This document shows positions 1-64,000 of a stretch of DNA of 64,000 bases, piece by piece. The DNA lies in the NCBI RefSeq assembly GCF_003610535.1, contig NZ_RAPN01000002.1, positions 124,001 through 188,000 on the forward strand, read 5' to 3'. The position numbers and the translations under genes are program-made. Numbering within the stretch: position 1 is the stretch's first letter; every line of letters begins with the position of its first letter. Source of the DNA: Mangrovibacterium diazotrophicum. GTDB taxonomy: Bacteria; Bacteroidota; Bacteroidia; Bacteroidales; Prolixibacteraceae. The notes below the pieces were generated by a model. It had not been told where the DNA came from. It saw nothing but the letters and a program-made list of their open reading frames with translations, and ran no database searches.

Positions 1-474
1 AGCGCCGCCAACAACTCCACCCAACGTCTTATTCGGACTTATTTCGGGCAGAATTCTCGTTTTCCCAAACAGCTGTCCACTAATCTGGCTGAATGCGTCG
101 AAAATCGAAAGTACCAGGAACGAGAACAGAATCAATTCTTTCGACAAACCACTGAACAGGAAAAAGCCGATTGTGAGCACGAAATACAAAAGCAGTGAAA
201 AGCCGAAGAATACTTTGTTCTCCAGATTCCGTCGATTAAACAGGCGAAATAACTCGACAACTCCGACCAGTCCAATAACAAGCGCCAGGTACCGGAAAAC
301 AACCGGATTGAGTACAATACTGAAAAACAGAATATTGATAATGAAAAAGTAGGCAATAAACTTCGTATAACTTTCCCGTGCAACGGCAGGATCCTTTTTG
401 CGGTTAATCAGGTAAAAACCGATTCCTCCCAGCACAAAGTAGACCAATATGATAATGTAAATCGTTTGAATCAT
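1..474 (-). CDS. CdsA-like phosphatidate cytidylyltransferase family protein, partial (C-terminus outside window)
   Basis: Reading the minus strand from the ATG at 474 gives 158 codons open to the window edge. The protein starts MIQTIYIIILVYFVLGG and has several hydrophobic segments. It then shows DAFSQISGQLFGKTRILPEI followed by SPNKTLGGVVGG. This resembles the CTP-transferase/CdsA signature, in which a GK or GR stretch is followed by an SPxKTxEG loop near the active site. The family makes CDP-activated lipids in the membrane. The start lies 15 bases beyond the TauE/SafE stop, so the two probably share a transcript. The C-terminal third, with the rest of the catalytic signature, is not visible, so the exact substrate is open. 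Confidence 0.72.
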   Translation of the reverse strand, partial: MIQTIYIIILVYFVLGGIGFYLINRKKDPAVARESYTKFIAYFFIINILFFSIVLNPVVFRYLALVIGLVGVVELFRLFNRRNLENKVFFGFSLLLYFVLTIGFFLFSGLSKELILFSFLVLSIFDAFSQISGQLFGKTRILPEISPNKTLGGVVGGA

Positions 475-488
475 CTCTTTTTTTAAAC

Positions 489-1283
489 TTATCCAACAAT
501 CATTAAAACTCCCAGCGCCACCATGACGGCAGCGTACCAATACCTGGCTTTATTTTCCGATTTATTGACTTTTGACTTGGTAAGCAATTTCGGCCCGGCC
601 AATGCTCCGACAACAGAACCAACTGTTAAAAATCCAACCAAAGTCAAGTCGATTTGCCCAACCAGGAAATGGGCTCCAATGGCAAAAATTGTGTTCACCA
701 ATACAATTAGCAATGACGTTCCAATAACCAGTTTAATTGGAATCCGAAGGGAAAACAATCCGGCCAAAACCGGCGCCGTTCCGCTTGTACCAAATGTTCC
801 AGTAATCACTCCTGCAAAAAATCCAAAGAAAGAAGTCTTTCCAATTTTCTCTTTTTGGGTCAGCTCAACGCACTCACCATTGTTTTCGGCTTTCTTCTTT
901 TTATAAGTATCGCGTACAATATTCGCAGCCATCAAAATGGAATAGATTCCAAAGCTGGTTTTCAACATCTCCGAACTTATACGACTGGTAATACCAGCCC
1001 CAACAAAAGCGCCGATGACACCGACTGCAGCAAACATCAGTGCCACTTTCACATCCACATTCTGATGCCGAAAATGGCCGGCCGATCCCACCAAACCAAT
1101 CGGCAAAGTAGCCACCAGCGAGGTAATTACTGCTGTTTGAGTAGGCACATGCAAAAGCAACGTGAGGATCGGCAAAAAGAAGAAGCCGCCTCCCCCGCCC
1201 AGCATCGTGCCAAACAAGCCAATAATAAATCCCAGCAACGGCAGGATAAAGTAAATCGTTTCTATAGGTGAATGCGATATCAT
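489..1283 (-). CDS. TauE/SafE family membrane permease (sulfite/organic anion exporter type)
   Basis: A 264-residue integral membrane protein with about eight hydrophobic segments in two halves. The first half has the glycine-rich LFGTMLGGGGGFFFLPIL near residues 23-40. The second half has the matching GFFAGVITGTFGTSGTAPVLAG near residues 152-172. This duplicated Gly-rich motif is typical of TauE/SafE (PF01925) permeases. A charged linker (KKKKAENNGE) separates the halves. The family exports sulfite, sulfoacetate or other small anions, but the substrate cannot be read from sequence. It sits directly upstream of the CdsA-like gene, with a 14-base gap. Confidence 0.9.
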   Translation of the reverse strand: MISHSPIETIYFILPLLGFIIGLFGTMLGGGGGFFFLPILTLLLHVPTQTAVITSLVATLPIGLVGSAGHFRHQNVDVKVALMFAAVGVIGAFVGAGITSRISSEMLKTSFGIYSILMAANIVRDTYKKKKAENNGECVELTQKEKIGKTSFFGFFAGVITGTFGTSGTAPVLAGLFSLRIPIKLVIGTSLLIVLVNTIFAIGAHFLVGQIDLTLVGFLTVGSVVGALAGPKLLTKSKVNKSENKARYWYAAVMVALGVLMIVG

Positions 1284-1321
1284 CTTAACTTGGCAAATCC
1301 GGTATTGTTCTTTTTTGAAAA

Positions 1322-2080
1322 TCAGCTTGCGGAAACAAGCTTGAAGTCCTCGATATTCACGTTGGTCAGGTATTCCAACTGAACAACAAGCAGACGGGAA
1401 CTCTTACCACTTTTAAAATTTTTCACTTCTATTTCGCGCGGATACATTTTCGCTTCCGCTCCACGTACACTTATGTAGTCTGAAAGGTCCGTCTGTGTTG
1501 TCAGGTTACCTTTCGAATCGAATGTTTCGATGCGCAGCAGTTCTTCTTTATCAACCGACACAAATGCCATGTCGTACTCATCTTCATCGTCTTTATGCAT
1601 TTTGATGACGTGGCATTGCACACCGTTTATTTCTTGCTTGCCCACAATATCCATGTTTGTTCCGGCACTGATGACCGAGCTAAACTGATTGATTGGGATT
1701 TCGCTGCCCAGCATTTTCAAGTTTCGCTGACTTGCGCGAATTTTTTGAATTTTCCCGGTAGCCGGCATGTAAATCTCAATAATTCCCCGTTGATCTTTCG
1801 AATCTGTGGTGAGGATTTTTGTACCGTTAATATTTTCAGGAGCTGTCACCTCAACCATCACTTTCTTCTCGTCACCAAACTGAGCGAACGAAACTTTCAT
1901 CGATTTTGTCTTCTCATTACCCTTGGCATCGAAAGTTTGCAGATCGAGCACCAGGTGAACATTTTTGAGCGACAGTTTTTCCTTTGAGCTTTCGTATATT
2001 TTTCGGGCTTCAACACTTTCGCCGGCAAACAGCTTCAGTGTTAGAATAATCAGCCCGGTAAGAATCATCAACTTTCTCAT
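1322..2080 (-). CDS. LolA-like outer membrane lipoprotein-sorting family protein
   Basis: A 252-residue exported protein with a signal peptide (MRKLMILTGLIILTLKLFAG). The rest is a beta-rich LolA-like fold. Regions such as QRGIIEIYMPATGKIQKIRA and VQCHVIKMHKDDEDEYDMAF resemble the family of periplasmic LolA/LppX-like proteins (PF17131) encoded beside MMPL/RND exporters. It follows the exporter at 2094-4343 with a 13-base gap, so the pair is almost certainly one operon. The likely role is to accept a lipid or lipoprotein from the RND pump and carry it across the periplasm. This is inferred from the gene pairing. Confidence 0.83.
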   Translation of the reverse strand: MRKLMILTGLIILTLKLFAGESVEARKIYESSKEKLSLKNVHLVLDLQTFDAKGNEKTKSMKVSFAQFGDEKKVMVEVTAPENINGTKILTTDSKDQRGIIEIYMPATGKIQKIRASQRNLKMLGSEIPINQFSSVISAGTNMDIVGKQEINGVQCHVIKMHKDDEDEYDMAFVSVDKEELLRIETFDSKGNLTTQTDLSDYISVRGAEAKMYPREIEVKNFKSGKSSRLLVVQLEYLTNVNIEDFKLVSAS

Positions 2081-2093
2081 GTATACTAATTTT

Positions 2094-4343
2094 CTAGAAT
2101 TCTAAGAATTTGGGTTTATAAACAACAATGATGGCCGGAATCAACAACAGCGCGCAAATCAGGCATGCAAAAATTGACACGACCACCAAAACACCAAAGA
2201 AGCGCAAGGGAGCAAAACTTGAAAAAATAAGTGCAGAAAAGCCAACAATCACTGACAGTGCGTTGAAGACGATTCCACGCCCTGCGGTCTGCAGGGTCTT
2301 GGTCACAGCTAAGCTTCGGTCCTTGCAAACGATATATTCAGCCTTGTACCGCCACAGAAAGTGGATGGTGTAATCCACTCCAACCCCAATCATAATCGAG
2401 GATAACAAAGCAGTAACAATATCCAGCGGGATATTCAGAACACCCATCAGTCCAAAAAGGAACAATGATGATAAGAGCAAAGGTAAACTACCTTTTGTAC
2501 CCGCGGCAAAAGATTTGAATATTATTGTCAATAAAATAAAGATAATCAGCAATGCCAGGATCATCGAGGATATCTGTCCCTGAATGACCATATCGGCAAT
2601 TTGGATTTTCGAAAGCCCCGGACCTGCAATAAAAGCGACATTCGGATCGCCTTTCGTCATGTCCTTCAACGCTTTTAAAACCTTCTTCCCGGTTTGGTTA
2701 CTTCCGTCGGTTAAACTAACCAGAATCCTGGCGTGCTGATAATTGTAATCAATAAACTGCGAAACCTGCCCTTCGTAGCCGCTCATCGAAATCAGTTCCA
2801 GGTATTGCTCGGCCTCTGCCTCCGATTGTGGCAACTGGCCGTAACCCGGTTCTCCGGGCTCGTTCAGCCCTTTGCTCAGCTCACGCATGAAAATGCTTGG
2901 AGAAATTATGTTTCCGATTCCACTCACCGTTTCCATTTTCTGAGTGTACTCATCCATGCGCTTTAATGTTTCCGGCGCGAGTACATCTCCGGCAAAAAGG
3001 ACAGAAACATATTGCGAGCCGCCAAACTTTTGATTGACCAGTTCAATTCCTTTTTTGATATCAGACTTACCGGTAAAATAGCTTTCTACGTTGGTGTCAA
3101 CTTTCAACAACATCATTCCGCCAACGCTCAAAATCGCAACCCCGGCAAAAGTTCCTAACACCGTTTTCGGAGCCTTTGAAATCCAGGTTGAAAACCGATT
3201 CAAAATCCGGTCAACTAACGAGATTTTTCCTTCGTTTTCTTGTCGGTTCACTTTAGGCTTACGGTAAAAGGTCAACAAAACCGGCACCAAATAGAGGCTC
3301 ATCAACAACGCCGTACCGATACCGAATGATGCCAGAATACCTAACTGTGCCGCTGGAGCCATTTTATGAGAAAGCAGCCCCAACATACCGCCGATTGTTG
3401 TTAAAGCCGTGATAACAATTGGCTTTCGGAGTTCCCGATTGATCAGCACAGCAATTTCTTTCAAACCAGTCACGCTTCCCTCGCGATACTTTTCCTGGTA
3501 TAAATTGATAAGATGGATACTATAGTCGTTGGCAATTGCGATCAACATAATTGGGAGTAAAACTGAAATCAGTGAAATTTCCCAACCAAGTGCGCCCATC
3601 AAACCAAATGAAAAAACGATCGATAAAATAACGACCACAAAAGGCAACACGACTCCTTTCCATTCCCGAAACGAAAAATACAGCATAAGTACCATCAGCA
3701 CCAATGCTGCGGGTAACAATGTCAGCAAGTCTGTCTTAATATACGATTTGATTGACTGACGGATGTAGGGCAAGCCACCAAGGTAAATTTGATCGTCTCC
3801 CGGGTTCACATCAATCACTTGTTGAATATCCGGTACAATTTTATTGTCAGCAACATCGGGTGATTTCGAAAGAATAATCGCGGTAGCTGTCAAGTCTTTC
3901 GAAACAAACCGCTTTCCCATTTCGTTGGTCAGCAAACGCTTTCCGAGATTTGCCAGCCCAACAGAATCAGAAGAAATATCTGTGATGATCGGATCAAATG
4001 AGGTAAATCCGTCCTCAAGCTTAATCTCCAAAACATCGCGGATAGACATGCAACGCTCTACACCGTCAACATCAGCCAATTCATCGGTAAGTTTTGTGAG
4101 TCGATCAAATGTTTCCGGGTTAATAATTCCGTGACCGTTCGTCAGGATCAGCATGATTTTCTCGTTACCTCCAAACAGGCTGTCGAGCTTCTGCATGTAG
4201 ACATGGTTGCCAACACCGCCGGGAATGTAGTCATTGAAGCTGGGATTAATTCTCAACCGATCAAATTGGGTAACCGCGACTGCCGTAAATACGACCAAAA
4301 TCGCCACCAACCAAAGTCTATATTTTGAAATCAGATTTTCCAA
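2094..4343 (-). CDS. MMPL/RND superfamily exporter
   Basis: A 749-residue protein with the two-half RND/MMPL layout. There is one N-terminal membrane helix (about 8-28), a large periplasmic loop, a bundle of helices around 200-370 containing a GxxxDYSIH-type motif (ANDYSIHLINLY), a second periplasmic loop, and a second bundle around 590-745 with GVDYTIHFLWRY. The repeated DYSIH/DYTIH in the fourth helix of each half is the proton-relay signature of the family. The start is TTG at 4343. An in-frame TAA lies immediately upstream and no ATG is near, so a rare start codon is required. It is paired with the LolA-like gene. Substrate unknown, probably a lipid or hydrophobic compound. Confidence 0.88.
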   Translation of the reverse strand: MENLISKYRLWLVAILVVFTAVAVTQFDRLRINPSFNDYIPGGVGNHVYMQKLDSLFGGNEKIMLILTNGHGIINPETFDRLTKLTDELADVDGVERCMSIRDVLEIKLEDGFTSFDPIITDISSDSVGLANLGKRLLTNEMGKRFVSKDLTATAIILSKSPDVADNKIVPDIQQVIDVNPGDDQIYLGGLPYIRQSIKSYIKTDLLTLLPAALVLMVLMLYFSFREWKGVVLPFVVVILSIVFSFGLMGALGWEISLISVLLPIMLIAIANDYSIHLINLYQEKYREGSVTGLKEIAVLINRELRKPIVITALTTIGGMLGLLSHKMAPAAQLGILASFGIGTALLMSLYLVPVLLTFYRKPKVNRQENEGKISLVDRILNRFSTWISKAPKTVLGTFAGVAILSVGGMMLLKVDTNVESYFTGKSDIKKGIELVNQKFGGSQYVSVLFAGDVLAPETLKRMDEYTQKMETVSGIGNIISPSIFMRELSKGLNEPGEPGYGQLPQSEAEAEQYLELISMSGYEGQVSQFIDYNYQHARILVSLTDGSNQTGKKVLKALKDMTKGDPNVAFIAGPGLSKIQIADMVIQGQISSMILALLIIFILLTIIFKSFAAGTKGSLPLLLSSLFLFGLMGVLNIPLDIVTALLSSIMIGVGVDYTIHFLWRYKAEYIVCKDRSLAVTKTLQTAGRGIVFNALSVIVGFSALIFSSFAPLRFFGVLVVVSIFACLICALLLIPAIIVVYKPKFLEF

Positions 4344-4396
4344 TTAACTAAAGTTGTCTTTGAGGTATTTATTCACTCGAGCCCGCGTACTCATTT

Positions 4397-4437
4397 ATAC
4401 ATTTAAATATATAAACATATAAATCCTTGCAAATATA
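4397..4437 (-). promoter_or_regulatory. Candidate promoter and AT-rich inverted repeat upstream of the MMPL gene
   Basis: On the minus strand, TATATTTG at 4437-4430 matches the Bacteroidota -7 consensus TAnnTTTG. Just downstream (4397-4428), ATTTATA and TATAAAT-type arms flank an AT-rich core, which could be an operator. No clear -33 TTTG is visible. The AT-richness makes the repeat weak evidence. Confidence 0.4.
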
Positions 4438-5033
4438 ATCGGATTTCCGAGCATCAATCTGAATACTTTCTCTTATTTACTTCAACTGTACTCATATAAG
4501 CTTTCTGTATCCTTAACTTATCCAACAAGCTTCAAATCCTCAAATCAATGATTCAATTCATGTTACAACTAAAAAATTACAAATACGATACCTAATTAGC
4601 ATATTGGTCGAATAACTACTTAGAGATGAATTAATCCGATGATCCTCAATAAAGAGCGAATGCTTGAATCTGATATTAATTTTCAGTTAAGCTAAGCTTC
4701 ACTTTTTATAAAATTTCCACCGAGCACCCCTCACAAGATATTGCTTTCCCTAAACAATTAAGCCTGTTATTCCGTGTTTAACAACTACTTTTATCGTCCC
4801 GTCCCCAAACGGAAAATGCAATCATTCTGTACAATACATTTTCAAAATGGCGGCAGTTTAACGACAACTGTGTTTTTGGGCAAACCGACCAAATCCGTAT
4901 TTGAGTAGCAAACTTAAATATTTTTCTTCAATTTGAACGATCCCTGTTTTTTACAATTTTCACGAACCACCCAACGACGCAGAGTTAAAAATGCAGGGGA
5001 AACCTTCAGAAGCGGGCAACTGAGACAATAAAA
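4438..5033. other. Intergenic region with no recognised gene
   Basis: About 600 bases between the exporter promoter and the terminator at 5034. It is AT-rich and stops are frequent in all frames. I see no RNA gene, repeat or conserved motif in it. Confidence 0.6.
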
Positions 5034-5059
5034 AAGAGCAGCTCTTTCGAACTGCTCTT
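5034..5059 (-). terminator. Intrinsic terminator-like hairpin downstream of the phosphoesterase gene
   Basis: Arms AAGAGCAG (5034-5041) and CTGCTCTT (5052-5059) pair perfectly around the loop CTCTTTCGAA, with an A-run to the left that gives a U-run on the minus-strand transcript. It lies 40 bases after the stop of the gene ending at 5099. A near copy is found at 60304-60337. Confidence 0.8.
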
Positions 5060-5098
5060 CTATCGTATTCCTAACGAAAATCTGTATTGACTATCAAG

Positions 5099-7822
5099 CT
5101 AATCCTCATCGTAATTTTTCTGAAAGTCTTCACGTGCATCATCCACATCATCCATGTCCGGACCCTGTTCAATTTTAGTCCAATCAATCGTTTTGTGGTA
5201 TTTCTTCATTGCAAGCTCAGCATCGAAAATCCGACTATCATGGCGTTCCAACGTGTACGGCGTAAAATCCGGTTCATCTGTAAAGAAGTCCTGTAACAAC
5301 GAAGCTGTCAAATCGAAATGATTGACATTGGGTACATCCAGGATATTATAGATTGTTTTCAGAATAGCACCAAAATTGGCATGGGTGTGCGAAACGTAGC
5401 CATGCTTCACGTAAGGTCCCGCCATCATCAACACCGAGCGGTGCCCGTCGATGTGGTCAACTCCACCCTGCGGATCATCCTCGGTGATAATCACCAGCAT
5501 GTCTTTCCAGTATTTGGTGCGCGACAAAAAGTGAAGCACACGTCCCACTGCCAAATCATTGTCAACCATGTAAGATTGTCGGTAAGGATAACCATCTTCC
5601 GGTCGCGGGCCTGTTCCGTGATCGTTCGGAATCATCATGGTCACAAAAGCCGGCATTTCGCATTCCCCGTCAATCCACTTTTCCGTAAACTCTTTTTCAA
5701 ACTGATCCATCCGATACTGATCCGGAATATTCATATTATAACCGGCATAGTTATGACTGGTTCGCTTAAACAAAGCTTTTGGCATCGGAATCATTACCGC
5801 GTGCGCCGCTCCGGTATTAGTATCGTACCACTCTTCGCGTTCGTGCCCCGACTCGTTAGCCTGTCCGAAGTTGTAAAAGTCGACACCGCGGCGCTCCATA
5901 GCTTCCCACATTCCGCCAATCTCGCCGTAATCTTCCGGGTCGATACTTCCAATAGTCTGTGGCGGACGCCGGCCTTCAGCTTTGGAGAACCACTTGGCCG
6001 TTTTCGAAGTAGCTGCATTGGCTTCCACCCATTCGTTCGGAATGACGCCAACCAACCAGTGGTGCCCATGCACCGAAGCATCGCTGTCGCAGTAATAATT
6101 ATCGGAAAAAGCAAACTGCTTAGCGGCCTTGATGTGGTTCGGAGAAATCCGAAGATTCGGGAACAATCCCTGCACCGAATCAGGCAACGTATAAGTGTTG
6201 TTTACGCCGAAGCGAGCCAGGGTACTGTCACCAATAGCGCCATTTTTCAGTTGTCCGAAAATCTCGTCGTAGGTACGGTTTTCCTTGGTTATGTAGACAA
6301 TGTGTTTAATCGGACTTTGACGTAAACCTGCCACTGGGGGCAACGGATTAGTTCCATCGTCCTCCACCTCCGTTTCTTTGAATGTGTTGCCAATGGCCTG
6401 CTTCGTATATTCAGCTAATTTTTCGGTCGTAGGCACTGCTACCTTCTGAAAACTCCCCAGCTGAATTTGATTCACATTACTGCCCTGCACAGGTGCCACA
6501 AAACCTTGTCCGCCCGTTGGGCCAGCTCCCCATCCCCGGCAGGTAATGATGTAAAGATCTTTGTCATCATTCGACAGCTCCACACGCGTTGGTCCCCATC
6601 CGGAAGGAATTAATCCAGTAGTCGTCCGGGAAGGGATATCGATTACCGCAACAGCATTAAAACCAAGCAAGGCCACGTAAAGTGTTTTCTCGTCTTTCGA
6701 CATAGTAATTCCGAAGGGAAGTAGCCCGCGCACATGGTCAATCCGATCATCAATTTTAATTGGAATTCGGCCAACCAGCTCCTGTGTTCTGTAATCAATA
6801 ATTGCCACATTATCGTTCGTAGCATTGGTCACATAGGCATATTCGCGGCCCACAGCAATTGAGTTCGGACTGGCACCGCCAACAACTTCCGCATCCTCTA
6901 CGGTTTCACCAACCAGGTAGCCGGTTTTAAACTTACTGATCACCGTATCCTGTTCAAGGTCGATCGTGAAAACGCTCATCGCATCCAGGCTATTGGGATC
7001 GCCAAGACCAGGAATTTGCTTGCCTTCCACCAAAGTGCCGTTTCGAGATTCCGGCGTATTTTCACCATACGGGTGATGCGAAATCATCAAATCTTTCACA
7101 TTCTCGGGCGTTGCCCCGGTAATGAGCGGATAAGAATAAACGCCCACATTGGCCACAAATGCCTGCTTTCGATCGGGACTAATGGCAATACCAAAAGGCT
7201 GTCGACCAACCCGCACCGAGCCGGTTATTTTTTTCGTATCCAGGTTTAACCGAACCATACGAAAATTCGCCCGATCCAACACCAAAAGCTCGTTTTTATC
7301 CGGATCATAAACCAGATCGGAGGTAAAACTATCTTCGAAATCTTCGCCCTTGAATTTTCCATCAAGTGAAATGCTACCCACCTTTTGGAGCTTTTCAAGA
7401 TCATAAATTACAACATCGCCATTGTCGCCTCCGCTGAGGTACACATAGCGGGAATCGCCACCAAACGACACCCCCAGATATGAGCCTTTCACCAACGGCG
7501 AAGGAACACTTCCGTCGTAACTGGGTACTCGCTGAACCATCAACTTTTCGGTATCAACAATTGTGATCACGCCATTGTGAAGCGTCACCGCCTTTTTCCC
7601 ATCGGGCGAAATAGCCATGCCATACGGATCGTTTGTTATTGGCAAAACCTCGCCAACAGGAGTCACAAAACGCCCCGAAGGCAACACCGTTATTCCATCG
7701 TGATCGATCTTGCAATACTGATCACGCCCCGGAACCTGCAATACTTTTACCGTTTGAACTGTCGGCTTACAAGCCCCCATTGCCAAAACAAGAGCTGCCA
7801 ACAAATAGGATTTCATATTCAT
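5099..7822 (-). CDS. Lipoprotein with YncE-like beta-propeller and phospholipase C-type phosphoesterase domain
   Basis: A 907-residue surface or periplasmic lipoprotein with signal MNMKSYLLAALVLAMGAC, cysteine 18 being the lipid site. Residues about 40-460 hold repeated beta-propeller blades (PYGMAISPDGKKAVT, PFGIAISPDRKQAFVA, PFGITMSKDEKTLYVALL), as in YncE proteins. Residues about 500-860 match the phosphoesterase/PLC family PF04185. They include ENRTYDEIFG near the metal site, HGHHWLVGVIPNEW, and ITEDDPQGGVDHIDGHRS. The family hydrolyses phosphate diesters of lipids and related molecules. It lies 154 bases downstream of phnW on the same strand, so it may be the extracytoplasmic first step of the phosphonate pathway. 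Its substrate is not known. An alternative start is the ATG at 7816. Confidence 0.86.
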   Translation of the reverse strand: MNMKSYLLAALVLAMGACKPTVQTVKVLQVPGRDQYCKIDHDGITVLPSGRFVTPVGEVLPITNDPYGMAISPDGKKAVTLHNGVITIVDTEKLMVQRVPSYDGSVPSPLVKGSYLGVSFGGDSRYVYLSGGDNGDVVIYDLEKLQKVGSISLDGKFKGEDFEDSFTSDLVYDPDKNELLVLDRANFRMVRLNLDTKKITGSVRVGRQPFGIAISPDRKQAFVANVGVYSYPLITGATPENVKDLMISHHPYGENTPESRNGTLVEGKQIPGLGDPNSLDAMSVFTIDLEQDTVISKFKTGYLVGETVEDAEVVGGASPNSIAVGREYAYVTNATNDNVAIIDYRTQELVGRIPIKIDDRIDHVRGLLPFGITMSKDEKTLYVALLGFNAVAVIDIPSRTTTGLIPSGWGPTRVELSNDDKDLYIITCRGWGAGPTGGQGFVAPVQGSNVNQIQLGSFQKVAVPTTEKLAEYTKQAIGNTFKETEVEDDGTNPLPPVAGLRQSPIKHIVYITKENRTYDEIFGQLKNGAIGDSTLARFGVNNTYTLPDSVQGLFPNLRISPNHIKAAKQFAFSDNYYCDSDASVHGHHWLVGVIPNEWVEANAATSKTAKWFSKAEGRRPPQTIGSIDPEDYGEIGGMWEAMERRGVDFYNFGQANESGHEREEWYDTNTGAAHAVMIPMPKALFKRTSHNYAGYNMNIPDQYRMDQFEKEFTEKWIDGECEMPAFVTMMIPNDHGTGPRPEDGYPYRQSYMVDNDLAVGRVLHFLSRTKYWKDMLVIITEDDPQGGVDHIDGHRSVLMMAGPYVKHGYVSHTHANFGAILKTIYNILDVPNVNHFDLTASLLQDFFTDEPDFTPYTLERHDSRIFDAELAMKKYHKTIDWTKIEQGPDMDDVDDAREDFQKNYDED

Positions 7823-7976
7823 GAAAATAAGTTTTTAATAACCCACACTACATATTTCGTCACAACGCAAAATAGTCGTCCTGAATGGGAAATCAATTGC
7901 AATATTTTAATCTTTCAATGTCATTCCGATTACTTTTCACCTGAATGCCAGCCGAACCGGGCGGGATGAATTCGTC

Positions 7977-9092
7977 TTACCAAAATTTAACCTGACCGAT
8001 CGTCTGCACCAGCATTTCCATATCCGAAGGATAAACTTCGCCGATGTTTCCAATACGGAAAGTGTCGCCCTGCGTCACTTTTCCGGGGTAAATCACGAAG
8101 CCTTTTTCCTTCAGGCGATCATATAATTCCTTGAACACATATTTTTCAGATGATGGCGAACGAAAAGAAGTAATGATCGGAGAATGCAATTCATCGGGCA
8201 AAAGGGTTTCGAAGCCGATACTCCGCATCCCCGAGACCAACGTCTTTTGATTCGTACAGTATCGCTCAAAGCGTTTCTCTACACCACCTTCCTGCTCCAA
8301 TTCCAACAAGGCCTGCAAAAAGGCGCGCACCACATGCGTTGGTGATGTAAAGCGCCACTTGCCTCCGCCATTCTCCATCGTATTCCACTGATCGTACAAA
8401 TCGAGCGACAACGAACGCGCCTGACCTTCGCATTTCGCCAACTCATGTTTGTCGGCGATAATGAATGAAAAACCAGGCACTCCCTGAATACACTTATTTG
8501 GCGAACTAATCAGAAAATCAGCACCCCAATCCCTCATATCCAGCGGAATACCACCAAAGCTGCTCATGGCATCGAGGATACAAACGATATTCCGACTCTT
8601 CGCTTCAGCCAGTACCTCGCGAACAGGATTCAGAATGCCGGTTGTGGTTTCGCAGTGAACAACTGCAAGATGTGTGATATCCGGGTTTTCGTCCAGCATG
8701 CGTTTGAGTTCTCCGATTTCAGGAGGATTAACCTCAGACAAAGCATAAACCAGGTGATTGATTTTCAACGCTTGTGCAATTTGAACCATTCGGGTACCGT
8801 ACGCACCATTGGCAATCACGAGCAACTTTCCATCAGCGGGTACAGCCGAACCAATCACTGATTCCACTCCGAAACTACCACTCCCCTGCATCAACACAGA
8901 AGTATAGTTTTCCGGATTGCGACTTGCTAACTGCACCAAACGGCCGCGGATTTCCTGTACAATATTATGGTTGTAATCGTCGTCCCAGGTACACCAGTCG
9001 CGCAACATAACCGCCTTTACCGTTTTGCTGGTCGACAAAGGACCAGGCGTTAACAACAAGTAAGGATTATCAGGCAATGAATTTAGTTCCAT
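7977..9092 (-). CDS. phnW: 2-aminoethylphosphonate--pyruvate transaminase
   Basis: A 371-residue class V aminotransferase of normal PhnW length. The N-terminal [20 protein letters not shown] with [11 protein letters not shown] is the PhnW hallmark. D174 in [11 protein letters not shown] should bind the PLP ring nitrogen, and K200 in [13 protein letters not shown] should be the Schiff-base lysine. The enzyme moves the amino group of 2-aminoethylphosphonate to pyruvate, giving phosphonoacetaldehyde and alanine in the cytoplasm. It is 12 bases downstream of the DUF5690 transporter gene and in line with the pbfA-like gene. The PhnX-like hydrolase on the opposite strand (12578) would consume its product. 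Confidence 0.95.
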
Positions 9093-9104
9093 CGTTTTAT
9101 TCGT

Positions 9105-10463
9105 TTATTTATTTGTTCTGTTGATTAAAAACTCCGGAGCGGTCGCCAAATCTTTTTCCTGCTCTGCCCCGATGGCATCCTTTTGGAAACGTCGATATTT
9201 GACGTTAAAATACACCATCGACAACGCCATCAATACCAGTCCCACGAGCGAAAACCAAAACCCGGAGAGACTAAAGAATTTCACCCAGCTAATATTTGGC
9301 GTATAAAAGTTTTTGTAGAGCACAACTCCCAAGCTCCCGAGGTAACCGAAGGCATCGGACACATAGATCAAAAATCCAATATTACTGATGTACCGAAAGG
9401 ATGAGATTAACCGCTCGTACAAAAAGGCATTAAACGGAACATAGCCCAAATAGAGCCCAATTCCCATCAATATCATCCACAGTTTCCCTTGGATCAATTG
9501 CCTTTCGAATAGCAAAGTAGAGGCAATGACAACCAGAAAACCGATAAAAATGATAGCCAGAATGATATTGAAAGCTTTGAAATTTGATCGCACAAAAGTT
9601 ACCAAAGCCAGTGAAAGCAAAGTAAACACAGCAACCGGCAATTCGGCCACAGTGAAAATGGATGCATCGTTTCCATACCCGAGCGAATCCCATATTTCTG
9701 CAGAAAAATTGTCGCGCAATTCCCTGAAGATGGTCAGAAACACATAGGTTAAAACCAGCAATAAAATACCGATCGAAAATTTGGCCAAAAATGCTCTGCG
9801 CTCAGCCTTGTTCATTGGCGCTCGTTTGGTTCGTAGCCGTTCGTCTTCAGCTGTTGGCGGAGGAACCGCATCGAGGAAGAAAACCGAAACAACCAAGGGG
9901 ATGGCAAAAATCAAACCGGTAATAAAGGGCATCGCAAATTCGCTTACCCCAAAATGAAGCATTACCAGACCACCAACTGTTTTGACAACTCCGGATGCAA
10001 CAATAAAACTGACACACAACCCTGCTCCCAGCAACTCGGTTAACCGGCGTCCTTCGAGGTAGCTAAAAACAGCTCCCCAAATCATCCCCAAGGGCAAACC
10101 GTTGAAAAACATGAAAATAAAATTGTATGGTTGCGGCACCACCCAAAACAGCAACAATGCGACCTCTGCAGCACCAACAAGCGCCAAAATATAGTAGGTA
10201 CGCGCATTGTTGGTCATTTCCGAGATATATTTGATGCCCAGAAACTTACTTAATGTGTACCCAATTACCTGTGAGGTGATGAGCCATATCTTGTAGTCGA
10301 CTCCCCACAGACTCAAATCTTCGAAGGTGCCAACCGTAAAAGGCTTTCGAAAAGCATACATACACGAGTAAACAAAGAACGCCGTAAACGACGCATACAA
10401 CGCAAAAACCCAAGAGGGTTGTCGCGACAACCAACTGCTAATTTTCAGTTTAATTCCTTCCAT
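9105..10463 (-). CDS. DUF5690-type MFS transporter, probable uptake of aminoethylphosphonates
   Basis: A 452-residue polytopic protein with about 12 hydrophobic helices. The N-terminal WVFALYASFTAFFVYSCMYA and FRKPFTVGTFE segments resemble the DUF5690 family, an MFS-like group in Bacteroidota. It sits between phnW (12-base gap) and the pbfA-like gene (3-base gap). This tight packing suggests it imports the substrate of those enzymes across the inner membrane. No ABC-type phosphonate importer (PhnSTUV, PhnCDE) is visible nearby, so this may be the only inner-membrane entry route in the cluster. The transport function is inferred from context. Confidence 0.78.
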   Translation of the reverse strand: MEGIKLKISSWLSRQPSWVFALYASFTAFFVYSCMYAFRKPFTVGTFEDLSLWGVDYKIWLITSQVIGYTLSKFLGIKYISEMTNNARTYYILALVGAAEVALLLFWVVPQPYNFIFMFFNGLPLGMIWGAVFSYLEGRRLTELLGAGLCVSFIVASGVVKTVGGLVMLHFGVSEFAMPFITGLIFAIPLVVSVFFLDAVPPPTAEDERLRTKRAPMNKAERRAFLAKFSIGILLLVLTYVFLTIFRELRDNFSAEIWDSLGYGNDASIFTVAELPVAVFTLLSLALVTFVRSNFKAFNIILAIIFIGFLVVIASTLLFERQLIQGKLWMILMGIGLYLGYVPFNAFLYERLISSFRYISNIGFLIYVSDAFGYLGSLGVVLYKNFYTPNISWVKFFSLSGFWFSLVGLVLMALSMVYFNVKYRRFQKDAIGAEQEKDLATAPEFLINRTNK

Positions 10464-10466
10464 ACA

Positions 10467-11810
10467 CTATTTATTCACTTTTATAATTGCATTTTCCAGG
10501 ATGCCGAGCGCTTGCTCCAGTTCTTCCTGCGAGATTGTGATTGGCGGGCAAAGGTTGATCACACTTCCCTGCGATACTTTAAAACTCAAACCGTTTTTCA
10601 GGCAATCGTACATCACTTTCTCGCCTTCGGCAAATGCCCGCTCCTTGGTTTCGCGATCCGTTACCAAATCAACGCCCCACAACAATCCAATACCGCGAAC
10701 ATCTCCTATTATTTCATAACGCTCTTTCATTTCCAACAAGCGCTTTTGCATCAAAGCCCCCAATTCATTCGCGCGGGCCACAATACTTTCTTTCTCTATA
10801 AAATTCAAAACAGCCAATCCGGCAGCACTTCCGAGCGGTGATTTCTCGTGCGTAAAATGGCCCACCGAATGTTCGGCAGCCCCATTGAAACGATCGTTGG
10901 TCAGCACCGCGGCCATTGGGAAAACACCTCCACCCAAAGCCTTACCGATTGTGACAATATCGGGTGTGATTCCATAGTGCTCAAAAGCAAAGAACTTCCC
11001 GGTTCTACCCATCGCAATCGGGATTTCATCTAGTATCAATACAACTCCATATTCATCGCAAAGAGCCCTAATTTTCTGCCAAAAGTTTTTCGAAGGAATC
11101 TGTACATCTGTATTCCGAACGGTTTCGGCAATCAACGCACCGACATCTCCTTCGTTCTCAAACACCTGCCGAATCAACTCTACATAAACATTCTGATCCG
11201 GATCGTCTTTCCAGGGCTGACGATAAAACTCGGGCTGCGGAACATGCTGCACACCCGTCATCAACGGCCCGATTCCTTTCCGAAATGGCGCTTCACCGCC
11301 AACCGAAATCGTGTCGAGACCTCCCCCGTGAAAAGCACCCCACATGGAAACAACCTTGAATTTTCCGGTTGCAATCCGAGCCAGTTTCAATGCCATCGAG
11401 TTTGCTTCAGATCCTCCCGGAGCAAACAAAACCCGGTTCAAACCAGGCGCCAACGAAGTTAACCTTTCCGCCAATTCAATGGCTACCCGATTGGTATATC
11501 GGCGAGGCGAAAAAGGAAGCTTATGCATCATTTTCGACACAGCTTCAACCACTTCCCGATTACCATGCCCCAGCTGGTGCAAATTATTACCGTGAAAGTC
11601 CAGTATTTTTTTCCCCGAAGTGGTAATCAGGTAAGAGCCCTCAACCCGGTCCAGCACATCCAGACAAGGTGTCGACAAAGCCTGGTGAATAAATGCACCG
11701 GCATCCTGATGTAACAAATCAACGGTCTCATCCGCCAATTCCGTCATCCACACTTTCCGACCTTCGGTGAGGTTGATGTCCCCTTCAACCCGGAGTATTT
11801 TATCTTCCAT
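10467..11810 (-). CDS. pbfA: Class III PLP enzyme, probable (R)-1-hydroxy-2-aminoethylphosphonate ammonia-lyase
   Basis: A 447-residue fold-type I PLP protein. GGSEANSMALKLAR (132-145) is the phosphate-binding region, D261 in LILDEIPIAMGRTGKF contacts PLP, and K290 in IVTIGKALGGGVFP is the Schiff-base lysine. General class III enzymes are ornithine-, GABA- or AlaGP-type transaminases. The gene starts a phnW-containing operon, and the described PbfA enzymes of phnW-phnX clusters are class III members that eliminate ammonia from (R)-1-hydroxy-2-aminoethylphosphonate to give phosphonoacetaldehyde. PbfA is therefore the best guess. An AEP-linked transaminase is the alternative. The ATG directly abuts a palindromic site (11811-11827). 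Confidence 0.75.
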   Translation of the reverse strand: MEDKILRVEGDINLTEGRKVWMTELADETVDLLHQDAGAFIHQALSTPCLDVLDRVEGSYLITTSGKKILDFHGNNLHQLGHGNREVVEAVSKMMHKLPFSPRRYTNRVAIELAERLTSLAPGLNRVLFAPGGSEANSMALKLARIATGKFKVVSMWGAFHGGGLDTISVGGEAPFRKGIGPLMTGVQHVPQPEFYRQPWKDDPDQNVYVELIRQVFENEGDVGALIAETVRNTDVQIPSKNFWQKIRALCDEYGVVLILDEIPIAMGRTGKFFAFEHYGITPDIVTIGKALGGGVFPMAAVLTNDRFNGAAEHSVGHFTHEKSPLGSAAGLAVLNFIEKESIVARANELGALMQKRLLEMKERYEIIGDVRGIGLLWGVDLVTDRETKERAFAEGEKVMYDCLKNGLSFKVSQGSVINLCPPITISQEELEQALGILENAIIKVNK

Positions 11811-11827
11811 GTTTACTATTATTAAAC
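11811..11827. promoter_or_regulatory. Candidate operator of the GTTTACTATTAGTAAAC family at the pbfA start
   Basis: The sequence GTTTACTATTATTAAAC differs in one base from the palindrome at 29427-29443. It abuts the pbfA start codon, so a bound repressor could block both transcription and translation initiation. One base breaks the symmetry. Confidence 0.55.
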
Positions 11828-11940
11828 TTTACCATTAAACTGAAGCCTAAAATAACACCTCATGAGTTAAATCGAGGTTTAACATCTATTAATTAATTAT
11901 TAAACACTTAACTACTTTTTCAAAGAACCTGTTTTTTCCT

Positions 11941-11948
11941 TAAATTTG
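11941..11948 (+). promoter_or_regulatory. Bacteroidota -7 promoter box for the XRE-cupin gene
   Basis: TAAATTTG exactly matches the -7 consensus TAnnTTTG. Transcription would start a few bases after it, at about 11953-11957. The in-frame GTG at 11948 and ATG at 11951 would then not be usable. This moves the translation start to the ATG at 11990. Confidence 0.65.
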
Positions 11949-11970
11949 TGATGTCAACTAAAACAAGAAA

Positions 11971-11986
11971 TTTACTATTTGTAAAC
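11971..11986. promoter_or_regulatory. Candidate autoregulatory operator before the XRE-cupin gene
   Basis: TTTACTATTTGTAAAC has perfect arms TTTAC/GTAAA around a 5-base core. It differs in one base from the corresponding 16 bases of the 29427 site. It lies between the -7 box and the ATG at 11990, the usual place for a self-repressor. Confidence 0.62.
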
Positions 11987-11989
11987 ATC

Positions 11990-12565
11990 ATGAATAACGA
12001 AGATGTGCACTACGTCGGAAAACGGATCAAGGAGATCAGGCTTCAAAAAGAAATGAAACTGGTTGATCTTGCCATAAAATCCGGCATAAGTAAAGGTTTA
12101 TTATCTCGCATTGAAAACGGGCGAACGATTCCTTCGCTTCCGGTTTTGTTCAACATTATAACAACGCTAAACGAGAACCCCAGCAGCTTTTTCGAAACGA
12201 TGGGCCAGGGTTCAAATTCGCCGTTTTACATGTTATTAAAAAAAGAGGAATATTCAGCGATTGAGAAGGAAGATTCGGTCGGATTTAATTATTTCTCAAT
12301 TTTCAGCCGGTCTTTCAGCGATTTCACATTCAACGCGGTTTTGCTACTGCTTGAACCGGACGCCAAACGGGAAATGGTAACAACCGACGGAATGGAATTC
12401 ATTTACCTGGCCAGCGGAAATATCGAATACAAACTGGGTGACGAAACGATTTCGATGGAAGAAGGAGATTCGCTGTTTTTTGACGGACGCGTCCCTCACC
12501 TGAAAATCAACAATTCGGAACAAACAGCCAGAATACTTGTGATATACCTATTATTCAATAAATAG
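11990..12565 (+). CDS. XRE-family transcriptional regulator with C-terminal cupin domain
   Basis: A 191-residue protein. Residues about 8-65 form a HTH_3/XRE domain (VGKRIKEIRLQKEMKLVDL, SGISKGLLSRIENGRTIPSL). Residues about 110-185 form a cupin sensor (EFIYLASGNIEYKLGD, MEEGDSLFFDGRVPHLKI). XRE-cupin regulators bind a small molecule in the cupin pocket and usually regulate adjacent catabolic genes. It is divergent from the pbfA operon and 12 bases upstream of the phosphonatase-like gene. A phosphonate or aldehyde ligand is a reasonable inference. The start at 11990 was chosen over upstream in-frame starts because a -7 box lies at 11941-11948. Confidence 0.88.
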   Translation: MNNEDVHYVGKRIKEIRLQKEMKLVDLAIKSGISKGLLSRIENGRTIPSLPVLFNIITTLNENPSSFFETMGQGSNSPFYMLLKKEEYSAIEKEDSVGFNYFSIFSRSFSDFTFNAVLLLLEPDAKREMVTTDGMEFIYLASGNIEYKLGDETISMEEGDSLFFDGRVPHLKINNSEQTARILVIYLLFNK

Positions 12566-12577
12566 AAAAAATTGGAA

Positions 12578-13297
12578 ATGAAAAATTTTGAAATGGTCGT
12601 TTTTGACATGGCCGGGACTACCGTGGTCGACAAAAACGAGGTAGAGTCCTGTTTTCTCGAAGCCGTCAACCAAACCGGATTACAGGCAACAAACGATGAG
12701 ATCAATTCGATGATGGGATGGTCAAAATTGACCGTGTTTCAAACGCTATGGAACAGACAATTAACAGGTGCTTCAGAAAAAGAAATTGCCAGGCGGGTGG
12801 ACGACTCCTACGCTATTTTTCGGGAAACACTGGAAGCGCACTACCTGAAATCCGAAATTCTTCCAACACCGGGGAGTCTGGAAATTTTTGATTACCTGAG
12901 AAAAAAAGACGTCAAAATAGCACTGACCACAGGGTTCTACCGCAAAGTGACCGACATTATACTAAGCAAATTGGGGTGGAACGAGGGGCTGGATAAAAAT
13001 TACACCGGCACTGGACTGATCAATGCCTCAATCAGCAGCGACCAGGTAAAGGCAGGACGCCCGTCGCCGTTTATGATTTTCAGAGCCATGGAACTTTGCG
13101 ACGTGAACGATGTTCGTCAGATCATCAAGATTGGCGACACACCATCGGATCTGGGAGAAGGCAAGAATGCCGGCTGCCAATTATCACTTGGAGTTACCAA
13201 CGGCACACACACCCGCGAACAATTAAGCCAATACGAAAACGACGGGCTTTTCGATAGCATCGCTCACTTCCACGATTTTCTAATAAAACAAGATTAA
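12578..13297 (+). CDS. Phosphonatase-like HAD hydrolase (PhnX/PhnX-like)
   Basis: A 239-residue HAD phosphohydrolase. D10 and the following residues form the DMAGTT motif, where D10 is the nucleophile. Phosphonatases commonly have Ala or Gly at this second position rather than Asp. The cap region has MMGWSKL with K50. This aligns with the MGxxK stretch carrying the Schiff-base lysine (Lys53) of phosphonoacetaldehyde hydrolase. Later motifs are ALTTGFYRK, KAGRPSPF and KIGDTPSDLGEGKNAG. The enzyme would split phosphonoacetaldehyde to acetaldehyde and phosphate, finishing the PhnW/PbfA route. It could also be the wider PhnX-like subfamily of untested specificity. The ATG at 12578 was preferred to the in-frame TTG at 12572. 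A strong terminator follows. Confidence 0.82.
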   Translation: MKNFEMVVFDMAGTTVVDKNEVESCFLEAVNQTGLQATNDEINSMMGWSKLTVFQTLWNRQLTGASEKEIARRVDDSYAIFRETLEAHYLKSEILPTPGSLEIFDYLRKKDVKIALTTGFYRKVTDIILSKLGWNEGLDKNYTGTGLINASISSDQVKAGRPSPFMIFRAMELCDVNDVRQIIKIGDTPSDLGEGKNAGCQLSLGVTNGTHTREQLSQYENDGLFDSIAHFHDFLIKQD

Positions 13298-13307
13298 GCG
13301 AAATACA

Positions 13308-13336
13308 AAAAGGGGCCTGAAATTCAGGCCCCTTTT
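13308..13336. terminator. Bidirectional intrinsic terminator between convergent genes
   Basis: Arms AAAAGGGGCCTGAA (13308-13321) and TTCAGGCCCCTTTT (13323-13336) are perfectly complementary, with A- and T-rich ends on both sides. It lies 10 bases after the phosphonatase-like stop and 55 bases before the converging operon's last stop at 13392. It can stop transcription from both directions. Confidence 0.9.
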
Positions 13337-13391
13337 ACATCTCACAACTTTACTTACTTCTCGAAATAACCTTACTAAAAGTTCTTTCTTC

Positions 13392-15053
13392 CTATTTTAC
13401 ACTCAAAAACTCAGGCGATAAAATTTGTTTGGGTATTCCCGGACCACGGAAACCTGTCGCCAAAAAACCACCTCCTCCGCCGTTAAAATATTCAACCCGA
13501 ATTTTGTGCTTACCCACTTCGAGCTGAACACTTCCCGACTCTTCTTTTGTACCGTGATCGCCATCGTTGTTCACCAATTCTTTTCCATCCAGAAACAGCT
13601 TACTACCATCATCGGAAGCAGTGAAGAATTCGTATTTCCCTGGTTTTTCAATCGTAATATAGCCCTCAAATTCCACAGCCACATTCTCCCCCAGCTTATC
13701 CGCAATTTGATCTGTACTAATCTCATAAGCCTTTCCCGATGCTACTTTTTTCAGAAACGAAAAGGCAGGAATTTTACCGAGATTTTCACCTTGATAGATT
13801 TTATAGTTCACACCGGTATTTTCGTCAACCTTCTCAACAACCCGGTAAAAGGCTTCCGAGTAGGTTGAATGACGACCATCGTTACCGAAATAGGCAGCGC
13901 GAACAGTACCTGAGTTAGCCAATTCGAACGGTTCTGAGTAAACCGTCGAATTTTTTGTGGGAATTGATCCATCAGTTGTATAGCGAATCTTACCGTCTTT
14001 GCCTTCCGTCAGGATCGTCACCAACGCCTTTTCGCCAACATAAAATCCTCCCGACTTTCCATCGGCATCCTGAGGCAAAATCACCGGTGTGTTTCTGTAG
14101 GCCGATAAAAAATCCCCAACCAACGTGGCAGGATCCGGCTCGGGCGCATCTTTGAACGCACAAACTACCGGGCGACCAATCCATGCTTGCGGGCGTGGCA
14201 CATCAAACACATAAGCAACTGTTGCGGCCAAATCCATCAGGTTAACCTCAACAGGCAGTTCATAACCGCTTTTTGTATGATTGCCGAACAAAAAGAAGGG
14301 AACTTCATTTCCTTGAACCGTCATATCGCCATGTCCGTGGCCAACACCGCCATGGTCGGCCGTGATGATAAAAAGGGTTTCGTCATAAGTTCCAGCCTCT
14401 TTTGTTGCATTTACAACAACCGCTGCCAGCGAGTCGGCCAATTCAACCGCTTTCAAATACGCCGGAGTCATATGACCATCGGCATGCCCGGCATGGTCTA
14501 CATGATCGAAATGAATAAACAGAAAATCCGGTTTATCCTCTTTAATCACCTTCGACGCAGTTTCTGCCGTTTTCAGCGCTCCTTCGGGATGAATATCCAC
14601 ATCCACAAACGAATTATCGTACAGGCGCCCAAAATCACCCCAATCATAAACTGACGCAGTTTTCAGGCTGGGTTTGTTCTTCTTCAAAACATAGAAAATA
14701 TCCGGGTAACGTCCGTTTTCTGTTGTCAATACCGGAGGCAACTGGTAGTCGTCGACCTGCCAGGCATTCGAAGTTACGCCCGTTTGCGCGGCATCCGAGC
14801 CGGTTAACATGGCTGCCCAATTCGGACTACTCACAGTCGGCAAAATATTCCGGCAGTGGAAGCTGTAAGCGCCATTGGCATTATACTCGTCAAAATTCGG
14901 CGTACTGGCTTTCATTACTCCACCAACCGACATGCCGTCGAAGCCAATCACAACCACTCTTTTTATACCTTTCGGTTTGTACTCACAATTACACGAAACA
15001 ACCAGTGAGCCCATAACCCCAACCAGGGCTAAAAAATAAATAAAACGTTTCAT
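13392..15053 (-). CDS. Secreted type I phosphodiesterase/nucleotide pyrophosphatase-like lipoprotein with chitobiase-C-like and PA14 domains
   Basis: A 553-residue lipoprotein (signal ends VVSC, Cys21). Residues about 30-310 are an alkaline-phosphatase-superfamily phosphodiesterase. D39 in VVIGFDGMS and S75 in PTVSSPN are the expected metal ligand and nucleophile. HFDHVDHAGHADG and IITADHGGVGHGHGD supply further metal ligands. About residues 330-405 resemble a beta-hexosaminidase C-terminal repeat (IRYTTDGSIPTKNSTVYSEP). Residues about 420-545 are PA14-like (SDDGSKLFLDGKELVNNDGD). PA14 domains often bind glycans, so the substrate may be a phospho- or phosphono-ester on a glycan. It is the last gene of the long Sus-type operon. 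The true start is the ATG at 15053. Confidence 0.85.
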   Translation of the reverse strand: MKRFIYFLALVGVMGSLVVSCNCEYKPKGIKRVVVIGFDGMSVGGVMKASTPNFDEYNANGAYSFHCRNILPTVSSPNWAAMLTGSDAAQTGVTSNAWQVDDYQLPPVLTTENGRYPDIFYVLKKNKPSLKTASVYDWGDFGRLYDNSFVDVDIHPEGALKTAETASKVIKEDKPDFLFIHFDHVDHAGHADGHMTPAYLKAVELADSLAAVVVNATKEAGTYDETLFIITADHGGVGHGHGDMTVQGNEVPFFLFGNHTKSGYELPVEVNLMDLAATVAYVFDVPRPQAWIGRPVVCAFKDAPEPDPATLVGDFLSAYRNTPVILPQDADGKSGGFYVGEKALVTILTEGKDGKIRYTTDGSIPTKNSTVYSEPFELANSGTVRAAYFGNDGRHSTYSEAFYRVVEKVDENTGVNYKIYQGENLGKIPAFSFLKKVASGKAYEISTDQIADKLGENVAVEFEGYITIEKPGKYEFFTASDDGSKLFLDGKELVNNDGDHGTKEESGSVQLEVGKHKIRVEYFNGGGGGFLATGFRGPGIPKQILSPEFLSVK

Positions 15054-15075
15054 CAAAATCTGGTTTTAAATTCGG

Positions 15076-15107
15076 TGGTCGGCTATCAAGCAATTGATAG
15101 CCGACCA
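15076..15107 (-). other. Strong intercistronic stem-loop
   Basis: Fourteen perfectly paired bases, TGGTCGGCTATCAA (15076-15089) with TTGATAGCCGACCA (15094-15107), around a GCAA tetraloop. It lies between the LamG lipoprotein stop and the phosphodiesterase start. On the minus transcript it lacks a good U-run, so it is more likely an RNA-processing or stability element, or a partial terminator that lowers expression of the last gene. Confidence 0.75.
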
Positions 15108-15113
15108 TCTTTT

Positions 15114-16646
15114 TTAGTTATTGAACAAATCTGAAATTTCCGTAGCGCTCAGGGCTTTGTTGTAGAACCTCAGCTCGTCAACCATACCTTCAAGGTTTTT
15201 GCGGGTATCGCTTCCTGAGTTGTAGTGTCCGGTACCGTCTTCCCAAATCGTGAACGGATAATCATTTGTGTTATCCCAGATTGGGCCTGTTAACGTATTC
15301 AGGTCGAAGCTGGCCGTATTCTCCGGCTGCGTGTATTCAACTGCATCGATATAAACATGCAACAGTTTGTTGGTTTGATCGAACACCACCGAAACCATGT
15401 GCCACTCGTTATCCGAAAGCGCAGGAGCCTGAGGCGTTGTTTTTCCGGCCTTCCAGTCCATCCGGTTTCCGTCAGCTTTTGGATCACCCGCAATGTTTAC
15501 TTGCCAACCGGTTCCGCTGCCACCGGGCACATAAGAGTCGGCGCCATTGGTACACAGCAAAACTCCAGGGTTGCCGCCGCTATCCCAGTCTTTATTGGAG
15601 AAGATGGCCGGGTCGGACCCAATTCCTTCCAATTTGAGCCAGATATTGAAGCTGAAATCCTGAGACAAGGCAGGTCTCAACAAATCATGTTTCGGCAGCA
15701 CAGCGTAGGAGCCGGCGTTAAACATAGCCACCTGACCACGCGTTGCATCAGTTACAAATGTTACTTCAGCTGTGGCATCCTCGCCCAAAACGGCGTCGAA
15801 GTGGTTACCGCTGGCATCAGCCAAGTCTGCGTCCATTGGCAGGTAAACAACCAGGTCGCTACCGCTGCCTGAAGTCGTTGTGAAATTCCAGGATGTATCG
15901 TTTGTAAATCCTTTAAACGGCTTACTGTCGGCATCCACAAATGAACCGGCATCGATTGTTACATAATAGGCTGTTGCAAACTCAAAAGGCTCACTCAAGC
16001 TAATCGTTACAGTTTCATTGTCAACAACTATCGACGAACTAGCTACCGAAAATTCTTCAACAACAGTACCACCGGCGCTGTAAATCGTGATATTTCCCTC
16101 GCCCTTTGCTACTTTTGCACTAAAGGTAACTGCCAGTTCGAACAACGACGCATCTTCACTGTCGTCCTCCGGAGACAAAGAAGCAACGGTTGGACCGCTC
16201 TCGCCGGCAGTCACAAAAGTCCAGCTTTGACCAGCACCCAAACCTAAAAATTCGTTGCCAACCAAGTCGGTAACAAAGCCGCGCTCAAGTGTTACCACAT
16301 AGGTTTCATTCGCTGATAAATCTTCCGGATCAATCGTTAAAACCCGACCGTCATCACCAATTTGAACGGCGCTGGAAGTCACAGCGATCGTCTGCGTATC
16401 AACCTCACAGGCAATCACAATATCACCTTCTCCTTTCTGGATGTACTCGTCAAAAGTGAGCACCAAGTTGCTTTTCACGGCAACATCTTCGACGCCGGAA
16501 ACCGGGTTGAAACTTACAACCGTTGGATTCGAGGCGTCGACGGTATGATCGTAATCCTCCTGACACGACACCAGGCTGTAGGAAGTTAAGCCAACAAGGG
16601 CAACTCCCCCAAGCCAATATTTCAAGTTCGATTTTTTCATAATCAT
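15114..16646 (-). CDS. Ig-like/LamG surface lipoprotein
   Basis: A 510-residue lipoprotein (signal ending SLVSC). Residues about 38-140 and 150-250 are two SbsA-type Ig-like (Big_5) repeats. Each starts with a VVSFNP/VASLSP stretch and carries a KGEGDIVI/KGEGNITI strand. Residues about 265-508 are a LamG/concanavalin-like domain with SNKDWDSGGNPG and WHMVSVVFDQTNKLLHVYID. The same DKDWDSGGNPG signature occurs in the LamG part of the next-but-one gene (17168-18796). No catalytic residues were recognised. It probably binds the substrate polymer at the cell surface. An alternative start is the ATG at 16640. Confidence 0.8.
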   Translation of the reverse strand: MIMKKSNLKYWLGGVALVGLTSYSLVSCQEDYDHTVDASNPTVVSFNPVSGVEDVAVKSNLVLTFDEYIQKGEGDIVIACEVDTQTIAVTSSAVQIGDDGRVLTIDPEDLSANETYVVTLERGFVTDLVGNEFLGLGAGQSWTFVTAGESGPTVASLSPEDDSEDASLFELAVTFSAKVAKGEGNITIYSAGGTVVEEFSVASSSIVVDNETVTISLSEPFEFATAYYVTIDAGSFVDADSKPFKGFTNDTSWNFTTTSGSGSDLVVYLPMDADLADASGNHFDAVLGEDATAEVTFVTDATRGQVAMFNAGSYAVLPKHDLLRPALSQDFSFNIWLKLEGIGSDPAIFSNKDWDSGGNPGVLLCTNGADSYVPGGSGTGWQVNIAGDPKADGNRMDWKAGKTTPQAPALSDNEWHMVSVVFDQTNKLLHVYIDAVEYTQPENTASFDLNTLTGPIWDNTNDYPFTIWEDGTGHYNSGSDTRKNLEGMVDELRFYNKALSATEISDLFNN

Positions 16647-16679
16647 CTTATTTATCGGGCATATTTGGTTAAATTGTTT

Positions 16680-17156
16680 TTATAAGCGGGTAAGCGTTAC
16701 ACGAAAGTCTCCCTGTCCGGTTTCACCGGTTTCGGTGTTCTCCCACCCCATGTAAAATGAAATTGTCATTGTAGTTCCGGTTACAACAACCGCGATTTCG
16801 TCAACCGGCGAAACGTCCGTTAAGCTGACTGTTGCACTGCTTTCGGTACCTGAAACTGACCAGGTACTTGCAGACGAACTGAAAACAATCGGACAATCCT
16901 TTGCTACGAACCGGGCCGGATAACCGTCGTTGTCAGTGGTAAAAACCAAGCGCATATCGCCGAAAATTTCGGTTGGAAGATCATCCGGAGTTTCAATACC
17001 CGAGGGGTCACCCCAAGTCCCGTCAATGCGACCTGCCACAAGCTGAACATCATCCAGTTCAGTCGTTGAAATCGGATTTTCCTTACAAGAACTCAATACC
17101 ATCAGCGTTGCGAAAAGTATTGGAATGATAATTCTAAACTTCAATATTGTTCTCAT
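16680..17156 (-). CDS. Hypothetical lipoprotein of the Sus-type operon
   Basis: A 158-residue protein with a clear lipoprotein signal (MVLSSC, cysteine about 24). The mature part is beta-rich, Thr/Ser-rich and acidic (WSVSGTESSATVSLTDVSPV, MTISFYMGWENTETGETGQG). I do not recognise a family with confidence. It lies between two LamG-containing genes, with gaps of 33 and 11 bases, so it is probably an accessory surface protein of the same system. Confidence 0.7.
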   Translation of the reverse strand: MRTILKFRIIIPILFATLMVLSSCKENPISTTELDDVQLVAGRIDGTWGDPSGIETPDDLPTEIFGDMRLVFTTDNDGYPARFVAKDCPIVFSSSASTWSVSGTESSATVSLTDVSPVDEIAVVVTGTTMTISFYMGWENTETGETGQGDFRVTLTRL

Positions 17157-17167
17157 CGGTCCTCTTT

Positions 17168-18796
17168 TTAGTTTACTTTAAACAGACGGTATGGCACATT
17201 CGATTTCAGCGCATTTCCTTCCAATCCCCAGCTGCTGTCGATGCTTAAACCGAGCAAGCTGAGCACGTTTACCGAAACATCAGTCAACTTCACTGGGTAG
17301 TATGGGTGACGCTCGGTAGCAGAGCCAACCAATTCGCCGTCATGTCCGTTTCCGCTGTAATCTGTTATTGTCGTCCCGCGCACTTCATCCAGCTTCAGGT
17401 AAAGATCCAACGACGCAAGATTCGGATGATCCGAACTCTCAATGTTTCGCAGATACATGTATTCCTGAATCGTTTCCTGCGAGAGAACATCCGTCCAAAT
17501 ACGAACTTCGTTGAACGATCCCGACCAGTTTGGACTGCCACCACCGTAGGTTTCTGTACCATCCTGCGCTAGACAGATGTAATTATAGGGTGAAGTCATA
17601 TCATCGGTGGCCTTGTAGGTCAATTTGGAGCTTGTCATTAACTCGCCGTCCTGGTAAACATTACACTCATTTGTTTTATCAAAACTGACAGCCAAATGGT
17701 GCCATGTTTCATCTTCAATCGACTTTCCGGAGCCGATATCGTAGCGTTCGCGTTTGGTGTTGGCAATGTTGATTTTCCAGGAAGTACCACTGCGGCAAAT
17801 TGTGAAGCCCGGATTACCACCCGAGTCCCAATCCTTATCACCAATAATGGAAGGGTCGCTCGAGTTATCGGTGTTGGCCTTAATCCACAATTCAATAGTG
17901 AATTTATCCATTCCCTGCAGCGCGGTGCCGTCAATCGGAACCCGAACGTAAGTATAGCTCGTCCCTTTGTTGAGTTTCAAAATATTATCGGCGTTCGCAA
18001 TGGCATCCATGCTAGCGGCGTCCAATTTTTTATTATCCAAATCACTCCCCGACAAAATAATCGGGACGTTCATTTCTTCCAGACTATTATTGGTTGCAAC
18101 GCCGGATTCAGTTCCTCCGTGAGTCGACACCAGGAAAATTGCCCAGCTCTCATCGGCATAGCTGTCGCGACTCTCAATTGCGGCCTGCAATTGCTGTATA
18201 TAGTCGTCGATTTGCTGCACTGCCAGCACATACTGGGCTTTTCGCAATTGATAACCTACTTCCGCACCAGCATCCTGAGGGCCGCTAAACTGAACGAATT
18301 CAACATCCAAATCCGATTGCCCAAGCAACTCCAATGATTTCTGCAGCACCTCATCGTCCGACGCGTAATTAAACTTATAATCGGCGTCGGCATTCAACTC
18401 TGTATTGATATCAGCATCACGAACAACCGAAGCAATCACAGTTGCTGAACTCAGCGATTTGATACGACTAACAACCGATGGGTAAGTATCGAACTGGTTT
18501 CCGGTGAAGGAATCAGCACTGGTTACTCCATGTTTATCGGACTGTACACCGGTAAGCATTGTTGCCCATCCACTGGTTGAATAGGCAGGAAGGCCACCAT
18601 AACCCGCCATGTTATAACTGGCGTTGTCAATCAGTTTATCAATTCCCGGCGTCGAAGCATAGTCGATGGCCGTGTTAATAATCCCGTCAACGCCAACAAC
18701 CAATATCTTCGTGTCGGCAGCGGTAACAACCGAAGCCTGATGCGTTAAAATTGCAAACGACATCAGTGCATATAAGTATTTCAATAAATTCTTCAT
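17168..18796 (-). CDS. Alkaline-phosphatase-superfamily protein with LamG domain, metal ligands degraded
   Basis: A 542-residue exported protein. Residues about 28-250 follow the type I phosphodiesterase fold (ILVVGVDGI with D37, YSTSGWATMLTGVQSDKHGV). Key metal-ligand motifs are altered. The usual DxxDxxGH segment reads FSGPQDAGAEVGY, and the usual ADHGG reads STHGG, with Thr225 in the Asp position. Residues about 275-470 are LamG-like (GDKDWDSGGNPGF, WHHLAVSFDKTNECNVYQDG). The layout resembles Bacteroidota phosphodiesterase-LamG proteins. I infer a binding pseudoenzyme, but a shifted metal site is possible. The true start is the ATG at 18796. The upstream GTG at 18802 would overlap the previous stop. 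Confidence 0.78.
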   Translation of the reverse strand: MKNLLKYLYALMSFAILTHQASVVTAADTKILVVGVDGIINTAIDYASTPGIDKLIDNASYNMAGYGGLPAYSTSGWATMLTGVQSDKHGVTSADSFTGNQFDTYPSVVSRIKSLSSATVIASVVRDADINTELNADADYKFNYASDDEVLQKSLELLGQSDLDVEFVQFSGPQDAGAEVGYQLRKAQYVLAVQQIDDYIQQLQAAIESRDSYADESWAIFLVSTHGGTESGVATNNSLEEMNVPIILSGSDLDNKKLDAASMDAIANADNILKLNKGTSYTYVRVPIDGTALQGMDKFTIELWIKANTDNSSDPSIIGDKDWDSGGNPGFTICRSGTSWKINIANTKRERYDIGSGKSIEDETWHHLAVSFDKTNECNVYQDGELMTSSKLTYKATDDMTSPYNYICLAQDGTETYGGGSPNWSGSFNEVRIWTDVLSQETIQEYMYLRNIESSDHPNLASLDLYLKLDEVRGTTITDYSGNGHDGELVGSATERHPYYPVKLTDVSVNVLSLLGLSIDSSWGLEGNALKSNVPYRLFKVN

Positions 18797-18798
18797 GT

Positions 18799-19662
18799 TC
18801 ACTTGTATAAGCGGATTACATAACTACCCGGACGGCCCAGGACAAACGTGAAGCTCTCGCTCTCGTAATCGTAACTCTCCGTACCATCGGTTGTATTTTC
18901 AACCGCCCAGGTACAGTAGGTTTCCGACTCTTCCACCGGGAAATCAACACTCCAGATCTCCCCTTCTTCTGTATCATTCACAAAAGTTCCGGCAAAGCCC
19001 GATGCCCGGTTCTTCGTGAAGTCAATCCGTTCGCCCGGAAGAGCAACACCATCCAGGTAGCCCACAAACAACACCTCGTTGGGGGAATCGGCCACGCGCT
19101 CTATTTCCGGTTCCTGCGCCATGCCCGACGACCAGGATACCAGTTCATATTCGGTAAATTCAATGATGATCGCATCTTCCAGAATCTTACTTCCCGAAGT
19201 ATTCGAAACCTGAATATCGAAATGGTATTCACCGGCCGGAATATCATTTCCTTGCTGAATCTCGATCTTTCCGGTGTTTTCATTGACCGACACAGCAGGC
19301 AGCTCGACCGTATCTGTTTTCAGCGCCAATTCTTCCGCCGATTCATTTCCATCGATCGGTTCGGTGTAACGAACAACGGGAACTGACTGAGTTAGCGATG
19401 AAACATCCTGACCGCTGGTCTCGCTGATATTCACTATTTCGAAGGTCAGCGGCAAGGTTGAAGTTGATACCTCAAAATCGCCAATCGTTTGCTCCATGCC
19501 GGAAATCGCATATTGTTTCCGGTTTTTGTAATTGATATCCGGCGCAAGGCTACCCGGTTCCGGAATACTGGTGCAGCTAAACAACGAGATTCCCGTAGCA
19601 AGCAGTGCCAGAACGAAGCCCGTGTTTTTGATTTGAATATTAAGTAATTTCATTTCTTTCAT
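18799..19662 (-). CDS. DUF5007-like surface lipoprotein
   Basis: A 287-residue lipoprotein (signal ends LFSC). The start of the mature part (PEPGSLAPDINYKNRKQY followed by PLTFEIVNI) resembles DUF5007-type proteins found with SusC/SusD. The remainder is beta-rich with FVLGRPGSYVIRLYK at the end. There is no obvious catalytic motif. The stop overlaps the region just before the next gene's ATG by a few bases. The ATG at 19662 begins just after the fasciclin stop at 19664-19666. Longer in-frame starts reach into the fasciclin gene and lack a signal peptide. Probably a substrate-binding surface component. Confidence 0.68.
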   Translation of the reverse strand: MKEMKLLNIQIKNTGFVLALLATGISLFSCTSIPEPGSLAPDINYKNRKQYAISGMEQTIGDFEVSTSTLPLTFEIVNISETSGQDVSSLTQSVPVVRYTEPIDGNESAEELALKTDTVELPAVSVNENTGKIEIQQGNDIPAGEYHFDIQVSNTSGSKILEDAIIIEFTEYELVSWSSGMAQEPEIERVADSPNEVLFVGYLDGVALPGERIDFTKNRASGFAGTFVNDTEEGEIWSVDFPVEESETYCTWAVENTTDGTESYDYESESFTFVLGRPGSYVIRLYK

Positions 19663-19663
19663 T

Positions 19664-20287
19664 TTAGTTGAATCCAAAAATGTGTGTATCTGAATCCAGA
19701 ACATGGACAACACCATTGGTAGACTTCAAGTCTGAAGAAACCACCGTAACTGACTGGTATTGAGAATCGCCGCTGACATCGAGCGAAAACACAATATGCT
19801 GTGCCCCTTGATTCACATTGCCCAGATAATCATCCTGCTGCAAGTTGAAGCGAGCACTGTTTCCGGTCAGCGTCGTAGCATAACTGTATTGGGTCGTTAA
19901 ATCTTCGCGCAGGATTTCCTGGCTGGGAAGAATGTAGTTCTGCAGGATGACCGAAATTTTAGCCATTTCATCTGCATCAATGTCATTCAACGTCGCGGGC
20001 CATTCATCTAAATCGGCAAAAATCAGCTCGAAATAGTTGTGAATAGAATAATCGCGCGGAGCCAGGAATGTATTTCCCGATGCGTTAACCTCGTCTTCCA
20101 AACCACAAATCTCGATCAGAGAAACAAGCGTGTCGAATTGTGCTGCGTTTTCTTGCAAATACTCCATGGTAGAAACGCCCAACTCGCCTACGTTGTCATC
20201 CAGTACTCCCCCATCGGCATAATAGTCATCGCTACAGCCAAACGCGAAGAGCAGAATTACAAATGAGACACCTATGATTGATTTCAT
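19664..20287 (-). CDS. Fasciclin-domain lipoprotein
   Basis: A 207-residue lipoprotein (signal MKSIIGVSFVILLFAFGC). The mature part matches a fasciclin (FAS1) domain: TLVSLIEICGLEDEVNASG with NTFLAPRDYSIHNYF, then ISVILQNYILPSQEILRED, and the C-terminal LKSTNGVVHVLDSDTHIFGF. FAS1 domains mediate adhesion or ligand binding and are frequent in Bacteroidota Sus-type operons. It lies 64 bases after the SusD gene on the same strand, so it is probably part of the surface complex. Confidence 0.85.
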   Translation of the reverse strand: MKSIIGVSFVILLFAFGCSDDYYADGGVLDDNVGELGVSTMEYLQENAAQFDTLVSLIEICGLEDEVNASGNTFLAPRDYSIHNYFELIFADLDEWPATLNDIDADEMAKISVILQNYILPSQEILREDLTTQYSYATTLTGNSARFNLQQDDYLGNVNQGAQHIVFSLDVSGDSQYQSVTVVSSDLKSTNGVVHVLDSDTHIFGFN

Positions 20288-20351
20288 ATTTAATCTTTTT
20301 CGTTTTTCAACTGTTCATTGTTGTTCCAATTCAACTCAAATACCCCGAAGG

Positions 20352-21899
20352 CTATTGGTTAAACTGCCAGTAATAAGTTTGAGTCATGTTCGGGTTATTT
20401 TCAAAGGCTTCATCAGCAACCGGATAAAATCCAGCACCTTGCGCCTCGTCTGTTGCAGAGATATTTTCGTTAAACTCATGCAAGCGCCCCAAACGAACCA
20501 AGTCGTAAACACGATGATACTCCCCAATCAACTCCCGGCGGCGTTCTTCCAAAACCTGCTCAATCAACATCGACTGATCCTCCTTGGTATATTCAGGAAC
20601 ACCGGCACGAGCCCTGATTTTATTCAGATTGACCAAACATTCGCTGAGGTTATTCAAACGAGCATCAGCTTCCGCTTTCAGCAACAATAAGCCTCCATAG
20701 CGAAAAACAGGGATTGGGGCATCCATTTGATTATAACTCATATCCTTTGTCTTTCGGAATTTGGCAAACATTATTTCGCGCTCCCCATTTTGAAGCGGAT
20801 CTGAAAAGATCGGCCGTAATTCACTACTGCTCACCGAAAAATCGATACTTTGAAAGAATGCGGCAACCCGTTTATCAGAACCATCGGTTTCGTAATCTGG
20901 ATAGATCTCCAAAATTTTCGATTTCGGTACTGCCAGCGATAAATTAGAACGGGATGTGTAGGGATTAGTCAAATAGTAAGTCATAATGTGACCATAGTAA
21001 CCGGAGTATTCTCCCAGATCAGCGTCGTAAAAAATTTCAAACACTACCTCTTCTGATTCCCCCTCGTCAAACAAATCGCGGAAATCGTCTACCGACGCCA
21101 ATTTAAAAACGTTGGAATCAATAATTTTTTGAAGTGCATCCGATGCTTTTTGGTATTCTCCCAGCCACATGTAAGCATGGGCTTCCAGCGCCAGAGCAGC
21201 GCCGCGCGTTCCGCGCGACATCGACTCTTTAATCGTTCCATCGTTCGACCAAGGCAAGTCGGCTGCGGCAGTTTCTGCTTCCTGAACAACCAGCGTCATC
21301 ACCGAGTCAATCGATTCGCGACCAAGCGGTTCAACATTACGAGGTGTTAAGTTAATTGGAATATCTCCCCAAATTCGAGCAGCATAGAAGTGAGCCATCG
21401 CACGCAGAAAACGGGCATCAGCCAGTAGTTCTGCTTTACGCTCATCCGTCAGGTCCTCCGTGATGTTCGGAACCTCTTCCAACACCAGGTTACACTGCTC
21501 GATAACGCGATAGAAAAGACGCCAGTTTGTCATCGGCTCCAATTGAGAGCGCTCTATCAGGTGGTTTTCCATACAAGCCTCCCAGTCTCCGTCGTTATTC
21601 GGCGTAATCCAATCGCCCGAACGAGCGTCACCCCAAAAGTAGTGGTCACCCCAGGCACCGTTACGCGTTGTAGAGGGTGTGTCCTCTTTCGTCAAACCGG
21701 CAAGCGCCCGGCGAAAAATCGCATATCCGGCGGCAACAGCCCCTTCCGCGTCACTTCCGTTTTGCCAGGCCTGATCCTCCGTTACTGTGTTAATAGGCTG
21801 TTCATCCAACCAATCCTGACAACTTTGAGTCAGAATTGCCAGTGTTAGCAGTCCCATCAATATCAATTTGTTTTTCATGTTGTGTTTCATTTTCATCAT
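20352..21899 (-). CDS. RagB/SusD family surface substrate-binding lipoprotein
   Basis: A 515-residue SusD homologue. Signal and lipobox are LTLAILTQSC. The mature part has the SusD N-terminal layout (WLDEQPINTVTEDQAW) with TPR-like helices (ARFLRAMAHFYAARIWGDIP). The SusD_RagB C-terminal feature PVFRYGGLLLLKAEADARL and the RRRELIGEYHRVYDLVR segment follow. It forms the lid of the TonB-dependent SusC transporter encoded next to it. Start codons at 21899, 21896, 21890 and 21878 are all possible. The most upstream ATG just after the SusC stop is used here. Confidence 0.93.
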   Translation of the reverse strand: MMKMKHNMKNKLILMGLLTLAILTQSCQDWLDEQPINTVTEDQAWQNGSDAEGAVAAGYAIFRRALAGLTKEDTPSTTRNGAWGDHYFWGDARSGDWITPNNDGDWEACMENHLIERSQLEPMTNWRLFYRVIEQCNLVLEEVPNITEDLTDERKAELLADARFLRAMAHFYAARIWGDIPINLTPRNVEPLGRESIDSVMTLVVQEAETAAADLPWSNDGTIKESMSRGTRGAALALEAHAYMWLGEYQKASDALQKIIDSNVFKLASVDDFRDLFDEGESEEVVFEIFYDADLGEYSGYYGHIMTYYLTNPYTSRSNLSLAVPKSKILEIYPDYETDGSDKRVAAFFQSIDFSVSSSELRPIFSDPLQNGEREIMFAKFRKTKDMSYNQMDAPIPVFRYGGLLLLKAEADARLNNLSECLVNLNKIRARAGVPEYTKEDQSMLIEQVLEERRRELIGEYHRVYDLVRLGRLHEFNENISATDEAQGAGFYPVADEAFENNPNMTQTYYWQFNQ

Positions 21900-21911
21900 G
21901 CTTAAGATCAA

Positions 21912-24900
21912 TTACAGTCCTAAAGAAACTCCGAAGAGCAGCATCCGTCGCATGGGATAACCATCCGAATCGTCGAAGCCGTCAACAGTGATCAACTCCG
22001 CATCGGGACCGCTGTACTTTTGGAAAGTGACAACATTATCGAGCGTGCAATACACCCGAGCCGACTGAAACGGCAGGTGTTTCAACAGACCTTTATTGAA
22101 GTTATAGGACAGCGTAGCTGTTTTGATTTTAAAATAGGAGCCGTCTTCAATATACTCTGAGTCTTGCGTAATAATCTGATTCACATCACTCCACGGATTC
22201 AAAGTCGGATACTTCGCATTGTCACCACTTTTTTCCCAAATGGAGTAATTATCGAAATTTGGCAATGAAGTCGACCCGGCAAAATCTTTATCAAGACTCA
22301 AACGATCCAACAATTCTGTATTGACAATATCGCGGCCAATCACAAAGGTTGATACCACACTCAGGCTGAATCCTTTGTACGAAAAGTCGTTTGTCCAACC
22401 ACCCGTCCATTTCGGGTTTGGATCGCCGGCATAAATCCGGTCGTCAACATCAATCTGGTAGTCGTTGTTCTGATCCTTAAATTTCCGGTCGCCCACAGCC
22501 AAAACTTTATCCTGCAAACCAACCAGACTAGCCCCCGTTTTGGGATCAACCGGGATTTCATTCTCGGTCTGGTAGATTCCTTCTGATTCATAAAAGAAGA
22601 AACCGTTCAGTGGATTTCCCACGCGAATAATCGATCCGAAATCAGTTCCCGACGTACTAGTTTTAATGATGTCGGCGTTTCCGTCGGGCAAAGCAACCAC
22701 GCGGTTTTTGTTATAGGCAAAGTTCAAGCCCATCGACCAATGGAGGTTACCACTCAGCTTCAAGTTGGTATTTAAGGTAAACTCCAAACCTCGGTTCAAC
22801 ACATCGGCAGCGTTGCGATACACCTCGTTGTAACCCGATGTTGTTGGCAAAGAAGTCGTCAACAGAAGACCCTTGGTTAGCTTCTCGTAGGCATCAAATA
22901 TGAATTCAACTTTGCTATCGAAAAGTGACAAATCCAAACCAACGTTTGTCATTTCACTCTTTACCCAGGTAAGGTCTTCGTTTTTGAAACCATCATACCA
23001 GGTTGGCGTGTAGCCGCCAACTCCACCGTAGGAAACCTCCAATAAAGAATTATAAATATCGAGCGAACCTCCGTCCATTACTCCCAAAGCGAGGTAGTCG
23101 TTATTCCAGGTTGTTCCGGAGATTCCGTAACTAACACGCAATTTACCGCTGGTTAACCAGTCGAGACCTGAAAAGAGTTTCTCACTCGAAAAGTTCCAAC
23201 CGCCCGAAACCGAAGGGAAAATCCCCCAGCGATTGGCCTTTCCGAATTTCGACGATCCATCAGCACGGATGGATGCACCAACCATGTATTTTTGTTTGAA
23301 AGAATAGTTTACGCGACTGAAGTACGACAAGATGGTGCTGGCAGTATAATCACTGGTACCGATATTGTTATCCGTCGGCCAATCAACTGTTTCAGAAAGT
23401 GACGGAGCATCCGAAACACTGCTGACGCTAGTCACCGAACTTTCCGTTTTTTCGGCACTCTGTCCCAACAACACCTGCAGATTATGATTTTCACCCAACA
23501 TCGGTGTGTAAGTCAATGTATTTTGAAGCAGGACGTTTTTCGATTCACCCACATCACTGCTATTTGAAGCATAAAGCGTACGGCGAGATTCACTGTAATA
23601 GTCGCGCATGGCACGAGTATATTCCAAACTCACACTAACATTATAAGCCATACTCTTCAGAAAATTAAGTGTTGCATCCGAACTGAAGCGAATCCGGTCA
23701 TTCAGGTTCGAATCGCTACCAACACCGTAGACATCTGTTCCCTCTACAATCGGATCATCCGGCAATGGCAGCAAGGATGAATAACTGGTCGATAGAGCAT
23801 CGGGGTTTTTACTTTGATCGGTGCGCGACACAGCTAAAGTATTGTTTACGACCAGTGCTTTGTTCAAGGCATTAAAGCTGGTGTTGGTCATCAGGTTATA
23901 GCGTTTGAAACCGGTGTTAAACAAAATCCCTTTGCTATCCATATAACCCATACTCACACTATACTGACCAAAATCGCCTGCACCACGCACCGAACCGTTG
24001 TAGTCCTGTGTGATTGACGTATTGTACAAATAACCTTGCCAGTCGGACGAATTGTTATAAAAAGGGTTTGTTACATCGGTGTACATACTTGGCATGTAGA
24101 TGCCATACGGAGCATAAAGCTCGTACAAACGGGCCACCTGCTCGCGTTCCTTCACCCCACCGGCAACATCCTGCAACTGCGGAACAAAGTTGATCCCGTA
24201 GCGCATGTTGAAGTTAATCTGCGGCCGGCCCCTTTTTCCTTTCTTCGTGGTCACCAGGATTACCCCGTTTGCTGCACGTGAACCGTAAATTGCAGCGGCC
24301 GAAGCATCTTTCAACACAACGATATCTTCAATATCATTCGGATCGAGGTCGGCGAGCACGTTAGTACTTGTGATTGCGAAATCGTCGCTGGTGCGCGAAA
24401 TAATCGGAACACCATCGACCACATACAAGGGATCAGACACAGCAGAACCATCGTCGCGACTTACAGCTGCCAAACCACGAATGATTACCGTGGGGGTAGC
24501 ACCAGGCTCTCCGGAGTTGATTTGGATGTTAACCCCGGCGATTTTACCCTGCAACATCGACTCAAAAGATTCCGAGGCCTGAGTCTCCGTCATCTCATCC
24601 ATCTTCACGCTCGAAACCGAGCCGGTAACTTCGCGCTTAATCTGGGTTCCGTAACCAACCACAACAACATCGTCAATCTTCTGATTATCTTCCGACAATT
24701 TAATGATGAGTGGCTGTTCATTTTTATATGTCACCTCCAGCGGTTGATAGCCGATGAACGAGCAAATCAACACGTCGCCGGGGGCAAGTTTTAGTTTAAA
24801 AGCCCCGAACGCATCGGTGACTGTGCCCTGCGTTGTTCCCTTCCTCACCACCGTCGCTCCAATCAGCGGCTCTCCGCTGCCGTCGGTAACCTTACCGCTC

Positions 24901-24980
24901 ACAAGCTCTTGCGCTCCCGCAACAAACGGAAGCACAAACAGGGCAAGAAGAAAACAAGCTCGTATTATTACTGTCTTCAT
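21912..24980 (-). CDS. SusC/RagA family TonB-dependent outer-membrane transporter
   Basis: A 1022-residue protein of full SusC size. After the signal peptide, residues about 22-100 are a carboxypeptidase-D-like regulatory domain (VSGKVTDGSGEPLIGATVVR). Residues about 105-245 form the plug with the TonB-box-proximal DDVVVVGYGTQIKREVTG and DPNDIEDIVVLKDASAAAIY. The 22-stranded barrel follows and ends in a typical MLLFGVSLGL. It forms the substrate gate with the SusD lipoprotein 20352-21899. It is the second of two SusC genes in this operon. Confidence 0.95.
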   Translation of the reverse strand: MKTVIIRACFLLALFVLPFVAGAQELVSGKVTDGSGEPLIGATVVRKGTTQGTVTDAFGAFKLKLAPGDVLICSFIGYQPLEVTYKNEQPLIIKLSEDNQKIDDVVVVGYGTQIKREVTGSVSSVKMDEMTETQASESFESMLQGKIAGVNIQINSGEPGATPTVIIRGLAAVSRDDGSAVSDPLYVVDGVPIISRTSDDFAITSTNVLADLDPNDIEDIVVLKDASAAAIYGSRAANGVILVTTKKGKRGRPQINFNMRYGINFVPQLQDVAGGVKEREQVARLYELYAPYGIYMPSMYTDVTNPFYNNSSDWQGYLYNTSITQDYNGSVRGAGDFGQYSVSMGYMDSKGILFNTGFKRYNLMTNTSFNALNKALVVNNTLAVSRTDQSKNPDALSTSYSSLLPLPDDPIVEGTDVYGVGSDSNLNDRIRFSSDATLNFLKSMAYNVSVSLEYTRAMRDYYSESRRTLYASNSSDVGESKNVLLQNTLTYTPMLGENHNLQVLLGQSAEKTESSVTSVSSVSDAPSLSETVDWPTDNNIGTSDYTASTILSYFSRVNYSFKQKYMVGASIRADGSSKFGKANRWGIFPSVSGGWNFSSEKLFSGLDWLTSGKLRVSYGISGTTWNNDYLALGVMDGGSLDIYNSLLEVSYGGVGGYTPTWYDGFKNEDLTWVKSEMTNVGLDLSLFDSKVEFIFDAYEKLTKGLLLTTSLPTTSGYNEVYRNAADVLNRGLEFTLNTNLKLSGNLHWSMGLNFAYNKNRVVALPDGNADIIKTSTSGTDFGSIIRVGNPLNGFFFYESEGIYQTENEIPVDPKTGASLVGLQDKVLAVGDRKFKDQNNDYQIDVDDRIYAGDPNPKWTGGWTNDFSYKGFSLSVVSTFVIGRDIVNTELLDRLSLDKDFAGSTSLPNFDNYSIWEKSGDNAKYPTLNPWSDVNQIITQDSEYIEDGSYFKIKTATLSYNFNKGLLKHLPFQSARVYCTLDNVVTFQKYSGPDAELITVDGFDDSDGYPMRRMLLFGVSLGL

Positions 24981-25042
24981 TTGTTTTAATTTTTCTGTAT
25001 CGTTTTGTCATCTGTTTACTCCACGGAAATAATTCCCGGAGC

Positions 25043-26344
25043 TTAGTTTGACCAATATATATTTTGATTCAGAGAGTTACCGCTCATCGTTTCTTGCGAA
25101 AGAGGCCAGTAAGCAGCGCCGTTTGCGACATCCTGTGTCGTGAAAACAGTCACCACATCGGCCACTTTTCCGAAGCGGATTAAATCGAAGAATCGCTGTC
25201 CGGTTCCCATCAGCAGGCGCTGACGTTCCAAAAGCAAAGCATCCGCGAAACTGTCCTCATCCAAACCTGAATAATCCTCGGTAGCTCCGTCAGCAGCAGC
25301 TTGCAGGAAACTTATTGCCTCTACCAAATCATTATTCTTCCAGGCAGCCTCAGCCAACATCAATTGAATATTTGCCGTGCTAAACAGTGGCAAAACAGAT
25401 TCGTCACTAACTTTTAGGGTTGCCAGTTCATCATCTTCCGAAATGGAAAACATGTTATCCCGACGACTGTCTCCTTCGGGGTAAATTTGGTTAAGTTCCG
25501 TGAGCGATATCCAGACCATGCTGCCATCCAGCGGATCTTCGTCAACATCTGTCCGACGATCGTTTCCGGTCGACAAACCGAAGGTTGAAAGACTATCGCT
25601 CAATTCCTCTGCTGTAGTAGCTATCAAAGCAGTGTAGGCTTCATCTGAATTTCCAAGCCACAGATCCTCCTGCGCCAACAACGTGATTGCCGAAGTTTTA
25701 CTAAATCGAACTGCAGTCAAAGCCGTACTTTCAATGCCATCGCTATTCAACAACTTCCATGGAAGCAAATCCTGCGCGGCGCTGGCAAATCCGACTGCTA
25801 ACTCAACTGCTTCGGTCTCACTCAACGCCGATCCGAAACTGGCCGATTCTGCAGAAAGAATATTGCCCCAGATACGCGCCAAATAGAAATAGCTCATCGA
25901 CTTCACAGCCAAAGCTTCGCCTTTAAACAGTTTGTATTGGTAGGTTGAAAGGATATCACTATCAGCATTTTCAACGACTTCAAGCATTTCGTTGGCATCG
26001 TTGATCGCATCGTAGAAGTAACCCCAATCGGTTACCTGTTGCAAATCGTAGTTGTCAGCCTTCAGGTCCTGCGAAACAACATCGTCGTAGAAATCAACAT
26101 CAACCGTTAATTCCCCGGTCCTCGCCTCTCCATACATCAGCCATGCATGGTTGGTTACAAGAGCGCGGCGCAAATCCACATATGCACCAATAATCCCTTG
26201 TTCAATTTCCTCCGCAGAAGTGTAGTATTCACCGGGTACAGTTTTGTCATCCGGATCATCGAATGTGAGGTAATTATCGCACGATGCCAATACCAGCACT
26301 AAAAATGCGAGGCTCACTATTTTTGAAAAGTTTGTTTTTTTCAT
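25043..26344 (-). CDS. RagB/SusD family lipoprotein, short form
   Basis: A 433-residue SusD homologue, shorter than the usual 500-560 residues. The lipobox is LVLASC. The TPR-like helical segment (LFKGEALAVKSMSYFYLARI) and the C-terminal RQRLLMGTGQRFFDLIRFGK are present. It is immediately downstream of the short SusC gene 26356-28767 and should form a pair with it. The shared reduction in size of both partners suggests a small ligand or a smaller binding pocket. Confidence 0.9.
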   Translation of the reverse strand: MKKTNFSKIVSLAFLVLVLASCDNYLTFDDPDDKTVPGEYYTSAEEIEQGIIGAYVDLRRALVTNHAWLMYGEARTGELTVDVDFYDDVVSQDLKADNYDLQQVTDWGYFYDAINDANEMLEVVENADSDILSTYQYKLFKGEALAVKSMSYFYLARIWGNILSAESASFGSALSETEAVELAVGFASAAQDLLPWKLLNSDGIESTALTAVRFSKTSAITLLAQEDLWLGNSDEAYTALIATTAEELSDSLSTFGLSTGNDRRTDVDEDPLDGSMVWISLTELNQIYPEGDSRRDNMFSISEDDELATLKVSDESVLPLFSTANIQLMLAEAAWKNNDLVEAISFLQAAADGATEDYSGLDEDSFADALLLERQRLLMGTGQRFFDLIRFGKVADVVTVFTTQDVANGAAYWPLSQETMSGNSLNQNIYWSN

Positions 26345-26355
26345 CTCGCTTGTTT

Positions 26356-28767
26356 TTAAAACTGAACTTTTAAGCCTAGCACAACCGACAACGGAAGCGG
26401 TGTACCTGTGTAGGCCAGGTTATACCGACGAATGCCAGTGATATTTTCATCCGGATTAGAGCCGCTGTATTTGGTTAGCGTGACCAAATTGTCACCCCGC
26501 ACAAACACCTTCATCGACGAGATCACCATGCTGTTTTCGAACAACGAGCTAAAATCGTAAGCGACCGTCGCACTGCTCAAACGCAGGTAGCTTGCATCTT
26601 CAATCGACTTGATGCCTTGATAGGTCACGTTGCCGTCGTCATCCGTTTCAGTAAAATAGTAGGGTGTTTCAGCTTCTTTAACCGGAAAATCATCTCCAAT
26701 CAAATCTTCGCTGTAGCGGCTGTCGAACGACTCGGCCACGACATCAGCTCCCAGTGAATAGGTAAACAGCACGCTGGCCGAAAGCTGTTTGTAGCGAAAC
26801 GTATTCGCGAATCCTCCCCAAACATCGGGAGCACTGTCGCCAATTTTAACAGGTTGTCCGTTTTCAAGGGCAATAAAGGAGGTCAACGCATCGTCATTCT
26901 CCAGCTGACTGTATTGACTCAAACTGGTTCTTTCAATATCATCCGGCAAACCGATGACTTTATTCTTCGACGACGTCAGGTTCAGGTTCAGATCCCATCC
27001 AAACGAATCGGAATTAACCAGTTTCGCCTGCAAGTCGAATTCGATGCCGGAAAGGCCAAGCTCTGCGCCTGTCTCATATTGATAGTCTACCCCGCTGATG
27101 TTTGGCAAGTAGCGCAGGTAGGTAAAATCCTGGTAGTTTTTGCTGAAATATTTAACCGAAACCGAAAGCGCACGAGCTACTTCGTAGGTTAAACCAGCAT
27201 CAAACTGGGTAATATCAACGCTTTTGGCATCCTTAAACGGTCGATACAATGTTCCCACACCCAATTCGGTGCCACCATAATAATCGCCGTAAGCGGCCAA
27301 TTCGCCCTGGTAGACTTCTTCAGAAGCTAACGCTCCGGTCTTTCCAACTGCCAAATTCACTTTCAGCGGCAGTCCGAGTGAATGATTCAACTGGTAGTCG
27401 ATCCCCAAAGCCGGGTACAGTGCCCATTTCGAATCATACAAAGAACTTCCGTCGGCACGTAAAACCAAACGCGCGTTCAGGTCTTCAAAAGCCTTCAGAT
27501 TCCAGGTACCGTAGTACGAAACCAAACGGTTCTGCACATGTTCCGAGAAAGCATCGGTTTGGGAAGCATTGTAACCGGTTACGACCTTCACGAAATCGGA
27601 ACCGCCGTCTTCCATGCTTCGCTGTCCGTCAACCGAGGTCAGACGATTATCCACCGTACGAATTTCGTTACCAATCGTCATGTCTAGTTCGCTGCTATTT
27701 CCAAGATCTATTTGGTAATTTAAGCTGGTGTTAATCGTCATCAGCTGTCGTTTGTAAGCGGCGCTGTAAGCAAAAATGCTTCCATCCAGTATGTTCGACG
27801 GAATATATAAATCGCGGCGAGCGCTTTCATACGACACACCAACCAGCGATTTCAGGCTTAAAGCTGAGCTAAACCGGTAGTTTAAATCGAGCGATGACAA
27901 CAGCGCCACATTCCGCTTTTTATCCATAAAAAAACGTTCGCTATCGATAACCGGTAAATCCAGCTCGCGGTTATACTCTCCGGCATACCGGCCGTCGCGC
28001 CCCGCCAAAGTCAAGTTATTATAAAACTTGGTCGTGAATTTGTCGGTGATATTGTATTTGGCATTCAAAAACAAGGATTGCCGCTCGGATTTGGTATCGT
28101 CAATTATACCTTCATCGTGATGGCTATTTACACCAAACAAATACGACCCGTAGCTACCGCCACCGTCAATTAAAAGGTTTTGCTCGTGAAGTAACGATTG
28201 CTTGTACACTTCGCGGCGAGCCATCGTGTTGAAACCATAAAAAGCATCCTTTTTATAGTCGAAGTCACCCGTGAAATTGACGCCGGCAAAGCCGGAAGCC
28301 AACACATGTAACGGTCCGGTTTTTCCGGCTTTCATTACAATATTGATAGCACCGTTAGGCGCTTGAACGCCGAGAGCAGCCAATCGGTCAATGTCCTTGA
28401 TGATTTCAATCCGTTCAACCTGCTCCGGCGAAAAGTACGACAGGGGGTTAATCGCGGTGATCTCTGAGGGGCTCGAAATAATCGGAACACCATCAATCAT
28501 AACAAGGGGCATGGTCGACTCGTCGGTTGGGTCGATGCTTAAACCGCGCAGGTTCATAATCGATTGCATGCCTGGTGTACCGGTCCAGCTTTTGATGTTT
28601 AAGCCGGACACCTTACCTTGCAATACATTCTCGAGCCCGCTCCGGTTAGTCCAGCTTGTGCTGTCCATAACAACTGCCTGTTGAGCCTTTGAGCTAATGG
28701 TGCCAGCCAGCTGAAAGACAGTCATAACAAGAAGTGTTTTCAGATAGGATTTGGAATAAAATTTCAT
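26356..28767 (-). CDS. Short SusC-like TonB-dependent transporter lacking the N-terminal carboxypeptidase-like domain
   Basis: An 803-residue protein. After a signal peptide (about 1-29) the plug begins almost at once (VVMDSTSWTNRSGLENVLQG, about residue 32). The CarboxypepD_reg-like domain usually found in SusC is missing. The plug has PLVMIDGVPIISSP and EQVERIEIIKDIDRL. A barrel of reduced size then ends with LPLSVVLGLKVQF. Because it lacks about 70 N-terminal residues and some barrel loops, it may be a specialised low-molecular-mass transporter. It is preceded by the 171-residue lead gene with a 17-base gap. Confidence 0.9.
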   Translation of the reverse strand: MKFYSKSYLKTLLVMTVFQLAGTISSKAQQAVVMDSTSWTNRSGLENVLQGKVSGLNIKSWTGTPGMQSIMNLRGLSIDPTDESTMPLVMIDGVPIISSPSEITAINPLSYFSPEQVERIEIIKDIDRLAALGVQAPNGAINIVMKAGKTGPLHVLASGFAGVNFTGDFDYKKDAFYGFNTMARREVYKQSLLHEQNLLIDGGGSYGSYLFGVNSHHDEGIIDDTKSERQSLFLNAKYNITDKFTTKFYNNLTLAGRDGRYAGEYNRELDLPVIDSERFFMDKKRNVALLSSLDLNYRFSSALSLKSLVGVSYESARRDLYIPSNILDGSIFAYSAAYKRQLMTINTSLNYQIDLGNSSELDMTIGNEIRTVDNRLTSVDGQRSMEDGGSDFVKVVTGYNASQTDAFSEHVQNRLVSYYGTWNLKAFEDLNARLVLRADGSSLYDSKWALYPALGIDYQLNHSLGLPLKVNLAVGKTGALASEEVYQGELAAYGDYYGGTELGVGTLYRPFKDAKSVDITQFDAGLTYEVARALSVSVKYFSKNYQDFTYLRYLPNISGVDYQYETGAELGLSGIEFDLQAKLVNSDSFGWDLNLNLTSSKNKVIGLPDDIERTSLSQYSQLENDDALTSFIALENGQPVKIGDSAPDVWGGFANTFRYKQLSASVLFTYSLGADVVAESFDSRYSEDLIGDDFPVKEAETPYYFTETDDDGNVTYQGIKSIEDASYLRLSSATVAYDFSSLFENSMVISSMKVFVRGDNLVTLTKYSGSNPDENITGIRRYNLAYTGTPLPLSVVLGLKVQF

Positions 28768-28784
28768 ATCGTTCGTGTCAATGT

Positions 28785-29300
28785 TTATTCAAACGAAATA
28801 TTCCGGTACAGAGCGAGGTACTGCTCCAGTCCGTCTATATCAGACAATTGCGCTTCAAACTCTTTGGTGTCGACAAAAAAGATAGAATACGACTTTCGCA
28901 AACAATCTTTCATTACTTCGGCAGCCTCTTCGCGGGTGTAGGTTCCTTCTTTCACGGCCTTTTTCAGCAGTTTATTAATTTGAAGAACCGAATTGTAAAT
29001 GACAGGCTTTTGAACCTCCTGAAAGGAACCACCGCCGACCTTGTCATTTTTATCGGCGACGTAGGTTTGGCGAAAAATGTAGTATAAAACAGAAACGTCT
29101 TCTCCCAGGAAATGGGGCGATACGAGCGCCTTATCAATCGAAGAGGTATCGGGATCCTGATAGTGCGAAAAATGAAACTCGGGCAAAGTCGTTCCTTCAC
29201 GCACTTTCTTCGTTTGTCCTTCTTCTGCAAATGCGCCTCCCAAAAAAGGAAACATAAGCATGACTAGAACGGTCATCTTTTTTAACATCAGAGATTTCAT
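28785..29300 (-). CDS. Exported hypothetical protein, first gene of the Sus-type operon
   Basis: A 171-residue protein with a signal peptide (MLKKMTVLVMLMFPFLGGAFA). The mature part is charged and helical. I do not recognise a family. Its C-terminal half is rich in Lys and Glu (INKLLKKAVKEGTYTREEAA), with a well-defined Cys (DCLRKSYSIFFVDTKEFE). Its first position, 17 bases upstream of the short SusC, suggests co-transcription and perhaps a periplasmic accessory role. Two copies of the palindrome GTTTACNNNNNGTAAAC lie upstream. Confidence 0.72.
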   Translation of the reverse strand: MKSLMLKKMTVLVMLMFPFLGGAFAEEGQTKKVREGTTLPEFHFSHYQDPDTSSIDKALVSPHFLGEDVSVLYYIFRQTYVADKNDKVGGGSFQEVQKPVIYNSVLQINKLLKKAVKEGTYTREEAAEVMKDCLRKSYSIFFVDTKEFEAQLSDIDGLEQYLALYRNISFE

Positions 29301-29426
29301 GAATGGTTATTTAGTAATTGTACATGTCAAATATTCCGGCAAAAAGTAATAAGCTGGGTCACCCCAAAGCCTAGGTTTCTGGTTGCGTTTTGGTCAGAGT
29401 TTCCAAGTTTATGCGACCTGGTAGAA

Positions 29427-29443
29427 GTTTACTATTAGTAAAC
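29427..29443. promoter_or_regulatory. Palindromic candidate operator (GTTTACTATTAGTAAAC)
   Basis: Perfect inverted arms around a 3-base centre: GTTTACTATTAGTAAAC. Its outer GTTTAC and GTAAAC halves are shared by the sites at 29577-29593 and 11971-11986. It lies 127 bases before the ATG at 29300, which fits an activator or upstream regulator. Confidence 0.6.
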
Positions 29444-29576
29444 ATTTTTTACTAATTTCTCTCTCAAAGGAATTATTATCGAATTACAAGCGAATTGAAC
29501 ATTCATTAATTAACCATTAAACAAACGATTATAGCGATTATATCCGATAGGTTTATTTCGGGAAGCATAAATAAAT

Positions 29577-29593
29577 GTTTACTTATTGTAAAC
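29577..29593. promoter_or_regulatory. Second palindromic candidate operator upstream of the Sus-type operon
   Basis: GTTTACTTATTGTAAAC has perfect arms GTTTAC/GTAAAC around TTATT. Its centre is 150 bases from that of the 29427 site. Two spaced copies upstream of one operon suggest cooperative binding or looping. Confidence 0.58.
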
Positions 29594-30027
29594 ACATTCA
29601 TCTGATTTTCTTTCTTAAAATAGGAAGTCAAAAAGAGCTATTGAGCTTATGTTGTAATCAGAATTTAAAATGATCGGAACACATTAAAGAGATCAGAATT
29701 GTCTTTTTATAATATTCACCATAACATTGCTTATTAACAGACAAGATCTGCATCTAAACAAAATATTCTTTCAAGTATACTCGTGCATTTCGGAGGTCGA
29801 ATCTGATTCACGAATCAGGAGAGAATTAAAACGTGCTTCGGCCGTTTCCTTAGTGAGGCAGCCGCTATTTTGCCGAAACAGCAAGAGAGTATAAATAATT
29901 TCGGGCACGCCCGATAAGGAAAGTGCATATGGTACAGATTGACTGTCAGACAGCCTGTAAAAGCGAGCTGGAGTCAATATTCAATCATGAAAACAAAAAC
30001 CAGAGTACAATAATCAGTGGAAATAAA

Positions 30028-30066
30028 AAAAGCCAGCAACCTTCGAAAAGTTATTTGCTGGCTTTT
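30028..30066 (-). terminator. Intrinsic terminator of the eutBC-phosphatase unit
   Basis: Arms AAAAGCCAGCAA (30028-30039) and TTGCTGGCTTTT (30055-30066) pair perfectly with a 15-base loop, followed on the minus strand by a T-run. It lies 57 bases after the stop at 30123. Confidence 0.88.
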
Positions 30067-30122
30067 GGGAAATATGGCAGTTTTTTAATCAGCTTGCCAA
30101 TAAAAACAAGTCTAATTGACGA

Positions 30123-30668
30123 TCAGGATCGCGAGACCACCTTATAAATCTCGTCCCAATCATTCGTAATTGAAACACAAAACGCGTCGAGGTCATTCTC
30201 ATTAATTTCACCTTTCAATGAACCATCGTTAATCAGGATCCCTTTGGTTCCCAAATTTCGAGCAAGCATCATGTCAGTAACCCGATCACCAATCACATAG
30301 CTATTTGCCAGGTCGTAACCACCATTCATATATTTTGTAAGCATGCCGGTTCCGGGCTTGCGTGTAGTTGAGTTGTCTTCCGGATAATGCCGGTCGATGA
30401 AGATTTCATCAAAATCAACCCCTTCATTTGAGAAAGCACGAAGCATCCAATGATGCACCGGCCAAAATTTCTCTTCCGGGAACACGGGAGTTCCCAAGCC
30501 ATCCTGATTAGTGACAATCACCAACTCGTAGTCTAAATTCTGCTTGATCTTGTGCATATTCCGAAAAACCTTCGGCAGAAACTCCAGTTTTTCGAACGAG
30601 TCAACTAATTCATCATGTGTTTCGTGAATCAACGTTCCATCTCTATCAATAAACAATACTTTTTTCAT
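30123..30668 (-). CDS. Stand-alone HisB-N-like HAD phosphatase
   Basis: A 181-residue HAD phosphatase. D8 and D10 in VLFIDRDGTLI, the Thr of VTNQDGLGTP, K in STTRKPGTGML and D in VIGDRVTDMMLA make a full active site. The sequence closely follows the N-terminal histidinol-phosphatase half of Bacteroidota HisB (LELPKVFRNM-like, YELVIVTNQDGLGT), but the imidazoleglycerol-phosphate dehydratase half is absent. The closing DWDEIYKVV is the position where HisB continues. No his genes are near. The operon position after EutC suggests it dephosphorylates a small product of that route. Confidence 0.8.
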   Translation of the reverse strand: MKKVLFIDRDGTLIHETHDELVDSFEKLEFLPKVFRNMHKIKQNLDYELVIVTNQDGLGTPVFPEEKFWPVHHWMLRAFSNEGVDFDEIFIDRHYPEDNSTTRKPGTGMLTKYMNGGYDLANSYVIGDRVTDMMLARNLGTKGILINDGSLKGEINENDLDAFCVSITNDWDEIYKVVSRS

Positions 30669-30762
30669 TTCAATAATTTCTTAAAAACGACATTTCAACA
30701 AAACATTACATGCCTCCGCAAGTTCTTCCACCTGCAGCGACGAATGCGATTCTGAAAGAAGA

Positions 30763-31554
30763 CTATTTCAACGCCTCTCCCTCCGGATTACCGGTGCGTA
30801 AATCAAGCGACATCTTCAGTGCAACACCGCTGATTCTTTTCTCAAATGATTGTTCGATTAAATAATTCAAAATGGTAGCTGCGCCTTTCGCGCTCAAACC
30901 ACTTGCATGAATATTCGATATGCAGTTTCGTCTTTCATCTGTCAATCCCAGGCGAGGGTTGTAAGTTGTGTAGATGCCCATACTATCGGGAACCGATAAA
31001 CCAGGGCGCTCACCAACAAGAACAACTGAAAAATGCGCTTGAAGTAATTCACCAATCTCGTCACCAATGGCAACCCGTCCCTGCTCAACAACGGCAACTG
31101 CTATATCGAACCTGGATTTGAGCACAGGAATAATCTGCGTTATAAGCTCAATTGAACTCTTGTTGACCGCATCCGCCGAAAGACCATCCGTTACTACAAA
31201 AACGATATCACAAGTCTGCTTAATCGATTGCAGCAAATCAATATCCGACTCGCGCAGTCTTCTTCCGAGATCCGGGCGAACCAGGTACTCATCCCTGCTC
31301 CTGATTTTGCTCGACAATTTAAATACCGGAACATCCAGCGATGCAATCGCCTCGCAAAGCTGGTCGGTTTGGAGTTCCGAATAGATGGCATCTTTGGCTT
31401 CGGCGCAGGCCAACCGAAAGGCCAGCACTTCGCGCAAAGGCAAACTTCCGCCAACGTGCCCCAAGGCAATCCGAGCCTTACTGTGAACCTTCAATTCGCT
31501 CCATGAATCTTCCAGCACAACCGATCGTTTTCCGTTTAGAGGCAATTTCTCCAT
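30763..31554 (-). CDS. eutC: Ethanolamine ammonia-lyase small subunit
   Basis: A 263-residue protein matching EutC. Key stretches include SKARIALGHVGGSLPLREVL, YLVRPDLGRRL, DIVFVVTDGLSADAVN, VVLVGERPGLSVPDSMGIY and RNCISNIHASGLS. With EutB it forms the adenosylcobalamin-dependent enzyme that turns ethanolamine to acetaldehyde and ammonia in the cytoplasm. Its ATG lies two bases after the EutB stop, so translation is coupled. Usual EutC is about 295 residues. The shortening is mostly at the disordered N-terminus, which in enteric bacteria targets a microcompartment. Confidence 0.95.
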   Translation of the reverse strand: MEKLPLNGKRSVVLEDSWSELKVHSKARIALGHVGGSLPLREVLAFRLACAEAKDAIYSELQTDQLCEAIASLDVPVFKLSSKIRSRDEYLVRPDLGRRLRESDIDLLQSIKQTCDIVFVVTDGLSADAVNKSSIELITQIIPVLKSRFDIAVAVVEQGRVAIGDEIGELLQAHFSVVLVGERPGLSVPDSMGIYTTYNPRLGLTDERRNCISNIHASGLSAKGAATILNYLIEQSFEKRISGVALKMSLDLRTGNPEGEALK

Positions 31555-31556
31555 AA

Positions 31557-32927
31557 CTAAAGATTCTCCAACAATTTATTTGTGCCGTTCATAATTTGCC
31601 TGTTACCTCTGCCGTCAAAAATTCCCATCGTCTGCAACCACTGTTCAAACTCAGGAGATGGCTTTCGATCCAGAACACTGCGCAGATACATGGCATCATG
31701 AAAAGAAGCAGATTGGTAATTCAGCATAATATCGTCCGAACCGGGAACACCAATAATGAAATTGACGCCGGCAACACCAAGCAGAGTCATCAGGTTATCC
31801 ATATCGTCCTGGTCGGCATTGGTATGATTGGTATAACACACGTCAACACCCATTGGCAAGCCCATCAACTTACCGCAAAAATGGTCCTCCAAAGCCGCCC
31901 GAATAATTTGCTTACCATCGTACAAATACTCCGGACCAATAAAACCAACAACCGTATTCACCAGGAAAGGATTGAATTTGCGGGCCACTGCATAGGCACG
32001 GGTTTCGCAGGTTTGCTGATCGACTCCCCAGTGGGCATTCGCGGAAAGAGCCGATCCCTGGCCAGTTTCAAAGTACATGACCTGGTTGCCCACCGTGCCG
32101 CGATTTAAACTGGTTGCCGCATCTTCGGCTTCCTGCAAGATCGATAAATTAACACCAAAGGAAGAGTTGGTCAATTCGGAGCCGCCAATCGACTGAAAAA
32201 CCAAATCGACGGGCGCTTTATGGATGATGTCTAAAGTTGTGGTGACATGACTGAGCACACACGATTGGGTTGGGATTTCGTATTGAAGCCGAATATCATC
32301 GACCATCCTGAGCAGATCTGCCACAATTTGAGGGCTATCTGTTGCCGGGTTAATTCCGATAACGGCATCACCGCAACCGTACATTAAACCATCGACAATG
32401 CTGGCTGCAATTCCGGTTTTGTTATCAACCGGGTTGTTCGGTTGCAAGCGAACAGAAAGCGTTCCTTTTAGGCCGACCGTCGTTCGAAACCGGCTGATCA
32501 CTTCACATTTGTGTGCCACCTTGATGAGGTCCTGGTTTCGCATTATTTTGGAAACCGCGGCTACCATTTCCGGGGTTAACCCGGGACCTAAGCGGGTCAG
32601 GGTAGCTGTTGTCGCATAATCGGATAAAAGCCAATCCCGAAATTCGCCCACGGTAAGATCCGATATCGGCTCAAACGCTTCTTTATCGTGGTCGTCGATG
32701 ATCAACCTTGTGATTTCATCTTTTTCGTAGGGAATCAAATCTTCATTCAGAAAATTTGCCAGGGGCACTTCGCTGAGCGCATACTGTGCGGCAACACGTT
32801 CTTCGTTGGTGCTTGCAGCGATTTTAGCCAAAGCATCCCCGCTGCGAAACAAGGTCGCTTTCGCCATCAGCACTCTCAAATTATCAAACAAATATCTCGT
32901 GTTCTTCAACGAAAAACTGTATTCCAT
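31557..32927 (-). CDS. eutB: Ethanolamine ammonia-lyase large subunit
   Basis: A 456-residue protein with the normal EutB length. Supporting stretches are LSVRLQPNNPVDNKTGIAAS, GLMYGCGDAVIGINPATDSP, QSCVLSHVTTTLDI and PVDLVFQSIGGSELTN, and ALSANAHWGVDQQTCE near the substrate and cobalamin face. It is the catalytic TIM-barrel subunit. No EutA reactivase, EutE aldehyde dehydrogenase or shell protein is present. A terminator-like hairpin lies upstream at 33060-33083, so the eut genes could be their own unit or be read through. Confidence 0.96.
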   Translation of the reverse strand: MEYSFSLKNTRYLFDNLRVLMAKATLFRSGDALAKIAASTNEERVAAQYALSEVPLANFLNEDLIPYEKDEITRLIIDDHDKEAFEPISDLTVGEFRDWLLSDYATTATLTRLGPGLTPEMVAAVSKIMRNQDLIKVAHKCEVISRFRTTVGLKGTLSVRLQPNNPVDNKTGIAASIVDGLMYGCGDAVIGINPATDSPQIVADLLRMVDDIRLQYEIPTQSCVLSHVTTTLDIIHKAPVDLVFQSIGGSELTNSSFGVNLSILQEAEDAATSLNRGTVGNQVMYFETGQGSALSANAHWGVDQQTCETRAYAVARKFNPFLVNTVVGFIGPEYLYDGKQIIRAALEDHFCGKLMGLPMGVDVCYTNHTNADQDDMDNLMTLLGVAGVNFIIGVPGSDDIMLNYQSASFHDAMYLRSVLDRKPSPEFEQWLQTMGIFDGRGNRQIMNGTNKLLENL

Positions 32928-33059
32928 ACCCTAATTTACTGAATATCGATTATCCTCAAAAAATTCGTCAATTTTTCCGCCGTCGTTCAATCAAGAATTA
33001 ATATTTCAGCATAAAAACACTGTAAAATAATAGCTTACCACCACTCGACAATGAAAAAG

Positions 33060-33083
33060 CGGAGTCACTAACCCATGACTCCG
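33060..33083 (-). terminator. Terminator-like hairpin between metallophosphoesterase and eutB
   Basis: Arms CGGAGTCA (33060-33067) and TGACTCCG (33076-33083) around an 8-base loop, followed on the minus strand by CTTTTTC. It lies 12 bases after the upstream stop. It may be a partial terminator that lowers expression of eutBC relative to the surface enzymes. Confidence 0.7.
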
Positions 33084-33094
33084 ACACGATCCAA

Positions 33095-34576
33095 TCACTT
33101 AGGGGAGTAGTACAACATGGTATCGGACAAATCACCTTGGCGAATTCTCAGACTCGACAAACCGACTTCCAACTCCTCACCCATATAATCTTCGAAATAG
33201 AGTAGCGTTATTTTATGAAACCCTTTCGAAAGGTTCGCGGCCCCTTTTCGCAAGCGCGCACTGTGTCCGCCATCGTTGTCAACGATTAGCTGATCATCAA
33301 TCGACAAGGTTGCGCCATCATCTGAAAGCAGATAGAACCGGTAAGTTTGTGTTTCCGGCACTTCAATATAACCTTCAAACTTGAAGGCAAAATGATCCTT
33401 TTGCTTCGCTTTTTCCAGTGAAAAATTATTTGTGGTACCAGTTTCAATCAGTGGTAATTTTTCAATTTCGTTCACGGTCTCAACCGGCCCTTCGTAGTAG
33501 CGATATTCCAGTCCCTGTTTCAGCGTTGCCTTGTCCAATTCAATTGCAGGCAGAGGTGCTTCTTCCAAGGCTTGCTGATTACCATCATTAGGATAGACGA
33601 AAAACAGATCTTCTTCGCGCGGCGTTGAAATCCAGCTTTTAAAATGAAAATCATTGGCATGCAGTTCGATCACCCGTGCCCCGTTTCTCAAGTCTCCGTA
33701 CGCGTAAGTTCCGGTGCAACGGCCATAAGCCAAAGCCACATCCTGGTAAACGCCAACGTAATCGTTGTTGTGATCGTGGCCACAAAAAGTGCCGATCACA
33801 TCCTGCTGTTCAACAAAAGCAGCGAACAAACCAGAGTTAAGCTCAGGAGATGCGACACCTTCTCCTTTGTGGCCAAGCAATTCGGAGCTTTTCGCAACCT
33901 CCCGATATTCCATCAGCGGAATATGCAGGAACGCGTACGATGGCACCGGCAGATCGCTGTGCAACTTCCTATATTCATCCGACTGCTTGCGATACCATTC
34001 AATTTGATCCGTTTTGACCCAATTGTAACTACCCGGCATGTACGAACTGCAATAGGCGTGAGAGTCGAAAAAATAAAGAACCGAGCCAATGCTCTGGTCT
34101 TTCGTGTAAACAGGAAGCGAGAAATTGCCTTCTCCCGAAAGTCCGGGCACTTCCTTGTTGATGTTATAAGGCAAGCTCTCAACAATCTCGTTGATTTCGC
34201 TGCGAGGTGTGTCTCCCTCCGAATCGTGGTTTCCGTAAGTTGAAATCCACGCTAATTTTCGGTCAACCATGGGTTGAATCACTTCCTTCCACCCGCGAAC
34301 CGGATCACCCGCCGTTACAATGTCACCGGTCAGAACCACCAAATCCGGTTTTTCTTTATCCAAAATCACCGACATGGTTTGCAAGGTAAGCCCATTGGCT
34401 GGCATGCCCGGCTCCCAGTGGATATCTGTAAACTGAACGATTTTATAGGTGCCGTCTTCCCGGAAATTCAATTTTACTTCTGCCTTTTTCGTTTTCGCCT
34501 GAACCCCAGTAAAAGGCGCCAGGAAAACAATCAGAAAACTAAAAAGGAAGGTTTGTATCGTTTTCTGTTTATTCAT
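33095..34576 (-). CDS. Secreted calcineurin-like metallophosphoesterase with C-terminal PA14 domain
   Basis: A 493-residue exported protein. The signal peptide is MNKQKTIQTFLFSFLIVFLA and onward. Metal-ligand motifs are VQFTDIHW, VVLTGDIV, YGNHDSEG and FCGHDHNND, as in calcineurin-like phosphoesterases. Residues about 360-490 are PA14-like (YRFYLLSDDGATLSIDDQL, NDGGHSARL). The domain is the second PA14-phosphatase of the window, after 13392-15053. The ATG at 34576 overlaps the end of the alkaline phosphatase gene by 8 bases. A longer in-frame ORF lacks the signal peptide and is not used. It probably removes phosphate from a glycan-linked or phosphoethanolamine-like substrate. Confidence 0.86.
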   Translation of the reverse strand: MNKQKTIQTFLFSFLIVFLAPFTGVQAKTKKAEVKLNFREDGTYKIVQFTDIHWEPGMPANGLTLQTMSVILDKEKPDLVVLTGDIVTAGDPVRGWKEVIQPMVDRKLAWISTYGNHDSEGDTPRSEINEIVESLPYNINKEVPGLSGEGNFSLPVYTKDQSIGSVLYFFDSHAYCSSYMPGSYNWVKTDQIEWYRKQSDEYRKLHSDLPVPSYAFLHIPLMEYREVAKSSELLGHKGEGVASPELNSGLFAAFVEQQDVIGTFCGHDHNNDYVGVYQDVALAYGRCTGTYAYGDLRNGARVIELHANDFHFKSWISTPREEDLFFVYPNDGNQQALEEAPLPAIELDKATLKQGLEYRYYEGPVETVNEIEKLPLIETGTTNNFSLEKAKQKDHFAFKFEGYIEVPETQTYRFYLLSDDGATLSIDDQLIVDNDGGHSARLRKGAANLSKGFHKITLLYFEDYMGEELEVGLSSLRIRQGDLSDTMLYYSPK

Positions 34577-36095
34577 CTTTATATCGTTTATAGCTATTTC
34601 GTGACTCCAAGACCATTGCGGCATCCTCGGCCGAGATCGAAACGCCCATGTATTTCTGCAGGTTTTCCTGAAGCGATTCAACCGTCTTCGATTCAGTCAG
34701 AATACCGGAAAGCGATTTGGTTTGACGAGTCAACTCAGTCTGATAGTCTTTAAATGAAAGTGGATTGGTGATATTTGTCCAGGTACCTCCAGCCGGAAGT
34801 TCCACCCGATCTTCCTGTTCCTTCGGCATCTTTTTGTAAGCAATTTCTAATCCTCCGGTTTCGTGATCTGCTGTGAAAACCAGCAGTGTCTTTTCCGGAT
34901 TTCTGGCATAGAAAGCATAAGCCGTTTCCAACACACGATTCATATCCTCAACAGCCTGGTAAACAGCTCCCAAATCATTGTCATGGGCTTCCCAATCGAT
35001 GCGGGCACATTCGATCATCACCATGTAAGAATGATCATCCATCGAAATCATCTCCAAAGCCTGTTGCGCCATATCCTCAACCATCGGAACTTTAGCATTA
35101 TTTGGCCCGCGGTCGATTACCGGCGGCAAACCACCGCCACCAAACAGGCCAATGAGTTTCCCATCTTTCGGAGCATTTTGCATTTGTTCCTTCGTAAAGC
35201 ACAGGTTATACTGATCGGCAGCAAATGCCGCAAATAAGTTCAGTGAATCATTTCGGGCTGAAGTGTACGTAACACCATCGGTATCGAACAGCTGGCTAAC
35301 CTCCTGCCCTGCCGGAATGAACTGCGAGCCTCCGCCACCAAGAACCACATCCGCCACTTTTCCCTCAAACAGTTGTCGGGCAATGTCACTTTCCAAATCC
35401 CGATTCAGGCTATGCGCGTAGAATGCTGCAGGTGTGGCATCGGTAATGCCGGCATCAGAAACAACCGCTGTTTTAAAGTGATTCTTTTTGGCCAAAGCCA
35501 TGGCACTTTCCATCGGCTCTCCATCCCGGTTCATCCCAACCATGTTCATGCGTGTCTTTTCACCGCATGCCAAAGCCGTGCCGGAAGCTGCCGAGCCCGT
35601 CACAATCCCCTCGGATGTACAGGTATAGTTGAAACCGCAAGCACCTTCCCGCATGATTCGTTCAAACATTGTTGGTTCCTGATTACCGGTAGCCCGGCGC
35701 ATATAAATTGGCAGTGCCATATGCATGTTTCCCATGCCGTCACCGATCACATAAATCACGTTCACACCGTCAGCAACGGCTTCTTTCACAACCCGACCAA
35801 TTGAGTCGTTGTGTACAATGCCGTTCAATTTATTCAGGTATTTCGACGGGCCTACCGCGCCAACCGGAACCGGTGCTGCTGTATGAAAGTTCGTACTCCA
35901 CAACACCTGACTCTGCTGACTTTGAAGTCGGTTCAAAAGGATCTGCGACGTTGCACTATGTGACCAATAGGTCGACTCGAGCTCAACTATACGCTTGTTG
36001 AACCTAGCTTCTTCATCACTGCCCGGGTTCGAACAGGCCAATACTCCTCCCAGGCATAGTATTGACAAACTATACCGAACTATATCTTTTCTCAT
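34569..36095 (-). CDS. Alkaline phosphatase lipoprotein, apparently circularly permuted
   Basis: A 508-residue lipoprotein (lipobox VLAC). Residues 113-415 carry the standard PhoA order: D119 (VIGDGMG), nucleophile S168 (TGSAASGTALACG), D219-T221 (DATPAAF), then E362, D367 and H371 in IECARIDWEAHDND and D410-H411 in FTADHETGG. Spacing of E362/D367/H371 equals that of E. coli E322/D327/H331. The usual C-terminal block carrying the last metal His (HTxxxxVPVxAxGP) is not after residue 411. Instead, WSTNFHTAAPVPVGAVGP with H71 occurs at residues 66-83, before the catalytic Asp. The protein ends in the helical insert that would normally precede that block. It follows the GDPD-like gene by 20 bases. 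Confidence 0.85.
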   Translation of the reverse strand: MRKDIVRYSLSILCLGGVLACSNPGSDEEARFNKRIVELESTYWSHSATSQILLNRLQSQQSQVLWSTNFHTAAPVPVGAVGPSKYLNKLNGIVHNDSIGRVVKEAVADGVNVIYVIGDGMGNMHMALPIYMRRATGNQEPTMFERIMREGACGFNYTCTSEGIVTGSAASGTALACGEKTRMNMVGMNRDGEPMESAMALAKKNHFKTAVVSDAGITDATPAAFYAHSLNRDLESDIARQLFEGKVADVVLGGGGSQFIPAGQEVSQLFDTDGVTYTSARNDSLNLFAAFAADQYNLCFTKEQMQNAPKDGKLIGLFGGGGLPPVIDRGPNNAKVPMVEDMAQQALEMISMDDHSYMVMIECARIDWEAHDNDLGAVYQAVEDMNRVLETAYAFYARNPEKTLLVFTADHETGGLEIAYKKMPKEQEDRVELPAGGTWTNITNPLSFKDYQTELTRQTKSLSGILTESKTVESLQENLQKYMGVSISAEDAAMVLESRNSYKRYKDE

Positions 36096-36115
36096 TCTAA
36101 TTTTCTTTTTCTTGT

Positions 36116-36907
36116 TTACTTGCGGGATTCGAATTTTCCAAGCTCTGCCGGATCATCACACCCGATTAGATCAACACCGGCGTCTTTTAGCGTTTGCCAA
36201 ACACGATTACGAATCTCTGCCGGTTTATTCGGGTATCCCCAAAAACGAATTATTTTATGCTCCCGATGGCAATGGTCAACAAAGCTTTTCAGTTTTGTCA
36301 GCTCTGCTGCGGATATTTCTGCAGTTCCATCCCATTGAAAAAAGTTTGTCCAATCATCGCTCAACAATGGAATCAAACTCTGCTTGGCGGCAAATGACTC
36401 TTCATCCAGACGACCATCAATAAAACAATATCGCTGTTTCTCCGCGGCAACCGCTTCAATCGGCCGATCTCCCGACAGGATAATGGTTACAGCTTTCTGA
36501 TTTATCTGCTTCCCCTTGATTTCGGTGAGCATTGACTGATACTGCGGCAATACTTTTTGTAGTTCCCTGTAAGTTTCAAGCCCGTGATCTTTTATGTCAA
36601 TCATCAAAACGATCGGGCTGAAATCTGCTCCTTTTTCTTCAATTATCTTTTTCAGGGGATCCAAATACAGTGAACTCAGCGTACGCTCCGGCTTCAGCTC
36701 ATCCAAACTGTGTCCGACCAGCAATACGCCGTCACGCAGAAAAACATCTGCCTCAACACCGACCATTCCCGCGTCCAACGCGTCCAGCAAGGGGCGTTTA
36801 TTCCAGTAATCGTTATGCGCATGACCTCCTTTGAAAACCAGATCCTGGGCGAATGCCTGAACCGAAACCAAAAGAAATAAGCAAACGATGATTCTATTTT
36901 TTATCAT
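36116..36907 (-). CDS. GDPD/PI-PLC-like phosphodiesterase
   Basis: A 263-residue exported protein (MIKNRIIVCLFLLVSVQAFAQ). The GDPD/PI-PLC signature is visible: FKGGHAHNDYWN supplies the first His, VGVEADVFL the paired Glu-Asp metal ligands, and LLVGHSLDEL the second His. IVLMIDIKDH and IRFWGYPNKP continue the TIM-barrel. Such enzymes split glycerophosphodiesters, for example glycerophosphoethanolamine to glycerol-3-phosphate and the free head group. It follows susD (37007) after a hairpin and precedes alkaline phosphatase, consistent with a release-then-dephosphorylate order. Substrate is inferred. Confidence 0.83.
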   Translation of the reverse strand: MIKNRIIVCLFLLVSVQAFAQDLVFKGGHAHNDYWNKRPLLDALDAGMVGVEADVFLRDGVLLVGHSLDELKPERTLSSLYLDPLKKIIEEKGADFSPIVLMIDIKDHGLETYRELQKVLPQYQSMLTEIKGKQINQKAVTIILSGDRPIEAVAAEKQRYCFIDGRLDEESFAAKQSLIPLLSDDWTNFFQWDGTAEISAAELTKLKSFVDHCHREHKIIRFWGYPNKPAEIRNRVWQTLKDAGVDLIGCDDPAELGKFESRK

Positions 36908-36921
36908 ATGGAAAACATTTA

Positions 36922-36949
36922 GGCAGTTGTTGATAAAACAACAACTGCC
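36922..36949 (-). other. Intercistronic stem-loop downstream of susD
   Basis: Eleven perfect pairs, GGCAGTTGTTG (36922-36932) with CAACAACTGCC (36939-36949), loop ATAAAA. It lies between the susD stop (37007) and the GDPD start (36907). No T-run follows on the minus strand, so it is probably a 3'-end stabiliser that gives more susCD than downstream mRNA. Confidence 0.7.
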
Positions 36950-37006
36950 ATATGTTAATGAACTAATTCAACTTAATTCCGGGTTACCCAACAATCCCGA
37001 TCAATA

Positions 37007-38644
37007 TTAATAACCGGCATTTTGAGTCAACGCTCCGTTAGATTTCGTAATCTGATTTGATGGATAAGGGAATACCATCATGTAATCCTGGTAAGTTGCC
37101 TTATTTTGGTAATCTCCATAGTCGGCAATGACGAAAGCAGATTCCGGATCTGAACGATCTTCGTACTGACGAACTCGTGGGTGTGCATTTAATTCAGCAT
37201 TTGCTAATGCTTTGATAGTCGCATCGGAAGAACGGTTCCAACGTTTCAGGTCGAAAAGGTGGTCTGTAAATTCAAATGCCAATTCGCAACGACGCTCGTG
37301 GTAAAGATCGGCCATTGTGGGCGTGTGATCCAGTGATGCAATATTCGAGCGGTTACGAATTCTGTCCAAATCCGTTTTTGCACTTGCGGCATCACCCGTC
37401 ATCAAATAAGCTTCAGCACGGAACAGCAACATGTCGGCAAAACGAATCAAAGGAAAATTGATACGGGCAGTTGGCCAGTCACCGTTGGTATTCACATAAC
37501 CTGCTTCATCAGCATCGGCATATTTAAACGGATCCATGTATTTATTAATCATGAACCCTGCTTCAACATCCGATGTAGAGTAGAAGTTGCGGGTTTCTCC
37601 CCAGAACTCAAATTCCTGGTTATATTCCAAGATCGAGCGAACCAAACGATCGTTACCTTCACCATCTTTCAACATTTCTTCATAAATGTCATACGATGGT
37701 TTGTTTTGTCCCCAACCGTTGTAATATCCCCAACCTTTGTTTTCGAGAATAACACCCGGGAATTCGCTACCACCACCGTTAGAACCACCGGTTGACGGAA
37801 TTGACCAGATGTATTCTTCATTCCAAAAATTATCGAAATCAGATGAGAATACTTCGTCTAAGCTCGAGGCCAGGTCGCGTCCATATGTCGTTTCAAGCGA
37901 GTTAACCATGCTGATTACATTGGTCCACTGAGACTCGTCCCAAGTAGCCCAGTAGGCGTAAACCTTTGCTTTGTAAGCAACAGCAGCAGCCTGATGAGCA
38001 CGCCCCTGATCAGCAGCCTCATAATCCTCGAAGGCAGGAAGATAGGCAATTGCGTTGTCCATATCTTCAATGATATACTCGTAGTTGTCGACTACCGATG
38101 CTTGTTGTGGAGGAATCGAGTTATCGTATCCATCTGCAAAATCCTCGTAACGAACAAAAGGTACACCTTGATCGGTAGTTCCGTAACGGTAGGCAATAAT
38201 GAAATGAGCCATTCCCCGCATGAAATATGCTTCGCCCAAACTGCGTGTTTCAATATCGGTCAATCCCGATGCTGTTTGCTTGTCCAAAAGCTGCTCGATT
38301 ACCCAGTTGGCTTTAGCCATTAACTCGTAAAACAAATTGAAATTGTTGCTCAACGGACTTTCGTCACCAGTGTAATTCAGTGTCGCCAGCGTATTGTAAC
38401 TACGGGTACGTCCCCACACGATATCACAGGCTCCGCCTTGCTCCCAAAACAGGTCACGGCCGTAAGAGGTTTCTTTATGCAATGGTTGATACAAGGCTGT
38501 AACCGCGTCAATGGCTTGCTGATCGTTCTGGAAATAATTCGATATTGTCGCATTCCCTTCGGGCTGCACATCCAGAAACTCGCTGCACGAACTGAGCACA
38601 GAAGCCAGTAAACCAACAGCGACTATATATTTATACATTTTCAT
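37007..38644 (-). CDS. RagB/SusD family surface lipoprotein
   Basis: A 545-residue SusD homologue. The lipobox is LASVLSSC. SEFLDVQPEG, FMRGMAHFIIAYRYGTTDQG, RFADMLLFRAEAYLMTG and RRCELAFEFTDHLFDLKRW are typical of the family. The ATG at 38644 is used rather than the upstream TTG at 38653. It pairs with the SusC gene 28 bases upstream. Together with the downstream GDPD-like enzyme and phosphatases it forms a Sus-type uptake system controlled by the HTCS regulator. Confidence 0.94.
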   Translation of the reverse strand: MKMYKYIVAVGLLASVLSSCSEFLDVQPEGNATISNYFQNDQQAIDAVTALYQPLHKETSYGRDLFWEQGGACDIVWGRTRSYNTLATLNYTGDESPLSNNFNLFYELMAKANWVIEQLLDKQTASGLTDIETRSLGEAYFMRGMAHFIIAYRYGTTDQGVPFVRYEDFADGYDNSIPPQQASVVDNYEYIIEDMDNAIAYLPAFEDYEAADQGRAHQAAAVAYKAKVYAYWATWDESQWTNVISMVNSLETTYGRDLASSLDEVFSSDFDNFWNEEYIWSIPSTGGSNGGGSEFPGVILENKGWGYYNGWGQNKPSYDIYEEMLKDGEGNDRLVRSILEYNQEFEFWGETRNFYSTSDVEAGFMINKYMDPFKYADADEAGYVNTNGDWPTARINFPLIRFADMLLFRAEAYLMTGDAASAKTDLDRIRNRSNIASLDHTPTMADLYHERRCELAFEFTDHLFDLKRWNRSSDATIKALANAELNAHPRVRQYEDRSDPESAFVIADYGDYQNKATYQDYMMVFPYPSNQITKSNGALTQNAGY

Positions 38645-38681
38645 GATTTTCAATTTTAATTCTGATTGTTGTCTTCGTTGA

Positions 38682-41600
38682 TTAATATGTAAGTTTCAAA
38701 CCGAAGGAAAGTACACGTGATACAGGATAAGTCATTGTATCATAACCGCCATTTTCCGGATCCATTCCCGAGTATTTTGTAAAGGTAGCCAGGTTTTCAC
38801 CACTGAAATAAACGGACATTTTACTACTTCGTTGACTCAAATGAGGCACTTTCGTAATCAAGCTGGTCAGGTCGTAAGAAACAGTTACGTTTTTGATACG
38901 CAAGTAAGACGCATCCTCCAGGTACCAATCAGAAGGAGTTGAGAAGTTTCCGTTTGGATCGGATTTCGAAAGACGTGGAATATCAGAAGAAGTGTTGGTT
39001 GGACTCCAGGCATTCAGAATTTCAGTTGAACGGTTGAAGTTTCCTTCCACATCACTTAAGATCATACCTTTCGCTACATATAAAGATTGAGCTCCTGAAA
39101 CACCTTGTAACATTGCGCTTACAGATAGGTTTTTGTAAGTGGCGCCCAAAGTCAGTGCATAAGTCAAGTCGGGAGTAGCGTTGCCCATATACTGGCGGTC
39201 ATTCGTCGTATTGATTTCACCATCGCCATCGTAGTCTACAAATTTCAAGTCACCGGCAACAGCATCCGGCTGAATACGCTCTCCATCTGCATTTACATAA
39301 GCAGCAGCCTCTTCATCCGATTGGAAAATCCCGTCGGTTTTAACCAGGTAGTAAGAATTCAAAGGTTCTCCTTGTCCTGTTCGATACATGTATGGCAGGA
39401 ATCTCCAGGAGCCATCTCCGGTCCAAACTGCAGCAGTGCCATCCGAGTTCTTGATACCAGTATCCGACACCCAGTTTTTCAGAGTAGCGAAGTTACCGGA
39501 TACGAAGTAGCTGAAATCGTCATTAATCTTATCGCTCCAGTTGAACTGTAACTCAACTCCACGGTTACGAACCTCACCTTGGTTTACATACGGAGCATCT
39601 AGACCTATCGTAGACGGGAATTCAAAAGTTTGTGTTTGGATGAGGTTAAATGTACGTTTGTCAAAATAGTCTAACGACAAAGAAAGACGATTTCTGAACA
39701 TGTCTACATCCACACCTAAATCCGTTTGTTCCGATGTTTCCCAAGTCAGCTCCGGGTTAAGCGCCTTATAGTTGTATACACCTGTTCCCCAGATCTCACC
39801 GGCTGTAACACCATATTGACCTGATTCACTCCAGGTATTCTCCTGCGTTCCAAGAACAGGCGAGCTGTAGTTGTGAGTAATTGATCCAAGGTTTCCAACA
39901 CGCCCCCATGAACCACGGAATTTAAGCAGTGAAATTAAATCGCTTTTCTTGAAGAATTTTTCATTTGAGATTTTCCAACCAACAGTTGCTGCCGGAAAAT
40001 CACCGTAGTTATAGTCTTGGTCCAAACGTCCAGCATAGTCACGACGCCATGAAGCTGTTACAAAATAGCGATCGTTGTACGAATATGCCAAACGGGAAAT
40101 AAGTGATACGTTCGCATCAGGGCCGCTGCCATCAGCGTCTTCTAAGTAATCAGACGCACTAATAGAGTTAGCGTAAGCCAGATATTGAAGTATTTCCGAT
40201 TCGTCTGCAAACCCAGTACCCGTCACAGTCATTCCACGTGGTTCGTAATGATCAGCTGTTGTTGAGATCAAAGCACTCAGGTTGTGCTCACCAAAAACAC
40301 CATCATAAGTCAAAGTGTTCTCTGTTTTCAAGGCATCAGTACGATAAGTCGATTCTGTCAAACTGTTTGAGGTATCAGGTTTACCAACTTCATCACGTAT
40401 TGGCGTAAAATTTTTGTAATACTGTGTTTCTAAGTTATAGGAGAACCGGCTCGCAAACTTCAATCCCTGAACAACATCTTTGATTTCAAGGCTGGTAGTT
40501 GTCCAGGCGTTGCTGATCTTATTGTAGTTGTTGTCAGCTTTCAATGTACGAACCGGGTTTACCACGTCGCCGTGAATATCCGAATAGTTAGAACCATATT
40601 GGGCAATGTAATCCGGATCTTCAGTTGTTGTTCCACCATAAGAACCATCCAGCGGATTGTAAACTGTTGCACTGCGAGGCATATAAAGAGCCGACAAAAT
40701 TACACCCGAGTATGCACTCTCGGTATCTGTTCCGCGACTTTGTTTGTTTGCCCACACAAAATCCTCTGTAATGGTTACCCACTTATTCAGTTTGAAACTA
40801 CTATTATAGCGGGTTGTCAGATTTTTATTGAAGGTATTGATCAAAGTACCGTTGTCATCACTGTAGGCAAAAGACAAGCGATGTTTAAAGCTATCCGTTC
40901 CCACATTCAAGGCAACGTTATGACGTTGGTAAGTCGCCGTACGGAAGATGGCATCCATCCAGTCGGTACGGGTTGTTGCAATCCATGGGTTAACATCTGT
41001 ATCCCAACCAGTAGGAAGAGACAAGCCCGCATTCGCATAAGATTGTGTACGCATTGCGATTTCTTGTTCCGCATTCAACCCCTGAGGCAGGTTTGTTGCA
41101 GTGCGTGCACCGAATACTGCATCGTATGTAACTGTAGGTTCACCTTTTTCGGCTTTCTTGGTTGTCACCAAGATTACACCACCGGCTCCGGAGTGTGCAC
41201 CATAGATTGCAGCCGACGCGGCATCCTTTAAAACAACAATTGAAGCAATATCATCCATTGAAGCCAAAGGAGCTCCCGGAATTCCATCGACTACCCACAA
41301 TACGTTATCACCCCCCTGTGATCCTTGTCCACGAATAACAATAGAAGGAGTTGATGTTGGGTCACCACTGGTTGCACTAACCGTAACACCGGCAAGCTGT
41401 CCCTGAAGCATACTTTCAGTAGAAGCTACCGGGCGTTTAACCAACTGCTCCGTATTATCAATCACACCAACTGATGCAGACAAGTCTTGTTTACGAGAAC
41501 TTGTTCCGTAACCCAAAACAACTACGTCATTAATAACCTGGTTGTCTTCTTTCAGAATGATCTGCAGGTATGGTTTGTCAGCAACAACCTCTAGCGGCTG

Positions 41601-41822
41601 ATAACCGATAAACGAAACTGTCAAAATTGATCCCTCCGGCACAGAAAGAGAAAACTTTCCATCCAGATCCGTCACCGTACCGATAGTGGTACCTTTAATA
41701 GCGACACTTGCTCCAATTAGTGGCTGGTTGCCTTCGTCAAGAACCACCCCCGATAGATTGGTTTGAGCAAACATCCACAAGGGGAATAAATGCAGCAAAA
41801 CAAAAAAACATAGATTTTTCAT
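38682..41822 (-). CDS. SusC/RagA family TonB-dependent outer-membrane transporter
   Basis: A 1046-residue SusC. Residues about 22-100 are the carboxypeptidase-like domain (LSGVVLDEGNQPLIGASVAI). The plug contains DVVVLGYGTSSRKQDLSASV and IASIVVLKDAASAAIYGAHS. The barrel ends with VLSFGLKLTY. It is the outer-membrane channel for the substrate of the GDPD/phosphatase/EutBC unit. The gene is first in its operon and lies 220 bases from the HTCS stop. An inverted repeat of AACCGAAA/TTTCGGTT is found in its 5' region. Confidence 0.95.
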   Translation of the reverse strand: MKNLCFFVLLHLFPLWMFAQTNLSGVVLDEGNQPLIGASVAIKGTTIGTVTDLDGKFSLSVPEGSILTVSFIGYQPLEVVADKPYLQIILKEDNQVINDVVVLGYGTSSRKQDLSASVGVIDNTEQLVKRPVASTESMLQGQLAGVTVSATSGDPTSTPSIVIRGQGSQGGDNVLWVVDGIPGAPLASMDDIASIVVLKDAASAAIYGAHSGAGGVILVTTKKAEKGEPTVTYDAVFGARTATNLPQGLNAEQEIAMRTQSYANAGLSLPTGWDTDVNPWIATTRTDWMDAIFRTATYQRHNVALNVGTDSFKHRLSFAYSDDNGTLINTFNKNLTTRYNSSFKLNKWVTITEDFVWANKQSRGTDTESAYSGVILSALYMPRSATVYNPLDGSYGGTTTEDPDYIAQYGSNYSDIHGDVVNPVRTLKADNNYNKISNAWTTTSLEIKDVVQGLKFASRFSYNLETQYYKNFTPIRDEVGKPDTSNSLTESTYRTDALKTENTLTYDGVFGEHNLSALISTTADHYEPRGMTVTGTGFADESEILQYLAYANSISASDYLEDADGSGPDANVSLISRLAYSYNDRYFVTASWRRDYAGRLDQDYNYGDFPAATVGWKISNEKFFKKSDLISLLKFRGSWGRVGNLGSITHNYSSPVLGTQENTWSESGQYGVTAGEIWGTGVYNYKALNPELTWETSEQTDLGVDVDMFRNRLSLSLDYFDKRTFNLIQTQTFEFPSTIGLDAPYVNQGEVRNRGVELQFNWSDKINDDFSYFVSGNFATLKNWVSDTGIKNSDGTAAVWTGDGSWRFLPYMYRTGQGEPLNSYYLVKTDGIFQSDEEAAAYVNADGERIQPDAVAGDLKFVDYDGDGEINTTNDRQYMGNATPDLTYALTLGATYKNLSVSAMLQGVSGAQSLYVAKGMILSDVEGNFNRSTEILNAWSPTNTSSDIPRLSKSDPNGNFSTPSDWYLEDASYLRIKNVTVSYDLTSLITKVPHLSQRSSKMSVYFSGENLATFTKYSGMDPENGGYDTMTYPVSRVLSFGLKLTY

Positions 41823-41851
41823 ACTTAAACTAAATTTTGATTTGGACTTTA

Positions 41852-41891
41852 AACCGAAATTTTAGGCTCAAAAGGGCAAACCTTTTCGGTT
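41852..41891 (-). promoter_or_regulatory. Inverted repeat upstream of susC, candidate HTCS site
   Basis: AACCGAAA (41852-41859) and TTTCGGTT (41884-41891) are exact reverse complements with a 24-base spacer. They are extended by a further CGGTT repeat. It is 30-70 bases before the susC ATG. The AraC-type domain of HTCS regulators binds repeated half sites, so this is a candidate, not proven. Confidence 0.4.
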
Positions 41892-42042
41892 CGGTTAGGA
41901 TAAAATTAGGCGGTCCAGGCCTCAAACGAGGGTGAATATTCTTGCGAATGGGGAGACAAAACTTGCAATAGGGGCATATTTTGAGCAGAAATGGTGGACA
42001 AATCTGACTTTAATAATTGCTTAACCCCCAGCTGATTATTCT

Positions 42043-45000
42043 TTAACGAGATATTTGCTCCCCTCGCCGTATTTTCGCTTGAAATTTTGACGGCGTTAGC
42101 CCGGTTTCCTTCTGAAAACAGCGACTAAAATATTTCGGATCTGAAAATCCAACCAGATGACTGACCTCGTTAATCTGAATTCCATCATCAGACAGCAGTT
42201 GGCGCGCACGCTTTATTCGGGTTGAACGAATAAACTCGGTTGGCGTTAGTTGCATCAACTCCTTTAACTTTCGGTAGAGTTGCATGGAACTTACCCCACA
42301 GGCGTCAGCCAGCTGTTGCGGATCCAGGTCGTCGTTCATCATCTCGGTTTCCATCACATCCATCAGCTTTCGGATCATTTTTTCGTCGTGACTTTCCAGT
42401 TGAGGTTGGTTTGGTTCAACAATCGGCTCGATCACTGCCTGACGATTTTTATAGTCGGCCTGCTCCAACAGTCGGTTTATTTTCAACAGAAGCAATTCCG
42501 GGTCGAATGGTTTTGCAATAAACTCGTTCACACCTGTCAGGTATCCCTCCTTCACATTTCGGAGTTCGCTCATCGCCGTGAGCATGACAATGGGTAAATG
42601 CCGGAATCTGCTCTTGCGTCGAATCTCTCGAACCATTTCAATACCATCCATTTCGGGCATGATCCAGTCGGTCACCACTGCTTTTACATGCGGATGCTTT
42701 TTCAGATATTCCAAACCTTCGCGGCCATTATTGCAAACCTGCAGCCGGTAGTTTTGACCGATAATCTCTTTCAAATATGCTTGCAGCGTCGGATTGTCCT
42801 CAACAAGCAATACTTCCACCTGATCGGTTTCGTCCGTTTGTTCAAAATCTTTTTCACCTTCAGTTACGCCCAACAAATCTGGTAACGAAAACTCAGGATG
42901 GACTTCCCGTTCTAATGGAAACTCCAGTTTAAATTTACTTCCCTTTCCTTCTTCACTCTCGACCTGAATGGTGCCGCCAAGCAAATTCACGTAGTCTTTC
43001 ACGAGCGAGAGGCCGATCCCATTTCCTTTTTTACCATTTGTTTCCGACTTACCAATCTGGTAATAACGTTCAAAAATAAACGGGATGCGGTCGGCAGGAA
43101 TACCAATACCGGTGTCTTCAACGGTTAATATGAAATTATGCTGTTCCACACTCGCGCGGCAATTAATCTGTCCGCCCGTTTGAGTAAATTTTAGCGAGTT
43201 AGCCAGGATATTGTAAATAACCTGCTTCAACTTTCCGTAGTCGAATCGGTAATCGAAATCCTCTCCGCTGCCTGCAAAATCCAAATTGACCCCGGTTTCT
43301 GAAGCTCGACCTTGAAAAGACTCGACCACACTTCGGCAATGATCCAGCAGTCTGCCATTGGTCAAAACGAGTTTTTGGCCGGCCGATTCCAGCTTATTGC
43401 GATCAAGCACCTGGTCGATCAGCTGCATAATATATTCCGCATTGTTATAAATCGATTGGACTTTGTTCCGCGAAAAATGAGTCGTTTTGGGATCATTCAT
43501 CATTTCAACAGCCGGCCCGTAAATGAGCGAAAGCGGTGTACGGATATCGTGCGAAATGTTGGTGAAGAAAATTTCTTTCTGTCGGTTCGACTCCTCCTGG
43601 CGATCATACATTTCCAACAGATGGTCACGCTGCGCCAAGATATGATCTTTTTGCAACTGTACTTTTCGGTTTTGTTCTTCCAACGCCAAGTTGGCATCTT
43701 CCAATGCAGATTTCTGCTTTTCAATTTTTTCGGTTCGTTGATTGACCAACTCTTCCAAACGAAGGTTATCACGACGGATTTTGGTATATCGCCGCTGAAA
43801 CAGGAATACCCCTAGCAAAATCACCAGGATTAAAGCTCCCAGCCAATAATAGGGCTCTTGCCAAAACGGCTTCTCAATGGAAAAACGATAAAGCATGCGC
43901 GCGTCTGACCAGACCCCATCCGAATTAGCCGCTTTTACCCATAAATTATAATCCCCGGGTGGTAGTTGCGCATAATTCAAATTGCTTTTGGAGCCGTAAG
44001 TTTGTTGAAAATCATCGTCAACCGGATCCAGCCGCCATGCCAGTTGATGGCGGAAAGGGCTGTTGGGGAGAATCGTTTGAAGGTCGATCTGCAGATCGTT
44101 TTGCCAAAAAGAATATACCGGGGCATTTTCATTGGCGGCAACGTTCGACAACGTTTGGTTTTCGCCGTTTACAATTAAACCGCTCATGTTCACCAGAGGT
44201 ACATTGGGGTTGACCGGGATGGAATCGGGGAAAAAAGATGTGATGCCCGAAACCCCTCCAAAATACATCCGACCATCGGAAGCCATCAATCCGGCACCTT
44301 CCGAGAATTCCGGATTGTTAACACCATCGGTTCGATCGTAAGACCGTAAACTCTGATCTCTCACATCAACCTGAACAATACCTTTCAAGCTACTGCACCA
44401 CAAACGACCGTCATCCTCAAAAATCCGGTAGATAACTGTTGATGGCAGTTCCTTATTCAAGGTTTCATAGCTGGTTACCTGCCCATCGGGTTCAATGCGA
44501 TTCAAGCCTCCGAAAGTACCGATCCACATGCCTCCGTCAGCAGATTCACAAAGCTCGAAAATACTGTTACTGGCCAAACTATGTTTTTCGGATGGGTGGA
44601 AGCGAAAATTTTTCTCGATCTGAAAAGTACTTGTATTCATCACAAAAACGCCATCCGACTCGGTACCGATCCACAAACGGTTTTGCCGATCGAGCAAAAG
44701 CTTGCGAATGTTCTTTCCCTCCAAATCGGTACCAACATCCAACCGTTGAATAGTGCCTACTTTAGGATCGAAATAGTCCAATGCACCCCATTCGCCGACG
44801 AAGAATTTGCCGGAACGATCTTCTGCAATTCCGTAAATTCGCGATGCCGATAAAATTCCTTTGCCATTTACCTTCGACGGAAAATAGTCGACAGCCGAAT
44901 TCTTAGGATTCAGACGTACTAAACCGGCATAAGTGCCTACCCAAACCTGATCGGAGGAATCGATATGCAAACTCCGAATCCAGTTCCAGCGGGCGAATTC

Positions 45001-45963
45001 AGAGTTTGGAAAATTAACCGTTTTCAACGCACCATCCTTCAAGCGACGTAAACCGGAATTATAAGTTCCCAACCAGAGTTCACCGCGGTCGTCGCGCACA
45101 ATTGCCCGAACTGCCGCATTCTTCAGTTCCAACTTTTCAGAACCAATATTTGTGAAATTCTGAGAGAACCGGTAACCGCGGCTCAAACCATGATCTTTCG
45201 TCCCCACCCATAGGCATCCACTGCGATCCACCAACAAGCTATACACTTCGTTCCCTGCTAATGCATTACTCTCCGTGTCAGATGCAACGTAGTGCGCAAG
45301 AATGGAAAGATCTTTGGGGTTGAGTTTGAAAATGCCACTGTTGATGGTCGAGATCCACAATTCGTTGCCAGGTTCCCAAACGGCATGCACCTCAATTTCA
45401 GGAGCGACAGCGTGAAAATGTTGTTGAATCTCCTCCAGACGCTCTCTCCCGGGAAACTCAGGATATACAGATTCAGTCTGAAACCGGTCACGCTCAGCTT
45501 CGTAACGCCAGGCTTTTATGCTATCTGCTATTAGCAGAGTTCCCTCCTTGTTAACTTCCATCCGGATTGGCGGCCCTTTCATAAACTCCAATTCGGGATA
45601 AAGCTGACAGTCTCCCTTCAGGTTTAACAGGCGCGCCAATGTTCCTCCTTCAAAGAGCACCCAAATATCACCGCGTCCATCTACCTCCAGCTGCTCGGGT
45701 TTCAAATTGGCAGGGCATTCCTCTTTCAAAAAGTTGAGATCGGACAAACTGTGATAATAATGACCGTCAAAATAACTCAGCCCGTTGTAGGTCGCAAACC
45801 AAATTCTCCCGCAGGAATCTTCGGCAGCATCCAACACCGTATTGCTTGCTAATCCATCCTCTACAGTGAAATTTTCAAAATAGATCGCTTCAGAACCGAA
45901 CACCTTGTCCAATACTGAAACGCCATAGAGCAAAAGAAATAATACGAGGTACTTTGAGCGCAT
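42043..45963 (-). CDS. Hybrid two-component system (HTCS) sensor-regulator
   Basis: A 1306-residue single-chain two-component protein. The signal peptide is about 1-23. Two propeller lobes of reg_prop repeats (about 25-620, e.g. DSCGRIWFATYNGLSYFDG and DRSGCLWVGTKDHGL) precede a Y_Y_Y domain (about 640-700). One membrane helix (704-722) and a coiled coil (730-795) follow. HisKA has H805 in NISHDIRTPLS. HATPase is about 905-1016 with VEDTGIGIP and GNGIGLSL. The receiver (1049-1168) has D1099 in VTDWIMP. The AraC HTH occupies about 1215-1300. It should sense a periplasmic ligand and activate susCD next to it. Confidence 0.95.
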   Translation of the reverse strand: MRSKYLVLFLLLYGVSVLDKVFGSEAIYFENFTVEDGLASNTVLDAAEDSCGRIWFATYNGLSYFDGHYYHSLSDLNFLKEECPANLKPEQLEVDGRGDIWVLFEGGTLARLLNLKGDCQLYPELEFMKGPPIRMEVNKEGTLLIADSIKAWRYEAERDRFQTESVYPEFPGRERLEEIQQHFHAVAPEIEVHAVWEPGNELWISTINSGIFKLNPKDLSILAHYVASDTESNALAGNEVYSLLVDRSGCLWVGTKDHGLSRGYRFSQNFTNIGSEKLELKNAAVRAIVRDDRGELWLGTYNSGLRRLKDGALKTVNFPNSEFARWNWIRSLHIDSSDQVWVGTYAGLVRLNPKNSAVDYFPSKVNGKGILSASRIYGIAEDRSGKFFVGEWGALDYFDPKVGTIQRLDVGTDLEGKNIRKLLLDRQNRLWIGTESDGVFVMNTSTFQIEKNFRFHPSEKHSLASNSIFELCESADGGMWIGTFGGLNRIEPDGQVTSYETLNKELPSTVIYRIFEDDGRLWCSSLKGIVQVDVRDQSLRSYDRTDGVNNPEFSEGAGLMASDGRMYFGGVSGITSFFPDSIPVNPNVPLVNMSGLIVNGENQTLSNVAANENAPVYSFWQNDLQIDLQTILPNSPFRHQLAWRLDPVDDDFQQTYGSKSNLNYAQLPPGDYNLWVKAANSDGVWSDARMLYRFSIEKPFWQEPYYWLGALILVILLGVFLFQRRYTKIRRDNLRLEELVNQRTEKIEKQKSALEDANLALEEQNRKVQLQKDHILAQRDHLLEMYDRQEESNRQKEIFFTNISHDIRTPLSLIYGPAVEMMNDPKTTHFSRNKVQSIYNNAEYIMQLIDQVLDRNKLESAGQKLVLTNGRLLDHCRSVVESFQGRASETGVNLDFAGSGEDFDYRFDYGKLKQVIYNILANSLKFTQTGGQINCRASVEQHNFILTVEDTGIGIPADRIPFIFERYYQIGKSETNGKKGNGIGLSLVKDYVNLLGGTIQVESEEGKGSKFKLEFPLEREVHPEFSLPDLLGVTEGEKDFEQTDETDQVEVLLVEDNPTLQAYLKEIIGQNYRLQVCNNGREGLEYLKKHPHVKAVVTDWIMPEMDGIEMVREIRRKSRFRHLPIVMLTAMSELRNVKEGYLTGVNEFIAKPFDPELLLLKINRLLEQADYKNRQAVIEPIVEPNQPQLESHDEKMIRKLMDVMETEMMNDDLDPQQLADACGVSSMQLYRKLKELMQLTPTEFIRSTRIKRARQLLSDDGIQINEVSHLVGFSDPKYFSRCFQKETGLTPSKFQAKIRRGEQISR

Positions 45964-46048
45964 AATTCTTTCCGATTTAGGTTAAGGAAGCAAAGAAAAA
46001 GGCTTCATATTAAAGCCGAATCAAGAAGTCATTAGAAAACGACAAAAG

Positions 46049-46071
46049 CCGCTCCAAATCAGCGAAAGCGG
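46049..46071 (-). terminator. Weak terminator-like hairpin after the ROK gene
   Basis: CCGCT (46049-46053) and AGCGG (46067-46071) pair, followed on the minus strand by CTTTTG. The stem is only five bases. It lies in the 161-base gap between the ROK stop and the HTCS start, where an end for the glycan operon is expected. Confidence 0.35.
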
Positions 46072-46124
46072 TGATTCAACACCTTGGGGTCAGTTCGTTT
46101 TTTCGTAAAATTCCAAGCTACATA

Positions 46125-46982
46125 TCAGCTGTTTTGGTTGTTGTAGAGCGATGCAGCGCCGTAGATGCCGCTATGCTGCAATTCGGAACACTGAATATCG
46201 AGGCTTTTCAAGGAATTCGGGAACAAAAAGCCGTCAGCCAGCGACGTGCGCATAGCCTCCTCAAAAAGAGGAAAAGCGTTTGTAACCGAACCGCCCAAAA
46301 CAATACACTCCGGATCGTAGGCATACAAAACGGCTTGCAAAAACTGACCGATGTGGAATCCTAATTCCCGGAATATTTCGAGGGCAGCCGGGTCTCCCGC
46401 AGCTGCCTGTTTCATAAACTCTTCTCCTCTGCCGTTGTGCTCATCCTGAAAGAACTGCCCACTGCAGTAATATTCGAAGTTGTGCTCCCGGTAACTTAAA
46501 TTACCAAGTTCACCGGCACCACAATTGCGACCTTCAAACAGTTTGTTGTTGATGACCAGACCAACCCCCAAACCGGTACCCATCACGATGCCGACAATGT
46601 TTTCAACCCCTTGCGCTTTCCCGTAATATTTTTCGGCAACGGCAAAGCAGTTCGCATCGTTATTCACTAACGTTGAAATTTTCAAGCGTTCTTCGAGGTA
46701 GTCTTTCAAGTGCACCTCATCCCACGATTTGATGTTTGTTGCATTGTAAACGATACCTGCTTTCACGTCGACAACCGTCGGAACGCCGATGCCGATTGCC
46801 GCAACGCCGGTCAAATCGAACTCTCGAATCAAATTCAGCACCGCTTCCAGCACCTCTTCTTTGGGTGCAGAAGCCGGAGTCGAAACGCTTTTGTATTCAG
46901 CAATCACGCCATCTGTTATCAATCCGGCCTTGATACTGGTTCCTCCCATATCAATGCCCAGAATTGCTTGTTTATTTTTCAT
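46125..46982 (-). CDS. ROK family sugar kinase
   Basis: A 285-residue ROK protein. ILGIDMGGTSIKAGLITDG is the phosphate-binding start, IGIGVPTVVDVKAGIVYNAT and LVNDANCFAVAEKYYG contain the sugar and catalytic Asp (VNNDAN), and GVVMGTGLGVG-type MGTGLGVGLVI is the second phosphate loop. The usual ROK zinc motif with repeated Cys (CxCGxxGCxE) is replaced by REHNFEYYCSGQFF, with one Cys only. It probably phosphorylates a hexose released by the GH92 and MGH1-like enzymes. It follows the MFS gene by two bases. Confidence 0.87.
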   Translation of the reverse strand: MKNKQAILGIDMGGTSIKAGLITDGVIAEYKSVSTPASAPKEEVLEAVLNLIREFDLTGVAAIGIGVPTVVDVKAGIVYNATNIKSWDEVHLKDYLEERLKISTLVNNDANCFAVAEKYYGKAQGVENIVGIVMGTGLGVGLVINNKLFEGRNCGAGELGNLSYREHNFEYYCSGQFFQDEHNGRGEEFMKQAAAGDPAALEIFRELGFHIGQFLQAVLYAYDPECIVLGGSVTNAFPLFEEAMRTSLADGFLFPNSLKSLDIQCSELQHSGIYGAASLYNNQNS

Positions 46983-46984
46983 GT

Positions 46985-48217
46985 TTAGTCCTGTTTTAGG
47001 TTAGAGACAAGAGGCTTGGCCCAAAAGCTGATGCTTAAAATGTAGCCCAGCGTGACCAGCAAAAAGAGCATCCCGAACCGAAGTCCAATCAAGTCTTTCA
47101 GCTGTCCAATGATCAGCGGCACAATGGCACCACCGGCAATCCCCGTACAAAGGATACCCGAGAAAGTTCCGTGATATTTAGGGATGCTATTCAATGCCAA
47201 TGCAAAAACAATTGACCACATGACCGAAAGGCAAAAGCCCAGCGCCGGGAAGCCGTAAAGGGCCATGGTTGCATCGCCGAATAAAGCGACGAACAGAACC
47301 ACCAAAGCGGCGACAGTGAACATGCGCAACACCACTTTGCTCGACAGAAATTTCAGCAAGACCATTCCCAACAGACAGCCCAAAGTCAACAATCCCCAAA
47401 ACCAGCCCACTGCTTTAGCTCCTTCAACCTGCGGGTCAAGACCATGATAGGTTTTCAAAAACTCGGAGATCCAGTTGGCAATTCCCTGCTCGGAACCAAC
47501 ATAAGCCGCAATTCCGAAAAAGAACAACCAGGTTGTGCGATCCTTAAACAACAGAAGGTGTGTTTCCCAAGCTCCAACAACCTCATCATCTTTGCGTTCC
47601 ACTTTCGGCAGCGCTGCAAATCCAATCAGCACCAACATTGCCAAAGCGACAAACGCAAAAATCCAGTACAGGGAAACCCGGGGCAACTGTTCCGGCGTCA
47701 AAGACTGCAACAGACTTACAAAGCCATTCACACCATCTCCTTTCGGTAAGTTTGTCGACAGGTAAGAGTAGACAAAGGGACTTAAAAAGGAAGCGCCACC
47801 AAAAACCAATTGTGCCGAAACCGACAGAAAAGCAAATTGCTGTTCGCCGCCAACCACACGCAACAAGGGGTTGATTGCCACCTGTAAAATGGCCATCCCT
47901 GTACCAATCAGGAACAGAGAGCAAAGAAATACCGGAAACCCGGGAAAGCATGAAAACAACAGGGCGCCGCTCCCTGCCAAAATCCAGGCCAGGAGCATGC
48001 TTTTTTTCTCGCCGTATTTTTGCACCATAAATCCCGAAGGAATTGACATGACGGCATACGCGATAAAAAACGAAAACGGTAACATCCCCGTCATTGCGCC
48101 GCTAAGGCTAAAACTGGCACTAACGTCGGGGTTGATCGCCCCCAGTATGTTGGTTAAAAATGATATACAGAAGAAAATCAGGAATATCAATCCAATCAGA
48201 AGATTCTTTTTAGTCAT
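46985..48217 (-). CDS. MFS sugar permease (FucP/GluP-like)
   Basis: A 410-residue transporter with 12 predicted helices. The first helix region (FLIFFCISFLTNILGAINPD) and SFFIAYAVMSIPSGFMVQKY-GEKK motif A resemble FHS-family fucose/glucose/galactose:H+ symporters. It carries the sugar released by the upstream glycosidases into the cytoplasm, where the ROK kinase (next gene, 2-base gap) would act. The specific sugar cannot be assigned, but mannose is expected from the GH92 context. Confidence 0.87.
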   Translation of the reverse strand: MTKKNLLIGLIFLIFFCISFLTNILGAINPDVSASFSLSGAMTGMLPFSFFIAYAVMSIPSGFMVQKYGEKKSMLLAWILAGSGALLFSCFPGFPVFLCSLFLIGTGMAILQVAINPLLRVVGGEQQFAFLSVSAQLVFGGASFLSPFVYSYLSTNLPKGDGVNGFVSLLQSLTPEQLPRVSLYWIFAFVALAMLVLIGFAALPKVERKDDEVVGAWETHLLLFKDRTTWLFFFGIAAYVGSEQGIANWISEFLKTYHGLDPQVEGAKAVGWFWGLLTLGCLLGMVLLKFLSSKVVLRMFTVAALVVLFVALFGDATMALYGFPALGFCLSVMWSIVFALALNSIPKYHGTFSGILCTGIAGGAIVPLIIGQLKDLIGLRFGMLFLLVTLGYILSISFWAKPLVSNLKQD

Positions 48218-48261
48218 GTTGTTTGAAATTCATAAAACCCGCAACAGGCTTTCATTAGTAA

Positions 48262-49899
48262 TTAAAATCGATTGGTTCCGGAGGTCACAGCGAGCGTCGC
48301 TTCCTGCTTGTTTCCCCATTTCACTTTCAATTTGAAACTGGTGTTGGATTCAATCGTTATCGAAGGTTTTGCGCTTGTTGAACTCCGTGCGTCGCAATGC
48401 AGTTTTAGTAAGCCTTCCGCCCCGAAAGGGTAGCGGTCAACACCGTGCTCATCCGTCAACGAGACTTCCCAAATCAGCTCGCGATCCGTGGCATTGGGCA
48501 GCAATCCAAAAATCGACTCAAACAAAACGGAGATAGGCACCAAACCGGTCCAACCCACAAAATCGGGTCTGGCCAGCATGCCGGGCTCAGTCAATTCCGG
48601 CGCATAATATTCCCAGAAGGTGCCGGTTTTCTGATAAACCTTAAACACCTGGTCGTAGTGGCGTGAAGCCAAATCAAATGCCAAATCGGTGTAGCCTTTA
48701 TCCTGAAGCCCGCGAATAATCATGTAATTGGTCGGAGCCCAAACGCCACCTTGCCAGTAACGACCATCAGCCTGGTATTTCTCGTGATTGGCCGGAATCG
48801 AAGGAATCGGATGCAGCCGATTGAAAGTATCCTTGTTTTTGAGGTGATTCACGAAAGCGTCCAGCTCATCGGGCTCCAACACTTCGGTCCAAAGTGCCCA
48901 AAACGCGCCAATTCCCTTGGTTGTTCCCAAAGTTCCGTCTTTATACTGGTCGTACAGGAAAGCACTTTCCGAATCCCAAAGCTGCTCGCGGATAAACTTC
49001 TTCAAGGTCTTCAAACTGTCTTCAATGTTTTCAATTTCCTGCCAGCGTTCGATGTAGAATCCCATCTGCACGAGAATCTTTCCAACAAAAAGCTGCTGCA
49101 GGCAAGCATCAATCCAGGTCATGTGCCCATTCGAGAAAATCGGGTTGTATTCCGGTTCCAACCGTGGCTGATTATCCATCCCGCTTCCCCAGCCGCTGGT
49201 CCAGTACGAGCCATCTTTCCAGGTACGGTTAAGCATCCACCACTGGTAGTATGCAGCCAGAGCCGGAAATACGTTCTGAATACGATCCATGTCGCCAAAA
49301 TGCTGAAAGAAAACCATCTCGCTCCAGGGAAGCAAGTTAGGTCCGGTACTGGTCGGGTCGAAGCGCTCGAACGCATCTTCGCCCGAATCGCCCCAGATTT
49401 CGCGGCAAATGAAGCCATCCGGGTGCTGCTTGGCATAGAAATTATCCAGTGTATTTTGAAAAGGATACGCACGAGTTCCGTAACGGGCAAACATGGTGAT
49501 AAAGCTTGAATCCCACATAAAAATGTTGCCGTTATAAGCTGTATCGATATAGGAACTGATAAAACCGGAGCCTTCAGACGGGTCTTTAATGTTGTTGAAA
49601 GCCATTTCCCAAGCCTTCCAGTACATGCCGATTTGCTCGTCGTGGTTTTTCCAAATCGGTGAAGGCAAGATCGTCTTCGCCTTTTCAAAACCCGGCGACT
49701 TTACAATCGCACCTTTTCCCATCCGGTACTGGTTTTCCGTTACGAACAGGTTTTTGATGTAGGTATTCTTAAACGAAGTATTCCCCGTTGTAGCCGCCTT
49801 CGACTTGACTTGTTCATCAGCCCAGGCGGTAGAAACCGGCATGGCCGCCGCACCCGCTACAAAAGCTGCTTTCTTGAAAAAATTGCGTCTTGACTCCAT
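48262..49899 (-). CDS. MGH1-like glycoside hydrolase ((alpha/alpha)6, GH63/GH37-like)
   Basis: A 545-residue exported enzyme. The N-terminus (MESRRNFFKKAAFVAGAAA) is a Tat-like signal with twin arginine. Residues about 80-540 form a trehalase/GH63-like barrel: NIFMWDSSFITMFARYG, NFYAKQHPDGFICREIWGD and GSYWTSGWGSGMDNQPR. The Asp of MWDSSF is the usual catalytic acid in GH37/GH63-type enzymes, and VWAPTNYMIIRGL gives the late conserved region. It lies between GH92 (26-base gap) and the MFS permease. It should trim a glucosyl or mannosyl residue from the glycan. The exact family needs a profile search. Confidence 0.83.
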   Translation of the reverse strand: MESRRNFFKKAAFVAGAAAMPVSTAWADEQVKSKAATTGNTSFKNTYIKNLFVTENQYRMGKGAIVKSPGFEKAKTILPSPIWKNHDEQIGMYWKAWEMAFNNIKDPSEGSGFISSYIDTAYNGNIFMWDSSFITMFARYGTRAYPFQNTLDNFYAKQHPDGFICREIWGDSGEDAFERFDPTSTGPNLLPWSEMVFFQHFGDMDRIQNVFPALAAYYQWWMLNRTWKDGSYWTSGWGSGMDNQPRLEPEYNPIFSNGHMTWIDACLQQLFVGKILVQMGFYIERWQEIENIEDSLKTLKKFIREQLWDSESAFLYDQYKDGTLGTTKGIGAFWALWTEVLEPDELDAFVNHLKNKDTFNRLHPIPSIPANHEKYQADGRYWQGGVWAPTNYMIIRGLQDKGYTDLAFDLASRHYDQVFKVYQKTGTFWEYYAPELTEPGMLARPDFVGWTGLVPISVLFESIFGLLPNATDRELIWEVSLTDEHGVDRYPFGAEGLLKLHCDARSSTSAKPSITIESNTSFKLKVKWGNKQEATLAVTSGTNRF

Positions 49900-49924
49900 A
49901 CTAAATATTTTATAGTTGATATAC

Positions 49925-52900
49925 TTATTTGTTCATTTGAAACCGTTCCCGATCGTTGGCAAACTGCTGCTGAATATCCTCCGCGCTTAACGGCGCCTGG
50001 TAAAGTCTAACCAAGTCCACTTTACCAGAGAAGATTCGTGTTCCGGGAAACTCAACATTTCGCCCAACCGTCCAGTTACTTTCATCGGCAAGCGAGGGCA
50101 CATGCGCAACTTTCTGACTGGCGACCAATTGTCCATCCACATACAAACGAAGTTCCTCATCGTCGCAAACGCCAACAAGGTGATGCCACTTGCCAACCCA
50201 GTTCTCGGTTAGCGCTGCGCGGCACTCACCTCTCCCCCAGCCTCCGGCGAAGAAATTCAGGTAAGCGCCACCCTGAATCTGCAGCACATTGAAATCGGCC
50301 TGGCAGAAAATATCCTGTGATTGTTGATCGTGATTTTCAGGATAAACCCAAACACTCATCGTCATCGACTTATCTTCGACTTGCATACTTTTAGAAGCAG
50401 GTATTTCCAAATGCGATTGCGTTCCCACCTGAAAAAAATCTGCATCAACACCGATACCGGGGTGAAGTACCGTGTTTGAAAAACCGGAGAGATCGGTTAC
50501 TTCTTCGCCACCTTTTTTTGTCGCATCCAACTCCAAAACCAGCGCTTCAGTTACTTTTTCAACTTGCTTGAAAGCGACTTGCTGATTGCCGATCTGCAGA
50601 TGATGAATGCCAACCGCTTCCGGTTTAATTTTCGCCGATAGTTTAGTGATTTCTCCCGGTTCCAATTTGACCGAAATCTGCGTCACGACACGGCAATCTG
50701 CAGAAACTTCAATCGGCTTACTTTGCAATTGGCCCGTTATATTTTGAACCTGAAAGCTAAAACTCAACGAATCCCCCACCGGAACTAAAACGTTCGATTG
50801 CAATTCAGAGATTCGATAGGGATTTTCAGGAATTGATTTGTCTTTTAAAACCTCAACGGACTGCGTAAATTCGCCGTCAATCGTCAACGAAACCTTTCCG
50901 GGTTTATAGAGGCGAATTGCGATGGAATCCGCAACAACACTATTTGCAGGTATGAAAGCGTGTCCCGATTTAAGAGGATTTCCATTCAGCTGCAAGTAGA
51001 AAAATTTAGTGCCTGATGACCCTGAATTTGAAAGCCCGTAGCGTAACCAAAATTCTTCGTCAGGACTTACCTGTCGTTTGGAAACAGATGCCGCATGGAT
51101 TTTGAACTCCGGACTTTTATCGCGGTACAATAAATCTGAGAAAGCATTCACTGGCTCAGCTGAACATTTGAATGTCAACTCGCCACCAGCAACCAACTGC
51201 GCATGCGACAACTGTGGTACTGTTTGCTGATCACCGTTAAGCAACACTTCAACCAGGTAGCAGTTATCAATATCTTTTCCCTCTTTCCGAATGGTCAGCG
51301 TTTTCCCGTTTGGCAAATGCACAATTGCTTTTGCAAACAGCGGAGCCACCACGCTGTAGTTCGGCTCGCCAGGGCAAAAAGGATAAAAGCCCAAAGCGCT
51401 GAACACATACCAACTCGACATCGAGCCCAGGTCATCGTTTCCGGGAATTCCACCCGGCGTATTCAAATATCGCTCATTCCGAATGCGATTAACCAGATAT
51501 TGCGTTTTTTCCGGATAAGGCGTGTAATTGAAGTAGTACGGAATGTGCAGCATCGTTTCGTTATCGAAAAGAATTTGCCCGGCACTCAAGGCCGAATCCA
51601 ATCGCGTTACAAAAAATTCGCTGCCTCCAAGGTAATTAATCAGTCCCCAGGGATCCTGTTGAACGCCGTAGCTGTACACCCACTTGTCTCCTTCCTTGTA
51701 TCCTTGATTGCCAGGATGTTTGATAAAATCCTCTCCTTTTCGGGGCAAGATGAAAAGGCTCTCCAGGTCGATCAGGTTTCTATAATTTTCAGCTGCATTC
51801 GAAAAGCGGTTGTTTGTCGAATCCGGATAAACGGTACTCAAAAAGTGACCGGCTGCCCAATCGTCGTATGTATACTCAACGGTTCGGGTGACGGACTCAG
51901 GAAAGTCAGCCGACACATAGCCCCTTTCGCGATAAAACTGAAAGTCGGGTGTTCGGGCCGCAAAGTAGTCCAGTGTCTTTTCAATCGCAACCAAGGCTTC
52001 TGCCGGATCAACCGAATCAATCCCCTTGGCATACGAATCGGCCAAAACCGCAATCGCGTGATTTCCGGTCATCGGATCGGAAGGCAAATGCCCTGCTTGT
52101 TGGTACACATCCAACATCGACCGGACGATGTCCTGCTGCACCTGCGGGCAAAGCAAGCAAAGCAGCGGGTGAAGACTCCGGTAAGTGTCCCAGGGTGAAA
52201 AAGCACCATACTGGTTGCTACCTTTCGTTTGGTAAACTTTTCCATCTGCTCCACGGTAGAAGCCATCAATATCTGAAATAATCCACGGCATCAGCAGCGA
52301 ATGATAAAGTGCCGTGTAAAAAATCGTTTTTTCTGTTTTCCTTTCATCATCAACCTGCACCACCGACAAGCTCTCATTCCATGCTTTTTCAGCATTCAAC
52401 CGAAACTGCTCAAAATCCCATCCTGGCAGTTCGCTCTCCATATTTTTGTTTGCTCCCTCCCAACTGACGGAAGAGCAACAGTATTTCATTTCAATAATCG
52501 TTTCCGATTTTTTGGAAGCTTTGAAACTGACCAGAACACCATCCGAAACCGATTCACTCGAAGCTATTTTCTGCAGAAACCGGAACAAGGAATTCCAGGC
52601 CTCGGCTTTCACTTCAGTTCCTTCTACATTGATTTTACCGGCACCGCCGATGTAGATTTTGGGTGCAACGCCTTCAGGAAAGCGAAAACGAACCATCCCG
52701 GAGCGGGCATTTGTCGTCATTTCCAATTCTGTTCCATCATCATCCAACACTACCCGATAAAATCCCGGTGTGGCTTGCTCGTTTTTATGAGAAAAAGGAC
52801 GTCCTACCAAGCCCATGCTGTCTCCTGGCAAACTCGAATTGGAGGGCATAAAAAAGACGTTTCCTCCCGAACCTTCCGGGTACCCGCTGTAATGGTTTAC

Positions 52901-53185
52901 GCAGCTAAATTGGTAGATTACCGAATCGGTATAATGGTATCCCCTGTTGGCTCCGATACCGGTTTCGGGCGTTAGCTGCACACGCCCCCACGGATAAACA
53001 GCTCCGGGATAAGTTCCTCCGGCAGTTCCCCAGTTTGTTTTTGTATCCGAATCGGCCGTGCCGATAAACGGGTTCACCCAAGCTGCATTACCGGAAGTTT
53101 GTGCAAAAGAACGTTCGTTACTAAACAAGCCCAACAAAAAAATTGAACCAATTAACGCGAGCATATTTCGAGATACCAAATTCAT
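49925..53185 (-). CDS. GH92 family alpha-mannosidase with C-terminal LamG domain
   Basis: A 1086-residue exported protein (signal MNLVSRNMLALIGSIFLLGL onward). Residues about 30-680 are the GH92 fold: AWVNPFIGTADSDTK, GTYPGAVYPWGRVQLTPETG, SCVNHYSGYPEG, WDTYRSLHPL and GIPGNDDLGSMSSWYVF near residue 585, the last containing calcium-site Asp pairs. GH92 enzymes are calcium-dependent exo-alpha-mannosidases, mostly alpha-1,2 or alpha-1,3. A linker with Ig-like segments (about 710-890) leads to LamG (about 905-1075, MTMSVWVYPENHD and WHHLVGVCDDEELRLYVDGQ). It should act on mannose-rich glycans. The ATG at 53185 is used. The longer start is a TTG. Confidence 0.92.
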   Translation of the reverse strand: MNLVSRNMLALIGSIFLLGLFSNERSFAQTSGNAAWVNPFIGTADSDTKTNWGTAGGTYPGAVYPWGRVQLTPETGIGANRGYHYTDSVIYQFSCVNHYSGYPEGSGGNVFFMPSNSSLPGDSMGLVGRPFSHKNEQATPGFYRVVLDDDGTELEMTTNARSGMVRFRFPEGVAPKIYIGGAGKINVEGTEVKAEAWNSLFRFLQKIASSESVSDGVLVSFKASKKSETIIEMKYCCSSVSWEGANKNMESELPGWDFEQFRLNAEKAWNESLSVVQVDDERKTEKTIFYTALYHSLLMPWIISDIDGFYRGADGKVYQTKGSNQYGAFSPWDTYRSLHPLLCLLCPQVQQDIVRSMLDVYQQAGHLPSDPMTGNHAIAVLADSYAKGIDSVDPAEALVAIEKTLDYFAARTPDFQFYRERGYVSADFPESVTRTVEYTYDDWAAGHFLSTVYPDSTNNRFSNAAENYRNLIDLESLFILPRKGEDFIKHPGNQGYKEGDKWVYSYGVQQDPWGLINYLGGSEFFVTRLDSALSAGQILFDNETMLHIPYYFNYTPYPEKTQYLVNRIRNERYLNTPGGIPGNDDLGSMSSWYVFSALGFYPFCPGEPNYSVVAPLFAKAIVHLPNGKTLTIRKEGKDIDNCYLVEVLLNGDQQTVPQLSHAQLVAGGELTFKCSAEPVNAFSDLLYRDKSPEFKIHAASVSKRQVSPDEEFWLRYGLSNSGSSGTKFFYLQLNGNPLKSGHAFIPANSVVADSIAIRLYKPGKVSLTIDGEFTQSVEVLKDKSIPENPYRISELQSNVLVPVGDSLSFSFQVQNITGQLQSKPIEVSADCRVVTQISVKLEPGEITKLSAKIKPEAVGIHHLQIGNQQVAFKQVEKVTEALVLELDATKKGGEEVTDLSGFSNTVLHPGIGVDADFFQVGTQSHLEIPASKSMQVEDKSMTMSVWVYPENHDQQSQDIFCQADFNVLQIQGGAYLNFFAGGWGRGECRAALTENWVGKWHHLVGVCDDEELRLYVDGQLVASQKVAHVPSLADESNWTVGRNVEFPGTRIFSGKVDLVRLYQAPLSAEDIQQQFANDRERFQMNK

Positions 53186-53202
53186 TCGGTTAATCAAGTT
53201 TG

Positions 53203-53233
53203 AAGGGTGTCGGGAATTTAGCCCAACACCCTT
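53203..53233 (-). other. Intercistronic stem-loop after susD
   Basis: AAGGGTGT-C-GGG (53203-53214) pairs with CCC-A-ACACCCTT (53222-53233) with a single C.A mismatch. It lies in the 87-base gap between the SusD stop (53273) and the GH92 start (53185). On the minus strand no strong U-run follows. It probably separates the high-level susCD messages from the enzyme genes. Confidence 0.6.
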
Positions 53234-53272
53234 TATTTCCTATTAATTATTCATTATCAATATGTGTCCGAA

Positions 53273-54805
53273 TTAATAACCCGGATTTTGAGTCAACACG
53301 CCTTCACTTAGGTCGATCTCTGTTTGCGGAATCGGCATCAATTCGCTGACGCCAACTTCAAAGTTTGGCTGACCGATCGGGCTGGTGTAGCTGGCATAAA
53401 CATCTGCTGCCAATCCCCAGCGCAATAAGTCGAAATGGCGATTGCCTTCTGTTCCTAACTCGCAGCGACGCTCATGAATCAAATCATCCATAGTACAGTT
53501 CGATTTTGCCGGTAAACCAACGCGAGCACGAACCGCATTAATATCATCGTCGCCCGAATCACCCTGCTGTAACAAGGCTTCCGCATGGATCAGGTAAACT
53601 TCAGACAAGCGAAGTACCGGGTACGACGAATTATTCTCTGCGACACCGTTACCATCAAAATATTTCATACAGGCGTAACCGGTTTTGGTATTACCGGATA
53701 AGAATTCGTAATCCTCACCATCAATCCGATAGGTCTCTCCAACCGAAATTACCGTTGCCCGAAGACGCGGATCGCGTTCTGCAAAAACGTCGTCCATCAC
53801 AACTTCTGTTCCGTCGTCATCGTAAGTAAACAGGCCGGTTGTTGCGCTGTACGAGAAAGCCCGGGTTGCCGAACCATCTACATTTTCAAACTCATCAACC
53901 AACGGTTGCTCCGGGTGGAAGAAGTTCCAGCCGCCAAACGAGCCCGGGTACATGTACCAAGCCATCATGCTTCCGCCGCCATTATTGGATTCGGGCGTAA
54001 ACTGCAGGGCAAACAAAACCTCGGGATTGTTTCGTGTTTCAGGTGTAAAGCTGGCCGAGTAATCGTCCGCCAGGTAGTATTCCGACTGAGCCAAAACAGC
54101 TGCGGATGCTTCTTCTGCTTCAGCCCATTTTTCCTGGTACAAATACACTTTGGCAAGCATCCCCATGGCAGCTCCCCAGTTCACCCGACCCAGGTTTTCG
54201 CTATCCCAGCTGATAACATTCTCCAGGTAATCGGCAGATTTTATCAAATCGCTCTCGATGAATGCATATGTTTCGGCAGCTGTCGCACGAGGCTGGTTGT
54301 AGTCGTCGCTGGCAATATTCTCGTCAATCAACGGAACACCACCGTGAATAATAACCAGTCGGAAATAATTCCAGGCTCTCAGGAAATAGGCCTGTCCCAG
54401 AATTTCAGCTTTCGTTTCGTCACTAATCGACTCGATACCGGGAACATTCTTGATGATGTCATTGGCCCGGCTAATCGCTTCATATTTGCGTTTCCAGAGC
54501 GCTGAAATATTCGAGTTGTCAGCATTTACAGATAAAATTTCAATCAAGGCATCGTCGGTCCAGTCGCCGGCACAGTAAAGGTCATCGCTAATGCAATCCC
54601 AAATATGCTCGTTGTGACCGTAGTAATATTCGTCAAGCGGTACAGCATAAGCCGAAGCCAGCGCACTTTGAGCGTAACTCTCCGAGGTCCAGAAATTTTC
54701 AGAACTTACAGTAGCCTGGGGGGCCGTTTCGAGCAAACCGTTACAGGAACTAAACAGGAAAACGGTTGCCAGGACTAAATATGTTGGTGTTATGTGAATT
54801 CTCAT
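53273..54805 (-). CDS. RagB/SusD family lipoprotein of the glycan locus
   Basis: A 510-residue SusD homologue (lipobox LFSSC). CNGLLETAPQATVSSENFW, GQAYFLRAWNYFRLVIIHGG, RLSEVYLIHAEALLQQGDSG and RRCELGTEGNRHFDLLRWG are family hallmarks. It starts 17 bases after the SusC stop. With that SusC it imports the oligosaccharides cut by GH92 at the cell surface. Confidence 0.95.
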   Translation of the reverse strand: MRIHITPTYLVLATVFLFSSCNGLLETAPQATVSSENFWTSESYAQSALASAYAVPLDEYYYGHNEHIWDCISDDLYCAGDWTDDALIEILSVNADNSNISALWKRKYEAISRANDIIKNVPGIESISDETKAEILGQAYFLRAWNYFRLVIIHGGVPLIDENIASDDYNQPRATAAETYAFIESDLIKSADYLENVISWDSENLGRVNWGAAMGMLAKVYLYQEKWAEAEEASAAVLAQSEYYLADDYSASFTPETRNNPEVLFALQFTPESNNGGGSMMAWYMYPGSFGGWNFFHPEQPLVDEFENVDGSATRAFSYSATTGLFTYDDDGTEVVMDDVFAERDPRLRATVISVGETYRIDGEDYEFLSGNTKTGYACMKYFDGNGVAENNSSYPVLRLSEVYLIHAEALLQQGDSGDDDINAVRARVGLPAKSNCTMDDLIHERRCELGTEGNRHFDLLRWGLAADVYASYTSPIGQPNFEVGVSELMPIPQTEIDLSEGVLTQNPGY

Positions 54806-54822
54806 AATACTAGTTTTAAGTG

Positions 54823-57800
54823 TTAAAATGAAAGATTCAGCCCAAAGTAGAATGAGCGTGACTGCGGATATTGACCGCGATCAACACCGGCTTCAAGGTC
54901 GTTGCTGCCGCTCTCCAATCCCAGTTCCGGATCGTATCCGGGATACTTGGTAACGGTGAACAGGTTTTGACCACTCACATACATCCGAAGCTGAGCTATG
55001 CCCAGTTTTGAAGTCCAGGTTTCAGGCAACGAATAACCGATGGTTACATTTTTCAGCTTCAAATAAGAACCGTCTTCCACATAATAATCAGAAGGTCGCT
55101 TGTTGTTGTTCGGATCCGACCAGGTTACGCGGGGTACAGAAGCATTGGTATTTTCAGGTGTCCAGCGATCGTAAATTTCCTGCAGATAGTTGTATTTCAA
55201 ACCGGCAAAGCCCAATTGATAGCGCAACGCATACCAGGTTTCATTTCCCTGAACGCCTTGAAAGAACATGCTGAAATCGAAATTCTTGAACCACGCCGAG
55301 AAATTCAGGCCATACGAGAAATCAGGAACGGCGCTTCCCAATGTTGTGCGGTCTTCCGATGAGATGGTTCCATCGCCATTGACATCCACAAATTTGAAAT
55401 CTCCGGCCTGTGCATCGGGTTGTACCAAATCACCCTGGTCATTTACATACGCACTTACAGCTGCATCATCAGCAAAAACACCATCGGTTTTATAGCCGAA
55501 GAAAGACGCAATCGGGTCGCCGACCTGAGTACGGGTAATAGTAAAGTTATCGCGGAAGGTTGGTCCGTAAATCGCTTGGTTACTGTTTCCCAACGAAAGA
55601 ACTTCGTTTTTATAGGTCGACAAATTTCCGGTAACTTCATAGCGGAATCCATCCGAATTCTGTTTGCCTCCACGGTAGGTCACAACAGCTTCAAACCCTT
55701 TGTTCGAAACTTCTCCACCATTCGTGTAGGGTGCACTCGTTGTTCCATAAACTCCCAACACCGGTGGGTTAACCAAAATATCTGTCGTCTTTTTGTTGAA
55801 GTAATCGAGGCCAACAACCACCCGCTGATCAAAAAGCGTTGCGTCCAGCCCCAAGTTCAACTGGTTGGTCGATTCCCATTTCAGGTTTTCGTTGGCCAGG
55901 GAACCGCGGTAATAACCGTTGTAAATATTTTCACCTGACATTCCGAAATAGTACGCAGCATTCGGATCGTCAATCACATAGGTGCTGTAAGTTTGATACA
56001 GGTCAACATCCTGGTTTCCAAGAATCCCCCAACTGCTGCGCAGCTTCAGGTCGTCCAGCCAGTCAACGTCGGCCATAAACGACTCCTGACTGATTCTCCA
56101 TCCTAAGGAGAGAGCAGGGAAATACCCCCAGCGATTGTCTTCGGTAAAACGAGAAGAACCATCGGCACGCAGCGTTGCTCCGAACAGGTACTTGTTAGCG
56201 TACACATAGTTCACACGAGACAGGAAGGAGAACAAACCGTATTCCTGGAAACCACCGTTCGCATAGGTTGTTGTCGATCCGGCATCCAGGTACCAAAACG
56301 CCTCATCTTCATCCTGGTAATCTGTGCGGCGGCCCTCCAAATCTGAGTATTCCCAGTGCTGCGCGGTAACACCTGCAACAGCAGATATGCTGTGATCGCC
56401 GTAGGTTTTGTCAAAGTTCAGCGTGTTTTCCCACAACCAGTTAATGGTCATATCGCGTGATTGAGTCAGCATGTTGGTGTACGAAGGACGTCCTGCCTCC
56501 GGCACAATGGGGTCGAATTCCTTCACATCGGTTCCCAAATAAGTCAGCGAGTAACTTGATTTGGCTTTCAAACCGTCCAGAATTTCATATTGCCCGTAAA
56601 CATTCGCCTCCAGCTTGTAATTGCGTGCGTAACCTTTGTTCCGTTCCAGCAATCCTACCGGGTTCTCAACATCGCCGTAATTGCTTGACGGTACACCCGA
56701 ATATTCGCCGTCTTCATCGTAAACCGGAATATCGGTGTGCATCGCCAGCGTTTCCAGTATCGCGCCATAGTTATCGCTTCGGGTATTCACCTCTTTAAAA
56801 TCCTGATAAGTCAATGACAGACTCTCCCCGACGGTAAACTTCTTACCCACCAGGTGGTCGGAATTGAGGCGGAAAGTATAGCGTTTGTTGTAAGTATTAA
56901 TCAGGACACCTTCGGCGTCTTTTAAATTGAAAGACATGTTGAAAGACGATTTCTCACTTCCCCCGCTCAAACCAACCACATAGTTTTGATCGATTGCAGT
57001 GCGGAACACCTCGTCCTGCCAATCGGTCAGATCTTGCATCGACGAAGGATCAGAATAATCGGATAAGCGTTCTGTTCCATCGTTATCAGATGCTTCGTTA
57101 TAGATTGTTGCCAGTTGACTGGCACTCAAAACATCAATTTTTTTCGACACTTTGGAACCACCGTAATAGGCATTGAAAGTCAGTTTCAAATCCTGGTTGA
57201 ATTTTCCACGCTTGGTTTTTACGATAATCACACCACTGGCGGCGCGAGAACCGTAGATTGCCGATGCTGCGGCATCTTTCAGTACTGAAATCGACTCAAT
57301 ATCATTTGGATTCACATTGTTGATGTCAGCGCCGATAATCCCGTCGACAACAACCAGCGGATCATTGTTATTCAGTGTACCGGTTCCCCGAATACGAATA
57401 GAAACGCCGGCTGTTGGGCTTCCCCCGTTCTGTTGAACGGAAACACCGGCCATCCGGCCGCTCAGCGCCGTGCTCAAATTATTGGCCGGTAGATTCTCAA
57501 TCTCGCCAACGTCAATGGTTGAAACAGATCCGGTTAAGTCACCTTTTTTGGTCGTGCTGTATCCCACAGCAACCACTTCGTTCAAACCAATTGTTTCTTC
57601 AGCCAGACTAATATTGACAACATCCGAAGTACTGACAACCGATTCCTGTGTTTTCATGCCTACGAAGGAAAAAACAAGTGTTTCGCCTTCCTTGACTCCT
57701 TTGAGTGAATAGTAGCCATCGAAATCAGTTATCGTCCCCTGTGTCGTTCCTTTTTTCATGATCGTCGCACCGGGGATTGCTTCGCCGTTCTCGTTTGTGA

Positions 57801-58218
57801 TGCGACCTTTCACTTCCTTTTCGCCGTTCTGTCCGTTTTCTGTCGTTTCCCCGTTGTTTGACGGGTTTATAACGATCAGGTTTTTCGACGTAATGACGTA
57901 ACTAATTCCTTCGTCTGCTAAAAGTTCATTGAGGATATCTTCAATCGAACGCTCTTTAAAGTTGACAGAAACCTTGCGGTCAACATCTACTCGCTCACTT
58001 TGATAAACGAACTTGAAATCTGTTTGATCCTCAATTTTTTTGAGTACATCCCGAATGGATTCATCTTCTGCAAACAGGTTTATCTTATTTTGTTGCGAAT
58101 AAACCGCTGCCGACAAATGCAGACTTCCGACCAGAATCAATAACGTGACAATTCGCATAATTCGTAATAGGTGTTTTACTGAGGAACAGACCTTCCCCAA
58201 TTGTTCTTTTTTTTTCAT
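54823..58218 (-). CDS. SusC family transporter with N-terminal STN signalling domain
   Basis: A 1131-residue SusC with an additional N-terminal domain. After the signal peptide (about 1-40) an STN domain (about 48-118, DESIRDVLKKIEDQTDFKFV and ISYVITSKNLIVINPS) precedes a carboxypeptidase-like domain (about 132-220) and the plug (DVGEIENLPANNLSTALSGR, DDPLVVVDG-like region). STN domains contact FecR anti-sigma factors. This matches the FecR and ECF genes upstream. The barrel ends with SRSFYFGLNLSF. It both transports substrate and signals through FecR. Confidence 0.95.
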   Translation of the reverse strand: MKKKEQLGKVCSSVKHLLRIMRIVTLLILVGSLHLSAAVYSQQNKINLFAEDESIRDVLKKIEDQTDFKFVYQSERVDVDRKVSVNFKERSIEDILNELLADEGISYVITSKNLIVINPSNNGETTENGQNGEKEVKGRITNENGEAIPGATIMKKGTTQGTITDFDGYYSLKGVKEGETLVFSFVGMKTQESVVSTSDVVNISLAEETIGLNEVVAVGYSTTKKGDLTGSVSTIDVGEIENLPANNLSTALSGRMAGVSVQQNGGSPTAGVSIRIRGTGTLNNNDPLVVVDGIIGADINNVNPNDIESISVLKDAAASAIYGSRAASGVIIVKTKRGKFNQDLKLTFNAYYGGSKVSKKIDVLSASQLATIYNEASDNDGTERLSDYSDPSSMQDLTDWQDEVFRTAIDQNYVVGLSGGSEKSSFNMSFNLKDAEGVLINTYNKRYTFRLNSDHLVGKKFTVGESLSLTYQDFKEVNTRSDNYGAILETLAMHTDIPVYDEDGEYSGVPSSNYGDVENPVGLLERNKGYARNYKLEANVYGQYEILDGLKAKSSYSLTYLGTDVKEFDPIVPEAGRPSYTNMLTQSRDMTINWLWENTLNFDKTYGDHSISAVAGVTAQHWEYSDLEGRRTDYQDEDEAFWYLDAGSTTTYANGGFQEYGLFSFLSRVNYVYANKYLFGATLRADGSSRFTEDNRWGYFPALSLGWRISQESFMADVDWLDDLKLRSSWGILGNQDVDLYQTYSTYVIDDPNAAYYFGMSGENIYNGYYRGSLANENLKWESTNQLNLGLDATLFDQRVVVGLDYFNKKTTDILVNPPVLGVYGTTSAPYTNGGEVSNKGFEAVVTYRGGKQNSDGFRYEVTGNLSTYKNEVLSLGNSNQAIYGPTFRDNFTITRTQVGDPIASFFGYKTDGVFADDAAVSAYVNDQGDLVQPDAQAGDFKFVDVNGDGTISSEDRTTLGSAVPDFSYGLNFSAWFKNFDFSMFFQGVQGNETWYALRYQLGFAGLKYNYLQEIYDRWTPENTNASVPRVTWSDPNNNKRPSDYYVEDGSYLKLKNVTIGYSLPETWTSKLGIAQLRMYVSGQNLFTVTKYPGYDPELGLESGSNDLEAGVDRGQYPQSRSFYFGLNLSF

Positions 58219-58276
58219 AACTTCGCATTGTTGTTTTAAACACTTTAATTTCTAATACATCGGAGATTAAAGATCG

Positions 58277-58303
58277 CCGTTGAGTGTTCCCAGCACTCAA
58301 CGG
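58277..58303 (-). other. Stem-loop between fecR and susC
   Basis: Ten perfect pairs, CCGTTGAGTG (58277-58286) with CACTCAACGG (58294-58303), loop TTCCCAG. It sits in the 154-base fecR-susC gap. No U-run follows on the minus strand. It may end the regulatory operon's message or act as a leader for susC. Confidence 0.68.
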
Positions 58304-58372
58304 TTATTTACTTCCGAAAAAGCTTTTTCACCATAGGCATTTTGTATTTTTTGATTATTTGGATTTGTGGAT

Positions 58373-59335
58373 CTATTTGTAAATGAGATAGCCGTCTTTC
58401 TCCTGTTTCACTGATACGCCGCTGGCCAAAGTCACTGCATCCAGAATTTCTTCCAAACTGTTATTATCAAAGCTCCCTGAAATATGAACCTCTTCGCCAA
58501 GCGATTCCGGCTTGATTGTGAAGTGGTAGCCGTATTGGCGCTCCAGCCAGTTTGCAATGTTGCGCAGCGACTCGTCGTGGAGATAGAGCTTGTTACTCTT
58601 CCAGGCTGAATACTCTTCAACCTCGACCTCCTTAATTTCCATCCGATTATCCTTATACTCAAGCATCTGCCCAACATTCAGGAAGTATTCCGTTGGATCC
58701 CCTTTCTTTTGGACACTGATTTTCCCGGATTCCAGGCTGGCACGGATCACGTCGTCATCGGCATAAGCTGACACATTGAACTCCGTTCCGTGAACTTTAA
58801 TTTCCAAATCTTTGGCCTCGACAATAAATGGCACTTTGCTTTTCGTAACCTCGAAGTAGGCTTCGCCATTCAATACAACCCGACGTTGTTTGTCATTGAA
58901 ATGATCGTCGTAGCTAATAGTAGAACTTGAATTCAGACACACTTCGCTTCCGTCAGGAAGTGTCATCGTGGTCCGGTTTCCGGTATCAGTTTTAACAACT
59001 ACAGGAGCAGATTCGTGACCGAAGATCATTTGTGTTACGGCCAAAAGGCCCAACACAATCAAAACCCCGGCGGCCAAACCGGTGCTAGCCGCAAACAGGT
59101 ATTTGCGGCGCTGTGTTTTCCGAAATTCAACCTGCTTGTCAACCCGGGCAAAAGCCAGCACATCGTTGAATGATTTCTTGCGAGGTACTCTGACAGCATT
59201 TTTCCAGATAGCTTCATATTCCCCGAACTCCTTCTGAAGTTCTGGTTGATTCATCAACTGATCAAAGGATTCTTGTTCCTCGGGAGTAGCTTCACCGGTT
59301 AAAACCTGCCGATATAGATCGATACGATTTGTCAT
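58373..59335 (-). CDS. FecR family anti-sigma factor
   Basis: A 320-residue inner-membrane protein. Residues 1-80 are the cytoplasmic sigma-binding part (LTGEATPEEQESFDQLMNQ). One membrane helix lies at about 82-105 (AASTGLAAGVLIVLGLLAVT). Residues about 115-215 form the FecR periplasmic domain (TGNRTTMTLPDGSEVCLN, FNVSAYADDDVIRASLESGK). Residues about 245-318 are DUF4974-like (ISGSFDNNSLEEILDAVTLA). It keeps the ECF sigma factor inactive until the STN domain of SusC signals. It is 96 bases downstream of the sigma gene stop. Confidence 0.95.
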   Translation of the reverse strand: MTNRIDLYRQVLTGEATPEEQESFDQLMNQPELQKEFGEYEAIWKNAVRVPRKKSFNDVLAFARVDKQVEFRKTQRRKYLFAASTGLAAGVLIVLGLLAVTQMIFGHESAPVVVKTDTGNRTTMTLPDGSEVCLNSSSTISYDDHFNDKQRRVVLNGEAYFEVTKSKVPFIVEAKDLEIKVHGTEFNVSAYADDDVIRASLESGKISVQKKGDPTEYFLNVGQMLEYKDNRMEIKEVEVEEYSAWKSNKLYLHDESLRNIANWLERQYGYHFTIKPESLGEEVHISGSFDNNSLEEILDAVTLASGVSVKQEKDGYLIYK

Positions 59336-59431
59336 AGAATAAACCTGTTTTATCTAATGACAATCTAAAATCAATTTGGTACTATCCCATTTTGATATTT
59401 TTTGAGAAATTTTTCGATCAAAATATCATAT

Positions 59432-60010
59432 TCAGACACGGATGTCCGGAAAAAATTCACTAACACAGTCTCGCAAAAGCTGTAAGGCCTTATTAATTTG
59501 AACTTTAACCGTTCGGATTGAAATATCCATCTCTTCTGCAATTTCTTTTTGTTTTAATTGCTCGAAGCGACTTTTTTGAAAAATTTCCTGGCAACGGGGA
59601 GGCAGTTTCTCAATACAGTTTTCGATTTGCAGGCGCAATTCAAAATATTCGTATTCTATTTGGTCAATTTCCGGTGATGTCCTCTCCTCTATTGCTGCGG
59701 AATAGCCGTCTTTAATTTTACTGTGCTTAATAATATTGAGACATTTGTTCCGAATGGAACGCGAGAGATAAAATTTGACAGAATCTGTGATTTGGATTGA
59801 TTTGCGCTTCTCCCAGAGCCCCAGGAAAGTATCCTGAACAATGTCTTCTGCCGCCACTTCATCGTCCAAAAAATAACAGGCATAGCGACAAAACGGGCTA
59901 TAGTAGCGCTGAAATAATAGTTTAAAGGCAGCATAACTACCTCCCCTAATTTCAGTCAACAGCTCGAAGTCCGAATCCTCAATACTATTTTGGGTTGAAT
60001 TGTCTGTCAT
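59432..60010 (-). CDS. ECF-family RNA polymerase sigma factor (FecI-like)
   Basis: A 192-residue sigma-70 family protein. Region 2 is at about 20-95 (FKLLFQRYYSPFCRYACYFL and EDIVQDTFLGLWEKRKSI), and region 4 is at about 125-185 (IEKLPPRCQEIFQKSRFEQL and EMDISIRTVKVQINKAL). It should direct transcription of the adjacent susCD and enzyme genes when released by FecR. The ATG at 60010 is used. The upstream TTG at 60025 is less likely. Confidence 0.95.
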   Translation of the reverse strand: MTDNSTQNSIEDSDFELLTEIRGGSYAAFKLLFQRYYSPFCRYACYFLDDEVAAEDIVQDTFLGLWEKRKSIQITDSVKFYLSRSIRNKCLNIIKHSKIKDGYSAAIEERTSPEIDQIEYEYFELRLQIENCIEKLPPRCQEIFQKSRFEQLKQKEIAEEMDISIRTVKVQINKALQLLRDCVSEFFPDIRV

Positions 60011-60303
60011 GATTGGCGCACACAAGCATCGTAATTTTTGTTGAAATTAAAAAAACGCGAGAAAATCAACCTTAAATTCGGATGTTTTTACCGGCAGTAA
60101 TAAATAAATAATATTGGGGTCTGAATGTCTGCATCTAAAACAGTAATACTCTGTCAATAAACCAACTCCACATTTATTGTTCATCGAACATAAGTGTTAC
60201 CCAGATCAGAAAATGCCAATAATATCTGCTCGATTGATCTCGTCCGCTTGCTCTCCTTTGATATTCAAACGAGTCCATTTTGAATTTTGAAAAAGACAAG
60301 AAA
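60011..60303. other. Intergenic region upstream of the sigma gene
   Basis: About 290 bases. I see no gene or strong motif, and no exact TAnnTTTG box on the minus strand. The 60304-60337 terminator follows. Confidence 0.5.
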
Positions 60304-60337
60304 ACAAAAGAGCAGCTCTTACGAACTGCTCTTTTGT
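60304..60337 (-). terminator. Intrinsic terminator hairpin, near copy of the one at 5034
   Basis: Twelve perfect pairs, ACAAAAGAGCAG (60304-60315) with CTGCTCTTTTGT (60326-60337), loop CTCTTACGAA. The 26-base core differs by one base from 5034-5059. It lies 21 bases after the stop at 60358. Confidence 0.85.
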
Positions 60338-60357
60338 ACCAGTATTCAATTTATAGA

Positions 60358-61539
60358 TTAATGAACCTGAACCACCAATGGATTGGCAATGATCTTCGCT
60401 TGACGCTGCAACAACTCAGCCCAATCTGCTTCATCTTCAACTTGCCCGCTCTTAGTCCAGGCAAAGCCGGCATAATAAGTCAATTTGCTTCGTGCATGCG
60501 TCGTCACCAATAACTGCTTTTGATCCGGCACATTCGAATTTGTCGTAAAACCATCGGCCACCATCGCCGGATCTATGACAATCCCTTCGCCGATCGGAAC
60601 ACCATCAATTAGTTCCCAATGGGAAAAAGCCCCGTTATCTTTGTCAATATCTGCGGATCCCTCTCCCTCATGAAGGGTGATCCCAACGGTATAACTATCA
60701 TTCGGGATATCTCCGGAAATGGAGATATCAAATTTTGAAAAGTTCGATCCCAAGTCCAATGAAATTTGCTTCGTTTCTTTTACTTCATACTGACTCCACG
60801 GTGCATAATCTAACTCAAAAGTTGTTCGCAGAGGTCCAGTGCAAATAGTCCGGTAGGCCGTGAAATTATCTGATATGTACAACGAATCATTTTCCCAAAT
60901 CCCGGTTCCTCCGGTTCCCCTGCTACTCCCAACATGATACGGATCGTAGCCCTCACCATGATCTTTGTGATAATAACCCGGTTGTTGCAAATTCCCGGAA
61001 TACCATTTATCGATGATTGAGTAGTCGACGCGCTTTAACCACAAGTCAATTCCACTGGAAAGTGTACCACCGGGCTCGCCATCTTTAACCAAACGTTCCG
61101 CCTCAGGTCCATAAGTACGAAAAGCAACTTTGTCATTTTCCCAAGCGTAATCACCAATGCGTTCGGGCACAAAACGAGAAAAGGTTTTTACTGCAGGAAC
61201 TTGTTTTAAATCAGAAGCATTTTCCTTCGATTCCAAACGATAAGTGGAGCTGGAATGCGCTTTCACCCGGGCCTGAAACAGAAACTCATCAGGCTCTCCG
61301 TCCTGATCATCATCCACAAGTTGGGAAACCAAATACTGGGACGTTTGCGGGTCGAAAACCAACACATTCTCCAAATCATTTCCTCCGAACATGGATTGCA
61401 AGTCGGCGCATTTAACCGACACAACTTCTATCCGGTCGAAATCCAAATTGTTGTCGACAACCACTTCATGCTTGTCAGTGACTCCACAGCCCGTAAAAAC
61501 CAATGCTGCCAGAACACTAACTACTATTTGCTTTTTCAT
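60358..61539 (-). CDS. DUF4861 family lipoprotein
   Basis: A 393-residue lipoprotein (MKKQIVVSVLAALVFTGC). The mature part starts with a beta-rich unit (DRIEVVSVKCADLQSMFGG, DDDQDGEPDEFLFQARVKAH) and continues with GVDYSIIDKWYSGNL-like WLKRVDYSIIDKWY, GYYHKDHGEGYDPYHVGSSR and TGGTGIWENDSLYI. This resembles the DUF4861 family of Bacteroidota found in uronate- and pectin-type degradation loci. Catalytic activity is not certain. The ATG at 61539 is used because it starts at the signal peptide. The upstream extension overlaps the SDR gene. It follows the SDR gene by 43 bases. Confidence 0.8.
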   Translation of the reverse strand: MKKQIVVSVLAALVFTGCGVTDKHEVVVDNNLDFDRIEVVSVKCADLQSMFGGNDLENVLVFDPQTSQYLVSQLVDDDQDGEPDEFLFQARVKAHSSSTYRLESKENASDLKQVPAVKTFSRFVPERIGDYAWENDKVAFRTYGPEAERLVKDGEPGGTLSSGIDLWLKRVDYSIIDKWYSGNLQQPGYYHKDHGEGYDPYHVGSSRGTGGTGIWENDSLYISDNFTAYRTICTGPLRTTFELDYAPWSQYEVKETKQISLDLGSNFSKFDISISGDIPNDSYTVGITLHEGEGSADIDKDNGAFSHWELIDGVPIGEGIVIDPAMVADGFTTNSNVPDQKQLLVTTHARSKLTYYAGFAWTKSGQVEDEADWAELLQRQAKIIANPLVVQVH

Positions 61540-61582
61540 TGAATTAAAATCTTTTGATTGCGTTATGCTTATTTGTAAAAAT

Positions 61583-62383
61583 CTATTCCAACTCATTCTC
61601 GCCGGCCACATAGCCAAAATTGGCCGTAATACCACCATCGACAAACAACAGGTGGCCATTGACAAAATCACTGGCTTTCGACGACAGGAAAAGTGCAGCA
61701 TAGCCGATATCCTCCGGCAAGCCCCAGCGCCCTGCGGGCGTTCGTGCCATCACCAAGTCGTTGAATGGATGCGAACCTTCGCGAATTGGAGCCGTTTGCG
61801 CTGTTTCAATATAACCGGGACCGATTCCATTCACCTGAACATTGTATTTCGCCCATTCGCAAGCCATATTCGCTGTCAAAAGCTTTAACCCGCCTTTGGC
61901 CGACGCGTAAGCCGAAACAGATGTACGGCCGTAAATACTCATCAAAGAGCAAATATTGATAATCTTTCCGGCACGCTTTTGAATCATCCCGGGAGCCACT
62001 CGCTTCGATACAACCAGCGGTCCAACCAGGTCAATATCGATCACCTGTTTAAAATCATCAACCGGCATTTCCAAAATCGGAACGCGCTTAATGATCCCCG
62101 CATTGTTTACCAAAATATCGACAGAACCGACTTCCTTTTCGATTTGTGCTATCCCGGCATCAACACTTTCCTCACTTGACACATCAAAGGCATATGTGAA
62201 AACCTCAATACCATCTTCAGCAAATTCTGCTTTCGATTTCTTCAATTTCTCTTCTGAAGTTCCATTAACACAAACCTTGGCCCCAGCTTTCGCCAACACC
62301 TTTGCGATGGCCATACCAATGCCGTGCCCTCCTCCGGTAATCAAAGCAACTTTGCCCGAAAGATCAAATAAGCTGTCTATCAT
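61583..62383 (-). CDS. SDR family oxidoreductase, gluconate 5-dehydrogenase/KduD-like
   Basis: A 266-residue classical SDR. TGGGHGIG (about 16-23) is the NAD(P) motif, NNAGI the second motif, and ICSLMSIYG with VSAYASAKGG the Ser-Tyr-Lys catalytic set (Y about 157, K about 161). Conserved GKIINICSLMSIYG and GPGYIETAQTAP resemble gluconate 5-dehydrogenase and KduD enzymes, which reduce keto-sugar acids in uronate breakdown. The ATG at 62383 is favoured over the upstream in-frame start by the promoter box at 62441-62448. Together with DUF4861 this suggests an acidic-polysaccharide locus. Confidence 0.85.
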   Translation of the reverse strand: MIDSLFDLSGKVALITGGGHGIGMAIAKVLAKAGAKVCVNGTSEEKLKKSKAEFAEDGIEVFTYAFDVSSEESVDAGIAQIEKEVGSVDILVNNAGIIKRVPILEMPVDDFKQVIDIDLVGPLVVSKRVAPGMIQKRAGKIINICSLMSIYGRTSVSAYASAKGGLKLLTANMACEWAKYNVQVNGIGPGYIETAQTAPIREGSHPFNDLVMARTPAGRWGLPEDIGYAALFLSSKASDFVNGHLLFVDGGITANFGYVAGENELE

Positions 62384-62440
62384 GTTTTGAATTTTAACGA
62401 ATGCGCTGAAGTTAGTCTTTTTTTGGAAGTTTATTTGCTC

Positions 62441-62448
62441 CAAAAGTA
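62441..62448 (-). promoter_or_regulatory. Bacteroidota -7 box upstream of the SDR gene
   Basis: On the minus strand TACTTTTG (62448-62441) fits TAnnTTTG. Transcription would start at about 62433, giving a 50-base leader before the ATG at 62383. No -33 box is clear. The rest of 62384-62730 shows no gene. Confidence 0.5.
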
Positions 62449-62730
62449 TCAACAGAATCCCAGATCGGTCGTTTTTGCGACTATCTTTTCTTTCACCAGG
62501 CACGCTCGTTTTCCAATTCTACCAAATGCTTCATCAAATGCCAAAACATCGAGGACTTTTCTGAAAAACATGTACCCGGAACGCAAAATGATACGCCTTC
62601 ACTCAGGTTCCATCAAAAGTCCATTTCGACTCTCGATCAATCAAAAATTATGAAGGACACTACTACGTCAAAAGAATTGAGCATATAACGTTTGATATTA
62701 ACCTCCAATATCCATCGATAAAATCAAAAT

Positions 62731-63405
62731 CTATTTTAAATACGGCAACAAGGCCTCTTTCCAAATAGCATAACCTTGCGCATTCATGTGCAGCATATCA
62801 CTGATATACAATTCTTCATTTGGTTCTCCATCGGCATTTAGCATTGCATCCCAAATATCAACAAAAGTGACTGCTTCTGTTTTGCGGGCATAACGTTTCA
62901 GCTTTTTGTTGTAGCTCAGCAATTGCTTTTTCAATGCCCATCTTTTGGGCGTCGGTTTCATTGAAATGAATAGAATATCGATGTCCAGATATTGCTCTTT
63001 CAACCAATTCACCAGTTGCTGGGCTTCAGCAAAAACCTGCTTTGGCTGTTCACCGGCAGCCATATCATTACCACCCACAAACACCCAAACCTGGCTCGGC
63101 TCGTATGGCAACACCAGTCGCTCTTTAAAATAAAGAATGTCACTCATCTGGGAACCGCCAAACCCGCGATTGGTAATATTTTTATCCGGGAAATAATCCT
63201 GCACGTCCCGCCATTTCGTGAACGACGAGCTGCCCAGCATCAAGATGCCATTCGTGTCCGGAGGACATGCCAAATCATCCTTTTCAAATTGGTCGATTGC
63301 CTTGCCATACTTGACTTGTGGATCGTATTGCGCATGAACCGTTGCTACGATAAAAAACAGTGAAATACTGAGAAGGATCTGATTTATTCGTCTTGATTTT
63401 TTCAT
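62731..63405 (-). CDS. SGNH/GDSL-family secreted hydrolase
   Basis: A 224-residue exported protein (signal LLSISLFFIVATVHA). Block I is ILMLGSSSFTKW, with the catalytic Ser in GSSS. Block II is ITNRGFGGSQMSD, block III is VWVFVGGNDMAAG, and block V is SDMLHMNAQGY with the Asp-x-x-His pair. This is a complete SGNH set. Enzymes of this kind remove acetyl or other esters from carbohydrates, consistent with the sugar-degradation neighbours. Substrate unknown. Confidence 0.9.
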   Translation of the reverse strand: MKKSRRINQILLSISLFFIVATVHAQYDPQVKYGKAIDQFEKDDLACPPDTNGILMLGSSSFTKWRDVQDYFPDKNITNRGFGGSQMSDILYFKERLVLPYEPSQVWVFVGGNDMAAGEQPKQVFAEAQQLVNWLKEQYLDIDILFISMKPTPKRWALKKQLLSYNKKLKRYARKTEAVTFVDIWDAMLNADGEPNEELYISDMLHMNAQGYAIWKEALLPYLK

Positions 63406-63445
63406 TTTCGATTTAAAATTAGGGCGATAAAAGAGTCGCCATGAC

Positions 63446-64000
63446 TCATTGATTGTCTTTTTGAAGGATCTTGAAATAATCGACTAAAGGAGCAAGTGCT
63501 TCTTTGGTTTCCGAGGCACTTGTTAACGCTTTCATGAATTTCTCTTTACCTTCGTTAAACTGAGCTAATTCTTCCTCAATCGTGGCCATATTCGGATTCA
63601 GTGTCATGCGATAACCAGTCATGGCCAGTCTTCCTAGCTCTGAGTCCATGAAGCGTGTATCTCCAAACTTGAATCCTCCTGCCTTTTTCACTTGTTTGAA
63701 AGCCAACTCGGCCCGTTTAAATTCACCCGGAAAACCGCTTAGTTTCTCAGCATTCTCTTTGGGCCATTCAATTTCAACTTTCAGCGAGTCAGTCACCGGC
63801 AAGCGTTCCGTTTGTATGATAGTCGCTAATTGCTGCCCGTCGTAGGTCCAGGTTGACGTTTCACTTTTTGCAGCATACGCAATTTCTTTCCCGTTTATTC
63901 GCACAGAAACCGGCGGATAGGTGAACTGAAATTCCAAGCGCCATTTCCGCTCGCTTGCCATTCCTTCATAGTTTCCTCCTACAGGTGCAACAACGACGGT
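63446..64000 (-). CDS. C-terminal part of a probable GH31 glycoside hydrolase, partial
   Basis: The frame is open to the window edge, giving 185 codons. The visible N-terminal part, TVVVAPVGGNYEGMASERKW and then FQFTYPPVSVRINGKEIAYA, resembles the C-terminal domain that follows the catalytic barrel in GH31 alpha-glucosidases and alpha-xylosidases. The last 90 residues are helical and charged (ELAFKQVKKAGGFKFGDTRF). They may be an accessory tail. The catalytic region is outside the window, so the assignment rests on this short pattern. Confidence 0.6.
   Translation of the reverse strand, partial: TVVVAPVGGNYEGMASERKWRLEFQFTYPPVSVRINGKEIAYAAKSETSTWTYDGQQLATIIQTERLPVTDSLKVEIEWPKENAEKLSGFPGEFKRAELAFKQVKKAGGFKFGDTRFMDSELGRLAMTGYRMTLNPNMATIEEELAQFNEGKEKFMKALTSASETKEALAPLVDYFKILQKDNQ

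Follow-up and report, generated by a model that had tools for sequence, protein, structure and literature searches.

A probable natural circular permutation of alkaline phosphatase in Mangrovibacterium diazotrophicum and other Bacteroidota

Alkaline phosphatase is familiar from textbooks and serves as a standard reporter. In the window (the whole stretch of 64,000 nucleotides of Mangrovibacterium diazotrophicum that was analysed), one gene of this family has the segment that ends the chain of its relatives ahead of the catalytic core. Is this gene a natural circular permutant, or does its order come from domain shuffling, from decay of the enzyme or from a faulty assembly? The parts of the gene are as follows, with the reference being Vibrio alkaline phosphatase (VAP).

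34569..36095, minus strand: probable circularly permuted alkaline phosphatase gene, 508 aa (ORF, Pfam, phmmer)
35775..35939, minus strand: residues 53-107, the C-terminal segment of unpermuted relatives now N-terminal, holding H71 (phmmer to VAP 447-501; rotated alignment)
35847..35885, minus strand: HTAAPVPVGAVGP, residues 71-83 (motif reading)
34596..35765, minus strand: residues 111-500, matching VAP 4-413: the core with the VAP-type insert region, followed by the new C-terminus (phmmer; Pfam 112-419)

The reading frame runs from an ATG through 508 aa with zero internal stops. PF00245 (Alk_phosphatase) matches its product at E 2.9e-58 with 198.2 bits against a curated cut-off of 24.4, in two stretches of which the better one, 112-419, is listed. 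The protein scores below the cut-off of the NCBIfam PhoA equivalog PRK10518 (84.4 bits vs 540). The spacing of E362, D367 and H371 equals that of E. coli E322, D327 and H331, as an earlier note on this sequence had said. That note had also placed a motif HTxxxxVPVxAxGP at residues 70-83; its position before the core was right, but its length was not, as the motif is HTAAPVPVGAVGP, 13 letters at 71-83, and the pattern was one letter too long. H71 is what we take to be the equivalent of E. coli H412. The signal peptide ends in ...VLAC-S and, read by eye, is of lipoprotein type; Cys-ending signal peptides of this type were seen by eye in four members, the window protein and its homologues L004, L005 and L006. 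The window enzyme probably carries a lipid anchor. The gene very probably encodes an exported member of the PhoA superfamily, a circularly permuted alkaline phosphatase that depends on metal.

Data from searches against solved structures gave a consistent picture of segment order. The window protein matched 55 distinct sequences with phmmer, and the best were VAP (7qow, 6t26, 3e2d, 6qsq) and the alkaline phosphatase of Halomonas sp. 593 (3wbh), at E 3e-53 to 4.5e-57. All five of these displayed alignments consist of two segments in swapped order. In them, query 103/109/111-482/500 aligns to the N-terminal and middle part of the target, and query 53-107 to its C-terminal end, which is VAP 447-501 of 502 in 3e2d. 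Taken by itself, the moved segment scores weakly in this single-sequence search (i-Evalue 0.007-0.03), and for most of the 55 matches only one stretch is listed. The old C-terminus ends at residue 107 and the old N-terminal strand starts at 111, with three residues joining them, and the break that gave the new ends falls between VAP residues ~414 and 447. Both parts are homologous to one reference, with their order swapped and each part present once. Together with the Pfam match and the intact reading frame, these alignments bear out the earlier observation of the C-terminal block ahead of the core. The same note had the protein ending in a helical insert; there is such an insert, but by alignment it is that of the Vibrio-type enzymes and not of E. 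coli PhoA.

The search for homologues with the same order, proposed in the earlier note, returned nine further genes, which makes ten in total from two classes of Bacteroidota. Three of the nine belong to Labilibaculum sp. NORP351 (L004, 55%), Plebeiobacterium sediminum (L005, 53%) and L. manganireducens (L006, 51%), in the families Marinifilaceae and Marinilabiliaceae. The other six come from genomes G364 (L036), G443 (L039), G781 (L040), G1270 (L097), G1300 (L098) and G1298 (L099), and all but the first of these six are, by their kinship labels, from one family of the window's phylum but of the other class.

Rotation of the chain offers a direct measure of the permutation. After removal of the signal peptide, each of the ten permuted proteins gained 42-74 points in global alignment to VAP when rotated, with the optimal rotation point 5-10 residues before GDGMG in every case, whereas five unpermuted controls gained 1, 4, 5, 12 and 24 points. 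The distance from HT to GDGMG is invariant at 47 residues in 10/10, so that the block equivalent to H412, C-terminal to the core as a trait of PF00245, stands before the core throughout. Moreover, local alignment of the N-terminal blocks to the VAP C-terminal tail scored 62-96 across the ten proteins, and every block beat all 1000 of its own shuffles (maxima 45-65); the closest case was L097, with 76 against a shuffle maximum of 65. Scores to the E. coli PhoA tail were 30-55, in a comparison made on the unshuffled blocks. A profile of seven N-terminal blocks matched the C-terminal ends of unpermuted proteins, with 69 domains reported, nine of them shuffled sequences, and its best real matches (E 1e-7 to 2e-7) were L010, L080, L063, L064 and L083. 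Judged from these scores, the profile by itself does not single out the VAP type, and some non-VAP C-termini match equally well.

The earlier note had also stated that the block has no C-terminal copy. This held: no HT block follows DHETG in the seven permuted rows scanned by pattern, nor in the other three (L097-L099), which were read as whole reading frames. The scan covered loci L001-L096, which gave 84 parsed proteins, 71 of them distinct, with the remaining loci giving no parsed protein. Both anchors were found by the first pattern in 61 of the 71, with the block before GDGM in 7 and after DHETG in 51; L062 had no block, and L066 and L068 had a false pattern match only. The 10 distinct proteins outside the first pattern had a normal HT block at the end when printed.

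Trees point to one origin. In a core-only tree of 71 rows the seven permuted genes form one clade (100/99), which joins two VAP-type rows (98/93). A second tree of 72 rows, with the block added, PhoA included and rows L062, L066 and L068 left out, places all ten permuted genes in one clade (100/100), and there the VAP rows, again two VAP-type rows only, are not joined to it with support. Since the ten genes form one clade, one permutation event suffices, and a single origin is strongly supported by these sequences as the simplest reading. The relationship of the clade to VAP would rest on the shared insert region and tail. Combined with the gain on rotation in 10/10 and the invariant 47-residue spacing, the single clade of ten upholds circular permutation as the interpretation first offered for this gene.

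Conservation of the active site suggests that the rearranged chain still works. The rotated alignment keeps the equivalents of D51, S102, D153, T155, R166, E322, D327, H331, D369, H370 and H412 in all ten permuted proteins, including H in every row of the H412 column, and the pattern HT[AGS][AS]PVP is found in each of them. The K328 equivalent is W in nine and F in one. The equivalent of E. coli D101 is replaced by G, C, E or S in 10/10, and with this loss the activity of the permuted enzymes could differ. From these residues, the window protein is likely a working enzyme.

Comparison with known enzymes places the permuted proteins nearest to VAP and the Halomonas enzyme. Like these, they have the insert region that follows DHETG, a W in place of K328, and the HT block together with the residues immediately preceding it; they differ from them in the rotated segment order, in the missing D101 equivalent and in D153, where the permuted proteins have D and VAP has H. 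E. coli PhoA lines up at the metal and nucleophile positions, but it is without the VAP-type insert, has K at 328 and D at 101, and carries its HT block C-terminally. Normal-order alkaline phosphatases of Bacteroidota, L051 among them, have the same catalytic motifs with the HT block after DHETG, and their alignments to the VAP-type L063 end by residue 376. When 296 genomes of the phylum were searched with L063, 77 matches were obtained at E<=1e-25, and only those of the permuted G443 and G000 extended past residue 376; no unpermuted relative bearing the insert was found in these 296. L063-L065 are themselves Vibrio-type alkaline phosphatase genes at contig edges in a viral collection, perhaps host DNA beside a provirus. 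Three inserts of VAP, I (153-183), II (325-353) and III (365-395), and a role for its large interface loop are described in PMC7780099.

Predicted structures agree with the assignment of the fold. AlphaFold with four full-length sequences gave a poor model (pLDDT 56.9, pTM 0.59). With 13 rows, some of them unchanged fragments (core or tail) of VAP-type genes, the model improved to pLDDT 79.8 and pTM 0.82; as MAFFT aligned the VAP tail fragments onto the N-terminal block, this model gives no independent evidence for the permutation. Its five best solved fold matches are VAP and the Halomonas enzyme (TMq 0.68-0.69, 429-436 columns), with 3e2d at E 3.1e-21, TMq 0.69 and 430 columns. Foldseek is sequential, and hence the moved block is not expected in the fold match. 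Against viral models, Foldseek gave 0/303 matches at E<=0.001. The moved block is modelled with a strand (model 55-60, protein 76-81) and a helix (model 75-88, protein 96-109), and the ten residues ending at H71 (model 41-50) have low confidence, with a mean pLDDT of 51.

According to our model, the ancestor would have resembled Vibrio alkaline phosphatase. Its old C-terminus, with the last strand and helix and the third zinc-site histidine, would have been joined through about three residues to the old N-terminus at the first core strand, and new ends would have opened in the helical region from VAP ~414 to 447. Tandem duplication with loss of outer parts is the standard route to circular permutation. 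Here, the gene may have been duplicated in tandem, after which copy 1 lost its first part and copy 2 its last. The block would then fold back to its usual place, where H71 would complete the zinc site with D367, H371 and D410/H411, and S168 would attack the phosphate. No tandem VAP-type intermediate was seen. Long alkaline-phosphatase-like reading frames were considered as examples of the duplication step, and of these L105 (1061 aa, two nucleophile-type motifs) and L106 (1381 aa) both have two tandem alkaline-phosphatase-like modules but are not close relatives; L107, a cut stretch of a reading frame, has one HT block. The motifs of L106 recur at a distance of exactly 577 residues, perhaps as an artefact of assembly.

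The same final order could also be reached by domain shuffling, in which the HT block of another alkaline phosphatase was fused ahead of a core whose own block had been lost. Such a history fits the lack of any duplicated intermediate among the genes seen, the position of VAP, which is not the same in the tree built on the core and in the one that includes the block, and the profile that scores L010, L080 and L083 as high as VAP. However, the N-terminal block is homologous to VAP already from residue 53, ahead of HT; the C-terminus can be aligned as far as VAP 413, shortly before the stretch that the block matches; and both parts use nearly the whole VAP length once. Moreover, to lose one block and gain another at one and the same seam would take two events, and we regard domain shuffling as very unlikely. 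That the protein is instead a degenerate or regulatory form, whose moved block has ceased to complete the zinc site, seems unlikely as well: the other metal ligands and the equivalents of S102 and R166 are kept in 10/10 over two classes, as is HT[AGS][AS]PVP, although the D101 equivalent is lost in all ten and the local model confidence at H71 is low.

Nothing was found in favour of a frameshift or assembly error, the danger named in the earlier note. The occurrence of the same order in ten genes from ten genomes (three of them named assemblies), the invariant 47-residue spacing and the single clade exclude such an error in this one genome, and we give it a negligible chance. The spread of the ten genes over two classes means that the rearrangement is inherited and not a sequencing error. 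Natural circular permutation is, with high confidence, the best explanation that these sequences suggest.

The permuted form is rare. Counting matches over nearly the full permuted query, in samples that overlap and of which several include the window's own genome, we found it in 1/61 close relatives (the own genome), 1/140 genomes of the window's family, 2/393 of its order (among 4 passing the cut-off), 1/295 of its class (among 20 passing a looser cut-off) and 3/395 of the phylum sample. Elsewhere the counts were 1/197 in the class of G443, 5/79 in its family (in 4/35 genera) and 1/5 in the family of G364. No record of two plasmid collections (0/249 and 0/260) or of a phage collection (0/10) covers 80% of the query in one place. 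This patchy occurrence means many losses or horizontal transfer.

A circularly permuted E. coli alkaline phosphatase has been engineered, with high specific activity according to the title of Kojima, Ayabe and Ueda 2005 (cited in PMC2395249 and PMC3281007). That permutant is a laboratory construct, whereas the protein of the window would be natural and inherited. Among the papers listed by searches of the open-access literature we recognised no report of a natural alkaline phosphatase permutant, and an earlier report is possible. A natural permutant would allow the effect of chain order on folding, metal loading and dimer formation to be studied directly in the alkaline phosphatase fold.

The neighbouring genes may help to understand what the enzyme does. 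Those of the window are as follows.

42043..45963, minus strand: hybrid two-component regulator (Reg_prop, HATPase_c, receiver, AraC-type HTH; Pfam)
38682..41822, minus strand: SusC-like TonB-dependent receptor (Pfam)
37007..38653, minus strand: SusD-like protein (Pfam)
36116..36907, minus strand: GDPD/PI-PLC-like upstream neighbour, 263 aa (by eye; no Pfam match)
33095..34576, minus strand: calcineurin-like metallophosphoesterase with PA14, downstream neighbour (Pfam; ATG by eye)
31557..32927, minus strand: EutB, ethanolamine ammonia-lyase large subunit (Pfam)
30763..31554, minus strand: EutC, ethanolamine ammonia-lyase small subunit (Pfam)

All are on the minus strand in this order, with the permuted gene between the GDPD/PI-PLC-like gene and the metallophosphoesterase gene. 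The upstream neighbour had no Pfam match and, against solved structures, one chance-level match (E 0.47). Relatives of this GDPD-like gene, at 39-50% identity, stand directly before the permuted gene in all five loci on the window's side (the window, L004, L005, L006 and L036/L102), and SusC and SusD lie ahead of it in the same five, as identified by Pfam for the window and L102 and by eye for L004-L006. The permuted genes of G443 and G781 have genes for a GH92 enzyme and a PA14-bearing metallophosphoesterase as neighbours, that of L097 has GH92 and a metallophosphoesterase, and that of L098 a metallophosphoesterase. By Pfam, 7/10 loci have a metallophosphoesterase gene next to the permuted one; none was noticed by eye in the flanking DNA covered for L006, L036 and L099. 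EutBC occurs in the window, and none was noticed in the flanking DNA covered for the other permuted genes.

From the SusCD, phosphodiesterase-like, metallophosphoesterase and EutBC genes we infer phosphoester scavenging, and the loci support a stepwise phosphodiester-to-phosphate pathway outside the cytoplasm. The permuted enzyme would probably strip phosphate off small phosphomonoesters that the phosphodiesterase-like enzyme and the metallophosphoesterase encoded beside it release. Ethanolamine phosphate might be one source, a weaker suggestion drawn from EutBC next door in the window. We further propose, tentatively and with more doubt than belief, that one ancient permutation founded a distinct lineage of alkaline phosphatases in Bacteroidota and was kept because it changed function. 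The export signal, with the likely lipid anchor in four members, would have moved from the first strand of the core to the insert region, which would give the enzyme another orientation towards its partners in SusCD or mannosidase loci.

Fusions of related parts occur in normal-order enzymes. The ~610 aa reading frame of L051 (G783) joins such an alkaline phosphatase to an N-terminal domain homologous to the window's upstream neighbour (30.5% over 239 residues, E 2.5e-30). In L035 (G043), a reading frame of ~610 aa likewise has a GDPD-like N-terminal domain, by eye and without a match to the window's neighbour, ahead of a normal-order alkaline phosphatase. Within the window, the end of the permuted gene overlaps the likely ATG of the metallophosphoesterase gene (by eye, 34576) by 8 bases, 34569-34576, which suggests coupled translation of the two.
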